Origin: Bacillota bacterium
GTDB lineage: Bacteria; Bacillota; Dehalobacteriia; UBA4068; UBA4997
Assembly: GCA_021771915.1 (NCBI GenBank)
Contig: JAETNY010000015.1
Coordinates: forward strand, 1 to 48,839
Length of the DNA stretch: 48,839 bases
Direction: 5' to 3'
Shown here: positions 1 to 48,839 of the stretch, one piece after another
How positions within the stretch are numbered: position 1 is the first letter of the stretch
Layout: each line of letters starts with the position of its first letter
The notes under the pieces: generated by a model
Databases searched by the model: none
What the model was told of the DNA's origin: nothing
What the model saw: only the letters and a program-made list of their open reading frames with translations
Translations under genes and position numbers: made by a program

Positions 1-107
<107 letters not shown>

Positions 108-162
108 ATTTTTTTTATCCTTTTACCACCCACCCACACCTACCTGCTTTTTGAACCTTTGG

Positions 163-246
163 GGAGAGATGCCAGAGTGGTTATTGGAATGATTTGATAA
201 ATCATCGCACAGTAATGTGTCATGGGTTCGAATCCCATTCTCTCCG
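163..246 (+). tRNA. tRNA-Ser (anticodon UGA)
   Basis: The acceptor strands GGAGAGA (163-169) and TCTCTCC (239-245) pair perfectly. The anticodon stem ATGAT/ATCAT holds the loop TTGATAA, giving anticodon UGA. A long variable arm is present, as expected for class II serine tRNAs, and the T-arm reads ATGGG-TTCGAAT-CCCAT. The discriminator is G246, and CCA is not encoded because CACA follows. It sits 55 bases after the 5S gene and was probably part of the same rRNA transcript or a read-through product. Confidence 0.96.
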
Positions 247-248
247 CA

Positions 249-286
249 CAGGAAGAAGTTTTTATTGTAACTTCTTCCTGTTTTTT
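249..286 (+). terminator. Intrinsic terminator after tRNA-Ser
   Basis: A perfect 12-bp stem (CAGGAAGAAGTT 249-260, AACTTCTTCCTG 269-280) with an 8-base loop is followed by six T. It ends the 5S/tRNA-Ser transcript. Confidence 0.9.
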
Positions 287-288
287 AT

Positions 289-317
289 TTGTCTTTTTGA
301 AATAAATGATATATAAT
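289..317 (+). promoter_or_regulatory. Probable sigma-A promoter of the 338-3861 gene run
   Basis: A -35-like TTGTCT (289-294) and a perfect -10 TATAAT (312-317) are separated by 17 bases. It lies between the tRNA terminator and the first small gene. No other clear promoter is seen before 3861, so it may drive the whole run. Confidence 0.6.
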
Positions 318-337
318 ATAAAAAAGGGGGTATGGGC

Positions 338-685
338 ATGCCGTTCACAGAGATATGTATATATCAGGTTAAACCAGAAAAGGTTGAGGAATTTGAGGCA
401 TTAATCTTGGAAGCTAAAAGTTTTTTAGAAAAACAGGAGGGTCTGCTTTTACTACGCCTTGTTAAAAGGGGTTATCGAATAGATATGCCGCAAATTAAAG
501 AGGGTTTGCCACCGTTAGAGATTACACGCATTGTGAAAAGTGTTAAATATTTGCTTTATTGGGAGTTTGATGCGAAAGAAAACTATGGATTGGCACAAAA
601 AACTCTTTATAACAGCTATTGGAAGTCGATTGAAAAGTGTTTAATTATGCCGCATGATAAGTATTTGGGCGAGCGTTTGTTTTGA
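338..685 (+). CDS. Antibiotic biosynthesis monooxygenase-like (dimeric alpha/beta barrel) protein
   Basis: The 115-residue protein opens with a beta strand and the phrase VKPEKVEEFEAL, followed by a helix and a QEGLLLLRLVKRG strand. This pattern is common in ABM/dimeric alpha-beta-barrel proteins, which act as small oxygenases or heme or quinone enzymes. The start is placed at the second ATG (338) because the ribosome site AAGGGGG (324-330) is only one base from the first ATG at 332 but seven from this one. No catalytic residue can be assigned with confidence. An orphan stress-type barrel protein is the safest reading. It is the first gene after the promoter at 289-317. Confidence 0.55.
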   Translation: MPFTEICIYQVKPEKVEEFEALILEAKSFLEKQEGLLLLRLVKRGYRIDMPQIKEGLPPLEITRIVKSVKYLLYWEFDAKENYGLAQKTLYNSYWKSIEKCLIMPHDKYLGERLF

Positions 686-745
686 TATGTTTATTATAGC
701 CGGCTATGTTTATGAATATATGTTATAGAGAAAGGATAGATTGTT

Positions 746-1414
746 TTGCTGCTAATTCAAGAGGTTAATTTGACCTGGCATAAGCCTGAGCGTGGTGGCG
801 CGGCGGCCAGTGCGCGTCAGCAATTTCCGTTGGCATATGTTTGGCCGGCAGAAAGCGGTCTGCATAATGTAACCTTGCATCGCTTGAATTTTTATCAGGA
901 GGGTGAAAAATTTCTGGATAGTGTTACGGAAATGCGTCATAGCTTACAGGTTTGTGGTCAGAAAATGGCAATGCCGCAATCTGAGATTGACCGTCGGATT
1001 AGTCAGCGCTTATGGCAGATGCAAAAATATGAGCAGCAGTTTTATAACTCGGCTGATGAATTGAATTTGACAAATTTAACGCTGGCTTATTGCGGCGAAA
1101 ATTTGCAGGTTGATTTTTGTTATGATGAGCAACGCAGCGGCAGACCAATGCGCCGTGGGCGAAATAAGGATTTTAATAATCGGCACTCGCGTATGCTGGG
1201 TCGGGATTGTCTGAATGAAAATGCATTTTTGCTTGCGCCGGGTCAATATGGCCGGCTGATTTGGAATGAACGCCGGGTAGATTGTGATACTGGCGGCTGG
1301 TATTATCAGCTGCATGTGTATAATTTGTTATATACGGTGCGCGGCGTGCCGGTGAACGATGTTCTAATCAGGGAGCCTGATTTTGTTTATGAGCAGTTGG
1401 CTGATTTGTATTAG
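746..1414 (+). CDS. Hypothetical protein, 222 residues
   Basis: I do not recognise this family. The protein is soluble, with no signal peptide or membrane segment, and rich in aromatic residues, Asn and Arg. It has a basic patch around residues 130-150 (RPMRRGRNKDFNNRH) and a C-terminal WYYQLHVYN stretch. The start is a TTG at 746 with AAAGGA nine or so bases upstream; no ATG lies near. The next gene starts 18 bases after its stop, so it is probably cotranscribed with the reductase and immunity-like genes that follow. A role linked to that cluster is possible but unsupported by any motif I can see. Confidence 0.6.
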   Translation: MLLIQEVNLTWHKPERGGAAASARQQFPLAYVWPAESGLHNVTLHRLNFYQEGEKFLDSVTEMRHSLQVCGQKMAMPQSEIDRRISQRLWQMQKYEQQFYNSADELNLTNLTLAYCGENLQVDFCYDEQRSGRPMRRGRNKDFNNRHSRMLGRDCLNENAFLLAPGQYGRLIWNERRVDCDTGGWYYQLHVYNLLYTVRGVPVNDVLIREPDFVYEQLADLY

Positions 1415-1432
1415 GAGAAAACGGAGGTATTT

Positions 1433-1990
1433 ATGCGCAGGGTAATTCTATATATTGCTATGAGTTTGGACAGTTACATTGCCGATGTTAATGGCGGCGT
1501 TGGTTGGTTGAATGGCCAAAATCCGGAAATTGAAACTTCTGATAGTTATGCTGAATTTGTGCAGGATATTGATACGGTGATTATGGGCTGGAATACATAT
1601 CGGCAGGTGACCGAGGAATTGTTGCCGGACGAATGGCTTTATGGTGATTTGCAAAGTTATGTGATTACGCATAGGGAAATTGCAGATAAAGAAAGAATTT
1701 ATTTTGTGCAGAATTCGCCGGCCGATTTACTGCGTGGTCTGCTTAAAGAGCCCGGCAGGGATATTTGGATTTGCGGCGGAGCAGGCATTGTGCAGCAGCT
1801 TATGACGGAAAATCTGATTGACCGTTGGCATATTGCCGTTATACCAACGCTTTTAGGCGCAGGTTTACGCCTTTTCGCTAATTTTCGGCCAAAAATTGAC
1901 TTGAAATTGTTACAAACACAAACTTATAATGGTATTGTAGAATTGATATATGAAAGACGCATGACTGAAAGGGTGACTTGCGATGTCTGA
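1433..1990 (+). CDS. Dihydrofolate reductase / RibD C-terminal family protein
   Basis: The 185-residue protein has the family pattern: an N-terminal strand with MSLDSYIAD, the MGWNTY motif near residue 50, WICGGAGIVQQL near residues 110-125 (the glycine-rich NADPH-binding turn), and a C-terminal IPTLLGAGLRLF stretch. Relatives such as YyaP and YwjB are NAD(P)H-binding reductases of unknown substrate; they are not the essential FolA enzyme. It has a good ribosome site (GGAG before ATG 1433). Its last eight bases overlap the start of the SUFU-domain gene, implying translational coupling. The substrate cannot be told from sequence. Confidence 0.85.
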   Translation: MRRVILYIAMSLDSYIADVNGGVGWLNGQNPEIETSDSYAEFVQDIDTVIMGWNTYRQVTEELLPDEWLYGDLQSYVITHREIADKERIYFVQNSPADLLRGLLKEPGRDIWICGGAGIVQQLMTENLIDRWHIAVIPTLLGAGLRLFANFRPKIDLKLLQTQTYNGIVELIYERRMTERVTCDV

Positions 1991-2618
1991 TGAGATAAAA
2001 AAGAACAGCGAACAAAACGGTTGGGAGGCTATTCGCGACGCTTTTGACCGGCTTTATGCGGATACGCTGGAAAATACGCAGCAGTTTGGCACATTGATTA
2101 GCTGGCAGTTGGGTGGACCGAGTCCTCTAGATAGTTTTCGGATTTACGATGGCGGTACATATTGGCATATTGTCGGTTTTGGTTTGTCGGAGTTGTTTGA
2201 AAAGGAGTCAAATAACCCGGAGGTTAGCGGTTATGGCATGGAATTTACTTTTAAACTGCTGAAAGCTGGCTGTGCTGATGTGGATAGAGAGATTAAAACA
2301 GTTATTGGTATTTTTCAGGATTTGGCGCGCCTGACATTTGAGGAGGGCGAAGTTTTTTGGCCTTATGAGTACATTTATACTGGTCAGCAGCAGGGTTTTG
2401 ATTATGAGCAGAAGTCTCGTCTGACTGGTTTTTTCACCGTGCCGGAGCCGCTTTTGACGCAGTTGGACACGCCTTATGGTCAGGTGCAGTTTGTGGAACT
2501 GGTTGGGGCGACGGACGCGGAGTTGCAGGCAATTATGCAGGGGGAAATGCGCGTGCGCGAGCTTTATGAAAAGCTGGGTTCCGATATTACAGATTTATGG
2601 CGTGATAGTTTGGTTTAA
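1983..2618 (+). CDS. SUFU (suppressor of fused) domain protein
   Basis: The 211-residue protein matches the bacterial SUFU domain. The diagnostic parts are SPLDSFRIYDGG (about residues 50-60), YWHIVGFGLSELFEK (about 61-75) and GYGMEFTFKL (about 83-92), with an FFTVPEP segment later. Bacterial SUFU proteins are widely predicted to be immunity proteins against secreted polymorphic toxins, and they often lie in arrays with other immunity genes. Here it overlaps the reductase gene by eight bases and is followed by a membrane microprotein and a DUF2185/DUF4241-like gene. No toxin gene is visible in the window. The family call is firm; the immunity role is inferred. Confidence 0.85.
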   Translation: MSDEIKKNSEQNGWEAIRDAFDRLYADTLENTQQFGTLISWQLGGPSPLDSFRIYDGGTYWHIVGFGLSELFEKESNNPEVSGYGMEFTFKLLKAGCADVDREIKTVIGIFQDLARLTFEEGEVFWPYEYIYTGQQQGFDYEQKSRLTGFFTVPEPLLTQLDTPYGQVQFVELVGATDAELQAIMQGEMRVRELYEKLGSDITDLWRDSLV

Positions 2619-2637
2619 CTGATTGGGAGGTGTCTTT

Positions 2638-2781
2638 ATGGAAATGACTTACGTGCACAGCACCTATCATATGAGCAGCTGGCCGGTGTTGCTGGGAATT
2701 GGCGGTCATTTTATTTTCTTTTGTCTTTGCGTGTTGGGGATTATTCTGCTTATCCGCAGACCCTGGCGAAAGAATAGATAA
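2638..2781 (+). CDS. Small single-pass membrane protein, 47 residues
   Basis: This short gene has an excellent ribosome site (GGGAGG at 2625-2630, seven bases before the ATG). It encodes a hydrophilic N-terminus of about 14 residues, a hydrophobic segment (about residues 16-39, including FIFFCLCVLGIILLI), and a basic tail RRPWRKNR. That predicts one membrane helix with the C-terminus in the cytoplasm. It fits snugly between the SUFU gene (19 bases) and the next gene (12 bases), which supports it as real. I do not recognise a family. Confidence 0.75.
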   Translation: MEMTYVHSTYHMSSWPVLLGIGGHFIFFCLCVLGIILLIRRPWRKNR

Positions 2782-2793
2782 GGAGGTTCGGCG

Positions 2794-3861
2794 ATGTCTA
2801 AACAAGAAACAACGCCGCCGGAAAAGCTGCATATTAAGGGCGCTGGCGGTATGATTATCAGCAAGTCGGTGTTGAATGGGGAGCAGCCTTTGAAGTGGCT
2901 GTTTCGGGACGAATCGCCTTATGGCAGCGGCTGGGTGGCTTTTGGCGCCGGTGATGATGATGAATATGTTAATAATGCGGATAATCTGACAATTATTGAT
3001 TTTAATGAATTGATTGATATGGAGCCGGCGGCTTATAATGTTTATCATATGCCGGTTGGGACGGAATTGGAGCTTTGCGCAGACAAAGGCGAGCGTTTTT
3101 TTGTGGATTGCAAAACCGGCAAGGCGATTTTGGAGCCGGTTAAGCACCCGATGCAGCTGGCTTTTGAGCAGAATTTGCGTTTTTTGAACCAGCCGGAATA
3201 TCCGGAGGAGTTTTGGCAGGGACTATTTCAGGAGAACGAATTTTTACAGCTTTTTGACGTGGGCGAAATTGATTTGTCAACGGGTGAGTTGGTGTTGGCT
3301 GACCCTTTGTCATATTTGGGGACGAAGTATCAGACGGTTTTGGCGCGGCAGGTGGCGGCCGGCAGTTATCCGGTGCAGTTGGCGGTAATGCGGACACGCT
3401 ATGCCGGGCTGCGTTATGTGGCGGCGCGTTTGCTTTTTAGCCAGGAGCCGGTAGTGCGGCATGAAATTGCCATGCCTAAGGGGTATAATCCGGAGGATTT
3501 GGGCAAGCCGCGTGTTTTCAGCTTTTTTGGTGTGGACGCTGGTCTGGCCTGTTTTGCGGATATGGCGCAGGCGCAGGAGTATCAGCGTTTTGCCGGGCAG
3601 TGGTATCAGGATAATCAGGGCAAAAATATTTATAATGATTATTTTGCGGAATTATTTAAGCAAAGTTATGCCCAGCAGTCGGAGCAGCAGCGCGAGTGTA
3701 TTGATTTTCTGCGCTGGCAGCTGCCGGAGAGTGGCAGCCGGCTGATTATGTTTACCAGCGGTTTGGGCGATGGCGTTTACAGCGCTTATTGGGGGCTGGA
3801 CGCGGCCGGCGCGCCGGTGGAGCTGGTTATTCCGTTTATGAATCCGGAATTTTTCAGATAA
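2794..3861 (+). CDS. DUF2185 (Imm33-like) plus DUF4241 two-domain protein
   Basis: The 355-residue protein has two parts. Residues about 18-100 resemble DUF2185/Imm33: GGMIISKSVLNGEQPLKWLF, then SGWVAFGAGDDDEYVNN, DNLTIIDFNELIDMEP and PVGTELE. Residues about 165-355 resemble DUF4241, ending with TSGLGDGVYSAYWGLDAAG and a short hydrophobic tail. Both domains occur in proteins predicted to be polymorphic-toxin immunity factors. The ribosome site is AAGGAGG (2780-2786), seven bases from ATG 2794. It is the last gene before a terminator. The domain calls come from remembered consensus patterns, and the immunity role is inferred from family and neighbours. Confidence 0.75.
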   Translation: MSKQETTPPEKLHIKGAGGMIISKSVLNGEQPLKWLFRDESPYGSGWVAFGAGDDDEYVNNADNLTIIDFNELIDMEPAAYNVYHMPVGTELELCADKGERFFVDCKTGKAILEPVKHPMQLAFEQNLRFLNQPEYPEEFWQGLFQENEFLQLFDVGEIDLSTGELVLADPLSYLGTKYQTVLARQVAAGSYPVQLAVMRTRYAGLRYVAARLLFSQEPVVRHEIAMPKGYNPEDLGKPRVFSFFGVDAGLACFADMAQAQEYQRFAGQWYQDNQGKNIYNDYFAELFKQSYAQQSEQQRECIDFLRWQLPESGSRLIMFTSGLGDGVYSAYWGLDAAGAPVELVIPFMNPEFFR

Positions 3862-3894
3862 AAAGCCTTTGTCAGGCAGTAAGTGTATATAAAA

Positions 3895-3926
3895 AAAACC
3901 CTTGAACCAATCGGTTCAAGGGTTTT
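3895..3926 (+). terminator. Bidirectional terminator between convergent genes
   Basis: A perfect 14-bp stem (AAAACCCTTGAACC 3895-3908, GGTTCAAGGGTTTT 3913-3926) has a four-base loop. A-run and T-run flanks let it act on both strands: for the accessory run on the plus strand and rubrerythrin on the minus strand. Confidence 0.9.
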
Positions 3927-3955
3927 AATGGCTGACAGATTAATTTATTGATAAA

Positions 3956-4498
3956 TTAATAATTTTCCGGCTTGATTTCAAAATAAGCCTGTGGGTGGCT
4001 GCATACCGGGCAAATGGCCGGAGCTTGCTCGCCAACGTGGATATGGCCGCAGTTTAAGCAAATCCAAACAGTCTGACCCTGACGCGCGAAAACCAGACCC
4101 TGCTCAATGTTGGCCAGAAGTTTACGATAGCGCATTTCATGCTCTTTTTCCACCTGAGCAACGCCGTCAAACAGATTGGCGATTTTATCAAAGCCCTCCT
4201 CACGGGCGGTTTTGGCAAAATCAGCATACATGCTTGTCCACTCAAAATTTTCGCCCTCGGCGGCGTCTTTCAGGTTTTGCTCGGTTTTGGGCATAGCGTC
4301 GTCATGCAGCAGCTTAAACCAGATTTTGGCATGCTCCTTTTCATTGGCGGCAGTTTCCTCAAAAATCCGGGAAATCTGCACATAACCGTCCTTTTTGGCC
4401 TGTGAAGCATAGTATTGATATTTGGTATGCGCCTGAGATTCTCCAGCAAAAGCGGTAATCAGGTTTTGTTCGGTCTTGCTGCCTTTTAATTCGCTCAT
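3956..4498 (-). CDS. rbr: Rubrerythrin
   Basis: This 180-residue protein is a cytoplasmic non-haem iron peroxidase that reduces hydrogen peroxide, a standard oxidative-stress defence in anaerobes. The N-terminal ferritin-like four-helix domain shows the di-iron ligands in [12 protein letters not shown] (about residue 20), ANEKEH (about 52) and VEKEHEMRY (about 117). The C-terminal rubredoxin-like domain has CLNCGH and CPVCSH for the Fe(Cys)4 site. Length and order fit classical rubrerythrin. The start ATG has AGGAGG just upstream. It is monocistronic, with its own promoter and a PerR-like site. Confidence 0.97.
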
Positions 4499-4520
4499 TT
4501 TAAATCCTCCTGTTGTCTAA

Positions 4521-4578
4521 TAAGAATAATTATCGTTAGATTGTAGATAATTATATCATATTTGGCAGACTTTGGCAA
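4521..4578 (-). promoter_or_regulatory. Rubrerythrin promoter with PerR-like operator
   Basis: On the minus strand TTGCCA (4578-4573) and TATAAT (4555-4550) are 17 bases apart, a good sigma-A promoter. Downstream of the expected start, 4521-4535 reads TAAGAATAATTATCG on the plus strand. It matches 10 of the 14 defined positions of the Bacillus PerR box TTATAATNATTATAA. Peroxide-responsive repression would make sense for rubrerythrin. The promoter is well supported; the operator is a modest match. Confidence 0.6.
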
Positions 4579-4790
4579 GGGGCAGGACTATTAAAAAGTT
4601 GATGTTTATTCGACAGCAAACGCCGGCGTTCAGAGCGCTTGACAGCCGATAAGCGCGAATTTGCTCCGCAGAAATATTTCTATAAATGATGATTGCTCCT
4701 GGCTGCTGAAAATATTTTGTATAAAGTTTAACATGTTGGCAGGAAAAAAACATTATTTAACATATATAATATAAATAGAGCATTTAAAAA
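4579..4790. other. Intergenic gap between divergent rbr and traX-like gene
   Basis: No gene is seen. The stretch holds a 12-bp perfect palindrome AACGCCGGCGTT (about 4619-4630) and a GCGCTT/AAGCGC stem (about 4635-4656). A TATAAT at 4765-4770 lies upstream of the next gene but lacks a well-spaced -35, so it is only a candidate -10 element. Confidence 0.4.
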
Positions 4791-4801
4791 GAGGTGATAT
4801 A

Positions 4802-5584
4802 TTGTCGCGCAACAGTTTTTGGTTATCTCTCAACAGCTTTGATTTAAAAATATTGGCGGTTATTTTTATGGTAATTGACCATATCGGTTTGTTTATTGAC
4901 GGCACTCCGGTCTGGTTTCGTTATATTGGCCGGCTGTCCTATCCGTTGTTTTTGTTCTGTCTGGTTTGGAGTTATCATTATACGCACAGCCGGCTGTGGT
5001 TTTGTCTGCGTCTGTATTTAATGGGGCTGTTTATGGCGGCGCTGCGCTGGTGGGTGGAGGTTTATCAGTGGCCGGAGGCCGGCAGTTTTTATAATCATAA
5101 TATTTTTGTTACAATGCTGCTGACCTGCCTGTTAATCAGCGTGATTGAGTTGGCCGGTCAGGATAAACTGCGCTGCGGCCTGCTGCTGGGCGGCCTTCTG
5201 GCGGTACAGCTGGCGTTTTATGCCGCGCCCTGGTATCTGCTGCCGCAGCTGCGCCGCTTCAGCGGCGATATTCTGACGGCCATTTTCCCTAATCTGGCCT
5301 TAAATGAATTTGGCTATGAGTTTGTGGCGCTGGGGGTGGCTATGTATTTTCTTAAAACGCGCCCGGACAAAATGGCGGCTGTCTATTTGCTGTTTGGGAT
5401 ATTGCTGTTCAGCCGGGAACTGCTTGGCGATATGGAAGCCTCGCATCAGTTTATCATGGTGCTGGCGCTGCCCTTTATGCTGCTTTATAATCGGCAGAAA
5501 GGGCGCGGCTGGAAATGGTTTTTTTACATATTTTACCCGTTGCATGTGTTTATCCTGTTTTACCTGGCTAATTTTGTTTTATAA
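4802..5584 (+). CDS. TraX family membrane protein
   Basis: The 260-residue polytopic membrane protein begins with the TraX-family pattern: SFDLKILAVIFMVIDHIGLF, a conserved histidine in the first helix, then RYIGRLSYPLFLFCLVW. About eight hydrophobic segments follow, ending with YIFYPLHVFILFYL. TraX proteins are related to membrane acyltransferases; F-plasmid TraX acetylates pilin. Chromosomal Firmicute copies without conjugation genes are common and their substrate is unknown. The start is TTG 4802 with GAGGTGAT (4791-4798) a few bases upstream. The PHP gene follows within 20 bases, so they are probably cotranscribed. Confidence 0.85.
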   Translation: MSRNSFWLSLNSFDLKILAVIFMVIDHIGLFIDGTPVWFRYIGRLSYPLFLFCLVWSYHYTHSRLWFCLRLYLMGLFMAALRWWVEVYQWPEAGSFYNHNIFVTMLLTCLLISVIELAGQDKLRCGLLLGGLLAVQLAFYAAPWYLLPQLRRFSGDILTAIFPNLALNEFGYEFVALGVAMYFLKTRPDKMAAVYLLFGILLFSRELLGDMEASHQFIMVLALPFMLLYNRQKGRGWKWFFYIFYPLHVFILFYLANFVL

Positions 5585-5602
5585 GAGAAAAGGGGTTTGT
5601 TT

Positions 5603-6475
5603 ATGAATAATATAGAGAAATGGCTTGGCGATGTGCGGAGTGATGAATTTTTACAGGGGCGTTTTGATATGCACGTCCATACCACAACTTCCGACGGTCT
5701 CTGGTCGCCGACGGATATTGTACGGCTGGCTAAGGAGCGCGGTCTGAGTGGGCTGGCGATTACTGACCATGATACGCTGGACGGTCTGGCGGAGGCGGCA
5801 GAAGCGGCGGAAAAAATGGGTGTCAAACTGATTTTTGGCGTGGAGTTAAGTACGGAGGTTACAGAGGCGGACGAGCCTTATGAAGTGCATATGTTGGGTT
5901 ATTTTCCTGGTTTGGAACTTCCGGACGCACCGCAGCTTCTGGCGCGCCTGCGTGAGCAGCAGCAAAGCCGGCGCGGACGCGGTCTGAAAATGGTGGAGAA
6001 GCTGGCAGAGTTGGGTATGCCGCTGGATACAGGCTTTTTGCAGGAATATGCAGAAAACGGTTCAGTTGGTCGCGGTTTGATTGCCCGGAAAATGCTGGAG
6101 GCCGGTTATGTGCAGACCCGGGAGGAGGTTTTCAGCAAATGGCTGGGGCAGGGGTGTCCGGCTTATGTGCCGCACCAGCGTTTGCAGCCAATGGAGGCCT
6201 TGCGGCTGGTGCAGGCTTCTGGTGGTATGGCGGTTATGGCGCACCCGGCGCAGGCTGCGCATGATGAGTTGGTGCCGCAGCTGGTGGCAGCTGGTTTGAA
6301 TGGTTTGGAGTGTCGTCACCCGGACCAGCCGGCCGGTGCGTTGCAGGAGCATTATTTGCAGCTGGCCGCCAGTCTGGGGCTGTCCGTTACGGGCGGTTCG
6401 GATTGTCATGACAGCGGTCTGGGGGATTTTACCACGAGCGGTGCAGAATTATTAAAGCTTTTTAAAATTAAATAG
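5603..6475 (+). CDS. PHP-domain phosphoesterase (YciV / RNase AM-like)
   Basis: The 290-residue protein shows the PHP metal-binding motifs in order: DMHVHTTTSDG (about residues 22-32), TDHDT (about 54-58), GVELS, MAHPAQA (about 212-218) and GGSDCHD (about 267-273). This layout matches the YciV/RNase AM group, which uses three metal ions to hydrolyse 3',5'-bisphosphonucleotides or trim RNA 5' ends. The ATG at 5603 is preferred over an in-frame TTG at 5597 because AAAAGGGG (5588-5595) is properly spaced from it. Substrate assignment is by family resemblance. Confidence 0.85.
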   Translation: MNNIEKWLGDVRSDEFLQGRFDMHVHTTTSDGLWSPTDIVRLAKERGLSGLAITDHDTLDGLAEAAEAAEKMGVKLIFGVELSTEVTEADEPYEVHMLGYFPGLELPDAPQLLARLREQQQSRRGRGLKMVEKLAELGMPLDTGFLQEYAENGSVGRGLIARKMLEAGYVQTREEVFSKWLGQGCPAYVPHQRLQPMEALRLVQASGGMAVMAHPAQAAHDELVPQLVAAGLNGLECRHPDQPAGALQEHYLQLAASLGLSVTGGSDCHDSGLGDFTTSGAELLKLFKIK

Positions 6476-6572
6476 CGCTTCAATTTCGTATCAGAAGTTA
6501 AGTATAAAAGGAGCTTGGCCGGCATATATTATAATCAACTTTTCCTGATTGTTATGAAGGAGGCTGGCCGCT

Positions 6573-6890
6573 TTGGCAAATGAAAAGGTTTATCAATTAG
6601 AGCTGCTGCCCTGTTTTGGCGGCGAGCATGTTCCCAGCCCGACGGAGCAGCTTTTGAGCCGGCGTGTGGCGGCTTTGGAGGAACGTCTGGAGCAGATGAA
6701 ACTTTCCCGGCGTGTGCTGCTGCGTCTGCTGGACAGGGCTGAGAGTGACCGTAAGGTTGAGGTGGGCAATCTGCGCCTGGAAAATCAGCGGCTGAAAAAG
6801 CAAAATCAGGCGCTGGCCAACAGTCTTTGGGCCAAGAACAGCCAGATTGTGCGTTTGAAGATGAATATTAATGAAGCTGATTATCAATAA
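6573..6890 (+). CDS. Coiled-coil hypothetical protein, 105 residues
   Basis: I do not recognise a named family. From about residue 25 to 95 the protein is a continuous charged heptad-like helix (VAALEERLEQMKLSRR, then NLRLENQRLKKQNQALANSL), typical of a dimeric coiled coil. The start is TTG 6573 with AAGGAGG (6557-6563) nine bases upstream. It is followed at once by a terminator. A structural or adaptor role is plausible but not demonstrated by any motif. Confidence 0.7.
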   Translation: MANEKVYQLELLPCFGGEHVPSPTEQLLSRRVAALEERLEQMKLSRRVLLRLLDRAESDRKVEVGNLRLENQRLKKQNQALANSLWAKNSQIVRLKMNINEADYQ

Positions 6891-6898
6891 TTTCTGTT

Positions 6899-6932
6899 AA
6901 AACGCCCTGTGTGGGGGCGTTTTAATTTTTTT
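6899..6932 (+). terminator. Intrinsic terminator before guaB
   Basis: Stem AAAACGCCC (6899-6907) pairs with GGGCGTTTT (6915-6923) and is followed by a T-rich run. It separates the coiled-coil gene from guaB. Confidence 0.85.
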
Positions 6933-6953
6933 GAAAAAAAACCGCGAATAGAC

Positions 6954-6982
6954 TGGACAAACCGCTTAATTTAGTGTAAAAT
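6954..6982 (+). promoter_or_regulatory. guaB promoter
   Basis: TGGACA (6954-6959) and TAAAAT (6977-6982) are separated by 17 bases, giving a leader of about 70 bases before guaB. I see no purine-riboswitch core in this leader. Confidence 0.65.
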
Positions 6983-7049
6983 AGTACAAATAATCAGAAT
7001 CGTCATGGAAGTCATGTAAACGAGGAAAAAGATTTTTTTGGGAGAATGA

Positions 7050-8513
<1,464 letters not shown>

Positions 8514-8582
8514 TAGCACGTCATCTGTTTCGTTGTCAAAATATCCACTTGATTATTGTATAATTTATAGGGAAGTGATTGT

Positions 8583-8738
8583 TTGGGGACAGGTGTAATC
8601 GGCGGCGCGGACGGTCAGACTGTGATTTTTATGACCGGTTCACCGATAGGCTTTATCGCACTGGTGGGCGGCGGTTTGCTGCTTTTGGCATTGATGGGCG
8701 GTCTGCTGTTTGCTATTGTCAAACGGCACGGCGAGTAA
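8583..8738 (+). CDS. Small membrane protein with decarboxylase beta-subunit motif, 51 residues
   Basis: The protein starts MGTGVIGGADGQTVIF and continues into one strongly hydrophobic helix (about residues 22-45) and a short basic tail. The motif G-I-I-G-G-A-D-G-P-T-x-I-F is a hallmark inside the beta subunit of sodium-pumping decarboxylases (OadB/GcdB), where it lies in a membrane region linked to Na+ transport. Here it stands alone at the start of a tiny protein, with Gln in place of the usual Pro. The start is TTG 8583, with GGAAGTGA (8571-8578) upstream. No decarboxylase genes are nearby. It is likely a genuine small protein; its role is unknown. Confidence 0.65.
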   Translation: MGTGVIGGADGQTVIFMTGSPIGFIALVGGGLLLLALMGGLLFAIVKRHGE

Positions 8739-8754
8739 AGAGAGTCTGATATTT

Positions 8755-8853
8755 ATGGTTTTGACTTTGCTGTTTTTTCCTGCCGCGGTGCTGGGCGCGG
8801 TTTTGCTGATTGGCGCTGTGGTGTATGCTATCATGAAGCAAGGCGATGATTAA
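8755..8853 (+). CDS. Very small membrane protein, 32 residues
   Basis: The ORF opens 16 bases after the previous stop and encodes MVLTLLFFPAAVLGAVLLIG, then a short helix end and the tail MKQGDD. It is one hydrophobic helix with a charged C-terminus. The ribosome site (AGAGAG) is weak. The reading frame ends just before a strong terminator, so it closes a two-gene transcript. It could be a partner of the 51-residue protein, or an accidental frame; I lean towards real because of the hydrophobic pattern and position. Confidence 0.45.
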   Translation: MVLTLLFFPAAVLGAVLLIGAVVYAIMKQGDD

Positions 8854-8870
8854 TTTGATACAAAAATTAG

Positions 8871-8906
8871 AGTGGCGATGCGTAAAATACGTGTCGCCAC
8901 TTTTAA
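8871..8906 (+). terminator. Intrinsic terminator after the two microproteins
   Basis: AGTGGCGA (8871-8878) pairs with TCGCCACT (8894-8901), with an additional inner CGTA/TACG pairing, and is followed by TTTTAAAA. Confidence 0.85.
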
Positions 8907-9032
8907 AATGTTATTTTTGGCAGTTGCGGACTGTGCGTTAAAGCATGGCACCCAATAATCGCTTCGCTGTGGGTTGTTCTCACCAGGCTCTGGTTGCGTC
9001 TTTCAGACTTATCAATCGCCAAGTGTTCACAA

Positions 9033-9118
9033 AAAGAAACAGCCGCCCAGTCACAAATGGAAGCGGCTATTTTGGGCTGAATTCTGAGGCCTGACCCGGT
9101 TTGGGGTCGGCTCTTCTT
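9033..9118 (-). ncRNA. Candidate short reverse-strand RNA (type I antitoxin-like)
   Basis: A minus-strand promoter (9153-9125) would start an RNA near 9118. It would fold a GCC-GACCC/GGGTC-GGC hairpin (9111-9089) and end at a stem AGCCGC/GCGGCT (9068-9063 with 9046-9041) followed by TTTCTTTTT. That gives an RNA of about 85 bases. The arrangement and the sequence around 9030-9115 recall the converging antitoxin RNA of holin-like type I toxin loci in Firmicutes. However, no hydrophobic toxin frame survives on the plus strand next to it. It could be a degenerate locus or an unrelated small RNA. Confidence 0.4.
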
Positions 9119-9124
9119 GTTTGT

Positions 9125-9153
9125 ATTATAAGATATTTGGTAGTAAAAAGTAA
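9125..9153 (-). promoter_or_regulatory. Reverse-strand promoter for the short RNA
   Basis: On the minus strand TTACTT (9153-9148) and a perfect TATAAT (9130-9125) are 17 bases apart. No protein-coding gene lies downstream on that strand for several kilobases, so a non-coding transcript is the simplest reading. Confidence 0.5.
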
Positions 9154-9234
9154 TAGATATGGCTTAATATTTTTTTGTCTTTTTGCGTATATTGAAAAAT
9201 TTTCATAAAAAAGAAAAAAAATTCTGAAAAGGTA

Positions 9235-9264
9235 TTGCTTTTTATTATTTATTTGTGTTATGAT
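9235..9264 (+). promoter_or_regulatory. S10 operon promoter
   Basis: TTGCTT (9235-9240) and TATGAT (9259-9264) are 18 bases apart, with an extended -10 TG at 9256-9257. It is the only good forward promoter between the guaB region and rpsJ, and it should drive the long ribosomal cluster. Confidence 0.7.
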
Positions 9265-9270
9265 ATTAAA

Positions 9271-9416
9271 CGGTTTGGTTTATCAGGCTTGTTTGATTTG
9301 CCCAGACCAGCACAAGCGATGAAGTGAGAGGTTGCTTTATACGGCTATGCCTGCCGGGTAAAGGTTTTCTCACAGAGCCAGTTCGTAAAGAATACGAGCG
9401 AAAAGGAGGTAAAAAT
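9271..9416 (+). promoter_or_regulatory. Structured leader of the S10 operon
   Basis: About 145 untranslated bases precede rpsJ. GTGAGA (9324-9329) can pair with TCTCAC (9368-9373), enclosing a CGGC/GCCG hairpin (9342-9345 with 9353-9356). Ribosomal-protein feedback on such leaders is known in other bacteria; here regulation is only inferred from length and folding. Confidence 0.4.
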
Positions 9417-9725
9417 ATGTCGCAACAAAAAATCCGTATCCGTTTGAAAGCTTATGACCACAAGCTGCTTGATGTGTCTGCTGTTCAGATTGTTGATACT
9501 GCCAAGAGGACAGGCGCAAGGGTTTCCGGGCCGATTCCGCTGCCCACTGAAAAGAGTGTGTACACCATTCTGCGCTCTCCTCATGTCAATAAGGATTCTC
9601 GTGAGCAGTTTGAAATGCGCACCCATAAACGCCTGATTGACATTCTGGAGCCGACTCCTAAAACAGTCGATTCCTTGATGCATTTGGATTTGCCGGCTGG
9701 CATTGAAATTGACATCAAACTTTAG
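9417..9725 (+). CDS. rpsJ: 30S ribosomal protein S10
   Basis: The 102-residue protein matches S10 throughout ([14 protein letters not shown], then [20 protein letters not shown] and HKRLIDI). S10 sits in the 30S head and also, as NusE, joins transcription antitermination complexes. An open frame extends 31 codons upstream, but the ATG at 9417 has AAAGGAGG nine bases before it and gives the usual length. It is the first gene of the cluster. Confidence 0.98.
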
Positions 9726-9872
9726 GGTTCGGTTATAGTTTTGGCCTAAGGTTGTTTGCAAAAAAGAAACACACGGCTTCGTGGTTTTGTGAAAACGGCT
9801 TTGGCCGGGGCTTTCGAGCAATGCGGCTTGGCATGGCCGTAACTCGGATTTTGAATTTTGGAGGTGTAAGTA
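9726..9872 (+). other. Hairpin-rich spacer between rpsJ and rplC
   Basis: This 147-base gap is unusually long for the middle of the S10 operon. It contains several short stems, such as CGGCTTTGGCCG (about 9795-9806), and no convincing ORF. It may be an RNA regulatory or processing site; nothing more specific can be shown. Confidence 0.4.
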
Positions 9873-10505
9873 ATGCCAAAAATGTTGATTGGTAAAAAAG
9901 TGGCTATGAGCCAGATTTTTACTGAAGATGGAAAATTAATTCCTGTGACGGTCATTCAGGCCGGGCCTTGCGTTATTTCTCAGATTAAAACCGCTGCTAC
10001 TGACGGTTATGAGGCTGTGCAGCTGGGTTTTCAGGCCTTGAAAAAGGGCACCAAACCGCAGGTTGGCCATTTTGCCAAAAGCGGCATCACCCCTCTGCGT
10101 TATCTGCGTGAGATGCGCGTTGCGGACGCTTCTGCCTATCAGACTGGTCAGGAGTTGAAGGTAGATATATTCGCTGCCGGCGAGAAAGTTGATGTGGAAG
10201 GCACGTCTAAAGGCAAGGGCTTTGCTGGTACCATCAAAAGATGGCATTTCCATCAGGGGCCTATGAGCCACGGCAGCAAAAACCATCGTCGTCCGGCATC
10301 TTCCGGCGCCAAAGGGCCTGCCAGAACCTTTAAGGGCAAGCATGCTCCGGGTCAGATGGGTGGCAACAGAGTTACTGTACAAAATCTGGAAATCGTTCGC
10401 GTGGACGTTGAAAGAAACCTGCTTTTGGTGAAGGGCGCCGTGCCCGGCCCCAAGAAAGGTTTGGTTTACGTCAAGTCCGCCGTTAAATCTGCCGCGCAAG
10501 CATAA
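9873..10505 (+). CDS. rplC: 50S ribosomal protein L3
   Basis: The 210-residue protein begins [18 protein letters not shown], the typical L3 start. It carries the central extension [20 protein letters not shown] and [17 protein letters not shown] that reaches towards the peptidyl-transferase centre. L3 is an early 23S rRNA assembly protein. The ribosome site GGAGGTG is seven bases before the ATG. Confidence 0.98.
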
Positions 10506-10527
10506 GGCAAGAGAGGAGGACAAATAG

Positions 10528-11154
10528 ATGACAAGTGTTCAAGTTTATAATATGGACGGCAACGCAGTGGAAACTCTGGAACTGAATGACGCTGTGTTTA
10601 ACCGTGAGATTAACGAAGGACTTATGCATCAGGCTGTTGTGCTTTATTTGGCCAGCCGCCGGCAGGGTACTCAAAAAGCCAAGACCAGAAGCGAAGTTTC
10701 TGGCGGCGGCAAAAAGCCGTGGCGTCAAAAAGGCACCGGTCATGCACGTTCCGGCAGCAGCCGCAGCCCAATCTGGCGCACTGGTGGTGTGGTGTTTGCG
10801 CCCACTCCCCGTTCTTATGGCTTTAAAATGCCCAGAAAACAGCGCCGTATTGCTCTGGCCTCTGCTTTGACCAGTAAGATGCGTGAGAACCAGTTGGTTG
10901 TTTTGGATAATTTGCAGCTGGCAGCACCGAAAACCAAGGATATTATCAGCCTGCTTGGTAAGTTTGAGGCTTCCAATGCGCTGTTGGTTTTCGCCGGCGA
11001 CCAGGAAAATGTCGTTAAATCCGCACGCAATCTGGTTGGTGTGGAAGCGGTTAATGTTGCTGGTGTTAATACCTATAACGTATTGCAACACCGCCGCCTG
11101 ATTATCACCAAAGATGCGGTGGCCCGTTTGGAGGAGGTGCTGACTAATGCGTAA
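10528..11154 (+). CDS. rplD: 50S ribosomal protein L4
   Basis: The 208-residue protein shows the L4 signature loop GGGKKPWRQKGTGHARSGS, which lines the peptide exit tunnel, and a C-terminal globular half ending LIITKDAVARLEEVL. In other bacteria L4 also represses its own operon. It overlaps rplW by eight bases, so the two are translationally coupled. Confidence 0.98.
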   Translation: MTSVQVYNMDGNAVETLELNDAVFNREINEGLMHQAVVLYLASRRQGTQKAKTRSEVSGGGKKPWRQKGTGHARSGSSRSPIWRTGGVVFAPTPRSYGFKMPRKQRRIALASALTSKMRENQLVVLDNLQLAAPKTKDIISLLGKFEASNALLVFAGDQENVVKSARNLVGVEAVNVAGVNTYNVLQHRRLIITKDAVARLEEVLTNA

Positions 11155-11434
11155 TTATGCTGATGTTTTAGTCAAACCGATGATTTCTGAGAAAACTATT
11201 GGTCTGATTGAGGAGAACAAATATACTTTTATTGTGGCCAAAGAAGCCAATAAAATTGAAATCGCGCATGCGGTTGAAGAAGCCTTTAAGGTTAAGGTTG
11301 TTGGCGTTAATACACGTATTGTTAAAGGCAAGGTTAAACGTATGGGTCGTTATGAGGGCAAACGCTCTGATGTTAAAAAGGCCATTGTGACCCTGCGTGA
11401 AGGCGATAGTATTGAGATGTTCTCTGGCCTGTAA
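11147..11434 (+). CDS. rplW: 50S ribosomal protein L23
   Basis: The 95-residue protein has the family pattern [15 protein letters not shown] and [14 protein letters not shown], followed by [19 protein letters not shown]23 sits at the tunnel exit and is the docking site for trigger factor and SRP. The ATG lies inside the end of rplD with GGAGGTG upstream. Confidence 0.98.
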
Positions 11435-11454
11435 GAAAAAGGGAGGTATTGCAA

Positions 11455-12282
11455 ATGGCTATTAAAGTTTATAAGCCTACTTCGCCCGGTCGGCGCGGCA
11501 TGACGGTATCTGCCTTTGAGGAAATTACCGCCACACGCCCGGAGCGTTCCCTGTTGCAGCCGTTGACCAAAAAAGGCGGCCGTAACAATCAGGGACGTAT
11601 GACAACCCGGCATCAGGGCGGCGGTCATAAGAGAATGTACCGCTTGATTGATTTTAAGAGAGATAAGGATAATGTGCCGGCTAAGGTTGCTACGATTGAG
11701 TATGACCCGAACCGCACCGCTAACATTGCGCTGTTGCATTATGTTGACGGCGAAAAGCGTTATATCATTGCTCCGCAGGGCTTGAAAGTTGGCGACATGC
11801 TGGTTTCTGGTCCGCAGTCTGATATTAAGACTGGTAACGCACTGCCGCTGGCCAACATTCCGGTTGGTACTGTGGTGCACAATGTGGAAATGCGCCCTGG
11901 CTGCGGCGCCCAGATTGCCCGTTCTGCCGGTTCTTCCGTGCAGTTGATGGCCAAGCTGGATAAATACGCCACTCTGCGTCTGCCTTCTGGCGAGATGCGT
12001 CAGGTTCCGATTGGCTGCAAGGCTACAATCGGTGTGGTTGGCAACGCTGACCAGGTTAACATCAATATCGGTAAGGCCGGCCGCAACCGTTGGCTGGGTA
12101 TCCGCCCGGCAAACCGTGGTGTTGTTATGAACCCCTGCGACCACCCGCATGGCGGCGGCGAGGGCCGTTCTCCGGTGGGCCGCAATCCGGTTACTCCTTG
12201 GGGCAAGCCGGCTTTGGGTGTTAAGACCAGAGATAAGAAGAAACAATCCAATAAGCTGATTGTTCGTCGGCGCACCAAGTAG
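11455..12282 (+). CDS. rplB: 50S ribosomal protein L2
   Basis: The 275-residue protein begins [16 protein letters not shown] and has the L2 core ([30 protein letters not shown]) and the conserved C-terminal loop [15 protein letters not shown] near the peptidyl-transferase centre. The start at 11455 is preferred over an ATG two codons earlier because GGGAGG at 11440-11445 then has normal spacing and the length is standard. Confidence 0.98.
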
Positions 12283-12304
12283 TTGTGGAAGGAGGATATG
12301 ACTG

Positions 12305-12589
12305 ATGGGTAGAAGTTTGAAAAAAGGCCCTTATTGTGAAGGTCGCCTGTTGGCTAAAATTGAGGCCATGAATGAAAGCGGCGATAAAAAGGTTATTAAA
12401 AGCTGGAGCCGCCGTTCTACAATCTTTCCGCAGATGGTTGGCCATACCATCGCTCTGCATGACGGCAGAAAACATGTGCCGGTTTATATTACTGAGGATA
12501 TGGTTGGGCATAAGCTGGGCGAGTTTGTTTTGACCAGGCGTTATCGCGGCCATGGCTCCCTGGTGGAAAAAGGCTCCAAAGCCAGATAA
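12305..12589 (+). CDS. rpsS: 30S ribosomal protein S19
   Basis: The 94-residue protein starts [15 protein letters not shown] and contains the S19 motifs [17 protein letters not shown] and [19 protein letters not shown]19 binds S13 in the 30S head. It is followed by a 46-base gap with AGGAGG before rplV. Confidence 0.98.
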
Positions 12590-12635
12590 ACAGAGGAGCC
12601 GGATAAGTTAGATTACCGAGAGGAGGTAGTTGTTA

Positions 12636-12977
12636 ATGGAGGCAAAAGCCATTGCCAAATATGTTCGTATGTCCCCCAGAAAAGCCCGTTTGGTAGCTAA
12701 TCTGATTAAGGGGAAGGATATACAGGAAGCTGAAGCCATTCTCCGTTACACGCCCAATAAAGCTGCTAAGGTTATTCAAAAGGTTTTGCTTTCCGCTACT
12801 GCAAACGCGGAAAACAACCTGGAATTAGATAAATCAAATCTGGTGGTTAAATCCGCAATTATTGACCAGGGACCGTCCATCAAGCGGATTAAACCCAGGG
12901 CACAGGGGCGTGCCGACCGTATGGTACACCGCACCAGCCATGTTACCGTGGTGGTTGCGGAAAGAGAGGAGGCTTAA
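12636..12977 (+). CDS. rplV: 50S ribosomal protein L22
   Basis: The 113-residue protein begins [19 protein letters not shown] and ends with the tunnel-lining hairpin region ([20 protein letters not shown]). The ATG at 12636 is chosen over one two codons upstream because AGAGGAGG (12620-12627) is better spaced. The rpsC start follows three bases after its stop. Confidence 0.98.
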
Positions 12978-12980
12978 GCA

Positions 12981-13712
12981 GTGGGACAAAAGGTTAATCC
13001 TAAGGGGCTTCGTGTAGGCGTCATCAAAAATTGGGATTCTCGTTGGTACGCTGATAAACAATATTCCGAATTTTTGCTGGAAGATTACAAAATTCGCCAG
13101 TTCCTGAAGAAGAAATTATATCATACCGGCATTTCGCACTTGGAAATTGAGCGTGCGGCAAACCGGGTGAAAATCAGCATCTTTACTGCCAAGCCGGGCA
13201 TTGTAATCGGCCGCGGCGGCGCTGATGTAGAGGTTCTGCGCCAGGAGCTGCGCAAACTGACTGATAAAAACGTATTCGTCAATATCGTGGAAGTTGCTCG
13301 TCCGGAGATGGACGCTCAACTGGTGGCCGAGAATATTGCTGACCAGCTGGAAAGACGTATTGCTTTCCGCCGGGCTATGAAGCAGGCTATGGGCCGCACC
13401 ATGCGTATGGGCGCAGAGGGTATCAAAATTATGTGCTCTGGCCGTTTGGGCGGCGCTGAAATTGCCCGTACTGAATGGGTATCAGAGGGCAAAGTTCCGT
13501 TGCATACACTGCGCGCTGATATTGATTATGCAACCGCAGAAGCCAATACCACTTATGGTAAGATTGGCATTAAGGTTTGGATTTATAAAGGCGAGGTTTT
13601 GGGTGGCAGACCGCTGCCGACTGAAGAAAAGAAAGAAGAAGCCAAGCCGAACAACAATCGCAGACAAAATCGTCCGCGTAACAGAAGAAAAGGTACGGAG
13701 GAGGGCGCATAA
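12981..13712 (+). CDS. rpsC: 30S ribosomal protein S3
   Basis: The 243-residue protein has the N-terminal [19 protein letters not shown], a KH domain with the GRGGADVE loop (about residues 75-85), and the C-terminal S3 fold ([13 protein letters not shown]). The tail is rich in Lys, Glu, Asn and Arg and looks disordered. The GTG start has GAGGAGG nearby. S3 forms part of the mRNA entry channel. It abuts rplP directly. Confidence 0.98.
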
Positions 13713-14138
13713 ATGTTATTGCCAAAGAGAGTTAAATATCGCCGCCAACACCGTGGCCGTATGAGGGGCGAAGCACATAAGGGCAATTTTGTTGCTTATG
13801 GTGATTTTGGCCTGCAAGCACAGGAGGCCAGCTGGATTACCAGCCGGCAGATTGAAGCCGCCCGTGTTGCCATGACCCGTTATATCAAGCGTGGCGGCCA
13901 GGTTTGGATTAAGATTTTTCCGCATAAGCCCGTTACCAAAAAACCGGCTGATACCCGTATGGGTTCCGGTAAAGGCGCACCAGAGTTCTGGGTAGCCGTG
14001 GTTAAGCCGGGCAAGGTAATGTTTGAGATTGCCGGCGTTTCCGAGGAAGTGGCTCGTGAGGCTATGCGTCTGGCTGCACACAAGCTGCCGGTTAAGTGCA
14101 AGTTTGTGGTTAAAAACCAAGGGGAGGTTGAGGCATAA
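13713..14138 (+). CDS. rplP: 50S ribosomal protein L16
   Basis: The 141-residue protein starts [18 protein letters not shown] and includes [18 protein letters not shown] and [19 protein letters not shown], all diagnostic for L16, which helps position A-site tRNA. Its stop overlaps the rpmC start by one base. Confidence 0.98.
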
Positions 14139-14341
14139 TGAAAGCAAAGGATATCCGCGATTTGTCTAATGACGAATTGCAGAAGAAGGTTGCTGATTTG
14201 AAGGTTGAACTGTTCAATCTGCGTTTCCGCGCAGCCACTGGCCAGCTGGAAAACCCCTCCAGCATAAAGGACGTTAAAAAAGATATGGCACGGGTTAAGA
14301 CGATTATCCGTGAAAGAGAACTGAAGCAGGCCCAAGCCTAA
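14138..14341 (+). CDS. rpmC: 50S ribosomal protein L29
   Basis: The 67-residue two-helix protein begins [17 protein letters not shown] and contains [17 protein letters not shown], the L29 hallmark. L29 lies by L23 at the tunnel exit. Its ATG overlaps the rplP stop codon. Confidence 0.97.
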
Positions 14342-14362
14342 AGAAAGGAGGAGCAGTTTTTA

Positions 14363-14632
14363 ATGAACACGGCTGATAGAAAAAACCGCAAAAGCCAGAT
14401 TGGTGTTGTGGTTTCTGATAAAATGGAAAAAACCATTGTTGTTAAGGTGGAAACTCGTGTAGCTCATCCTCTTTATGGTAGAACCATGCTGACCAGCAAA
14501 AAGTATAAGGCACACGATGAAAATAACGAAGCCCGCATTGGCGATAGAGTGCAAATTGTGGAAACCAGACCTTTGTCCAAGGATAAGAGATGGCGTCTGC
14601 AAACCATCGTGGAGAAGGCTCCGGTTATCTAA
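14363..14632 (+). CDS. rpsQ: 30S ribosomal protein S17
   Basis: The 89-residue OB-fold protein shows [38 protein letters not shown] and [13 protein letters not shown], the S17 pattern. It binds 16S rRNA early in 30S assembly. AAAGGAGG precedes the ATG. Confidence 0.98.
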
Positions 14633-14664
14633 GGCAGACTAATATAGAAAGGAGCGGCTTTTAA

Positions 14665-15033
14665 ATGATTCAAGCTGAAACCAGATTAAAAGTCGGTGAC
14701 AATACTGGCGCCAAGGAGCTGCTGTGCATTAAGGTTTTGGGCGGTTCAAAGCGGCGCTACGCCACTGTGGGGGACGTTATTATGTGTTCCGTTAAGGTGG
14801 CAACACCCGGCGGCGTGGTTAAGAAAGGTGACGTTGTCCGCGCTGTTGTGGTACGCACCAAAAAAGCAATTAAACGCCCGGACGGTTCATATATCCGTTT
14901 TGATGAGAACACCGGCGTAATTATCAATGAGCAAAACCAGCCAAGAGGTACCCGTATTTTCGGGCCTGTGGCCAGAGAGCTGAGAGAACGCGATTTTATG
15001 AAAATCGTTTCCCTGGCTCCCGAAGTGCTGTAA
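14665..15033 (+). CDS. rplN: 50S ribosomal protein L14
   Basis: The 122-residue protein begins [20 protein letters not shown] and has [15 protein letters not shown] and [13 protein letters not shown], typical of L14. It forms an intersubunit bridge and is the binding site of RsfS. AAAGGAG precedes the ATG. Confidence 0.98.
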
Positions 15034-15051
15034 TGGCCGGGAGGTGGAATA

Positions 15052-15378
15052 ATGGCGAACAAGTTACACGTTAAAAAAGGTGATACTGTGGTGGTGATTG
15101 CCGGCAAAGACGCCGGCGTAACCGGCAAGGTCTTAACAGCCAGCCCGGCCAAAGGCAAGGTGGTTGTGGAGAATGTTGCCATGGTTAAACGCCACACCAA
15201 GCCCAGCAAAAATGACCCACAGGGCGGCATTAAGGAAAAAGAGGCTTTTATTGATGCTTCCAATGTGATGATGTATTGCCCCAAATGCAAAAAGGGCGTG
15301 CGTTTGGCTCATGTTGAGGGCAAAAACGGCAAACGCGTGCGCGCTTGCGTTAAATGCGGCAGCAAATTTGATAAGTAG
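15052..15378 (+). CDS. rplX: 50S ribosomal protein L24
   Basis: The 108-residue protein has the KOW motif [20 protein letters not shown] at its N-terminus and [13 protein letters not shown] in the middle. The C-terminal CPKCKKG and CVKCGSKFD pairs of cysteines could hold zinc, as in many Firmicute L24 proteins. It initiates 50S assembly. Confidence 0.98.
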
Positions 15379-15402
15379 TGAGAGAAAGGAGGAGCTTTTA
15401 AA

Positions 15403-15948
15403 ATGGCAAACAGATTAAAAGAACGCTATGAAAGCGAGATTAGACCTTCTCTCCAGGAAAAATTTGCTTATAAAAATGTGATGGAAATTCCCAAGCTGGA
15501 AAAGGTCGTTATTAATATGGGTTTGGGTGAGGCTGTGCAGAACCCCAAGGCGCTGGACGCTGCGGTTTCTGATTTGGCCACCATTTCCGGCCAGAAGCCG
15601 ATTGTGACCAGAGCCAAAAAATCCATTGCCTCTTTCAAAATCAGAGAGGGTATGGCGATTGGCTGCAAGGTTACTCTGCGCGGCCAGCGTATGTATGAAT
15701 TTGTGGATAAGCTGATTTCCGTTTCACTGCCTCGTGTGCGTGACTTTAAGGGCGTTTCTGATAAAGCCTTTGACGGCCGCGGCAATTATACGCTGGGATT
15801 GAAAGAACAGCTGATTTTCCCGGAAATTGATTACGAAAAGATTGACCGTCTGCGCGGTTTGGAGGTTTGTTTTGTGACCAGCGCCAAAACTGACGCTGAA
15901 TGTAAGGAATTGCTTGCTCAAATGGGTATGCCTTACGCTAATAATTAG
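15403..15948 (+). CDS. rplE: 50S ribosomal protein L5
   Basis: The 181-residue protein shows the L5 pattern [40 protein letters not shown] and [16 protein letters not shown]5 is part of the 5S RNP and contacts P-site tRNA. A GGAGG site precedes its ATG. Confidence 0.98.
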
Positions 15949-15959
15949 GAGGGAATCTT

Positions 15960-16145
15960 GTGGCTAAGAAATCTATGATTGCCAAGCAACAACGGAAACC
16001 TAAGTTTCAGGTTCGGGGTTACAACCGCTGCAAAATCTGCGGCCGCCCTCATGCGTATATGCGTAAATTCGGCATTTGCCGTATTTGTTTCCGTGAGCTG
16101 GCTTATAAAGGCGAAATCCCCGGCGTGACCAAAGCCAGTTGGTAA
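15960..16145 (+). CDS. rpsN: 30S ribosomal protein S14, zinc type
   Basis: The 61-residue protein is the short zinc-binding form, with CKIC and CRIC pairs (Cys at about 24, 27, 40 and 43) around [10 protein letters not shown]. Zinc-type S14 is typical of Gram-positive lineages. The start is GTG 15960, with GGAGGGA 7-8 bases upstream. Confidence 0.98.
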
Positions 16146-16179
16146 AAGGCCGGAGCTTTAAGGAAGGAGGTATATCCTA

Positions 16180-16578
16180 ATGGTTGTTACTGACCCTATC
16201 GCTGATTTTTTGACAAGAATCAGAAATGCCAATATGGTATTAATGGATAAGGTGGAAATTCCTGCGTCAAAAACCAAGATGGGCCTGGCTGAAATTTTGA
16301 AGGCTGAGGGCTTCATCAATGATGTGGAACTGATTGAGGACGGCAAGCAGGGTGTTATTAGAGTTTATCTGAAATACGGTGCTGGCCGGGAAAAAATTAT
16401 TAACGGATTGAAAAGAATCTCCAAGCCCGGTTTGAGGGTTTATGCCGGCAAGGACGAACTGCCGCGCGTGATGGGCGGCCTGGGCATTGCCATAATCTCA
16501 ACCTCCAAAGGGCTGATGGTTGACAGAGTTGCTCGTAAAGAGGGGCTCGGCGGCGAGGTTCTCTGCTATGTATGGTAA
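16180..16578 (+). CDS. rpsH: 30S ribosomal protein S8
   Basis: The 132-residue protein begins [19 protein letters not shown] and has the conserved C-terminal [21 protein letters not shown]8 binds the central domain of 16S rRNA, and in E. coli it controls the spc operon. AAGGAGGTAT lies upstream of the ATG. Confidence 0.98.
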
Positions 16579-16607
16579 GAAGGCAGAAGAAAGAGGTGTT
16601 TTAGAGA

Positions 16608-17150
16608 ATGTCCAGAATTGGTAAACTGCCCATTGTTATCCCCGCTGGCGTGGATATTACGATTGATGGCCATAAGGTTACCGTTAAGGGACCCAAAGGC
16701 GAGATGTCGCATGATGTGCGCCCGGAGATTGACGTTAAGGTGGAAGCCGGCCAGGTTTTGGTGACAAGAGATAGCGACGAGGCAAAAATCCGCTCTTATC
16801 ATGGTTTAACCAGGGCTTTGCTGGCCAATATGGTAACAGGTGTCAGCGCCGGCTTTGAACGCAAGCTTACTATCATCGGTGTTGGTTACCGCGCTGCTGT
16901 ACAGAACAATGTTCTGTCCTTGAGTGTTGGTAAATCTCACCCGGTGGAAATGCCGGCACCGGAGGGTGTGGTTATTACCTGCCCCACGCCTACTCAGATT
17001 GTTTTGAGCGGTTATAATAAAGAGGTTTTGGGTGGCTTTGCTGCCAAAATCCGCGCCCAGCGTCCGCCGGAACCCTATAAGGGCAAAGGTATTCGCTACG
17101 AAAATGAATATGTGGCCAAGAAAGCCGGCAAAACCGGCGCCAAAAAATAA
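16608..17150 (+). CDS. rplF: 50S ribosomal protein L6
   Basis: The 180-residue two-domain protein starts SRIGKLPIVIPAGVDI and has VTGVSAGFERKLTIIGVGYR and the C-terminal PPEPYKGKGIRYENEYV. It lies near the factor-binding site. A 119-base gap follows before rplR, longer than its neighbours. Confidence 0.98.
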   Translation: MSRIGKLPIVIPAGVDITIDGHKVTVKGPKGEMSHDVRPEIDVKVEAGQVLVTRDSDEAKIRSYHGLTRALLANMVTGVSAGFERKLTIIGVGYRAAVQNNVLSLSVGKSHPVEMPAPEGVVITCPTPTQIVLSGYNKEVLGGFAAKIRAQRPPEPYKGKGIRYENEYVAKKAGKTGAKK

Positions 17151-17269
17151 TCGGCCGAAGTCTTTAGCTGCTTGATTATTCGCCGGGTTTTTGGTATATA
17201 ATTTATATATCTGGCCTGGACGCATATCAACGGCGCTTGAAAGATAACTTAAAAAGGAAGTGAAAAACC

Positions 17270-17632
17270 TTGTTTAAAAAGGTAGACCGCAAGGCAAGAC
17301 GCCAGAAAAAGCATTATCGCGTGCGCCGCAATATCTCCGGCACCGCGGAATATCCCAGACTGGCCGTCTATCGCAGTGCGAAGCATATATACGCACAGAT
17401 TATTGATGACACCCTGGGCCACACATTGGCGGCGGCTTCCACATTGGATGCCAGCCTGAAGGAAAATTATGGCGGCAACACAGAGGCTGCCAAGGCCGTG
17501 GGCAAGCTTTTGGCTGAACGCGCGCTGGCAAAAGGTATCAAGGGTGTTGTGTTTGACCGTGGCGGACTCCTGTATCATGGTCGGGTTGCAGCTCTGGCGG
17601 AGGGCGCCAGAGAGGGCGGCCTGGAATTTTAA
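17270..17632 (+). CDS. rplR: 50S ribosomal protein L18
   Basis: The 120-residue protein has [36 protein letters not shown] and [20 protein letters not shown], the L18 signatures. It is part of the 5S RNP with L5. The start is a TTG at 17270 with AAGGAAGTG upstream. The gap before it carries a possible weak internal promoter. Confidence 0.97.
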
Positions 17633-17648
17633 GAGGAGGATATAAAAC

Positions 17649-18155
17649 ATGGCTAGATTTGAAGCTAAAGATAATACGCCTGAAATGATTGAAACCGTTG
17701 TGCATATCAATCGCGTGGCCAAGGTTGTTAAGGGCGGCAGACGTCAGCGTTTTGCAGCTTTGATGGTGGTTGGCGACGGCAAGGGCAATGTGGGCTTTGG
17801 CATCGGCAAAGCCACCGAGGTGCCGGAGGCTATCCGCAAGGCTGTGGAAGCTGCCAAGAAAGATATGGTTCATGTGCCGATTTTGCATACCACCGTTCCG
17901 CATGAGGTGGTTGGCGTGTTTGGCTCTGGCCGGGTTATGCTGAAACCGGCTGCCCCTGGTACCGGCGTTATTGCCGGCGGCCCGGTGCGTGCCGTTTTGG
18001 AAGCTGCTGGTTATTCCAACATTTTGACCAAGTCTTTAGGCTCCAATAACCCGATTAACATGGTGCGCGCCACCATGGAGGGCTTGAAGAGCATGAAAAC
18101 AGCTGAACAGGTTGCACGGCTGCGCGGCAAAACCGTGGAAGAAATTTTGGGCTAG
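17649..18155 (+). CDS. rpsE: 30S ribosomal protein S5
   Basis: The 168-residue protein shows the S5 double-stranded RNA-binding region ([34 protein letters not shown]) and the C-terminal [14 protein letters not shown]5 affects decoding accuracy. AGAGGAGG precedes the ATG. Confidence 0.98.
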
Positions 18156-18166
18156 GAGGGTTGACA

Positions 18167-18346
18167 ATGGCTAAAATTAAAATTACGCTTGTCAAAAGCC
18201 CGATTGGCTATAACAAGAAACAAAGAGCTATCGCAGTTTCTTTGGGGCTGCGTAAATTGCACAGCAGTGTAATGCAGGAGGATACTCCCGATATTATGGG
18301 TAAGGTTCGTAAAATTGCCCATCTTGTTAAAGTGGAGCAAGCCTAA
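18167..18346 (+). CDS. rpmD: 50S ribosomal protein L30
   Basis: The 59-residue protein reads [18 protein letters not shown], then [10 protein letters not shown] and [14 protein letters not shown], a full L30. The ATG at 18167 is preferred over the upstream TTG at 18161, because AGGAGGG (18154-18160) is six bases before the ATG. Confidence 0.97.
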
Positions 18347-18371
18347 GCTTTTAGATTAGGGAGGTGTAAAA

Positions 18372-18809
18372 ATGCAACTGAATGATTTGCGCCCGAACGA
18401 GGGCTCCAGGCCGAAGCATGTCCGCAAGGGCCGGGGCATTGGCTCCACGCTGGGTAAAACCAGCGGTCGCGGTCAAAAAGGCCAAAAGGCCAGAAGCGGC
18501 GGTGGGGTTCGCTTGGGTTTTGAGGGCGGCCAGATGCCGATTTATCGCCGGTTGCCCAAACGTGGCTTTAAGAACCACTTCCGCAAGGAGTTTGTGCCGG
18601 TGGCGCTGGCTGATTTGGAGCGTTTTGAAAATGGCACAGTGGTTACAGAGGAGCTGTTGCTGCAAAGTGGTGTTGTCAAGAATAAGCGTGATGGCTTGAA
18701 GGTGTTGGCGAACGGAGAATTGACTAAGCAGCTAACGGTTGCTCTGCCTTGCTCAAAAGCAGCTTCCGATAAGATTGTGGCTGCCGGCGGCAAAGTTGAG
18801 GTGAAATAA
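18372..18809 (+). CDS. rplO: 50S ribosomal protein L15
   Basis: The 145-residue protein has the basic glycine-rich N-terminus ([40 protein letters not shown]) and the globular C-terminus of L15. The secY start follows one base after its stop, indicating coupling. Confidence 0.98.
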
Positions 18810-18810
18810 T

Positions 18811-20064
18811 TTGTTAACTACTTTGAAAAATGCCTGGAAGATTGCAGAGCTGCGCAAAAAGATTGTGTTTACGCTGCTGATGTTTGTGGTTTTCCGCATG
18901 GCGGCTCATATCCCGGTACCGGGAATTAGCAAGGACGCTATTGGTGAACTTTTTGGTTCTGACCTCTGGACGTTGATGGATACTTTTTCCGGCGGTTCAT
19001 TGAAATATTTTACGGTTTGCGCTATGGGTATTATGCCTTATATTAACGCTTCAATTATTATGAACCTGTTAACGATTGCCATTCCGTATTTTGAAAATCT
19101 GGCCAGAGAAGGTCAGGAAGGCCGCAAGAAAATGGCGCAGTATACGCGTTATGGTGCAATCGGCCTGGCCTTTTTGCAATCCATCGGTATGACGTTCTAT
19201 ATCAACAGTGCTTTGGAAAACCCCGGCATTTTCAGCTATTTGGTAGTTGCGCTGACCCTGACAGCCGGCACTTGCTTCTTGATGTGGTTAGGTGAATTAA
19301 TCACGGAACATGGTATCGGCAATGGCATTTCACTGATAATTTTTATCGGTATTTTATCCGGTATGCCCAGCACAATTCGTACAATCGTTACTTCTGTGCA
19401 GGGCGGCCAGACCAATATCATCACTGTTATTTTATTTGTTATTCTGGCGGTTTTGATTATCGCCGGCGTGGTATTTATCCAGGAGGCTCAACGTCGTATT
19501 CCGGTTCAGTATGCTAAACGCATGGTGGGTCGTCGTATGTATGGCGGTCAGGGCAGCCATATTCCGATTAAGGTTAACCAGACTGGCGTTATTCCGATTA
19601 TTTTTGCCATGTCGCTGCTGATGTTGCCTGCGGTTTTGGCTGGTTTCTTCCCCAATAACGGCTTCGCGTCCTTTATTGCTGGTATGTTTACCCAGGGTTC
19701 CTGGTTCCACATGTTTATGTATGTACTGCTGATTATCTTCTTCACCTATTTCTACACTGCGGTTACTTTTAACTGTCGTGAAGTGGCGGAGAATTTGCAG
19801 AAGAATGGCGGCTTTATTCCTGGCCTGCGTCCGGGCAAGCCCACTTCTGAGTATTTGGACGGCGTTTTAACCAGAATTACTCTGGCTGGCGCCATTTTCC
19901 TGGCTGCTATTGCTGTTTTGCCTTTCCTGGCCAGCAAACTTTCCGGTCTTAACATCTATTTTGGCGGCACATCGCTGCTGATTGTGGTGGGCGTGGCGTT
20001 GGATACTATGAAGCAGTTGGATAACCAGATTATGGAACGGCAGTATTCTGGATTTATGAAGTAA
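18811..20064 (+). CDS. secY: Preprotein translocase subunit SecY
   Basis: The 417-residue protein forms the Sec channel in the inner membrane. Ten hydrophobic segments are visible. Typical motifs are FRMAAHIPVPGIS near the start, the plug-region NLAREGQEGRKKM, ITEHGIGNGISLIIFIGI and the cytoplasmic loop PGLRPGKPTSEYLD. The start is a TTG at 18811, as in several neighbours. It sits between rplO and adk in the standard Firmicute order. Confidence 0.98.
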   Translation: MLTTLKNAWKIAELRKKIVFTLLMFVVFRMAAHIPVPGISKDAIGELFGSDLWTLMDTFSGGSLKYFTVCAMGIMPYINASIIMNLLTIAIPYFENLAREGQEGRKKMAQYTRYGAIGLAFLQSIGMTFYINSALENPGIFSYLVVALTLTAGTCFLMWLGELITEHGIGNGISLIIFIGILSGMPSTIRTIVTSVQGGQTNIITVILFVILAVLIIAGVVFIQEAQRRIPVQYAKRMVGRRMYGGQGSHIPIKVNQTGVIPIIFAMSLLMLPAVLAGFFPNNGFASFIAGMFTQGSWFHMFMYVLLIIFFTYFYTAVTFNCREVAENLQKNGGFIPGLRPGKPTSEYLDGVLTRITLAGAIFLAAIAVLPFLASKLSGLNIYFGGTSLLIVVGVALDTMKQLDNQIMERQYSGFMK

Positions 20065-20076
20065 GGAGGCGGAACT

Positions 20077-20727
20077 ATGAATATTGTTTTAATGGGGCCG
20101 CCAGGGGCCGGTAAAGGTACCCAGGCCGATGTGATGGCTCGCAACCTCTTTGTACCGCATATTTCCACCGGCGACATTTTCCGTGCCAACATTAAAGCTG
20201 GCACGGAACTGGGTCAGCTGGCTAATCAATATATCAGCAAAGGCGATTTGGTGCCGGACGAGGTGACCATGGGCATGATTAAAGACCGTTTGGCGGAAGA
20301 AGATTGCGCCGAGGGCTTTATTCTTGACGGTCTGCCGCGCACCATTGGCCAGGCTGACGCTCTGGAGGCCATTTTGACCGAACAGGGCAAAAAACTGGAT
20401 AAGGTTGTGAATATTGATGTGCCGGCAGAATTGCTGATTGCTCGCCTGAGCGGCCGGCGCGTTTGCCGCAACTGTTCCCAGACCTATCATTTGGAAAATA
20501 ATCCGCCGACGGAGCCGGGGCGCTGTGATGAATGCGGCGGTGAGCTTTATCAGCGCGCGGACGATTCTGAGGAAACAATCAAAAACCGTCTTGATGTTTA
20601 TATGGCGCAGTCAGAACCGCTGATTGCCTATTATGAGCAAAAAGGTTTGCTGCTTTCTATTAACGGCAACCAGTCCATTAACAATGTGCTGGTTGATATC
20701 GGCAAGGGCCTGAGCCAAAGCTGGTAA
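20077..20727 (+). CDS. adk: Adenylate kinase
   Basis: This enzyme interconverts ATP, AMP and ADP. The 216-residue long-form protein has the P-loop [10 protein letters not shown] (residues 7-16), [13 protein letters not shown] and the lid domain with CRNC and CDEC (about residues 130-155), a four-cysteine zinc site typical of Gram-positive enzymes. It starts 12 bases after secY with AAGGAGG. Confidence 0.98.
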
Positions 20728-20764
20728 GCCGGTGAGTATTTTTGAGAAAAAAGGCGGCAGAAAT

Positions 20765-21517
20765 ATGGGAATGATTACCATAAAAAATCGGGACGACCTG
20801 GCGAAAATACGCAAAGCCGGACACATTGTGGCCGAGGTTTTTGAGTTGATGCAGGAAATGGTTCGCCCGGGGGTTACCACGGCGGAGTTGAACAAGGCAG
20901 CAGAAGCGCTGATTAAACGACGCAACGCCACCGCCCCTACCAGGGGATATGCCGGGTTTCCGGCTGGCACCTGCATATCGGTTAACCAGGAGGTTATTCA
21001 TGGAATACCGGGGCGCAGGATTTTGCAGGAAGGCGATATTGTTTCCGTAGACGTGGTTGTGCAGCTTAACGGCTTTTGCAGTGACGGCGCGCGCACTTAT
21101 GCGGTGGGTAAAATTGCGCCGGATATTCAGCATTTGCTGGACGTTACACAGCTTTGTTTGGCTGAGGGCATTAAACAGGCCATAATTGGCAACCGTTTGG
21201 GTGATATTGGCAGCCGGGTGCAGCAGATTGCCGAGGCTGAGGGCTATGGCGTGGTACGTGATTACGTTGGCCATGGCATTGGCCGGGAGATGCACGAGGC
21301 GCCCGATGTGCCCAATTATGGCGTGGCCGGGCGCGGTCTGCGTCTGGTGAACGGCATGGTGCTGGCTATTGAGCCCATGATTACCATGGGTACGCATGAA
21401 GTTTACTGCCTGAACGACGGCTGGACGGTGGTAACCAAGGACGCACGTCCATCGGCGCATTTTGAAAACACTGTGGCAATTACGCCCGATGGCCCCCAGA
21501 TTATGACAACGCTGTGA
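20765..21517 (+). CDS. map: Methionine aminopeptidase type I
   Basis: The enzyme removes the N-terminal methionine of nascent proteins. The 250-residue pita-bread protein shows the metal ligands in order: VSVDVVVQLNGFCSDGAR (two Asp), GHGIGREMHEAP (His), AIEPMITMG (Glu) and the final HFENTVAIT (Glu). The ATG at 20765 is chosen over an upstream GTG at 20732, because AAAGGCGG is near and the length is normal. Confidence 0.97.
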   Translation: MGMITIKNRDDLAKIRKAGHIVAEVFELMQEMVRPGVTTAELNKAAEALIKRRNATAPTRGYAGFPAGTCISVNQEVIHGIPGRRILQEGDIVSVDVVVQLNGFCSDGARTYAVGKIAPDIQHLLDVTQLCLAEGIKQAIIGNRLGDIGSRVQQIAEAEGYGVVRDYVGHGIGREMHEAPDVPNYGVAGRGLRLVNGMVLAIEPMITMGTHEVYCLNDGWTVVTKDARPSAHFENTVAITPDGPQIMTTL

Positions 21518-21526
21518 GGTGATGGC

Positions 21527-21886
21527 ATGACGGAGGCATTTAATCAAAATCAGCTGCAAGTTGGTCAGCTGGTGCGTTCTCGGGCTGGCCGGGATTTAGG
21601 CTGTTATTATCTGGTTTATAAACTGGAAAAGCCGCGTAAGAAAGGCGGCTCAGTGCAGGTTTGGCTGGTAGACGGGCGTGGGCGCACGATCGTTAATCCC
21701 AAGCTTAAAAATCCCCGACATTTACAGCGGACGCGGCTGGTGGCAACGGAATTTGCCGCAAGGGTTAAGGCCGGCAAATGTACGCCGGAGGATATCCGGG
21801 CGGCAATGAATATGCTGCTGGCTGATGAAAGCGCAGTGTCGCAAAAAAATCCTGATGAGGAGGCATTGGCGAATGTCGAAAGTTGA
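21527..21886 (+). CDS. KOW-domain RNA-binding protein
   Basis: The 119-residue protein starts with a KOW-like stretch ([25 protein letters not shown], in pieces) and [27 protein letters not shown]. Such L14e-like KOW proteins lie between map and infA in many Clostridia and Negativicutes and are thought to bind RNA or ribosomes. The tail is acidic and less conserved. Its last 14 bases overlap infA. The family call is reasonable, but the molecular role is unknown. Confidence 0.75.
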
Positions 21887-22091
21887 TGAAATAGAAGTAA
21901 GTGGTACCGTTATAGACCCACTGCCTAACGCGATGTTTAAAGTGGAATTGGAAAACGGGCACGTTGTTTTGGCACATGTTTCCGGGAAAATCAGGATGAA
22001 TTATATTCGCATTCTGCCGGGTGATAAGGTTACGGTGGCTTTGAGCCCTTATGACCTACAACGTGGACGCATTGTTTATCGTTATAAATAA
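21873..22091 (+). CDS. infA: Translation initiation factor IF-1
   Basis: The 72-residue OB-fold protein has [39 protein letters not shown] and the C-terminal [16 protein letters not shown], nearly the universal IF-1. It occupies the A site during initiation. The ATG at 21873 lies within the end of the KOW gene, with GAGGAGG upstream. Confidence 0.98.
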
Positions 22092-22138
22092 TAATTTAGA
22101 TAAAGTGTTTTTATGTGCCTAAGTAGGAGGTTACAATA

Positions 22139-22252
22139 ATGAAAGTTCGTGCTTCGGCCAAGCCCATTTGTGAAAAATGCAAAGTGATTAAACGGCGCGG
22201 CACCGTTATGGTGATTTGCTCCAACCCCAAGCATAAACAAAAACAGGGCTAA
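22139..22252 (+). CDS. rpmJ: 50S ribosomal protein L36, zinc type
   Basis: This 37-residue gene reads [20 protein letters not shown] and then [17 protein letters not shown]. It has the C-C-C-H zinc ligands (Cys11, Cys14, Cys27 and His32) of the zinc form. TAGGAGG precedes the ATG. It is in its usual place between infA and rpsM. Confidence 0.98.
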
Positions 22253-22370
22253 TGGCATTATATAGTAAAAAATGTTCATTTATTATAAATGCGTGCGGCG
22301 GCAGCGCTGCGGCGCGCGAATAAGTTGATGATATCAGCTATATTTTCATCTATAATTTGGAGGTGTAGGA
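22253..22370 (+). other. Spacer before rpsM with GC-rich hairpin and possible promoter
   Basis: The gap contains a GC-rich fold centred on CGGCAGCGCTGCGG (about 22300-22313), then TTGATG (22325-22330) and TATAAT (22351-22356) spaced by 20 bases. This may be an internal promoter or a ribosomal-protein binding site at the start of the alpha operon section. Confidence 0.35.
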
Positions 22371-22742
22371 ATGGCTCGTATTGCTGGTGTAGACTTGCCC
22401 AGAGATAAAAGAGTTGAAATCGGCCTGACATACATCTTCGGTGTTGGTTTACCGACCTCACAGAAGGTGTTGAAAGAAGCCGGGGTCAATCCGGATACTC
22501 GCGTTAAGGATTTGACCGATGATGAAGTTGGCCGTATCCGTGAAGTTTTGGATAAAACTGCACAGGTTGAAGGCGATTTGCGCAGAGAGATTGCGCTGAA
22601 CATCAAGAGATTGACAGAGATTGGCTGCTACCGTGGACAGAGACATCGCCGCGGCCTGCCGGTGCGTGGTCAGAATACCAAAAACAATGCTCGCACACGT
22701 AAAGGTCCGAAGCGTACTGTTAGCGGTAAACGCAAGAAATAA
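22371..22742 (+). CDS. rpsM: 30S ribosomal protein S13
   Basis: The 123-residue protein shows [20 protein letters not shown], the helix-hairpin-helix part near [11 protein letters not shown], and the basic tail [15 protein letters not shown]13 links the 30S head with the 50S subunit. GGAGGTG precedes the ATG. Confidence 0.98.
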
Positions 22743-22760
22743 GGAAAGGGGGTTATCTAA

Positions 22761-23147
22761 TTGGCTCGCAGACAAATTCGTAAGAGAAAAGAAAAGAAGA
22801 ATATTGAGTTTGGGGTTGCGCATATTCAGTCAACCTTTAACAATACAATTATCACGATTACTGATAAAGCCGGCAATGCCATTGCCTGGTCCAGTGCTGG
22901 CGCGCAGGGCTTTAAGGGTTCTCGTAAAAGCACTCCTTTTGCCGCCCAGCAGGCTGCTGATGTGGCTGCCAAGGAGGCTATGGTGCATGGTCTGAAGCAG
23001 GTTGAGTGTCTGGTTAAAGGCCCGGGCTCCGGCAGAGAAGCGGCAATCCGCGCTTTGCAGAGCGCTGGTTTGGAAATCAGCATGATTAAGGATGTTACTC
23101 CCATTCCGCATAATGGGTGTCGTCCTCCCAAAAGAAGAAGAGTTTAA
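22761..23147 (+). CDS. rpsK: 30S ribosomal protein S11
   Basis: The 128-residue protein has [32 protein letters not shown] and [13 protein letters not shown], the S11 hallmarks. It starts at a TTG (22761) with AAAGGGGG upstream. It forms part of the 30S platform. Confidence 0.98.
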
Positions 23148-23177
23148 TTTACGGGTAAAGGAGGAAAAAATCGCATT

Positions 23178-23771
23178 ATGGCAAAAAATATGCAGCCTGT
23201 GTTGAAAAGAGCTAGAACTCTGGGCATCGAGCCGGGCTTTGTAGGCGTTTATAAAAAATCTAAAAGAAAACCCAAGCAGAACAGACGCAAGCCGAGCAAC
23301 TATGCTTTGCAGCTGACTGAGAAGCAGAAGGTTAAATTTGTTTACGGTATTTTGGAAAAACAGCTGAGAAGAACTTTCGCCAAGGCCGAAAAGCAATCCG
23401 GTAATGTGGGTGAGAACCTGTTGGTATTGCTGGAACGCCGCATGGATAACGTGGTGTATCGTTTGGGTCTGGCCGGCACTCGCCGGGAGGCTAAACAGCT
23501 GGTTTCTCATGCTCATTTCACCTTGAATGGTAAAAAAATGAATATTCCTTCCGCCACCCTGAAAGTTGGCGATGTTATTGCAGTACGTGAAAAGAGTCTG
23601 CAATCTCCCAAATTTAAGGCGTTGGCGGAAAATCTTAAAGGCAAGGCCACTCCGGCCTGGTTGGAGCTTGACGCTAACAACATGACCGGCAAAATTGTGG
23701 CGATGCCTGCTCGCGCGGACGTTGACGCGCCGATTACCGAGCAGCTTATCGTTGAATTCTACTCCCGCTAA
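23178..23771 (+). CDS. rpsD: 30S ribosomal protein S4, zinc-free form
   Basis: The 197-residue protein has the S4 fold (SNYALQLTEKQKVKFVYGIL, then the S4 RNA-binding domain with LERRMDNVVYRLG and QLVSHAHFTLNGK). The N-terminus lacks the four cysteines of zinc-type S4. S4 starts 30S assembly. Its place between rpsK and rpoA follows the clostridial order. Confidence 0.97.
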   Translation: MAKNMQPVLKRARTLGIEPGFVGVYKKSKRKPKQNRRKPSNYALQLTEKQKVKFVYGILEKQLRRTFAKAEKQSGNVGENLLVLLERRMDNVVYRLGLAGTRREAKQLVSHAHFTLNGKKMNIPSATLKVGDVIAVREKSLQSPKFKALAENLKGKATPAWLELDANNMTGKIVAMPARADVDAPITEQLIVEFYSR

Positions 23772-23825
23772 GCATAGTATCTGGTGTGTAATAAAGTGGC
23801 TTTTGAATAAGGGGGCAATATATAA

Positions 23826-24773
23826 ATGTTTGGAATTGAAAAACCCAAAATCCAATGTGTCGAGATGTCGGATAACCATTCGCATGGAACTTTTGTAGTC
23901 GAGCCGTTGGAAAAAGGTTATGGGATTACGCTTGGTAATTCTTTGAGGAGAGTGTTATTGTCTTCTTTACCTGGCGCTGCCGTGTCCTCTGTGCAGATTG
24001 ACGGCGTTTTGCATGAGTTTACAACTATTCCTGGCGTTGTGGAAGATGTTGCGGATATTATTCTGAACCTTAAAGGGCTTTCAGTGCGCGTTTATGGCTC
24101 AGAGGAGCAGGTTATTTACATCGAAGCAAACGGCCCTTGTGAGGTTACGGCGGCAGATATCCGCGTTAACTCTGATGTGGAAATTTTGAACCCGGAGCAT
24201 CACATTGCCACGCTGGACAGCGACGGCAGCTTGTTTATGTCAATTACGGTCAACAAGGGCCGCGGCTATGTCAGCGCCGAGAAAAATAAAAAAGAGGGCC
24301 AGCCGATAGGGGTTATCCCGGTGGATTCTCTGTTCTCTCCGGTGGTTAAGGTTAATTTCCGGGTGGAGAATACGCGTGTTGGCCAACACACTGATTTTGA
24401 CAAGCTGACGCTGGACGTTTGGACTGACGCCACCATTACGCCAGATGAGGCTATTAGCAGCAGCGCGCGCATTTTAACTGATTATTTGCAGCTGTTTGCC
24501 AACCTCTCTGATAACGTGCCGGACGCTATCGGGTTGATTGACCCGGAAGACGACGGCCGTGATAAGCTTTTGGAGATGGCCATTGATGAGTTGGACCTGT
24601 CGGTTCGTTCATCAAACTGTCTGCATCGTGCCGGCATCAATACTGTGCAGGAATTAATTCAGCGCTCCGAGGAAGATATGATGAAGGTGCGCAATCTGGG
24701 CCGCAAATCTCTGGAGGAAGTTATCAACAAACTGGCTGAGATGGATTTGTCGCTTAGAACCGGTGATGAATAA
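23826..24773 (+). CDS. rpoA: RNA polymerase alpha subunit
   Basis: The 315-residue protein has the N-terminal dimerisation domain ([20 protein letters not shown], about residues 33-52) and the C-terminal domain that contacts UP elements and activators ([18 protein letters not shown] and [13 protein letters not shown], about 255-300). The ATG at 23826 follows AAGGGGG. Confidence 0.98.
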
Positions 24774-24802
24774 AAATTTTTACTGAATTAGGAGGAGCAT
24801 AA

Positions 24803-25141
24803 ATGGCTTACCGTAAACTGGGTGTGAAAAGTGCACACCGCCGGGCAATGCTGCGGAACATGACGACCTCTCTGCTGAAAGAGGGGCAGATTGAAACAAC
24901 AGTTACCCGGGCAAAAGAAGTGCGCTCCACAACCGAAAAAATGATTACCCTGGGCAAACGCGGCGATTTGCATGCTCGTCGTCAGGCCTTGGCATATATT
25001 AAAGAAGAAGATGTGGTGCGCCGCGTTTTTGATGAGTTGGCTTCCAAATATGCTGACCGTCAGGGCGGTTACACTCGCATTATTAAAACCGGCACTCGCA
25101 AAGGCGATGGTGCGCCGATGGCTATTATTGAGCTGGTTTAA
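24803..25141 (+). CDS. rplQ: 50S ribosomal protein L17
   Basis: The 112-residue protein begins [18 protein letters not shown] and ends [19 protein letters not shown], typical of L17. It is the last gene of the ribosomal cluster; AGGAGG precedes the ATG. A structured stretch and a terminator follow. Confidence 0.98.
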
Positions 25142-25210
25142 TTTGTTTAATTGAGTGGTCTGCTTTTTGGTGTAAATGCCTGAACAGCTGACGATTTGAA
25201 AAAAGGAGTC

Positions 25211-25286
25211 AGCGTTTAGCAAGCGCCATTTCAACCAAATGCACGCTTTAGAATGGCAACTGGTTGAATCCACGGCCGCAGACGCT
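25211..25286 (+). ncRNA. Candidate structured RNA downstream of rplQ
   Basis: AGCGT (25211-25215) and ACGCT (25282-25286) can close a fold. Inside it GCCATT (25225-25230) pairs with AATGGC (25252-25257), and TTCAACCA (25230-25237) pairs with TGGTTGAA (25261-25268). The two inner pairings cross, so they form a pseudoknot or alternative states. The stretch has no ORF and lies just before an intrinsic terminator. It may be a 3'-UTR RNA or a leader-like element; I do not recognise a known class. Confidence 0.35.
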
Positions 25287-25304
25287 TAAAAAATTTAATA
25301 AAAA

Positions 25305-25342
25305 GGAAGCATCTTACCGTCCACTTAGATGCTTCTTTTTTT
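25305..25342 (+). terminator. Terminator of the ribosomal cluster
   Basis: GAAGCATCT (25306-25314) pairs with AGATGCTTC (25327-25335), followed by seven T. It is strong and separates rplQ from the ECF genes. Confidence 0.9.
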
Positions 25343-25398
25343 GTATATATTCCCTTGGCAAACAGCGGCTTTTGTTGTTTACATTTCTAAAACAAATA

Positions 25399-25427
25399 TT
25401 GACATTTCCCAGAATTGTATTTATAAT
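25399..25427 (+). promoter_or_regulatory. Promoter of the ecfA1-ecfA2-ecfT operon
   Basis: A consensus TTGACA (25399-25404) and TATAAT (25422-25427) are 17 bases apart, 39 bases before ecfA1. Confidence 0.85.
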
Positions 25428-25466
25428 AGGAACTGTACTTTAAAAAATGCAGCCGGAGGGAGATAA

Positions 25467-26267
25467 ATGTTCAAACTGGAAGATGTTTGCTATGGCTATA
25501 CTGATGGGCGGCTGGCTTTGAACAAGGTGAATTTGCAGGTGCGGCCAGGAGAATGGCTGGCCGTTTTGGGCGCTAATGGCAGCGGCAAAAGCACTCTGGC
25601 GCGTCATTTGAATGGTTTGCTGCGTGCCGGCTCCGGCCGGGTGCTGGTGGCCGGGCGGCTGGTGGAGGATTATCAAAATTTGCAAGATTTGCGCCGGTTG
25701 GTGGGCATTGTGTTTCAAAACCCCGATAATCAGATTGTCGGCAACAGCGTGGAGGAGGACGTGGCCTTTGGGCTGGAAAATTTAGGCGTGCCGCGGCCGG
25801 AAATGCGTGAGCGTATTGCCTGGGCGTTACAGCTGGTGGGGCTGTCCGGTCGGGAAAAGGTTGACCCGTCTGCGCTTTCCGGTGGCCAGAAGCAGCGTCT
25901 GGCGATTGCCGGGGCGCTTGCTATGCAGCCTAAAGCGCTTTTGCTGGACGAAGCTACTTCCATGCTTGACCCAGTGGGTGTGGCGGAGGTTTTGCAGGTT
26001 TTGCAGGGCCTGCATGCGCAGGGGCTGACTATTGTGATGATTACGCATAACATGAGCGAGGTTTTATATACGGATAGGGCGGTAGTAATGGCCGAGGGGC
26101 GGCTGCTTCTGGATAAACCACCGCAGGAACTTTTTGCGCACACTAAAGATTTGGCGCAGTGGCATATTGAATTGCCGGGCGTGACGCAGCTGGGTAATCT
26201 GTTGGGCGTGTCTGGTTGTCTGGATTTAACGCAGCTGCTTGATGCTTTGAGTAAGGAGGCCGTTTAA
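25467..26267 (+). CDS. ecfA1: ECF transporter ATPase EcfA1
   Basis: One of the two ATPases that energise vitamin and metal uptake by exchangeable S-components. The 266-residue ABC protein has Walker A GANGSGKST (about residues 36-44), Q-loop FQNPDNQIVG, signature LSGGQKQRLAIAGAL, Walker B ALLLDEATSMLD and the H-loop ITHNMSE. Its stop overlaps the ecfA2 start by one base. No S-component gene is in the window, so the module probably serves several. Confidence 0.96.
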   Translation: MFKLEDVCYGYTDGRLALNKVNLQVRPGEWLAVLGANGSGKSTLARHLNGLLRAGSGRVLVAGRLVEDYQNLQDLRRLVGIVFQNPDNQIVGNSVEEDVAFGLENLGVPRPEMRERIAWALQLVGLSGREKVDPSALSGGQKQRLAIAGALAMQPKALLLDEATSMLDPVGVAEVLQVLQGLHAQGLTIVMITHNMSEVLYTDRAVVMAEGRLLLDKPPQELFAHTKDLAQWHIELPGVTQLGNLLGVSGCLDLTQLLDALSKEAV

Positions 26268-27148
26268 TGGCTTTGCGTTTGCAAAATGTTTGCTGCCGTT
26301 ATGGCGGTGATGGGCCGGTGCAGGTTACGGCCGTGCAAGATATCAATTTAACGGTGGAACAGGGCGAAATTGTGGGTCTGGTTGGACATACCGGCAGTGG
26401 CAAAAGCACTTTGGCGCAGCTTATCTGCGGCCTTATCGCTGCCGACGATGGAGAAATCTGGTTAGACGATGTATGCCTTACCGGGCGCAAAAAACCCCGG
26501 GCGGCCGTGTTGGTGCAGCATGTTGGGATGGTGTTTCAATATCCGGAGCATCAGCTTTTTGCGGAAACAGTGGCGCAAGAGTTGGCTTATGGGCCGGAAA
26601 ATCTGGGCTGGCCGCCGAAAAAAATTCAGCAGGCTGTGCAGGAACTGGCAGAGCGTTTGGGTTTGTCCGGTCAGTTGGAGAGCAGCCCTTATCAGCTTTC
26701 CGGCGGCGAAAAACGCAAGGTGGCTTTGGCCAGCGTTTTGATTATGCAGCCGCCGCTTTTGCTGTTGGACGAACCGTTTGTCGGGCTGGACGCTTTGGCG
26801 CGGCAGGATTTTTTACAGCTGCTGTTGACCTGGCAGCAGGCTAACAACAGCACAATTATTTGTATCAGTCATGATATTGATTTGCTGGCCAGTTTTTGTC
26901 AGCGGCTGGTGGTGCTGCAAGGCGGCCGTTTGCGTCTGGATAAGCCGGTGCGCGAGGCGTTTAATGAGGTGGAACTGTTGGAGCAATGCGGCGTGCGTCT
27001 GCCCCTGGCGCGGCGAGCTGTTTTGGCGGCGCGTGCGCGTGGCTGGCAGTTGTCGGCGGACGCTTTAACGCTGGCCGAAGCCGCACAGGCGCTTCAAGCC
27101 AGAAAGGTCGGCGCAGGCCTGAAGGTGGGTGAAAAAATTGGGCGCTAA
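26267..27148 (+). CDS. ecfA2: ECF transporter ATPase EcfA2
   Basis: The second ATPase of the heterodimer, 293 residues, has Walker A GHTGSGKST (about residues 39-47), Q-loop FQYPEHQLF, signature LSGGEKRKVALASVL, Walker B LLLLDEPFVGLD and H-loop ISHDID. The C-terminal 60 residues are Ala/Arg-rich and less conserved. It overlaps ecfA1 by one base and ecfT by 20 bases. Confidence 0.96.
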   Translation: MALRLQNVCCRYGGDGPVQVTAVQDINLTVEQGEIVGLVGHTGSGKSTLAQLICGLIAADDGEIWLDDVCLTGRKKPRAAVLVQHVGMVFQYPEHQLFAETVAQELAYGPENLGWPPKKIQQAVQELAERLGLSGQLESSPYQLSGGEKRKVALASVLIMQPPLLLLDEPFVGLDALARQDFLQLLLTWQQANNSTIICISHDIDLLASFCQRLVVLQGGRLRLDKPVREAFNEVELLEQCGVRLPLARRAVLAARARGWQLSADALTLAEAAQALQARKVGAGLKVGEKIGR

Positions 27149-27959
27149 AAAAGGCGGTGTCCGCTTTGGTTCATATTATCCGGTTAATTCGCTGATACAT
27201 CGGCTTGACCCACGCGCTAAAATTTTGGCTATGCTGATTTTTATGCTTGGCATATTTATGGTTAACAAGTTCTGGGTTTTTGGTTTGGTTTATCTGTTCG
27301 GCTTTATTATGCTGGCGTTGGCGCATATTCCGCCTGGCAAAGCCCTGAGCAGCGTGCGCGGTCTGTTGGTTTTGCTGCTGTTTACCTCGCTGATTAATAT
27401 GTTTTTTACGCCCGGCGAGCAAATTCTTTGGCAGTATGGGCCGCTGCATTTGACCATGGAGGGGTTGGTGCGCAGTGGTTTGATGCTGTTGCGTCTGGTG
27501 GCGTTGATTGCTTTTTCTGGCCTGTTGACATTTACCACTACGCCGATTGAACTGGCCGACGCTCTGGAAAGTCTGTTAAAACCCTTTCAGCGTTTGGGTA
27601 TGCCGGTTCATGAGTTCGCCATGATGATGACGATTGCCCTGCGCTTTATTCCGGTGCTGCTTGAGGAGGCCGATAAAATTGTTAAGGCTCAGCGCAGCCG
27701 GGGCGCTGATTTTAGCAGCGGCAGTCTGAAACGCCGCTTAAACAGCATTATTGCCGTAATTGTGCCGCTGCTTTATAACGCTTTAAAGCGCGCCGATGAT
27801 TTGGCGATTGCCATGGAAGCGCGCGCTTATATCGGCGGCGAGGGCAGAGTCAGCCTGCGCGAACTGCAATGGCGGTTGACTGACGGACTGGCGCTGGCAA
27901 CAGTGCTGCTGTTTGTGGTTTTCCTGTTCGTCAGCCATTGGTTGAAATGGGGCATTTAA
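27129..27959 (+). CDS. ecfT: ECF transporter transmembrane subunit EcfT
   Basis: The 276-residue membrane scaffold joins the ATPases to S-components. It shows the N-terminal SLIHRLDPRAKI, about five to six hydrophobic segments, and the two coupling motifs near QRSRGADF (about residue 185) and AMEARAY (about 230). The GTG start lies inside ecfA2 with a weak AAGGTG site, so it depends on coupling. Confidence 0.95.
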   Translation: MKKLGAKKGGVRFGSYYPVNSLIHRLDPRAKILAMLIFMLGIFMVNKFWVFGLVYLFGFIMLALAHIPPGKALSSVRGLLVLLLFTSLINMFFTPGEQILWQYGPLHLTMEGLVRSGLMLLRLVALIAFSGLLTFTTTPIELADALESLLKPFQRLGMPVHEFAMMMTIALRFIPVLLEEADKIVKAQRSRGADFSSGSLKRRLNSIIAVIVPLLYNALKRADDLAIAMEARAYIGGEGRVSLRELQWRLTDGLALATVLLFVVFLFVSHWLKWGI

Positions 27960-27988
27960 TATTTTAAGCGATGAGAGGGTGTTTGATA

Positions 27989-28402
27989 ATGAAGTTGCGA
28001 ACTTTCATGGCAAGCTGTTGCCTGTTTATAATTCTGCTTGGTCTGGCGGCCTGCGGTGGGCAGAAAGCGGAAATAACGGTTACTGAGGTTAAGTCTGACA
28101 TATACACAGCAGATGAAGTTAACGCGGCAATAGATACGGCGATTGAATATTTTGATAAATATTTTGATGGTTGTACCTTAACGCAGATTAGCTATATCGG
28201 TGATGATATGGCCTCGACTTTTGCAGAATGGCAGCAGCAATATCAGGTTGACGAGGTGATTGTTCTGGTTTCCAGTTTTGAGGTGGGTGCGTCCGGCGGT
28301 GACGGTTCCCTGAACCCAAACAGCACCTATGATAACTGGCAGTGGATTTTAGGCCGGAATGCCGGAGGGGAATGGGAACATCTTACGCATGGTTATTGTT
28401 AA
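27989..28402 (+). CDS. Small lipoprotein of unknown function
   Basis: The 137-residue protein starts with a lipoprotein signal (KLRTFMASCCLFIILLGLAA, then Cys as the acylated residue at about 21, lipobox LAAC). The mature part has an acidic region and a C-terminal GGDGSLNPNSTYDNWQWIL stretch that recalls a family of clostridial lipoproteins with no known role. The ATG at 27989 has GAGAGGG upstream. Its end overlaps truA by 14 bases, an odd insertion into the otherwise conserved ecfT-truA neighbourhood. Confidence 0.7.
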   Translation: MKLRTFMASCCLFIILLGLAACGGQKAEITVTEVKSDIYTADEVNAAIDTAIEYFDKYFDGCTLTQISYIGDDMASTFAEWQQQYQVDEVIVLVSSFEVGASGGDGSLNPNSTYDNWQWILGRNAGGEWEHLTHGYC

Positions 28403-29222
28403 GTTACGGATAGCTTATGACGGTACGGATTTTGTCGGTTGGCAGCGGCAAAATCTGCCCGGCGCTAATAATCGCAGCGTGCAGGGGGAGTTGGAAAAGG
28501 TTCTGCGCCGGCTTTTGCAGCAAGCGGTGAGCGTGCAGGGGGCTGGGCGCACGGATTCCGGCGTGCATGCGCAGGGGCAGGTGGCCAGCTTTGATTTGCC
28601 GGCTCCGGGTGGGCGGCCGTTAATTCCGGTGGAGCGGCTGGCATATGCCATGAATAATCGTCTGCCGGGAGATGTGCGTATTTTAGGCGCAGAGTGTACG
28701 GAGCGAGCGCTGGATTTTCATGCTCGTTTTTCCGCCAAAAGCAAGGAATATCGCTATTTTTTAGTGTTGGGCCAGGCGCCTTGTGCTTTTGATTATCGTT
28801 ATGCCTGGTTTTGTCCCTATAAATTGCCGCGGCTGGCGGATATGCCGCAGGCGGCGGCGCAGTTTGTGGGCGAGCACGACTTTCGGGGCTTCTGCGGCCG
28901 CAGCAGCGTGGTTACGACTTATGTGCGTCGTTTAAGTCTTGCGGATTTTAGCCGGGTGGAGCCGGCGGACGCGCCGCCCCAGCTGTATAGTCTGGCCGCA
29001 GAGGGGGCGCTGTATTGTTTTCGGGTGGTGGGCAATGGCTTTATTTATAAAATGGTGCGGCTGCTGACCGGCGCTTTGGTGAAATTTGGCCGGGGGCAGC
29101 TGGAGCCTGCGCAAATCCGGCGACAGCTGCAAACGGCGGCGCTTGAGCCTGATTGCTGGCCGCAGCCCCTGGCTCCGGCGGCTCCGGCGCGGGGCTTATA
29201 TTTATGGCATATTGATTATTGA
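28389..29222 (+). CDS. truA: tRNA pseudouridine synthase A
   Basis: This enzyme makes pseudouridine at positions 38-40 of the tRNA anticodon arm. The 277-residue protein starts VKLRIAYDGTDFVGWQRQ, has the catalytic aspartate in GAGRTDSGVHAQGQ (Asp56), and later FLHAR-like LDFHARFSAKSKEYRY and GNGFIYKMVRLLTGAL. The start is set at ATG 28389 to match the family. The upstream frame overlaps the lipoprotein gene and the ribosome site is poor, so coupling is likely. Confidence 0.96.
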   Translation: MVIVKLRIAYDGTDFVGWQRQNLPGANNRSVQGELEKVLRRLLQQAVSVQGAGRTDSGVHAQGQVASFDLPAPGGRPLIPVERLAYAMNNRLPGDVRILGAECTERALDFHARFSAKSKEYRYFLVLGQAPCAFDYRYAWFCPYKLPRLADMPQAAAQFVGEHDFRGFCGRSSVVTTYVRRLSLADFSRVEPADAPPQLYSLAAEGALYCFRVVGNGFIYKMVRLLTGALVKFGRGQLEPAQIRRQLQTAALEPDCWPQPLAPAAPARGLYLWHIDY

Positions 29223-29271
29223 AAACAGATAAATTATTGCTATATAAAATAGAAAAAAAGTAAAAAAATTC

Positions 29272-29300
29272 TTGACAAGCGCTCGATAAAAGGCTATAAT
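29272..29300 (+). promoter_or_regulatory. Promoter of rplM-rpsI
   Basis: A consensus TTGACA (29272-29277) and TATAAT (29295-29300) are 17 bases apart; a leader of about 130 bases follows. Confidence 0.88.
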
Positions 29301-29306
29301 TTTAAG

Positions 29307-29435
29307 GAGCGACATTTGCCGCCTTATTGAACTTTCAGCCCCGTTAGTCAATAGGTTCGGCTGTTGTATTTCTAAATTATCTTATATTTTGAGTTAAACT
29401 GAATTTTTACAGTAGTTTTTGAGGAGGAAAACGCA
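29307..29435 (+). promoter_or_regulatory. Candidate ribosomal-protein leader of rplM
   Basis: TATTGA (29325-29330) can pair with TCAATA (29348-29353), and CAGCC (29336-29340) with GGCTG (29359-29363). The pairings cross, giving a pseudoknot or two states. An L13 leader is known in other Firmicutes; whether this is the same motif was not tested. Confidence 0.4.
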
Positions 29436-29864
29436 ATGCGTACTTTTATGGCAAAAGCGCAGGAGATTGAACGCAAATGGTTTGTTCTTGACGCTGCCAA
29501 CAAGCCTTTGGGTCGTGTCGCCACAGAGGCTGCACGTTTGCTGAGAGGCAAGCATAAGCCGATTTTTACGCCCAATGTTGATACCGGCGATTTTGTAATT
29601 ATTATTAATGCTGGCCAGGCTGTTTTGACTGGTAACAAATTAAATCAGAAAGTTATGTATAAACATTCCGGTTATCCGGGAGGTCTGAAGGAAACCCCTT
29701 ATCGCCGTTTGATGGCTGAAAAGCCGGAGCGCGCTCTGGAGGCCGCTGTGCGCGGCATGTTGCCGAAGAACCGCCTGGGCCGCAAAATGATTAAGAAGCT
29801 GAAAGTTTTTGCTGGTGCAGAGCATATTCATCAGGCGCAGAAACCTGAAGTTTGGAATTTCTAA
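29436..29864 (+). CDS. rplM: 50S ribosomal protein L13
   Basis: The 142-residue protein has [39 protein letters not shown] and the [10 protein letters not shown] loop, all typical of L13. GAGGAGG precedes ATG 29436. It is paired with rpsI as usual. Confidence 0.98.
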
Positions 29865-29883
29865 GAAAGGAGCGTGCAAATTA

Positions 29884-30276
29884 ATGGCTGATAACAGATT
29901 TTATGGTACAGGCCGCAGAAAAAATGCGATTGCTCGTGTTTGGCTGGCTCCTGGCAGTGGTAATATCACCGTGAACAAACGCGGTTTGAGTGAATATTTT
30001 GGCAAAAAAACGCTGGAAATGATTGTGGAGCAGCCTTTGGCTCTGACCTCTAACCTGGGTAAATATGATGTGATGGCCACCGTTAAGGGCGGCGGTACTA
30101 CTGGTCAGGCTGGCGCGGTGCGTCATGGCATTGCCAAGGCGTTGGTGGAAGCAGATGAGAACCTGCGCAAAGCTTTGAAAGCGGCTGGTTTCCTGACTCG
30201 TGACCCCAGAATGAAAGAAAGAAGAAAGTATGGCTTGAAAAAGGCCAGAAAGGCAAGCCAGTTCTCAAAGAGATAA
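29884..30276 (+). CDS. rpsI: 30S ribosomal protein S9
   Basis: The 130-residue protein begins with [19 protein letters not shown] and ends with the conserved basic tail [20 protein letters not shown] and FSKR, whose last residues touch P-site tRNA. The ATG at 29884 gives the standard length, with AAAGGAG upstream. Confidence 0.98.
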
Positions 30277-30316
30277 TAGCTGCCAAGTTAAAGTTTATAA
30301 TCCGCTATGGTTATAT

Positions 30317-30353
30317 AAAAAATCCGTCTGGCATTATGCCGGGCGGATTTTTT
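30317..30353 (+). terminator. Bidirectional terminator after rpsI
   Basis: AAAAAATCCGTCTGGC (30317-30332) pairs with GCCGGGCGGATTTTTT (30338-30353) with a five-base loop and T-rich ends on both strands. It also serves the convergent toxin gene. Confidence 0.88.
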
Positions 30354-30362
30354 ATAGTTAAA

Positions 30363-30968
30363 TTATTCATCTTCAACTGGCTTGTAAACCAGATTTTTGA
30401 TTTTTTCCTCGGTCCAAAGCTTGGAGGTGAAAAATAAATGTTCCCCTTTGCGCTTTTTAAAAATACGGAATAATTCCTGTGTATTATCATAAACATGGCA
30501 AATATCGCATAGCTTAATTAACTCCGGCAGGTTGGCCATTGTTAATTTATAACGCTTGAGGATTTTGTCTATGGGCACGTTATGCCCACCCTCTTCTGTT
30601 CTGGACTGCACGCGCAACACGTTAATGTTGGGGTGTCTGGTAAAAACAAAATAACCGCGTATAAAATAGCCCTGTTCTCTGGCACGGCGCAACAGGTTTA
30701 AATTGCGCTCTGTGGAAAGCACGGTTTCAAAGGTGAAATCGGATTTTTGAGCCAAAGCATTCTCGCGCAGCGCCTCCGCCTGTTTGGCGGCCGTTAAATC
30801 GTCGCAGTGGGTACTGGTTTTGATTACGTCGGCGTTGATGTAGGTGCCATGTTTAATTGCGTATTCATAGATAGTGCTTTTGCCTGAGCCGTTGGGGCCG
30901 GCAAAAATTGTTAATTCTGGTTTTTTTTCCGGTGTTTGATTAGAAATTTGCATATTCTCTGTGTCCAT
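30363..30968 (-). CDS. Zeta-toxin-like P-loop kinase (probable toxin)
   Basis: The 201-residue protein has Walker A GPNGSGKST (residues 24-32), an INAD motif (about 44-47), FETVLS (80-85) and an arginine followed by GGHNVP (about 123-132). This is the COG4185-type branch of zeta toxins, which in better-known members phosphorylate UDP-N-acetylglucosamine and block wall synthesis. The start at 30968 is preferred over an earlier in-frame ATG because GGAG lies seven bases upstream. It overlaps the small upstream gene by 29 bases, typical of toxin-antitoxin pairs. Whether it is toxic here is inferred. Confidence 0.8.
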   Translation of the reverse strand: MDTENMQISNQTPEKKPELTIFAGPNGSGKSTIYEYAIKHGTYINADVIKTSTHCDDLTAAKQAEALRENALAQKSDFTFETVLSTERNLNLLRRAREQGYFIRGYFVFTRHPNINVLRVQSRTEEGGHNVPIDKILKRYKLTMANLPELIKLCDICHVYDNTQELFRIFKKRKGEHLFFTSKLWTEEKIKNLVYKPVEDE

Positions 30969-31194
30969 CTGGATACTCCAAATAAGCCTGTTCCTTTTCT
31001 TCATCAAAACGAGCAATCGGCACGCGTTTTATGCGTTTGGCTAAAATTGACATACGGATAGCCATTTTAAAGCGGCGTGTCATTTCCTCATCAGTCACGC
31101 CGTCAATAGCGTCCAATTCAGGGTCAAAGGGCGGTTGATATTTGTTGCCGTCATAGATTGGTAAATCCTTTAAGCTTGTTTTGTTCATTTCCAT
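30940..31194 (-). CDS. Small protein upstream of the zeta-like gene (probable antitoxin)
   Basis: The 84-residue protein starts MEMNKTSLKDLPIYDGNKYQ and is acidic at first (PPFDPELDAIDGVTDEEM), then basic helical (RRFKMAIRMSILAKRIKR). GGAGGT is seven bases before the ATG. Its end overlaps the toxin start by 29 bases, so the two proteins are produced together. I do not recognise a known antitoxin fold such as epsilon or PezA, so the antitoxin role rests on position, size and overlap. Confidence 0.65.
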   Translation of the reverse strand: MEMNKTSLKDLPIYDGNKYQPPFDPELDAIDGVTDEEMTRRFKMAIRMSILAKRIKRVPIARFDEEKEQAYLEYPDGHREYANF

Positions 31195-31250
31195 AATATA
31201 AACCTCCAGGCACAACTGCCAAAAAACCATATAAAACTGTAACTATCTAT

Positions 31251-31279
31251 ATTATATGAAATTTATGTGAAAAAAACAA
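31251..31279 (-). promoter_or_regulatory. Promoter of the toxin-antitoxin pair
   Basis: On the minus strand TTGTTT (31279-31274) and TATAAT (31256-31251) are 17 bases apart. Transcription would start about 50 bases before the small gene. Confidence 0.65.
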
Positions 31280-31301
31280 GTAGTTTTTCTGAAAAATAAA
31301 T

Positions 31302-32138
31302 TTAAAGGCTGATTACGGCCGCCTGACCGCCGCGTTCACCCTTGGTAAAACGGTGCGACCAGTATTTTTCCGGCCGGCAGCAGGTACATTCCGGGGAAAT
31401 GGCGATATTGTCGTTTGGCAGGCCGGTCTTAAGCAGCCGCCAGGCGTTAATGGCTTTTAAATTCACAAGAAATTTGCCCGGCTTTTCTGCTTTGGGGTCT
31501 TTTCTGATGAAGCGCTCAACCTCGGAGCCGAAAGCCTTATGCATGGCCAGCGGCACGTCGGCGTGGGTGGAAAAACAGCAGCCGCCAATGCCGGGGCCGA
31601 TAGCGGCCAGACAGCGAGCCGGCTCAATCTGATATTCCTGCTGCAAGCGCTGAACAGTTTTGGCGGCTATATCAGCCTGCGTGCCGCGCCAGCCGGCATG
31701 GACTGCGGCAACGGCGCAGGGTTTGCCCTGTTGGTTCAGGGCGCAGATTAAAATTGGTATGCAGTCGGCAGCGTAGGCAATCAGCGGCCGGCCGGTTTGG
31801 TTGGTAATTAGCGCGTCGCACTCATAAGGTGTGGGGCCGTCCAGATGTTGGCCGGCGTCGGCCGCCTGCGCCAGGCGAATAATATCGCTATGGATTTGGT
31901 GGGTGGAAACTGTCGCTTCCGGCGCATAGCCCACTGCCCACGCCAGCCGCAGATGGTTCTGGCGCACATTTTCTACGCTGTCTTTTTTGTGGTCAAGATT
32001 TAAACTGGCCTGCGCGCCCTGACTAACGCCGCCGTGCCGGGTGCTGAAAGCATGACATACGCCCTGAGCGTCTAAAATTGCGCTGGTCATAAAAATAACG
32101 CCGTTAATATCATGGCGGATAAATTCTGTGTTATACAT
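31302..32138 (-). CDS. pgeF: Laccase-domain purine nucleoside phosphorylase (YfiH/PgeF family)
   Basis: The 278-residue protein has the zinc triad of the family: His83 (STHQIHSD), Cys126 (AADCIPIL) and His147 (AVHAGWRGT). It also has FSTRHGGVS near the start and the C-terminal CTCCRPEKYWSHR. Members phosphorolyse adenosine, inosine and methylthioadenosine, and have also been linked to peptidoglycan-edit fidelity in E. coli. The start ATG at 32138 has AAGGAGG nearby. It reads towards the toxin pair and may be cotranscribed with it by read-through. Confidence 0.9.
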   Translation of the reverse strand: MYNTEFIRHDINGVIFMTSAILDAQGVCHAFSTRHGGVSQGAQASLNLDHKKDSVENVRQNHLRLAWAVGYAPEATVSTHQIHSDIIRLAQAADAGQHLDGPTPYECDALITNQTGRPLIAYAADCIPILICALNQQGKPCAVAAVHAGWRGTQADIAAKTVQRLQQEYQIEPARCLAAIGPGIGGCCFSTHADVPLAMHKAFGSEVERFIRKDPKAEKPGKFLVNLKAINAWRLLKTGLPNDNIAISPECTCCRPEKYWSHRFTKGERGGQAAVISL

Positions 32139-32395
32139 ATAAAGTACCTCCTTGGGTCAAATTAAAATGTGCAATTAAAATATTCTCTGTGTCAGACGGT
32201 AAAATCCTGCTGGTGAGATTGATTATTTCCAGATTTTCAGCCAGATGGAGCATTATAAATTTAGTCTATAACAAAAAAAGGCAGTCGCAGCAGGATTTTT
32301 GCATAGGACAAAGAATTATTATAAAATTAAGCAGTTGTATTGTACCCAAAAATAATGAAGCAAAATTAGGGCGCGATATTAAAGAGGAATGACTA
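32139..32395. other. Intergenic gap before mreB with a spaced 12-bp inverted repeat
   Basis: AAAATCCTGCTG (32201-32212) and CAGCAGGATTTT (32288-32299) are perfect inverted repeats 75 bases apart. No gene is seen. The region must hold the promoters of the divergent pgeF and mreB genes, but no well-spaced pair stands out. Confidence 0.5.
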
Positions 32396-33448
32396 ATGGG
32401 ATTTTTCAGGCGATTCTTTTTTGATTTTGGCACAAGCATTGGCGTTGATTTAGGCACGGCCAGTATTCTGATTTATGTGAAAAATCGGGGTATTGTCTTA
32501 AACGAGCCATCTGTGGTGGCTATGAATCAGCTGACGCATGAGGTTATTGCGATTGGTGCGGCGGCCAAAAAAATGCTGGGACGCACGCCGGAGGGCATTA
32601 TTGCTGTGCGGCCGCTGCGTGAGGGCGTGATTGCCGATTATGATGTTACAGAGCAGATGCTGCGCTATTTTCTGGAACAGGCCTGCGGTCGTAACCGTAT
32701 TTTGAAGCCGCGCGTGATGGTCTGTATCCCCTCCGGGGTGACGGACGTTGAGGAGCGTGCTGTAAAGCAGGCGGCGCTGGCATCTGGCGCCAGAGAAGCC
32801 TATTTGATTGAGGAGCCGATGGCGGCCGCGATTGGCGCCGGTATGGATATTTACACGCCCAGCGGTAATCTGGTTTGCGATATCGGCGGCGGTACTACGG
32901 ACGTGGCGGTAATCTCCCTGGGTGGCATTGTCAGCAAAACATCTCTGCGCGTGGGCGGCGATAAATTTGACGATGCGATTGTGCGTTATATTCGCCGGGA
33001 ATATAGCCTGCTGATTGGCGAGTCCTGTGCGGAGGATATTAAAAAAAGCATTGGCACCGCGTATATCACCGAAAAAAATCGGAATAATTTTGTGACGGTG
33101 CGCGGTCGGGATTTGATGTCTGGCCTGCCCAAGAGCATTAAATTTTCGGCGCAGGAGTGTCGGGAGGCCATTGGCGAAACTCTGGATACGATTATCGTGG
33201 CAATTAAAAGCGTTTTGGAAGAAACACCGCCGGAGTTGGCCGGCGATATTGTAGACCGCGGTATGGTTCTGACCGGCGGCGGTTCTATGGTGGACGGCTT
33301 GCCGCGTTTGATTTCCGAGCTGACTGGTCTGCATGTTTATTTGGCGGAGGACCCGGTGGCCTGTGTGGCTATTGGCACCGGTAAATCGCTGGCCGTTTTG
33401 GACCAGGCCCAGGAAAGCGGCAATATTTTTGCGCGTAAGGCGCTGTAA
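32396..33448 (+). CDS. mreB: Rod-shape protein MreB / Mbl
   Basis: The 350-residue actin homologue guides lateral wall synthesis at the inner membrane. It has GVDLGTASILIYVKNRGIVL (phosphate-1), DIGGGTTDVAVISLGG (phosphate-2, about residues 160-175) and TGGGSMVDGLPRLI (adenosine site). The N-terminal FFRRFFFDF could be a membrane-binding amphipathic stretch. mreC and mreD are not next to it, so this may be a stand-alone (Mbl-like) copy. Confidence 0.95.
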   Translation: MGFFRRFFFDFGTSIGVDLGTASILIYVKNRGIVLNEPSVVAMNQLTHEVIAIGAAAKKMLGRTPEGIIAVRPLREGVIADYDVTEQMLRYFLEQACGRNRILKPRVMVCIPSGVTDVEERAVKQAALASGAREAYLIEEPMAAAIGAGMDIYTPSGNLVCDIGGGTTDVAVISLGGIVSKTSLRVGGDKFDDAIVRYIRREYSLLIGESCAEDIKKSIGTAYITEKNRNNFVTVRGRDLMSGLPKSIKFSAQECREAIGETLDTIIVAIKSVLEETPPELAGDIVDRGMVLTGGGSMVDGLPRLISELTGLHVYLAEDPVACVAIGTGKSLAVLDQAQESGNIFARKAL

Positions 33449-33462
33449 AAGGAACTGATTGT

Positions 33463-34032
33463 ATGAAGTGTACATTTTCCCGAATTGCAATCTGTCTATT
33501 GCCATTAATTTTATTACTGGCTGGCGGCGCGGCGGCGGGTTCGGCTGACGACCCACTGGTTACACGCGGCTGGGTGGAGCAGTATATTGCCAGCCAGCTG
33601 GCGCCATTGCAGACGCGTTTGGAGCAGGCGGACAGCCAGATGTCTTCTGTGCGTTCAATTAAGCTTTGGATTGGCCGTGATTATTTGCAGGTTGGCGAGC
33701 GACAGATTAAGCTTGACGCTGCGCCGTATTTGGGCAGCAGCGGCCGAACCATGGTGCCGTTGCGTGCTCTGGGCGACAGTATCGGGGCGGAAATCAGCTG
33801 GGACGGAGCCGCTAAAAAGGCGGTTTATACTAAAGATGGCAAGCAGGTGGTGTTGTGGCTTGGGCGTGCGGAAGTCAGCGTGAACGGGCATATGGCGGCC
33901 ACTGACTGCGCACCGGAACTGCGTAATGACCGGGTGATGGTGCCGTTGCGAGTGGTTACGGAAAATCTTGGTTTTCATTTAAGCTGGAATAATGCGGAGA
34001 AGCTGGCGGCGCTGCTGTATATAGCCAAGTAA
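33463..34032 (+). CDS. Stalk-domain (copper amine oxidase N-terminal-like) secreted protein
   Basis: The 189-residue protein has a signal peptide (about 1-25), a short coiled region (LAPLQTRLEQADSQM), and two copies of the pattern VPLRALGDSIGAEISWDGA / VPLRVVTENLGFHLSWNNA typical of the copper-amine-oxidase N-terminal stalk domain. This domain is common in Firmicute surface proteins and does not imply oxidase activity. It follows mreB by 14 bases, suggesting one transcript. Confidence 0.85.
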   Translation: MKCTFSRIAICLLPLILLLAGGAAAGSADDPLVTRGWVEQYIASQLAPLQTRLEQADSQMSSVRSIKLWIGRDYLQVGERQIKLDAAPYLGSSGRTMVPLRALGDSIGAEISWDGAAKKAVYTKDGKQVVLWLGRAEVSVNGHMAATDCAPELRNDRVMVPLRVVTENLGFHLSWNNAEKLAALLYIAK

Positions 34033-34096
34033 AAAATGATATTATTTTAATTGATTTAGTGTGAGTGGTTGAATTTGATTGAATTGGAGAAATAAT

Positions 34097-35185
34097 ATGA
34101 GTTCAGATAAGGAACAGCAAGTTGAGTATCATAATTCATGGTGGGGACGGCATTTTGGTTATCTTTCGGCTGAGGCCAAGGGCTGGTTTTGGCTGGTGCT
34201 GCTGTTGTTGATTTGCGGTGGCTTTTACCTGGGCTTTTGGTATAGCTGCCAGCAGCCTAATCCTATCACCGTGCCTTATGTGACGGCGCAAAACTATGTG
34301 GAAAATCATGAAGAAGCACCAAAAATGCCGGACTATTTTGGTGCGGACGGTACGATTACCGTATTATTGATGGGCTGCGATATGCGCGAGGGCGAAAGGG
34401 CCGGGCGTTCGGATACGATTATGCTGGCTTTTGTCAGCGCGGAGAAAAAAGCGATTAACCTGCTTTCCATTCCTCGTGATACAAGGGTGGAACTGGCCGA
34501 GGGCAAAGGTACAACCAAAATTAATCATGCCTTTGCTTATGGCGGTGTGCCGTTGACGCGCAAAACTATTGAAAACTTTTTAGATGTGGAGATTGACCGT
34601 TATGTAACGGTGGATTTTCAGGGCTTTGCCGATGTTATTGACGCCTTGGGCGGCGTGGATTATGATGTTGAACAACGCATGTATTATCCGGCGGAGCATA
34701 TTGATTTACAGCCCGGCCTACAACATCTGGACGGCCAGGCGGCTCTTTCCTATGTGCGCTGGCGCGGTACGGCCACGGCGGATATTGGTCGTATTGAACG
34801 GCAGCAGAAATTTTTAAGCACAGTGCTGGAACAGGTTATGAGCACCGGCACGATTTTGCGCCTGCCTAATCTGATTATTACTATTAATACATATGTGCAG
34901 ACGGATTTTACCCTTTCTGAACTTACTTCATTGATTAATGTATTTAAGGACGTTAGTAGCGTAACTTTCAATTCGTCCATGGTGCCGGGCGACGGTACGA
35001 CTATTAATGGGATTAGCTATTGGCAGTATTATCCCAATCAAACCGCTGAATTGCTGGAGCAGATGAAAACATTTACTTATAATCTGCCGGTTGAAGAACC
35101 TCCTGCCAGTGCCGACGGCAATGATACGGATAATGACGCCGCCGGAGCGGCTGGAAATAACAGCGGCAATACTGGAGGAAATTAA
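34097..35185 (+). CDS. LytR-CpsA-Psr (LCP) family ligase
   Basis: LCP enzymes move lipid-linked wall polymers onto peptidoglycan, outside the inner membrane. The 362-residue protein has one N-terminal membrane helix (about residues 27-50). The LCP domain follows with VLLMGCDMREGERAGRSDT, LSIPRDTRVEL and TKINHAFAYGG, then VDFQGFADVIDALGGVDYDV and LDGQAALSYVRWR. The tail after residue about 335 is a low-complexity Gly/Asn/Ala/Asp stretch. ATG 34097 (GGAGA upstream) is preferred to a TTG at 34079. Confidence 0.93.
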   Translation: MSSDKEQQVEYHNSWWGRHFGYLSAEAKGWFWLVLLLLICGGFYLGFWYSCQQPNPITVPYVTAQNYVENHEEAPKMPDYFGADGTITVLLMGCDMREGERAGRSDTIMLAFVSAEKKAINLLSIPRDTRVELAEGKGTTKINHAFAYGGVPLTRKTIENFLDVEIDRYVTVDFQGFADVIDALGGVDYDVEQRMYYPAEHIDLQPGLQHLDGQAALSYVRWRGTATADIGRIERQQKFLSTVLEQVMSTGTILRLPNLIITINTYVQTDFTLSELTSLINVFKDVSSVTFNSSMVPGDGTTINGISYWQYYPNQTAELLEQMKTFTYNLPVEEPPASADGNDTDNDAAGAAGNNSGNTGGN

Positions 35186-35188
35186 GCT

Positions 35189-36004
35189 ATGGCAGAAATG
35201 GAGATTTTAGGCGCAAAAATTAGCGATTATGATATGGTGGAAACCGTTTGCAGCGCGGCGGCGCTGATTGATGTTGGCCGGCAGGCTGGCAAGGGCGAGC
35301 CGATGTTGCATCAGATTGTTACTTTGAACGCAGAAATTTTATATAAAGCCCAAACCGATGCCCGTTTAATGGAAATTATTAATCAGGCGGAACTGGTAAC
35401 GCCGGACGGCAGCGGTATTGTTATGGCGGCGCAGAAACTTTGTAATCGGCAGATTGAACGGGTTACGGGTATTGATTTAATGCAGGAACTGTGCAAGCAG
35501 AGCGCGGCCTGCGGCTGGCAGGTTTATCTGCTGGGCGCCAAGCCGGGCGTGGCCGAACAGGCTGCTCAAAATCTGCGTGAGCAGTATAATACCAATGTTT
35601 GCGGCTGGCACGACGGCTATTTTAAGGAGGACGAGCAGGCTTGGATAATCGGCGAGATTAACGAGAAAAAGCCGGATATTTTGTTTGTGGGTCTGGGCGC
35701 GCCACGGCAGGAATTTTGGATTGCGGAAAACCGCAGCCGGTTGCGCGTGCCGCTGGTGATTGGCGTGGGCGGTTGTTTCGATGTTATCTCGGGCAATTTA
35801 AAACGCGCACCTCAGATTTTTCAGCAAATGGGCGTGGAATGGCTTTGGCGGCTGCTGAAAGAACCCTGGCGTTTTGGCCGCATGCTGGCTTTGCCGAAGT
35901 TTATGATGTTAGTTAACAGTCAGGTTAAGGCCAAAAAACGTCTGGCGCAGGCCAATCAGCGTCAGATGGAAGACGGCCGTCGGGAAAAAAAGTTGCCGCA
36001 GTGA
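35189..36004 (+). CDS. tagA: WecG/TagA/CpsF family glycosyltransferase
   Basis: The 271-residue GT26 enzyme has TLNAEILYKAQTDARL, LVTPDGSGIVMAAQ, VYLLGAKPGVAEQAA and FVGLGAPRQEFWI, the family hallmarks, and VIGVGGCFDVISGNLKRAP. Relatives add N-acetylmannosamine to lipid-linked GlcNAc. Three bases separate it from the LCP gene, which fits a shared role in making and attaching a wall polymer. Confidence 0.93.
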   Translation: MAEMEILGAKISDYDMVETVCSAAALIDVGRQAGKGEPMLHQIVTLNAEILYKAQTDARLMEIINQAELVTPDGSGIVMAAQKLCNRQIERVTGIDLMQELCKQSAACGWQVYLLGAKPGVAEQAAQNLREQYNTNVCGWHDGYFKEDEQAWIIGEINEKKPDILFVGLGAPRQEFWIAENRSRLRVPLVIGVGGCFDVISGNLKRAPQIFQQMGVEWLWRLLKEPWRFGRMLALPKFMMLVNSQVKAKKRLAQANQRQMEDGRREKKLPQ

Positions 36005-36135
36005 TTATTATGCAAGTTTTTCCTGAAAAAACTTGTAATTATCATATGAAGTTGTATAGGTTTTCAGTTGTTTGGCGTTAACTGGAGTCCGGGGGACTTG
36101 GCATTCACTAAGTTTTCATAAGGGAGTTGAGAATT

Positions 36136-37665
36136 TTGAAAAAATTTACATTATTTTTTATGGCTTTGCTGCTTTGCTTGTTGATGGCTGGTCAGGCTTT
36201 TGCTTTTACCGACCTTGATGATTGTAACCCGGAAACCAGGCAGGCGATTAATGAGTTGGCGGAAAAGCAGATATTGAACGGCTATATTGACGATACTTTC
36301 CGGCCGAATGACAGCATTAGCCGCGCGGAGTTTGCCAAGGTGGCGGTTTTGGCGCTGACCAACAAAACTAACATGCCGATGGGCGCGGTGCAGGAGATTA
36401 GCTATCGGGACGTATCCCCTAACGCCTGGTATGCCAAGGTTGTGGCTAATGCGGCGGCGCTGAGCCTGATGCGAGGAGATGCGGAGGGAACTTTCCGCCC
36501 GAATGATACCGTTAGCGTGGACGAGGTTATAACCGTTCTGATACGCGCGCTGGGCTATACCGAGGCGGATTTGGATAAATCCGGCTGGCCGGCCAGCTAT
36601 ATTAATAAGGCTCGGGAAATTGGTCTGATTAATTATGATAATTATAGTGGCGACTGCACACGCGGCCAGGCTGCTGCGCTGGTGGCCAGAATGTTGGAAC
36701 TGCCGCAGGCCGGAGAGGAGCAACTGGCCAATCAAAATGCGGCCTTTACTTATGATTATGGCGTGGTGACGGAATTGACCAATAATTCTATCACTATCAG
36801 CAGCTTTAAGGGCGGTGCGCATAGTTATAAGCTGGCGGCGGAATGTGACTGGCAGGCTGCCAAAAGTGACTGCGGCGTGGGTAAACTGATTTATTTCGGT
36901 TTGGACAGCAAGCAGGCAGTGGTTAGCGTTTCCCGGCAGGATATTTATACTCATAACCAGCATGAAGCCGAGGTTTCCGGCACCAAAATTAAGCTGAACG
37001 GTAAAAATATGCTGATTGCCGATGATGCGACGGTATTGCTGATGAACAGCAGCGGCGGCGTTACCTCCGTCAGTTTGGAAAGGCTTTTGGCCAGCAGTTA
37101 TGTAGCGGATTTGCGCAGTAATAATTATCGTGCGCCGCTGCAGTATGTGTCTGACGGCAAAAATGTGCGCGGTCTGTTGATTGGCGATTACCGCGGCCAG
37201 AGCCAGCAGCAATTTGGTTATGTTGATGAATTTGGCACCGGTAGCGAGGGTGAGTCTGTTAAATTCTATGGTGAGAACGAATTTTATGAATGGAATTATG
37301 TTGGCAATGAGGGTGAATTACGCCCGGAAACTGATGTGCTTTACGCTTATGAACATCGGGCGGACGGCGTGCGCGCTTATGTTGTGGATAGAACCAAAGA
37401 GCAAATCCGCGGCGCTTATGGCGAGGGCGAGGTTGTGCAGTTTGCCGGTGATATTTGCCTGACAACCAGCGGTAAGCAGTTTATTATTGACGCGGAAACT
37501 GTGATTATGAAAGTATCCTATCGCTCAGACGGTTCCATTTATGATGTGGAATATATTGATTCTGTTTATGGCGGCGACCGGGTTTGTGTGCGTTATACAG
37601 AAAAAAGCGGTTCAAATTATACCGGTATTGAAGCTGCTTATGTTCTTGTACAGGATTTTATTTAA
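36136..37665 (+). CDS. SLH-domain envelope protein
   Basis: The 509-residue protein has a signal peptide (KKFTLFFMALLLCLLMAGQA) and three N-terminal SLH repeats. The first two (about residues 25-135) carry GYIDDTFRPNDSISRAEF and GDAEGTFRPNDTVSVDEV; the third is degenerate. The rest is beta-rich with no recognised domain. SLH repeats bind pyruvylated or modified wall polymer. The start is TTG 36136 with AAGGGAG upstream; an earlier TTG at 36127 is too close to that site. Confidence 0.88.
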   Translation: MKKFTLFFMALLLCLLMAGQAFAFTDLDDCNPETRQAINELAEKQILNGYIDDTFRPNDSISRAEFAKVAVLALTNKTNMPMGAVQEISYRDVSPNAWYAKVVANAAALSLMRGDAEGTFRPNDTVSVDEVITVLIRALGYTEADLDKSGWPASYINKAREIGLINYDNYSGDCTRGQAAALVARMLELPQAGEEQLANQNAAFTYDYGVVTELTNNSITISSFKGGAHSYKLAAECDWQAAKSDCGVGKLIYFGLDSKQAVVSVSRQDIYTHNQHEAEVSGTKIKLNGKNMLIADDATVLLMNSSGGVTSVSLERLLASSYVADLRSNNYRAPLQYVSDGKNVRGLLIGDYRGQSQQQFGYVDEFGTGSEGESVKFYGENEFYEWNYVGNEGELRPETDVLYAYEHRADGVRAYVVDRTKEQIRGAYGEGEVVQFAGDICLTTSGKQFIIDAETVIMKVSYRSDGSIYDVEYIDSVYGGDRVCVRYTEKSGSNYTGIEAAYVLVQDFI

Positions 37666-37705
37666 GATTATATAAGCCGTTTAATTTAAGGCTTCAATAT
37701 TTAAG

Positions 37706-37756
37706 ATAACTCGCATCTGTGTTCTTGTTTGAAAAAACGGCTGCGAGTTATTTTTT
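37706..37756 (+). terminator. Intrinsic terminator after the SLH gene
   Basis: ATAACTCGCA (37706-37715) pairs with TGCGAGTTAT (37742-37751) and is followed by a T-run. Confidence 0.8.
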
Positions 37757-37909
37757 ATGAAAGGTTTAAATAAAATTAAACTTTAGTTAATATTGTTTTT
37801 GTATAATTTGCGTACAACAAAATTTGGGTATAAATGTATTATTTCCAGGAAAAATATAAGAAGTAAAATATTAAATTATTTATAAATAAACATAAGGAAG
37901 GAACTGAAA

Positions 37910-39103
37910 ATGAAAAAATCTTTGAAAAAGCCTTATTTGTGGGGATTGATGCTGGTCATGCTGGCTGGTTTGCTGCTGGCCGGCGGTTGTGGCTCTGATA
38001 CCGGTGATGGAATGGCCGCAGAACCTGGCATTGCCGTGGAAGTTACGGAGGCGACAAAGGGTTCGATTGTTAACTCTACTGTGGTACGCGGCAACGTGGC
38101 CGCCACTGATGATGTTTATGTTATGCCCAAAGCGCAGGGTGTGGTGCGCGCTGTAAATGTTTCTGTGGGTGATTATGTGAGCAGGGGTCAGGTTATCTGT
38201 CAGCTGGATACGATTGATTTGCAGACCTCGCTGGCTTTGGCTAAAAGCCAATATGATACGCTTAATACTTCCTATCAGGAGGCGGTGAAAAATCGCGACC
38301 GTTATGCCGCGCTTTATGCGGAGGGGGCTGTTTCTCTGGCGCAGTATGAGCAGGCGGAAACTACGGTTAAAACTATGAATTTGGAGGGCGCCCGGCTTCA
38401 GGTGCAGCAAATTCAGGACCAGATTAATAACTGCACAGTGCGTTCCACCATTAATGGTGTGGTGGCAGAGGTTAATGTAAACCCCGGCGATATGGCCGGC
38501 GCCAATTATGTGGCACGTGTGGTGGATATTGGTCAGGTTAAGCTGATTGCCAATGTTACGGAAACGGTTTTGGCCAGCTTCAGCCAGGGCATGGAAGTTC
38601 AGGTTAAGATTGATGCGGCTTCGGCCGAGCCATTCATAGGCAAAGTAAGTTCCATGCCAGTGGCGGCTAATGCCACGATGACTTATCCGGTGGAAATTAC
38701 GATTGATAACCCTGACCATACGATTATGGCCGGTATGTTTGCTGAGGTTAATGTGGTGCGTGAACAATCGGCGGCAGAAAATTTGATTATACCCAAGACC
38801 GCAGTTAGTAACGATGGTATGGTTTATGTGGTGGACGCCCAGAATATTGCGCATCAGCGCTCTGTGGAAACCGGACTTTCCGATGATAATAATGTTGAGA
38901 TTTTAAGCGGTTTGAATGAGGGCGATTTGGTTGTTATCGTGGGCGGTTATCTGCTTTCTGAGGGCGCTGAGGTTCGCATTGTAACCAACGATGTTGGCGG
39001 CGATGGTGCGATTGACAGTGATAACGCTGATAATGATGAAAACGCGGCAAATGATGGTGATAATAATGATGGCGCAAATGCTGATGCGACCAAAGCCAAC
39101 TAA
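37910..39103 (+). CDS. RND efflux periplasmic adaptor lipoprotein
   Basis: The 397-residue HlyD/AcrA-like protein starts with a lipoprotein signal (lipobox LAGGC, Cys about residue 27). It has the biotinyl-lipoyl half-motifs (VMPKAQGVVRAVNVSVGDYV and NCTVRSTINGVVAEVNVNPG) around a helical hairpin, then beta-barrel and membrane-proximal parts. The C-terminal 40 residues are a disordered Asp/Asn/Ala run. It is 22 bases before the pump gene. Confidence 0.93.
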   Translation: MKKSLKKPYLWGLMLVMLAGLLLAGGCGSDTGDGMAAEPGIAVEVTEATKGSIVNSTVVRGNVAATDDVYVMPKAQGVVRAVNVSVGDYVSRGQVICQLDTIDLQTSLALAKSQYDTLNTSYQEAVKNRDRYAALYAEGAVSLAQYEQAETTVKTMNLEGARLQVQQIQDQINNCTVRSTINGVVAEVNVNPGDMAGANYVARVVDIGQVKLIANVTETVLASFSQGMEVQVKIDAASAEPFIGKVSSMPVAANATMTYPVEITIDNPDHTIMAGMFAEVNVVREQSAAENLIIPKTAVSNDGMVYVVDAQNIAHQRSVETGLSDDNNVEILSGLNEGDLVVIVGGYLLSEGAEVRIVTNDVGGDGAIDSDNADNDENAANDGDNNDGANADATKAN

Positions 39104-39125
39104 CTGGCAGCGGAGGATTATATAA

Positions 39126-42100
39126 ATGAACATAATTAAACTGGCTGTTAAACGCAGAGTCACAGTGATGATGCTTTTTGTCTGCATTGTGATGCTGGGT
39201 CTGGTTTCGTTCAGCCGTCTGGGCATGGATTTGATGCCGGATATGGAAATCCCGGTGGCCATGGTTATGACAACATATAGCGGTGCTGGCAGTGAAGAAG
39301 TGGAAACCATGATTACAGAAACCATTGAAACGGCGGTGGCCAGCGTGGAGGGCGTGCAGGATATTTATTCTATGTCTTCCACCGGCAGTTCCATGGTTAT
39401 GGTGCAGTATGACTGGGGCACTGATTTGGATATTGCCGGCCTTAACCTGCGTGAGCGTGTGGCAATGGTGGAAGGTTATCTGCCGGACGGCGCGGACGCG
39501 CCGATGGTTATGAAGATGAACATGAACCAGATGCCAATTTTGATGATGGCGGTTAACAGTGACGCTGGTCTGGCTGATTTAAAGCAGACTATTGAAGATG
39601 ATATTGTGCCGCAGCTGGAGCGCCAGAGCGGCGTGGCTTCTGTGACGGTGGGCGGCGGTTATGTTAATCAGGTTAACGTGACGGTTAACCCAATGGTTTT
39701 GGAAAATTATAATCTTTCCATGCAGGCCATTGTGGGTGCTATTCAGTCCAACAATATGAATATGGCGGCCGGTCAGGTTGTGGACGGCGGCAAGAATATG
39801 ACAATCCGGCTGATGGGCAAATATACGGCCTTAAGCGATATTGAAAATGTTGATGTTACATTACCAACGGGCAGTCTGGTTAAACTTAAGGATATTGCCA
39901 CTGTGGAGTTGGTGCCGGAAAAGAACGATATTGACGTTTATCAGAATGGCAACGAGGCCATGTATATTGCTATCAGCAAACAGAGCGACGCTAACACCGT
40001 TTCCACAGCCAATGCGGTGCTGGACGTTTGCCGCAAGCTGGAGCAGACTATGCCTGGCAATCTGACGTTTATGGTGGCCATGAACCAGGCCGAGATGATT
40101 GAAATGTCTATCGACAGTCTGGTAAACAGCCTGCTGACCGGCGCGTTGCTGGCTGTGCTGGTGTTGTTCATCTTCCTGCGCAGCGTGCGCAGTACGCTGG
40201 TTATTGCGATTTCTATTCCAATTTCATTAATTGCTACCTGTATGCTGATGTATTTCGGCGATATGACCTTTAACGTGCTGACCTTGGGCGGTATGGCCTT
40301 GGGCGCCGGTATGATGGTGGACAGTTCAATCGTTATTCTGGAAAACATTCAGCGCCTGCGCACACAGGGTATGTCTGGCTTTGATGCGGCTGTTAAGGGC
40401 GCCAGCCAGATGCTGCTGGCGGTTATCTCCTCCACGCTGACCACGGTGGCGGTGTTCCTGCCGATTGGTTTTACCGAGGGTATGTCTGCCGTTATGTTTA
40501 AGGATATGGCGCTGACGATTACTTTTGCCATGCTGGCCAGTCTGGTTTCGGCTATTTTGTTGGTGCCGATGCTCTGCTCAACACTTTTGCGCCCGGAGGC
40601 CAGTTACAGCACCGAGGGTAAAGGTCTTAAGCCAATGATTGGCAAAATGCAGAATGTGGTGGCTGGCTGGTTTGAAAAGTTAAATGGGTTTTATCATAAG
40701 ATATTGGTGCTGGCGCTACGCAAACGCAAAACCACAGTATTTGCAATCGTTGGTTTACTGTTGCTGTCTTTTGTAATGCTGGCTATGGTTGGTTTTGAAT
40801 TTATGCCGGCTACGGCCAGCAATCAGATGACGGTTAATGTCGTGCTGGAAGACGGTATGGCCAAGGAAGAAACCGCTAAAGTTGCGGCGCGCGCCGAGAA
40901 TATCATTTATGAAGTTCTGGGCGACGATTTAACTAATAATATGATGTTGGTTGGCGGTCAGGCCGGCATGGGCGGCAGCGGCGAGAATGTGGCGCAGTTT
41001 ATGCTGACGCTGAAAAAAGAGAGCGAGCGTAAATCTGATATTAATGAATTGGCTGATAATCTGCGCAATCGGCTGGCGGATTTGGCCGGTGTGGAAGTCA
41101 GCGTTAGCGTTGGCGATATGATGAGCATGAGCAGTTCCGGCAGTTCCGGCGCCAGTCTTAGCATTTATGGCGAGGATTTGGATACTCTGCGAGAACTGGG
41201 CAACCGAGTGGCGGCAATTATGGAAAGTATGCCGGCCGCGCGAGAGGTGGAAACCAGTCTGGACGACGCTTTGCCGGAACTTAATCTGGTGATTAACGCC
41301 AACAAGGCGGCGCAGCTGGGTATGACCGTGCCGCAGGTGGCTTCCAGCGTCAGCGCTTATGTCAGCGGTATTACGGCCACAAAATATACGGAAGCCGGCG
41401 GTAATGAAATTGATGTTAAGGTTCAGGTGCCGGAGATGTATCAGGACAATCTGGATTTAATCCTGAACCAGCGCATGACGGCGCCGACCGGTCAGATTTT
41501 CCGTCTGGGTGATGTGGTGACGTTGGAAAATGGCCATGGGCCGCTTTCAATTAACCGTATTAATCAGGAGCGTTATGTGACTATCAGCTGTTCACTGGTG
41601 GGGCAGGATTTGATGTCATTTACCACGGAGCTGAACCAGCGTCTGGACGCGGAGTTGGTTCTGCCGCAGGGTTATCATTTTGAGGCAGAGGGTAGTTTTG
41701 AGCAGATGATGGAGGCCTTTAGCAGTTTGCTGCTGGCGCTGCTGCTGGGCTGTGCGCTTATCTATATGATTATGGCTTCTCTGTATGAGTCGTTCAGTCA
41801 GCCGTTTATTATCTTCTTATCTATTCCCACAGCTTTTATCGGCGCATTCTTTGGTTTGTTTGTAACCGGTCATGCGCTGGACGTTACCGGTATGATTGGT
41901 TTGATTATGTTGGTGGGCATTGTGGTTAATAACGGCATTGTGCTGGTGGATACGATTAACCAGCTGCGCCGTGACGAGGGCAAGGGGTTGCACCAGGCTA
42001 TTTTGATTGCAGGCCCACAGCGTTTGCGCCCGATTTTGATGACGGCGTTAACAACAATCCTCTCCATGCTGCCGATGGCCTTCTTTGGCAGTGACGGCGG

Positions 42101-42275
42101 CCAGATGGCGGCTGGCATGGCGATTGTGGTATCCTTTGGTCTGGCAGTTTCCACTATGCTGACTCTGCTGTTTGTGCCGGTTATGTATAGTTTGTTTGAA
42201 GACGGCGCTAAAAAGGTTGGCATGCGCAGTGCTAAATCCAGAAACGGTTTGCATGCCGATGAGGAAATGGCCTGA
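39126..42275 (+). CDS. RND-family efflux transporter (AcrB/HAE1-like)
   Basis: The 1049-residue inner-membrane pump has 12 predicted helices and two large periplasmic loops. It starts IIKLAVKRRVTVMMLFVCIV and has LGAGMMVDSSIVILENIQRL in TM4 and MLVGIVVNNGIVLVDTINQL in TM10. By eye, the AcrB Asp407 equivalent is kept (Asp399), the Asp408 equivalent is Ser, and the Lys940 equivalent is Asn935. It lies between an adaptor and a TolC gene, so it probably forms a trans-envelope pump; the substrate is unknown. Confidence 0.95.
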   Translation: MNIIKLAVKRRVTVMMLFVCIVMLGLVSFSRLGMDLMPDMEIPVAMVMTTYSGAGSEEVETMITETIETAVASVEGVQDIYSMSSTGSSMVMVQYDWGTDLDIAGLNLRERVAMVEGYLPDGADAPMVMKMNMNQMPILMMAVNSDAGLADLKQTIEDDIVPQLERQSGVASVTVGGGYVNQVNVTVNPMVLENYNLSMQAIVGAIQSNNMNMAAGQVVDGGKNMTIRLMGKYTALSDIENVDVTLPTGSLVKLKDIATVELVPEKNDIDVYQNGNEAMYIAISKQSDANTVSTANAVLDVCRKLEQTMPGNLTFMVAMNQAEMIEMSIDSLVNSLLTGALLAVLVLFIFLRSVRSTLVIAISIPISLIATCMLMYFGDMTFNVLTLGGMALGAGMMVDSSIVILENIQRLRTQGMSGFDAAVKGASQMLLAVISSTLTTVAVFLPIGFTEGMSAVMFKDMALTITFAMLASLVSAILLVPMLCSTLLRPEASYSTEGKGLKPMIGKMQNVVAGWFEKLNGFYHKILVLALRKRKTTVFAIVGLLLLSFVMLAMVGFEFMPATASNQMTVNVVLEDGMAKEETAKVAARAENIIYEVLGDDLTNNMMLVGGQAGMGGSGENVAQFMLTLKKESERKSDINELADNLRNRLADLAGVEVSVSVGDMMSMSSSGSSGASLSIYGEDLDTLRELGNRVAAIMESMPAAREVETSLDDALPELNLVINANKAAQLGMTVPQVASSVSAYVSGITATKYTEAGGNEIDVKVQVPEMYQDNLDLILNQRMTAPTGQIFRLGDVVTLENGHGPLSINRINQERYVTISCSLVGQDLMSFTTELNQRLDAELVLPQGYHFEAEGSFEQMMEAFSSLLLALLLGCALIYMIMASLYESFSQPFIIFLSIPTAFIGAFFGLFVTGHALDVTGMIGLIMLVGIVVNNGIVLVDTINQLRRDEGKGLHQAILIAGPQRLRPILMTALTTILSMLPMAFFGSDGGQMAAGMAIVVSFGLAVSTMLTLLFVPVMYSLFEDGAKKVGMRSAKSRNGLHADEEMA

Positions 42276-42357
42276 TTCCGGAAATTACCGTTAACAACCG
42301 GCGCGGTTTTTATACAAAAAAGCAGAATTGTTTAGTTATTGCCGCGTCGGTTTATGC

Positions 42358-42363
42358 TATAAT
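42358..42363 (+). promoter_or_regulatory. Candidate extended -10 promoter of the TolC-like gene
   Basis: TGC precedes TATAAT (42355-42363), forming an extended -10 element. No good -35 is seen. It could give the outer-membrane gene some independent expression. Confidence 0.45.
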
Positions 42364-42412
42364 AGAAGAAAAAATAAAACAAAAAAAGAACACAGACTGG
42401 AGGAAATTATTT

Positions 42413-43741
42413 ATGGAAAAAACTGGTATGCCGAAATCTGATACGCCAAAAATGTCCTGTAAGGCTTTGGCTTTGGGGCTGGCACTGGGCTGCGGTCTGT
42501 TTTTTGCCCAGCCGCAGACGGCGGAGGCCAAGCTGCTGCCGGCAAATTATGAGGAAAAACAGGCGGCGGCCGCGGCGGAAAGCGGCGAGCCGCAGGGCAC
42601 GGCCGAGGTGCCGGCGGTGCTGACCGGGGAAACCCGTGCCATTACGCTGGACGAAGCCATGGCCATGGCGCAGACCAACAGCCCGGCGGTTTTGTCCGCG
42701 CAGAATGATTTGGCGGCGGCCAAAGTGGCGGCGAACAAGGCGGCCAGCACGGCCCGGACTGCCCGGCAGGCGGCGGAAATACGTATTCCGTCTTATAAAA
42801 CACCAACGTTGACTTATGATGCGAATGGTAATCATGTTATTGTTGATGTTACTGCCGGCGGCGGCCGTGCTATGCAGAAAGACCAGACTTATTACGCGGC
42901 CACAGTTTATGGCCCGGACGCCACGAAAAAGGGTGTGGAAATTCAGGAGTTCGCCGTGGCCAGCCAGCAGGCAGCCTGCAATCTGCAAACCATTCAGGGC
43001 TATTATACCGTGCTTTGTGATATTCAGTCGGAGCTTTCGGCGCAGTATGCTTTGGAAAAGGCGCGCAATCAGCAGCATGTGGTGCAGGCGCGTCTGGAGC
43101 AGGGCATGGCGACGCGTCTGGAGCTTTTGCAGGCCGATACGCAGGTTAACAGCGCGCAGGCCATGCTGGACGCGGCCAAAGCGCAGACGGTTAAGGACAA
43201 GCGTTCTCTGAATGTGACGATGGGGCTGGACCCGGAAACCAACTGGACGCCAACCACCGCCCTGAATTTTGAGCCGATGCTCTTTACCGACGTTGAGGCA
43301 AAGGTGCAGGAAATGGTTGCGGAGTCGCCCATGGTGCAGCTGACGCAGGTGGTTTTTGAGCTGGCCGGTATCAGCCGGGATAACAGTATGATAGCCTCGC
43401 CGGTTTTCACTTATGACGGCAAAACGGCCGAGCTTACCTATCAGACGGCGGAAATTGAATATAATAACGCCCAGCGTTTGGCATATACCAATGCCAAATC
43501 CATGCTGGAAAGCCTGAGCCTGGCCAGAGAACAGTATCTGATTTATCAGGAAAGCCAGGAGCTGCTGGAGGAGGTTTATCGTCTGGCGGTGCTGCAATAT
43601 GAAAACGGCCTGAACACGCAGAATGATATTCAGGCGGCGGCGGCTGATTTGGCCAGCAATGACAGCAAACGTCTGAACGCGCTGCTGCAATATAACATTG
43701 CCAAAACGGCCATTGAGCAGGGTATTGTGCAGACCAGTTAG
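42413..43741 (+). CDS. TolC family outer-membrane efflux protein
   Basis: The 442-residue protein has a signal peptide (about 1-40, ending QTAEAK) and two outer-membrane efflux protein repeats of long alpha-helical hairpins. The first includes ITLDEAMAMAQTNSPAVLSA; the second has QHVVQARLEQGMATRLELLQ and KRSLNVTMGLDP, then YENGLNTQNDIQAAAADLAS near the end. TolC channels carry drugs across an outer membrane, so this gene is strong evidence for a diderm cell. It follows the pump by 137 bases. Confidence 0.9.
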   Translation: MEKTGMPKSDTPKMSCKALALGLALGCGLFFAQPQTAEAKLLPANYEEKQAAAAAESGEPQGTAEVPAVLTGETRAITLDEAMAMAQTNSPAVLSAQNDLAAAKVAANKAASTARTARQAAEIRIPSYKTPTLTYDANGNHVIVDVTAGGGRAMQKDQTYYAATVYGPDATKKGVEIQEFAVASQQAACNLQTIQGYYTVLCDIQSELSAQYALEKARNQQHVVQARLEQGMATRLELLQADTQVNSAQAMLDAAKAQTVKDKRSLNVTMGLDPETNWTPTTALNFEPMLFTDVEAKVQEMVAESPMVQLTQVVFELAGISRDNSMIASPVFTYDGKTAELTYQTAEIEYNNAQRLAYTNAKSMLESLSLAREQYLIYQESQELLEEVYRLAVLQYENGLNTQNDIQAAAADLASNDSKRLNALLQYNIAKTAIEQGIVQTS

Positions 43742-43777
43742 ACAAATTGCGACAAAATTTTAAGAAATCCAGTTTTT

Positions 43778-43814
43778 AACAGCAGGTTTTTTGCAGAAAC
43801 CTGCTGTTTTTTTT
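43778..43814 (+). terminator. Intrinsic terminator after the TolC-like gene
   Basis: AACAGCAGGTTT (43778-43789) pairs with AAACCTGCTGTT (43797-43808), followed by eight T. Confidence 0.9.
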
Positions 43815-43824
43815 GCAAAAGGTG

Positions 43825-43853
43825 TTGAGGATTGGCGGCAAAAAGTTTATAAT
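43825..43853 (+). promoter_or_regulatory. Promoter of the second SLH gene
   Basis: TTGAGG (43825-43830) and TATAAT (43848-43853) are separated by 17 bases. A leader of about 80 bases follows. Confidence 0.7.
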
Positions 43854-43938
43854 AGATTGGGTAGCTGTCGATAGTTGTATATTTGTCAGCTTTTGGTTGT
43901 TAATGATTGGGAATTAATTTTGCAAAAGGAGGCACAAC

Positions 43939-45411
43939 ATGAATTTAGTGAGAAGCAGTATGAAAAAAATTTGGTTTGTGATTGGTGTTTTACTGCTGGT
44001 GATAGTTGGGCAGTTGGTGGCCGTGGAAAAGACCTGGGCGGCAGAAACAGATGATGATTATATTTATATGGTTACAGATAGCGGCACGGTGGTGAAACGG
44101 CCGGTGAGCGGCACGCCGTCTAAGGACCATTCCACGGATTCCGGCAGCAGCACGGCCAAGCCGAACAGCACATCGTCTGACTCTATCATGATTACACGTT
44201 TACAGTTGGAACAGGGCAAGGTTGATTTAGCTAATCTGAATATGCGCGAATCAGCCAGCGCCAAAAGCGTTTATATTGAAAAGTCCGCCATGGAATATGC
44301 GGCGGAGCAGAATATGCAGATTGGTATGGTGACAAACTATGTAACAGTACGCGTCCCGGCTGCGGCGATTGTCAATTCTGATTATTGGCGGCGTGCGGCG
44401 CAGTCCAGCCGCAGTTTTCATTTCTTTTTTGAACTGGACGATGTGCATGGGCTGGATTTAAACCGGGAGTATCGCACTTCTGAACAAATTCGTTTAAGCG
44501 CCTGGCCCATTTCACAGCAGAGTGTGGAACTGGAAATGTATTTGCGCGGCTCCAATAACAGTTATATTTATATCGAAAAGCTTGATGACGATGTAATTTC
44601 CATTGTTTACAACTATCTTACCAATTATCGCACGGTAAACAGCCGTTATCCGCAGCAGACACTGGCTTTGCTTTGGTGTGATACGGAGCGCAGAATTAAC
44701 TCCACCTATACTGCCAATCAGCTTTTGGCTTCACGTACCAATCTGGACACGCAGACGGTTGAGGTTCGCTCGCCATATGCGCATGGCTGTTATCTGCTGG
44801 TTAGTCAGAGCAATGCAGATAACCGCAAAACACAGCTGGCCGATATGGCGGAGCCGGGGCGTGTGAATACCGCCGGTGTGCCGGCCTGGGCGGCGGCAGA
44901 TGTGGGCGCATTGCAAGCGGTTTCTGTGGTACCGGAGGATTTAAGCGGCGTTAAATTTAATCAGCCTATCACGCGAGCCGAGTTTGCTGCTTATCTGGTT
45001 AATGTGCTGTCTTTGCATTATGACGGTAAAGAGTTGAGCAATCCTTTTAAGGACGTTCAGGCCGGGCATACTTATTATGAGGAAATTTTGCTGGCCCATA
45101 AGGCCGGGCTGCTTTCCGGTCAGACAAAAAACACCTTTGCCCCAGACGCTGCGATTACCCGGCAGGAAATGGCCTGTATGTTTACACGGGTTTTGAATGT
45201 GGTACAGCATGAATATTCCACTGACAACAGCAAGCTGGCGGCCATGCCGGACGCCGGCAGGGTCAGCAGCTGGGCCAGGGAAAGTGTGGCGGTCAGTTTG
45301 AATACGGGACTGATTGCCGGCACGGACGGCGGCCGTTTTGCTCCAGCGCAGACCACAACCTGGACAGAAGCTGTGGTTATGCTGAACCGTTTGTATAAAT
45401 TGCTGCATTAA
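43939..45411 (+). CDS. SLH-domain protein with C-terminal repeats
   Basis: The 490-residue protein has a signal peptide (about 1-34, ending KTWAAE), a Ser/Thr-rich linker, a middle region of unknown fold, and two C-terminal SLH repeats. The first (about 330-375) begins LSGVKFNQPITRAEFAAYLV; the second has GLLSGQTKNTFAPDAAITRQ, and a partial third has GLIAGTDGGRFAPAQTTTW. Unlike the first SLH protein, the wall-binding part is at the C-terminus. AAAGGAGG lies six bases before the ATG. Confidence 0.88.
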   Translation: MNLVRSSMKKIWFVIGVLLLVIVGQLVAVEKTWAAETDDDYIYMVTDSGTVVKRPVSGTPSKDHSTDSGSSTAKPNSTSSDSIMITRLQLEQGKVDLANLNMRESASAKSVYIEKSAMEYAAEQNMQIGMVTNYVTVRVPAAAIVNSDYWRRAAQSSRSFHFFFELDDVHGLDLNREYRTSEQIRLSAWPISQQSVELEMYLRGSNNSYIYIEKLDDDVISIVYNYLTNYRTVNSRYPQQTLALLWCDTERRINSTYTANQLLASRTNLDTQTVEVRSPYAHGCYLLVSQSNADNRKTQLADMAEPGRVNTAGVPAWAAADVGALQAVSVVPEDLSGVKFNQPITRAEFAAYLVNVLSLHYDGKELSNPFKDVQAGHTYYEEILLAHKAGLLSGQTKNTFAPDAAITRQEMACMFTRVLNVVQHEYSTDNSKLAAMPDAGRVSSWARESVAVSLNTGLIAGTDGGRFAPAQTTTWTEAVVMLNRLYKLLH

Positions 45412-45465
45412 AATTAAGATAGTGTTTGGTTTGGGATTAGAGGATTTTTAAGGAGGTACCTTTCT

Positions 45466-47556
45466 TTGAGCAAGAAATTGAGGTCTGAGATTTGGCGTTT
45501 GCCGTTGTATTTGTTGATTGTGGTTGGGGTGGCGGCTTCGCTGCTGGTTGGTTTACAGCGCATTGCTTTGGAATCGGTCAGTAAAACGACATTGCTTTCT
45601 CTGGAATGGGGGCAGCTTAAGGACACGGCGGCACGCAACGGCAGCACGGTGGAAGAGGCTTTGGAACAGCTGATTAAAGATGAAAAGGGTCGGCCGTTGA
45701 TTTCCGGCGTGGTTTATAAGGAGCCAATGTTGAGTGATTGGCAGAACGGTGGCTATTTGCAGCTGCTTACTGGCGCGCAGCTGTTGAATGATGTGCGCGT
45801 GGGCGGCTGGGAAATAACCGCGCCGGAAATTGACCCGGCGGACGATAATACATCAGCATCTGATAATGATACTGAACAGCAGATTGATAACAACCATAAC
45901 TATGTAATTTGTTATGATGAGGAACAGCAGAAGCTGGTTTATGATAATCTGCAATATAAAACTTCAGCGCAAAACGGGCTTTATACGCTGACTAATGCTG
46001 ATGATGAAATGCTTTATGCGGTTTCCACTACCTATCCTTATACCGATTTGGCGGCTTTGGGTATTGGCTTTAGCACGGAGGAAACGGCTTTAATCAAAGA
46101 GCATGGTTTGTCCCTGGTGGTGCAAGTGCGCAGCTGGCCAAGCGTAACGCCGCAATCGCTGGAGTTCGTTTTCGGCGGTCTTTCGGCTTTGGGCGTGCAG
46201 GCAGCCGGCTTTAATGATAATGAATTGCCCGGCGTGCAGCTGGCCAACTGGCCGGAATTGAGCAAGCAGCTGGCCGAGATATTGAAGCGGCAGAATTTGC
46301 CCTCCATGTCGATTGAATTTTTCAAACAGACTGGCCTGCAAAGCTTTTTACAGCAAATGGATTATGATATGGTGCGCATGCACCCGGTTTCTGAGGCGGA
46401 GCTGCCAAAGCTTAACGATACACGTTTGCAGGAGCGTTTTGCGCTGGCGGCCAATGAGCGCGGCATGGACGTTATGTTGCTGCGTCTGCGTTCCGGCCAG
46501 ACGCTGGCTGACAGTGTGGAATACATTACGGCGGTGCGAGATGCTATTCAGGCCAAGGGCGTGGCGACCAATCACATGACAGTGGTGCCGGATATGCATG
46601 TCTACAAGGCTGTGCTGGCGGCCGTGCTGGCGGCGGTTTGGGCTGGCGGCGTGTTGCTGCTGCAAAGCTTTGGTTTAAAGAAAAGCGCTTGGTTGTTGCC
46701 CAGTCTTGGTTTGGTGCTGGCGGTGGGGCTGCTGGTTATCGGCAAGGGCTATCTGGCGCAAAAGCTGGCAGCGCTGGCGGCGGTGGTTATCTTCCCCTAT
46801 CTGGGTGTAGCTTCGGCGGCGCGGCCGGAGGGGCGCAGTCTGCCGGCGGCGATTGGCGTACTCTGCCGTATGACTTTGACCTCGCTTTTGGGCGCGGCGC
46901 TGGTGGTCGGCACTCTTTCTGAGCGCAGTTATATGTCGGCTATCAACACTTTCAGCGGTGTTAAAGTTGGCCAGCTGGCGGCTTTGCTGCTTTTGATGAT
47001 TTATCTGTTATATCAGTTGGCTAATGAGCATGGCGGCGCCGGTTACCTGCTGGTTGGCTGCTGGCGGCTGTTGCAGAAAAAAGTTACGATTGGTCTGGTG
47101 TTGGCGGCTGGTTTGGCGGCGGCGCTGCTGTTGTATTATATGCTGCGTACTGGTAATACTTCCGTGGGCGTTTCTGATTTGGAGCGCAGTTTCCGCGCCT
47201 TTTTGGATAAGGTGCTGGTGGTGCGGCCGCGTACCAAGGAATTTATGCTGGCCCACCCGATTATGCTGATGGTGCTTTATTATGGTTATCGGCGGCAGCT
47301 TTGGCCGCTGGTGCTGCTGGGCGCTATCGGTCAGGTTAGTCTGGTGAACACCTTTGAGCATTTGCATACCCCTTTGCTGGTTTCTCTGGTGCGCACGGCT
47401 AATGGTTTGGCTTTAGGTATTGTTTTGGGCGTTATTTTAATCTATGTGCTGAAATATCCCGGCGGCTGGTTGCTGCGCAAGGTGCAGGAGGTTGCTCGTC
47501 TGGCAGCGGAGGCGGACGCTGCGGCAGCAACCCAGGAGGCAAAACGTGTCGGCTAA
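45466..47556 (+). CDS. DUF5693 family membrane protein
   Basis: The 696-residue protein has an N-terminal membrane helix (about 12-30), a large extracytoplasmic part (about 35-380) and about eight C-terminal helices. The soluble part has a TIM-barrel-like feel (LSIEFFKQTGLQSFLQQMDY, then MLLRLRSGQTLADSVEYITA). DUF5693 proteins commonly sit before csaB in Firmicutes; their role is unknown but probably relates to the wall polymer. The TTG start at 45466 has AAGGAGG upstream. It overlaps the csaB start. Confidence 0.85.
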   Translation: MSKKLRSEIWRLPLYLLIVVGVAASLLVGLQRIALESVSKTTLLSLEWGQLKDTAARNGSTVEEALEQLIKDEKGRPLISGVVYKEPMLSDWQNGGYLQLLTGAQLLNDVRVGGWEITAPEIDPADDNTSASDNDTEQQIDNNHNYVICYDEEQQKLVYDNLQYKTSAQNGLYTLTNADDEMLYAVSTTYPYTDLAALGIGFSTEETALIKEHGLSLVVQVRSWPSVTPQSLEFVFGGLSALGVQAAGFNDNELPGVQLANWPELSKQLAEILKRQNLPSMSIEFFKQTGLQSFLQQMDYDMVRMHPVSEAELPKLNDTRLQERFALAANERGMDVMLLRLRSGQTLADSVEYITAVRDAIQAKGVATNHMTVVPDMHVYKAVLAAVLAAVWAGGVLLLQSFGLKKSAWLLPSLGLVLAVGLLVIGKGYLAQKLAALAAVVIFPYLGVASAARPEGRSLPAAIGVLCRMTLTSLLGAALVVGTLSERSYMSAINTFSGVKVGQLAALLLLMIYLLYQLANEHGGAGYLLVGCWRLLQKKVTIGLVLAAGLAAALLLYYMLRTGNTSVGVSDLERSFRAFLDKVLVVRPRTKEFMLAHPIMLMVLYYGYRRQLWPLVLLGAIGQVSLVNTFEHLHTPLLVSLVRTANGLALGIVLGVILIYVLKYPGGWLLRKVQEVARLAAEADAAAATQEAKRVG

Positions 47557-48646
47557 ATTTAGGAAAATTTTGTTATCTGGATATTATGGCTTTGATAATG
47601 CCGGTGATGAGGCGGTTTTGGCGTCGCTTTGCGATATTTTGCGCGGTAAACTACCGAACGTGGAGTTGGTTGCATTATCCGCCAAGCCGGAGGCAACGGC
47701 GGCGGCTTATGATATTCGTGCGATTAACCGCTGGGATAAGGCAGCGCTGCGTACGGAGTTGGCGGAATGCGCTTTGTTTTGCAGCGGCGGCGGCAGTCTG
47801 TTGCAAGATGTTACCAGCGTACGTTCGGTCTGGTATTATACTTCTCTGCTGCGGCAGGCGCAGAAGCAGGGAGTACCAACGATTGTGCTGGCGCAGGGTT
47901 TGGGGCCGCTGCGTACTAAGGCCGGGCGTTGGCTGGCCGGCCGGGCGTTGAGTAAATGCCGGCTGCTCAGTTGGCGTGATGCGGCTTCAGAGCGGTTGGC
48001 GGCAGAGATTTTGCCCCCGGCACAGAAAACTATCCCCAGCTATGTGGTTTGCGACCCGGTTCTGCTTTGGCAGCCGACTGCTGGCGATAGTTCAGCGGTT
48101 GCGGACGGCGAGGAATTGACGGTTGCGGCGCAGAATATTAAAGTGGTGGCTTTGGCGTTGCGTCCCTGGCGGAATATGCAGCCGGCAGCCGCGGCCTGTC
48201 TTGTACAGCTGCTGCGTGAGCAGAATTTTCAGCCGGTTTTACTGCCTTATCATTTGGGCGAGGACGAAAAGCTGGCCGAACAAATTAATGCGGCTTTGAC
48301 AACGGCCGGGCAGGAGCCGGCGGCGGTTTGGCTCTGCGCCACGCCGCAGGAGGCCTGGACGGCCGTTGGCCGGGCTGATTTGCTGCTGGGCATGCGTCTT
48401 CATTCGCTGATTATGGCAGCGGCGCAGGGAGTGCCGGCATTGGCTTTCAGTTATGACCCCAAGGTAGAGGCTTTTGCCCGAATGGCGGCTATGCCATTGG
48501 CTGCGGCCGGTGATTTGCAGCCGGATAGTGTGCTGGCGCAACTAAACGCATTGCCGGCCAAACCGCAGGCCTATCCGCTGGCGCCGTTGCTGGGTAGCTG
48601 GCCGCCCCTTTTGGCCGCTATAAATCGTATTTTAGCAGAGAAATAG
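47546..48646 (+). CDS. csaB: CsaB polysaccharide pyruvyl transferase
   Basis: The enzyme adds pyruvyl groups to secondary wall polymer, the ligand of SLH domains. The 366-residue protein starts ILLSGYYGFDNAGDEAVLAS, has FCSGGGSLLQDVTS, VLAQGLGPL and LGMRLHSLIMAAAQGVPALA, the CsaB hallmarks. The start is GTG 47546 with AGGAGG six bases upstream, inside the end of the DUF5693 gene (11 bases overlap). It supports a shared system with the two SLH proteins. Confidence 0.93.
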   Translation: MSAKFRKILLSGYYGFDNAGDEAVLASLCDILRGKLPNVELVALSAKPEATAAAYDIRAINRWDKAALRTELAECALFCSGGGSLLQDVTSVRSVWYYTSLLRQAQKQGVPTIVLAQGLGPLRTKAGRWLAGRALSKCRLLSWRDAASERLAAEILPPAQKTIPSYVVCDPVLLWQPTAGDSSAVADGEELTVAAQNIKVVALALRPWRNMQPAAAACLVQLLREQNFQPVLLPYHLGEDEKLAEQINAALTTAGQEPAAVWLCATPQEAWTAVGRADLLLGMRLHSLIMAAAQGVPALAFSYDPKVEAFARMAAMPLAAAGDLQPDSVLAQLNALPAKPQAYPLAPLLGSWPPLLAAINRILAEK

Positions 48647-48658
48647 AGATAAACTAAT

Positions 48659-48839
48659 TTATAATAAGAACTCTAAAATAAAATATTATTATAATGAAAG
48701 AAACGAAGTTTAAAAGATTTCGCATAAGAAAGATTTAGCAAAAAATTATAATAAGAACTCCCAAATAAAATGCTATAACGAAAGAAACGAAGTTTAAAAG
48801 ATTTTGTATAAGAAAGATTTAGCAAAAAATTATAATAAG
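48659..48839. repeat. AT-rich tandem repeat, period about 85 bp, continuing past the window
   Basis: Copy 1 (48659-48745, 87 bp) and copy 2 (48746-48829, 84 bp) share most bases, including TTATAATAAGAACTC at the start, AAAGAAACGAAGTTTAAAAG in the middle and AAGAAAGATTTAGCAAAAAA at the end. A three-base length difference and a few changes separate them. A third copy begins at 48830 and is cut by the window. Each copy carries a TATAAT. No ORF is seen. Confidence 0.9.

Follow-up and report, generated by a model that had tools for sequence, protein, structure and literature searches.

Behind guaB, a gene of purine synthesis, in the window (the whole 48,839-nucleotide stretch of DNA analysed here), lies a short gene whose product carries a peptide known from the Na+ site of an ion pump, raising the question of why a protein of 51 residues should contain such a segment. 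An ion-pump active-site signature is usually taken as diagnostic of the pump, but this one, including the Asp of the Na+ site, is also kept in a family of microproteins and in unrelated proteins. An earlier note on the locus, made from its letters, had offered a regulator, a decoy subunit or a remnant as possible answers.

Organization of the guaB-ORF1-ORF2 locus

The features of the locus are listed in Table 1. The two tandem frames of 51 and 32 residues that the earlier note had read at this place, the second of them hydrophobic, are confirmed; they translate as MGTGVIGGADGQTVIFMTGSPIGFIALVGGGLLLLALMGGLLFAIVKRHGE (ORF1) and MVLTLLFFPAAVLGAVLLIGAVVYAIMKQGDD (ORF2). The guaB gene is the upstream member of an apparent common transcription unit with both frames, and the three would form a single unit because of their spacing and the hairpins found behind them. 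The guaB stop is separated from the ORF1 start by 69 nt in the window and by 15-16 nt in three genomes of the same genus (G005, G006 and G007), in all of which GGAAGTGATT is retained before the ORF1 homologue. A promoter scan returned none between guaB and ORF1; by eye, TTGTCA and TATAAT are found there, 20 nt apart. The hairpin behind ORF2 is absent from the output of a consensus terminator scan, probably because its T-run sits within the stem. In G006, a hairpin of unlike sequence (z -7.90), with no clear U run after it, lies 3' of ORF2. The S10-Clostridia leader belongs to the next transcription unit and stands outside the finding on ORF1 and ORF2.

Table 1. Features of the guaB-ORF1-ORF2 locus, in window coordinates.
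Feature	Position	Strand	Basis or remark
guaB (IMP dehydrogenase)	7062..8513	+	NCBIfam TIGR01302, 648.5 bits, over cut-off
Shine-Dalgarno-like GGGAAGTG	8570..8577	+	read from sequence; 5 nt 5' of ORF1 start
ORF1, 51 aa, single-pass membrane microprotein	8583..8738	+	TTG start
ORF1 codons for GVIGGADGQTVIF (residues 4-16)	8592..8630	+	matches H1 hairpin tip of OAD beta subunit
ORF2, 32 aa, hydrophobic microprotein, without the motif	8755..8853	+	ATG start
Terminator-like RNA hairpin, strong	8869..8903	+	directly 3' of ORF2; MFE -23.7 kcal/mol, z -7.58
S10-Clostridia ribosomal protein leader	9311..9401	+	Rfam RF03136, 38.4 bits, gathering 35.1

Topology and predicted structure of ORF1

ORF1 consists of the motif near its N-terminus, one transmembrane (TM) helix and a basic C-terminal tail (KRHGE); the single helix, already read in the earlier note, is returned by both the TM analysis and the structural model. 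In the model (mean pLDDT 79.5), a helix spans residues 21-50 and is well predicted in its middle, and the motif forms a strand-turn-strand of low confidence (strands 3-6 and 13-16). A 105-aa motif protein from G039 was modelled as two helices with no strands (mean pLDDT 73.7). The motif's mode of action is not visible in either of these predicted structures.

Relationship of the motif to the beta subunit of Na+-pumping decarboxylases

Residues 4-20 of ORF1 match the hairpin tip of the decarboxylase beta subunit that contains the Na+-site residue Asp203. Against the beta subunit of the same genome, 10 of 17 residues are identical (BLASTP E 3e-5 for that lone comparison), and the pattern GGNGGNDCNGAYGGNCMNACN has two occurrences in this genome, namely ORF1 and the resident beta subunit, with none for the reversed control. 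On these alignments the likeness exceeds chance. In the beta subunit of PDB 6iva/6iww, the region aligned by the motif profile A5 is residues 192-213, and Asp10 of ORF1 corresponds to Asp203. The structural account describes a fold of ten TM helices with two hairpins (H1 and H2) and Asp203 at the tip of H1, and states that changing this residue to Ala eliminated Na+ binding (PMC7274780).

The Pfam profile OAD_beta finds the ORF1 homologues of G008 (E 3.6e-6), G005 (1.8e-4) and G006 (7.8e-4), the scores in the genus being 18.2-25.7 bits and not reaching the cut-off of 31.6; the window copy gave no match at E<=10 and was also missed by the OAD_beta profile search of the genus. BLASTP, the pattern search and these matches on homologues together bear out the assignment of GGADG to Na+-pump beta subunits made in the earlier note. 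Set beside the OadB/GcdB/MmdB beta subunit (PF03977, TIGR01109; PDB 6iva, 6iww), ORF1 shares the hairpin-tip peptide with Asp203 in GGADGPT, with Gln in place of the Pro that the other 10 aligned microproteins have, but it measures 51 residues against about 400, possesses one TM helix against ten and two hairpins, and does not attain the family's cut-off score. The N-terminal segment of ORF1 reproduces the peptide of the hairpin tip, including the Asp of the Na+ site.

Conservation and selection within the genus

The gene for this single-pass membrane microprotein is conserved behind guaB. Among nine sampled genomes of the genus, guaB was found in eight; ORF1 follows it in five (G000, G005, G006, G007 and G008), four of them with an intact frame, and is not behind guaB in G001, G002 and G003. 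In G007 the frame is broken inside the motif by a one-base length difference, either a true lesion or an assembly error. In each of G001-G004 the single motif match falls in a 404-aa frame, the beta subunit, and there is no standalone copy. Counterparts of ORF2 are present in G005, G006 and G007; in G008 the interval from the ORF1 homologue to the following gene contains no ORF2-like frame.

Between G005 and G006, 13 of the changes in ORF1 are synonymous and 3 are nonsynonymous (dN/dS 0.077, Fisher 8e-6), so that ORF1 is under purifying selection at least in this lineage. The ratio is 0.38 for G000-G005 and 0.63 for G000-G006, and guaB gives 0.007-0.047 across the same genome pairs. ORF1 may be relaxing or decaying in the G000/G007 lineage, to which the Gln for Pro in the window and the broken frame of G007 point. 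For ORF2, dN/dS ranges from 0.27 to 0.82, and in the two pairs tested, neutrality was rejected for G007-G005 (P 0.008) but not for G005-G006 (P 0.33); ORF2 is likely coding and weakly constrained.

Microproteins of the same plan in other lineages

Besides ORF1, ten single-pass microproteins carry the motif, three from the genus and seven from other genomes (G278, G324, G165, G338, G293, G029 and G332). In all 11, the motif starts at residue 5-16 and the best hydrophobic stretch lies C-terminal to it, giving one TM helix and a basic tail. The C-side is net positive in every one and the N-side net negative, the latter largely because the motif itself contains an Asp. Under the positive-inside rule, such basic tails would be inside and the motif probably outside, at the membrane face. 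The earlier note had held that its reading would fall with a disrupted frame in relatives or a lack of similar small proteins elsewhere: such proteins do exist, and the frame is disrupted in one of four carrier relatives (G007).

Microproteins that score well are uncommon. With profile A4 at E<=1e-12, a threshold at which weaker carriers such as G165 and G324 fall out, nine of 398 phylum genomes match, seven of these in short frames, four of which belong to the genus. A survey with the motif pattern matched at least 598 stretches, and 10 loci were confirmed among the matches listed. In G076 and G117, the matches in short frames turned out to be fragments of beta subunits.

Among the neighbourhoods examined, adjacency to guaB is confined to this genus, and outside it no common neighbourhood emerged from best NCBIfam matches (several below cut-off) or from reading. 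In G338 a microprotein with GGQDGPT lies between purC and purF (locus L103, 17-2322, minus strand); the other neighbours are purA (G230), map (G165), prmA (G029), a patatin gene (G060), a HAD gene (G039) and, in G278 and G324, a transporter gene together with a gene that we take to be gamma-glutamyltransferase-like. The adjacency to purine genes (guaB, purC/purF, purA) was seen after the fact, alongside map, prmA, transporter, patatin, HAD and an OAD-type operon. Proximity to a decarboxylase operon, which the earlier note had proposed to look for along with proximity to guaB, was seen at one locus (L053). At locus L103, a purE-like gene (by reading) lies upstream of the purC/purF microprotein locus.

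At L053 (Caproiciproducens faecalis, 28-5598), a 94-aa motif protein with two TM stretches is flanked, by reading, on one side by a beta-subunit operon and on the other by S10-operon ribosomal proteins. The motif of that beta-subunit operon is GVIGAADGPTSILVS; the window ORFs likewise sit immediately before the S10 operon.

The same peptide in larger or unrelated proteins

Motif proteins of 94-105 aa occur in G039, G060, G333 and G230, three with two TM-like stretches and the G060 protein with one clear stretch. Three further proteins (L054, L056, L059) contain a HAAS domain (PF22564) over the Pfam cut-off, and two more (L114, L130) appear HAAS-like by likeness. In L057 (3983-4681, plus strand) the peptide forms an N-terminal extension of a PlsY acyltransferase (PF02660, 182.9 bits), and in L212 (1802-3205, minus strand) GGADGPT stands on the C-terminal tail of an MFS transporter (PF07690, 107.6 bits). 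L051 encodes a 274-aa motif protein that is ABC-2-like, below cut-off; L055 (200 aa) and L119 (181 aa) gave no Pfam match over cut-off. A 263-aa frame of G098 (L210, 5252-6040, plus strand) has a signal-peptide-like start and, near its C-end, GSADGPT (SIGVIGSADGPTAIHI) followed by a hydrophobic C-terminal stretch.

A family of about 330-510 aa (L166, L209, L131 and L118, the last ending at a contig end) carries the motif near its C-terminus, in GTADGPT form in L209. Pfam returned only OAD_beta for these four, at the motif and below cut-off, and apart from one of 1.61 in L166 they contain no 19-residue stretch above hydropathy 1.6. The motif holds its place in this domain-less family at overall identities of 46% (L118-L166) and 24% (L131-L166). 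Wobble bases vary among motif copies, so the conservation is at the amino-acid level, where selection acts. Other lineages have microproteins built like ORF1, and unrelated proteins contain the peptide as well, so that it looks like a reused functional module; its presence in unrelated families also weakens a purely pump-subunit reading.

Co-occurrence and possible co-adaptation with the full beta subunit

The genome of the window encodes one full-length beta subunit. Beside it are frames of 514 aa, of 128 aa (one TM stretch, Ala/Pro-rich) and, by reading, of 126 aa with EAMKM; the first and last are presumably the carboxyltransferase and the biotin carrier, and the cluster, we assume, is of the methylmalonyl-CoA-decarboxylase type. 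It lies on contig C42, away from ORF1 on C36. All nine genomes of the genus have a full beta subunit, with or without the microprotein.

Outside the genus, a full-length OAD_beta match over cut-off is present in 18 of 19 carrier genomes, a set that excludes G098 (GSADGPT) and G104 (GTADGPT), in which motif-profile matches also lie in other frames, of 381 aa in G098 and of 379 and 477 aa in G104. The exception is G338, a metagenome bin with a microprotein and no full-length beta subunit. A motif-profile match of any kind is found in 64 of the 129 genomes from the phylum and in 27 of the 43 from the class, rates against which 18/19 gives binomial values of 3e-5 and 0.0018, with carriers drawn from motif searches and clades unmatched; collapsing related carriers to 17 gives 1e-4 and 0.004. 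Against the 7/8 rate in family f28 the excess is gone (P 0.29); for G278, order and family comprise the same 8 genomes. Since the carriers came from motif searches and the clades are unmatched, the co-occurrence is suggestive. ORF1 may still be the regulator or decoy subunit of the earlier note.

Partial OAD_beta matches point to the same segment. All three in the genus cover the hairpin-tip positions 115-130, as do 22 of 25 in short or non-pump frames of the 19 genomes, which were picked as carriers (full-length and contig-end pump frames set aside). The other three all come from G060, two being 27-aa frames at 324-349 and one a weak match at 190-266.

For co-adaptation, 15 of 20 genomes were compared, with one beta subunit each, leaving out near relatives (G005, G006, G324) and genomes without the motif pattern in the beta subunit (G060, G230). 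The residue before the first motif Gly is V in 12 of 15 standalone copies of all classes (I in two, T in one; V in three of the six single-pass microproteins of this set) and I in 15 of 15 beta subunits. A standalone copy shares on average 12.07 of 16 residues with its own beta subunit and 11.86 with the others (P 0.21). This V/I split, with no higher identity to the own subunit, makes it less likely that the standalone copies arose again and again from the resident gene, and speaks just as much against their close co-adaptation with the resident beta subunit. ORF1 is thus unlikely to be a recent remnant of the resident pump.

A mobile or phage origin was also considered and rejected. Window positions 8520-8870 had no blastn match in plasmids, and the motif and TM region of L059 had none there at E<=0.01. 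The same L059 query found five matches in a phage collection, each covering 34-38% of it; of four examined, all unverified records, three hold beta-subunit frames of 407-423 aa and the fourth a beta-subunit-like stretch with GAADGPT. In viral contigs 98 stretches fit the pattern, the two confirmed being a protein HAAS-like by likeness and a member of the domain-less family. The best PHROGs match was a holin on L207 (E 0.043), and PADLOC returned none among four proteins submitted.

Possible roles of ORF1

Tentatively, and with a probability that falls short of even, we take ORF1 to be a selected membrane microprotein acting through its motif segment, the likeliest single partner being the Na+-pumping decarboxylase. 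ORF1 and its family are presumably translated, and the exposed segment would serve as an interaction or docking element in the membrane. The beta subunit of the decarboxylase has the same loop; the microprotein could bind alongside the pump where that loop sits, or close by, and so stabilise or modulate the pump. As genus members without the microprotein keep the pump, the microprotein would be an accessory. The fixed place behind guaB, purifying selection, the common plan, the concentration of partial OAD_beta matches on the hairpin tip, the amino-acid-level conservation of the motif, the 18 of 19 carriers with a pump and the full beta subunit of the own genome count for this reading. Against it stand the segment on the MFS C-tail and in the domain-less family, where an outside loop cannot matter; G338, the f28 comparison and the lack of motif tracking; the distance of ORF1 from the pump genes, the pump without a standalone copy in G001-G004, and possible decay.

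Only slightly less likely is a second reading, in which the peptide has nothing to do with pumping and serves generally for docking or self-association: many proteins would carry it to bind each other or one common partner, and the beta subunit would be just one carrier. It occurs in single-TM, two-TM, HAAS, PlsY, MFS, ABC-2-like (below cut-off) and domain-less proteins, and in the last is kept at overall identities of 24-46%; the beta subunit of the own genome is not tracked, G338 has no full one, and the ORF1 model places a low-confidence strand-turn-strand at the motif. The MFS tail and the domain-less family argue that an outside membrane loop is not the only form in which the peptide can act, and this explanation therefore stays strong, although 18 of 19 carriers possess the pump, no partner is known and the two-TM relative was modelled without strands. 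Bacterial amyloid signalling motifs are short interaction motifs common to unrelated proteins. Like them, the GGADGPT peptide is about 16-20 residues long and reused at varied positions in unrelated proteins; the difference is that in OadB it is a structured hairpin tip. Amyloid-type motifs are marked by homotypic assembly, on which the low-confidence strand-turn-strand modelled for ORF1 is the one observation that bears. More speculative, and unlikely as a whole, is the proposal that GGADGPT, some 16 residues derived from or shared with the pump hairpin, is a mobile module for interaction. Attached to microproteins, HAAS-domain proteins, a lipid acyltransferase, an MFS transporter and the domain-less family, it would let them bind a common partner or each other in a manner tied to the sodium-pump state of the cell.

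The remnant of the earlier note, a beta-subunit gene fragment kept by chance behind guaB and decaying there, is improbable. The broken G007 frame, the Gln for Pro, the absence behind guaB in G001-G003 and the higher dN/dS of G000 against G005 and G006 would fit it. It is disfavoured by purifying selection between G005 and G006, by the constant position within the genus, by the recurrence of this short plan in seven other genomes, and by the first motif column, which is V in most standalone copies, though in only half of the single-pass ones, and I in the beta subunits.

That ORF1 is a missing small pump subunit like OadG or GcdD/MmdD is very improbable. ORF1 resembles these subunits in being a small membrane protein with one TM stretch, and most carriers possess the pump. 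However, members of that class have an N-terminal TM stretch, an Ala/Pro-rich cytoplasmic part and a place in the pump operon, and ORF1 has no Ala/Pro-rich tail and is found on a different contig. Such a counterpart is already present in the own pump cluster, unlike ORF1 in being Ala/Pro-rich, in that cluster and free of GGADG: the 128-aa frame, with its N-terminal hydrophobic stretch and Ala/Pro-rich part, follows the plan given for GcdD in PMC7145394.

That the segment is an LPXTG- or CTERM-like signal for sorting or anchoring, built of motif, TM and basic tail, is hardly to be expected, for although the microproteins have this order, and the 263-aa frame of G098 has GSADGPT before its C-terminal hydrophobic stretch, the weak sorting-domain matches are below cut-off (Gram_pos_anchor 7.4 bits against 20, VPEID-CTERM 7 against 33), almost nothing lies N-terminal to the ORF1 motif, and in other carriers the motif is internal or N-terminal, or stands on a tail that no TM follows.

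If the segment is a docking module, it would open a route to what controls Na+-pumping decarboxylases in anaerobes. The recurrence of the peptide also calls for caution, as motif-based annotation can mislabel unrelated proteins as pump subunits. A literature search, with most subscription journals outside its coverage, found no paper on standalone copies of the motif.

Other frames in the window

Upstream of guaB, the window encodes a TraX-family membrane protein (4802-5584, plus strand; PF05857, 74.1 bits), followed by a PHP-type gene (5597-6475) whose best NCBIfam matches are below cut-off. A 105-aa ORF at 6573-6890 (plus strand) matches no family over cut-off; similar frames lie near guaB in G007 and G008, and in G005 on the opposite strand. 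Downstream, the longest frame of what we take to be ribosomal protein S10 (9324-9725, plus strand) begins within the S10 leader, and the ATG at 9417 is the likelier start.
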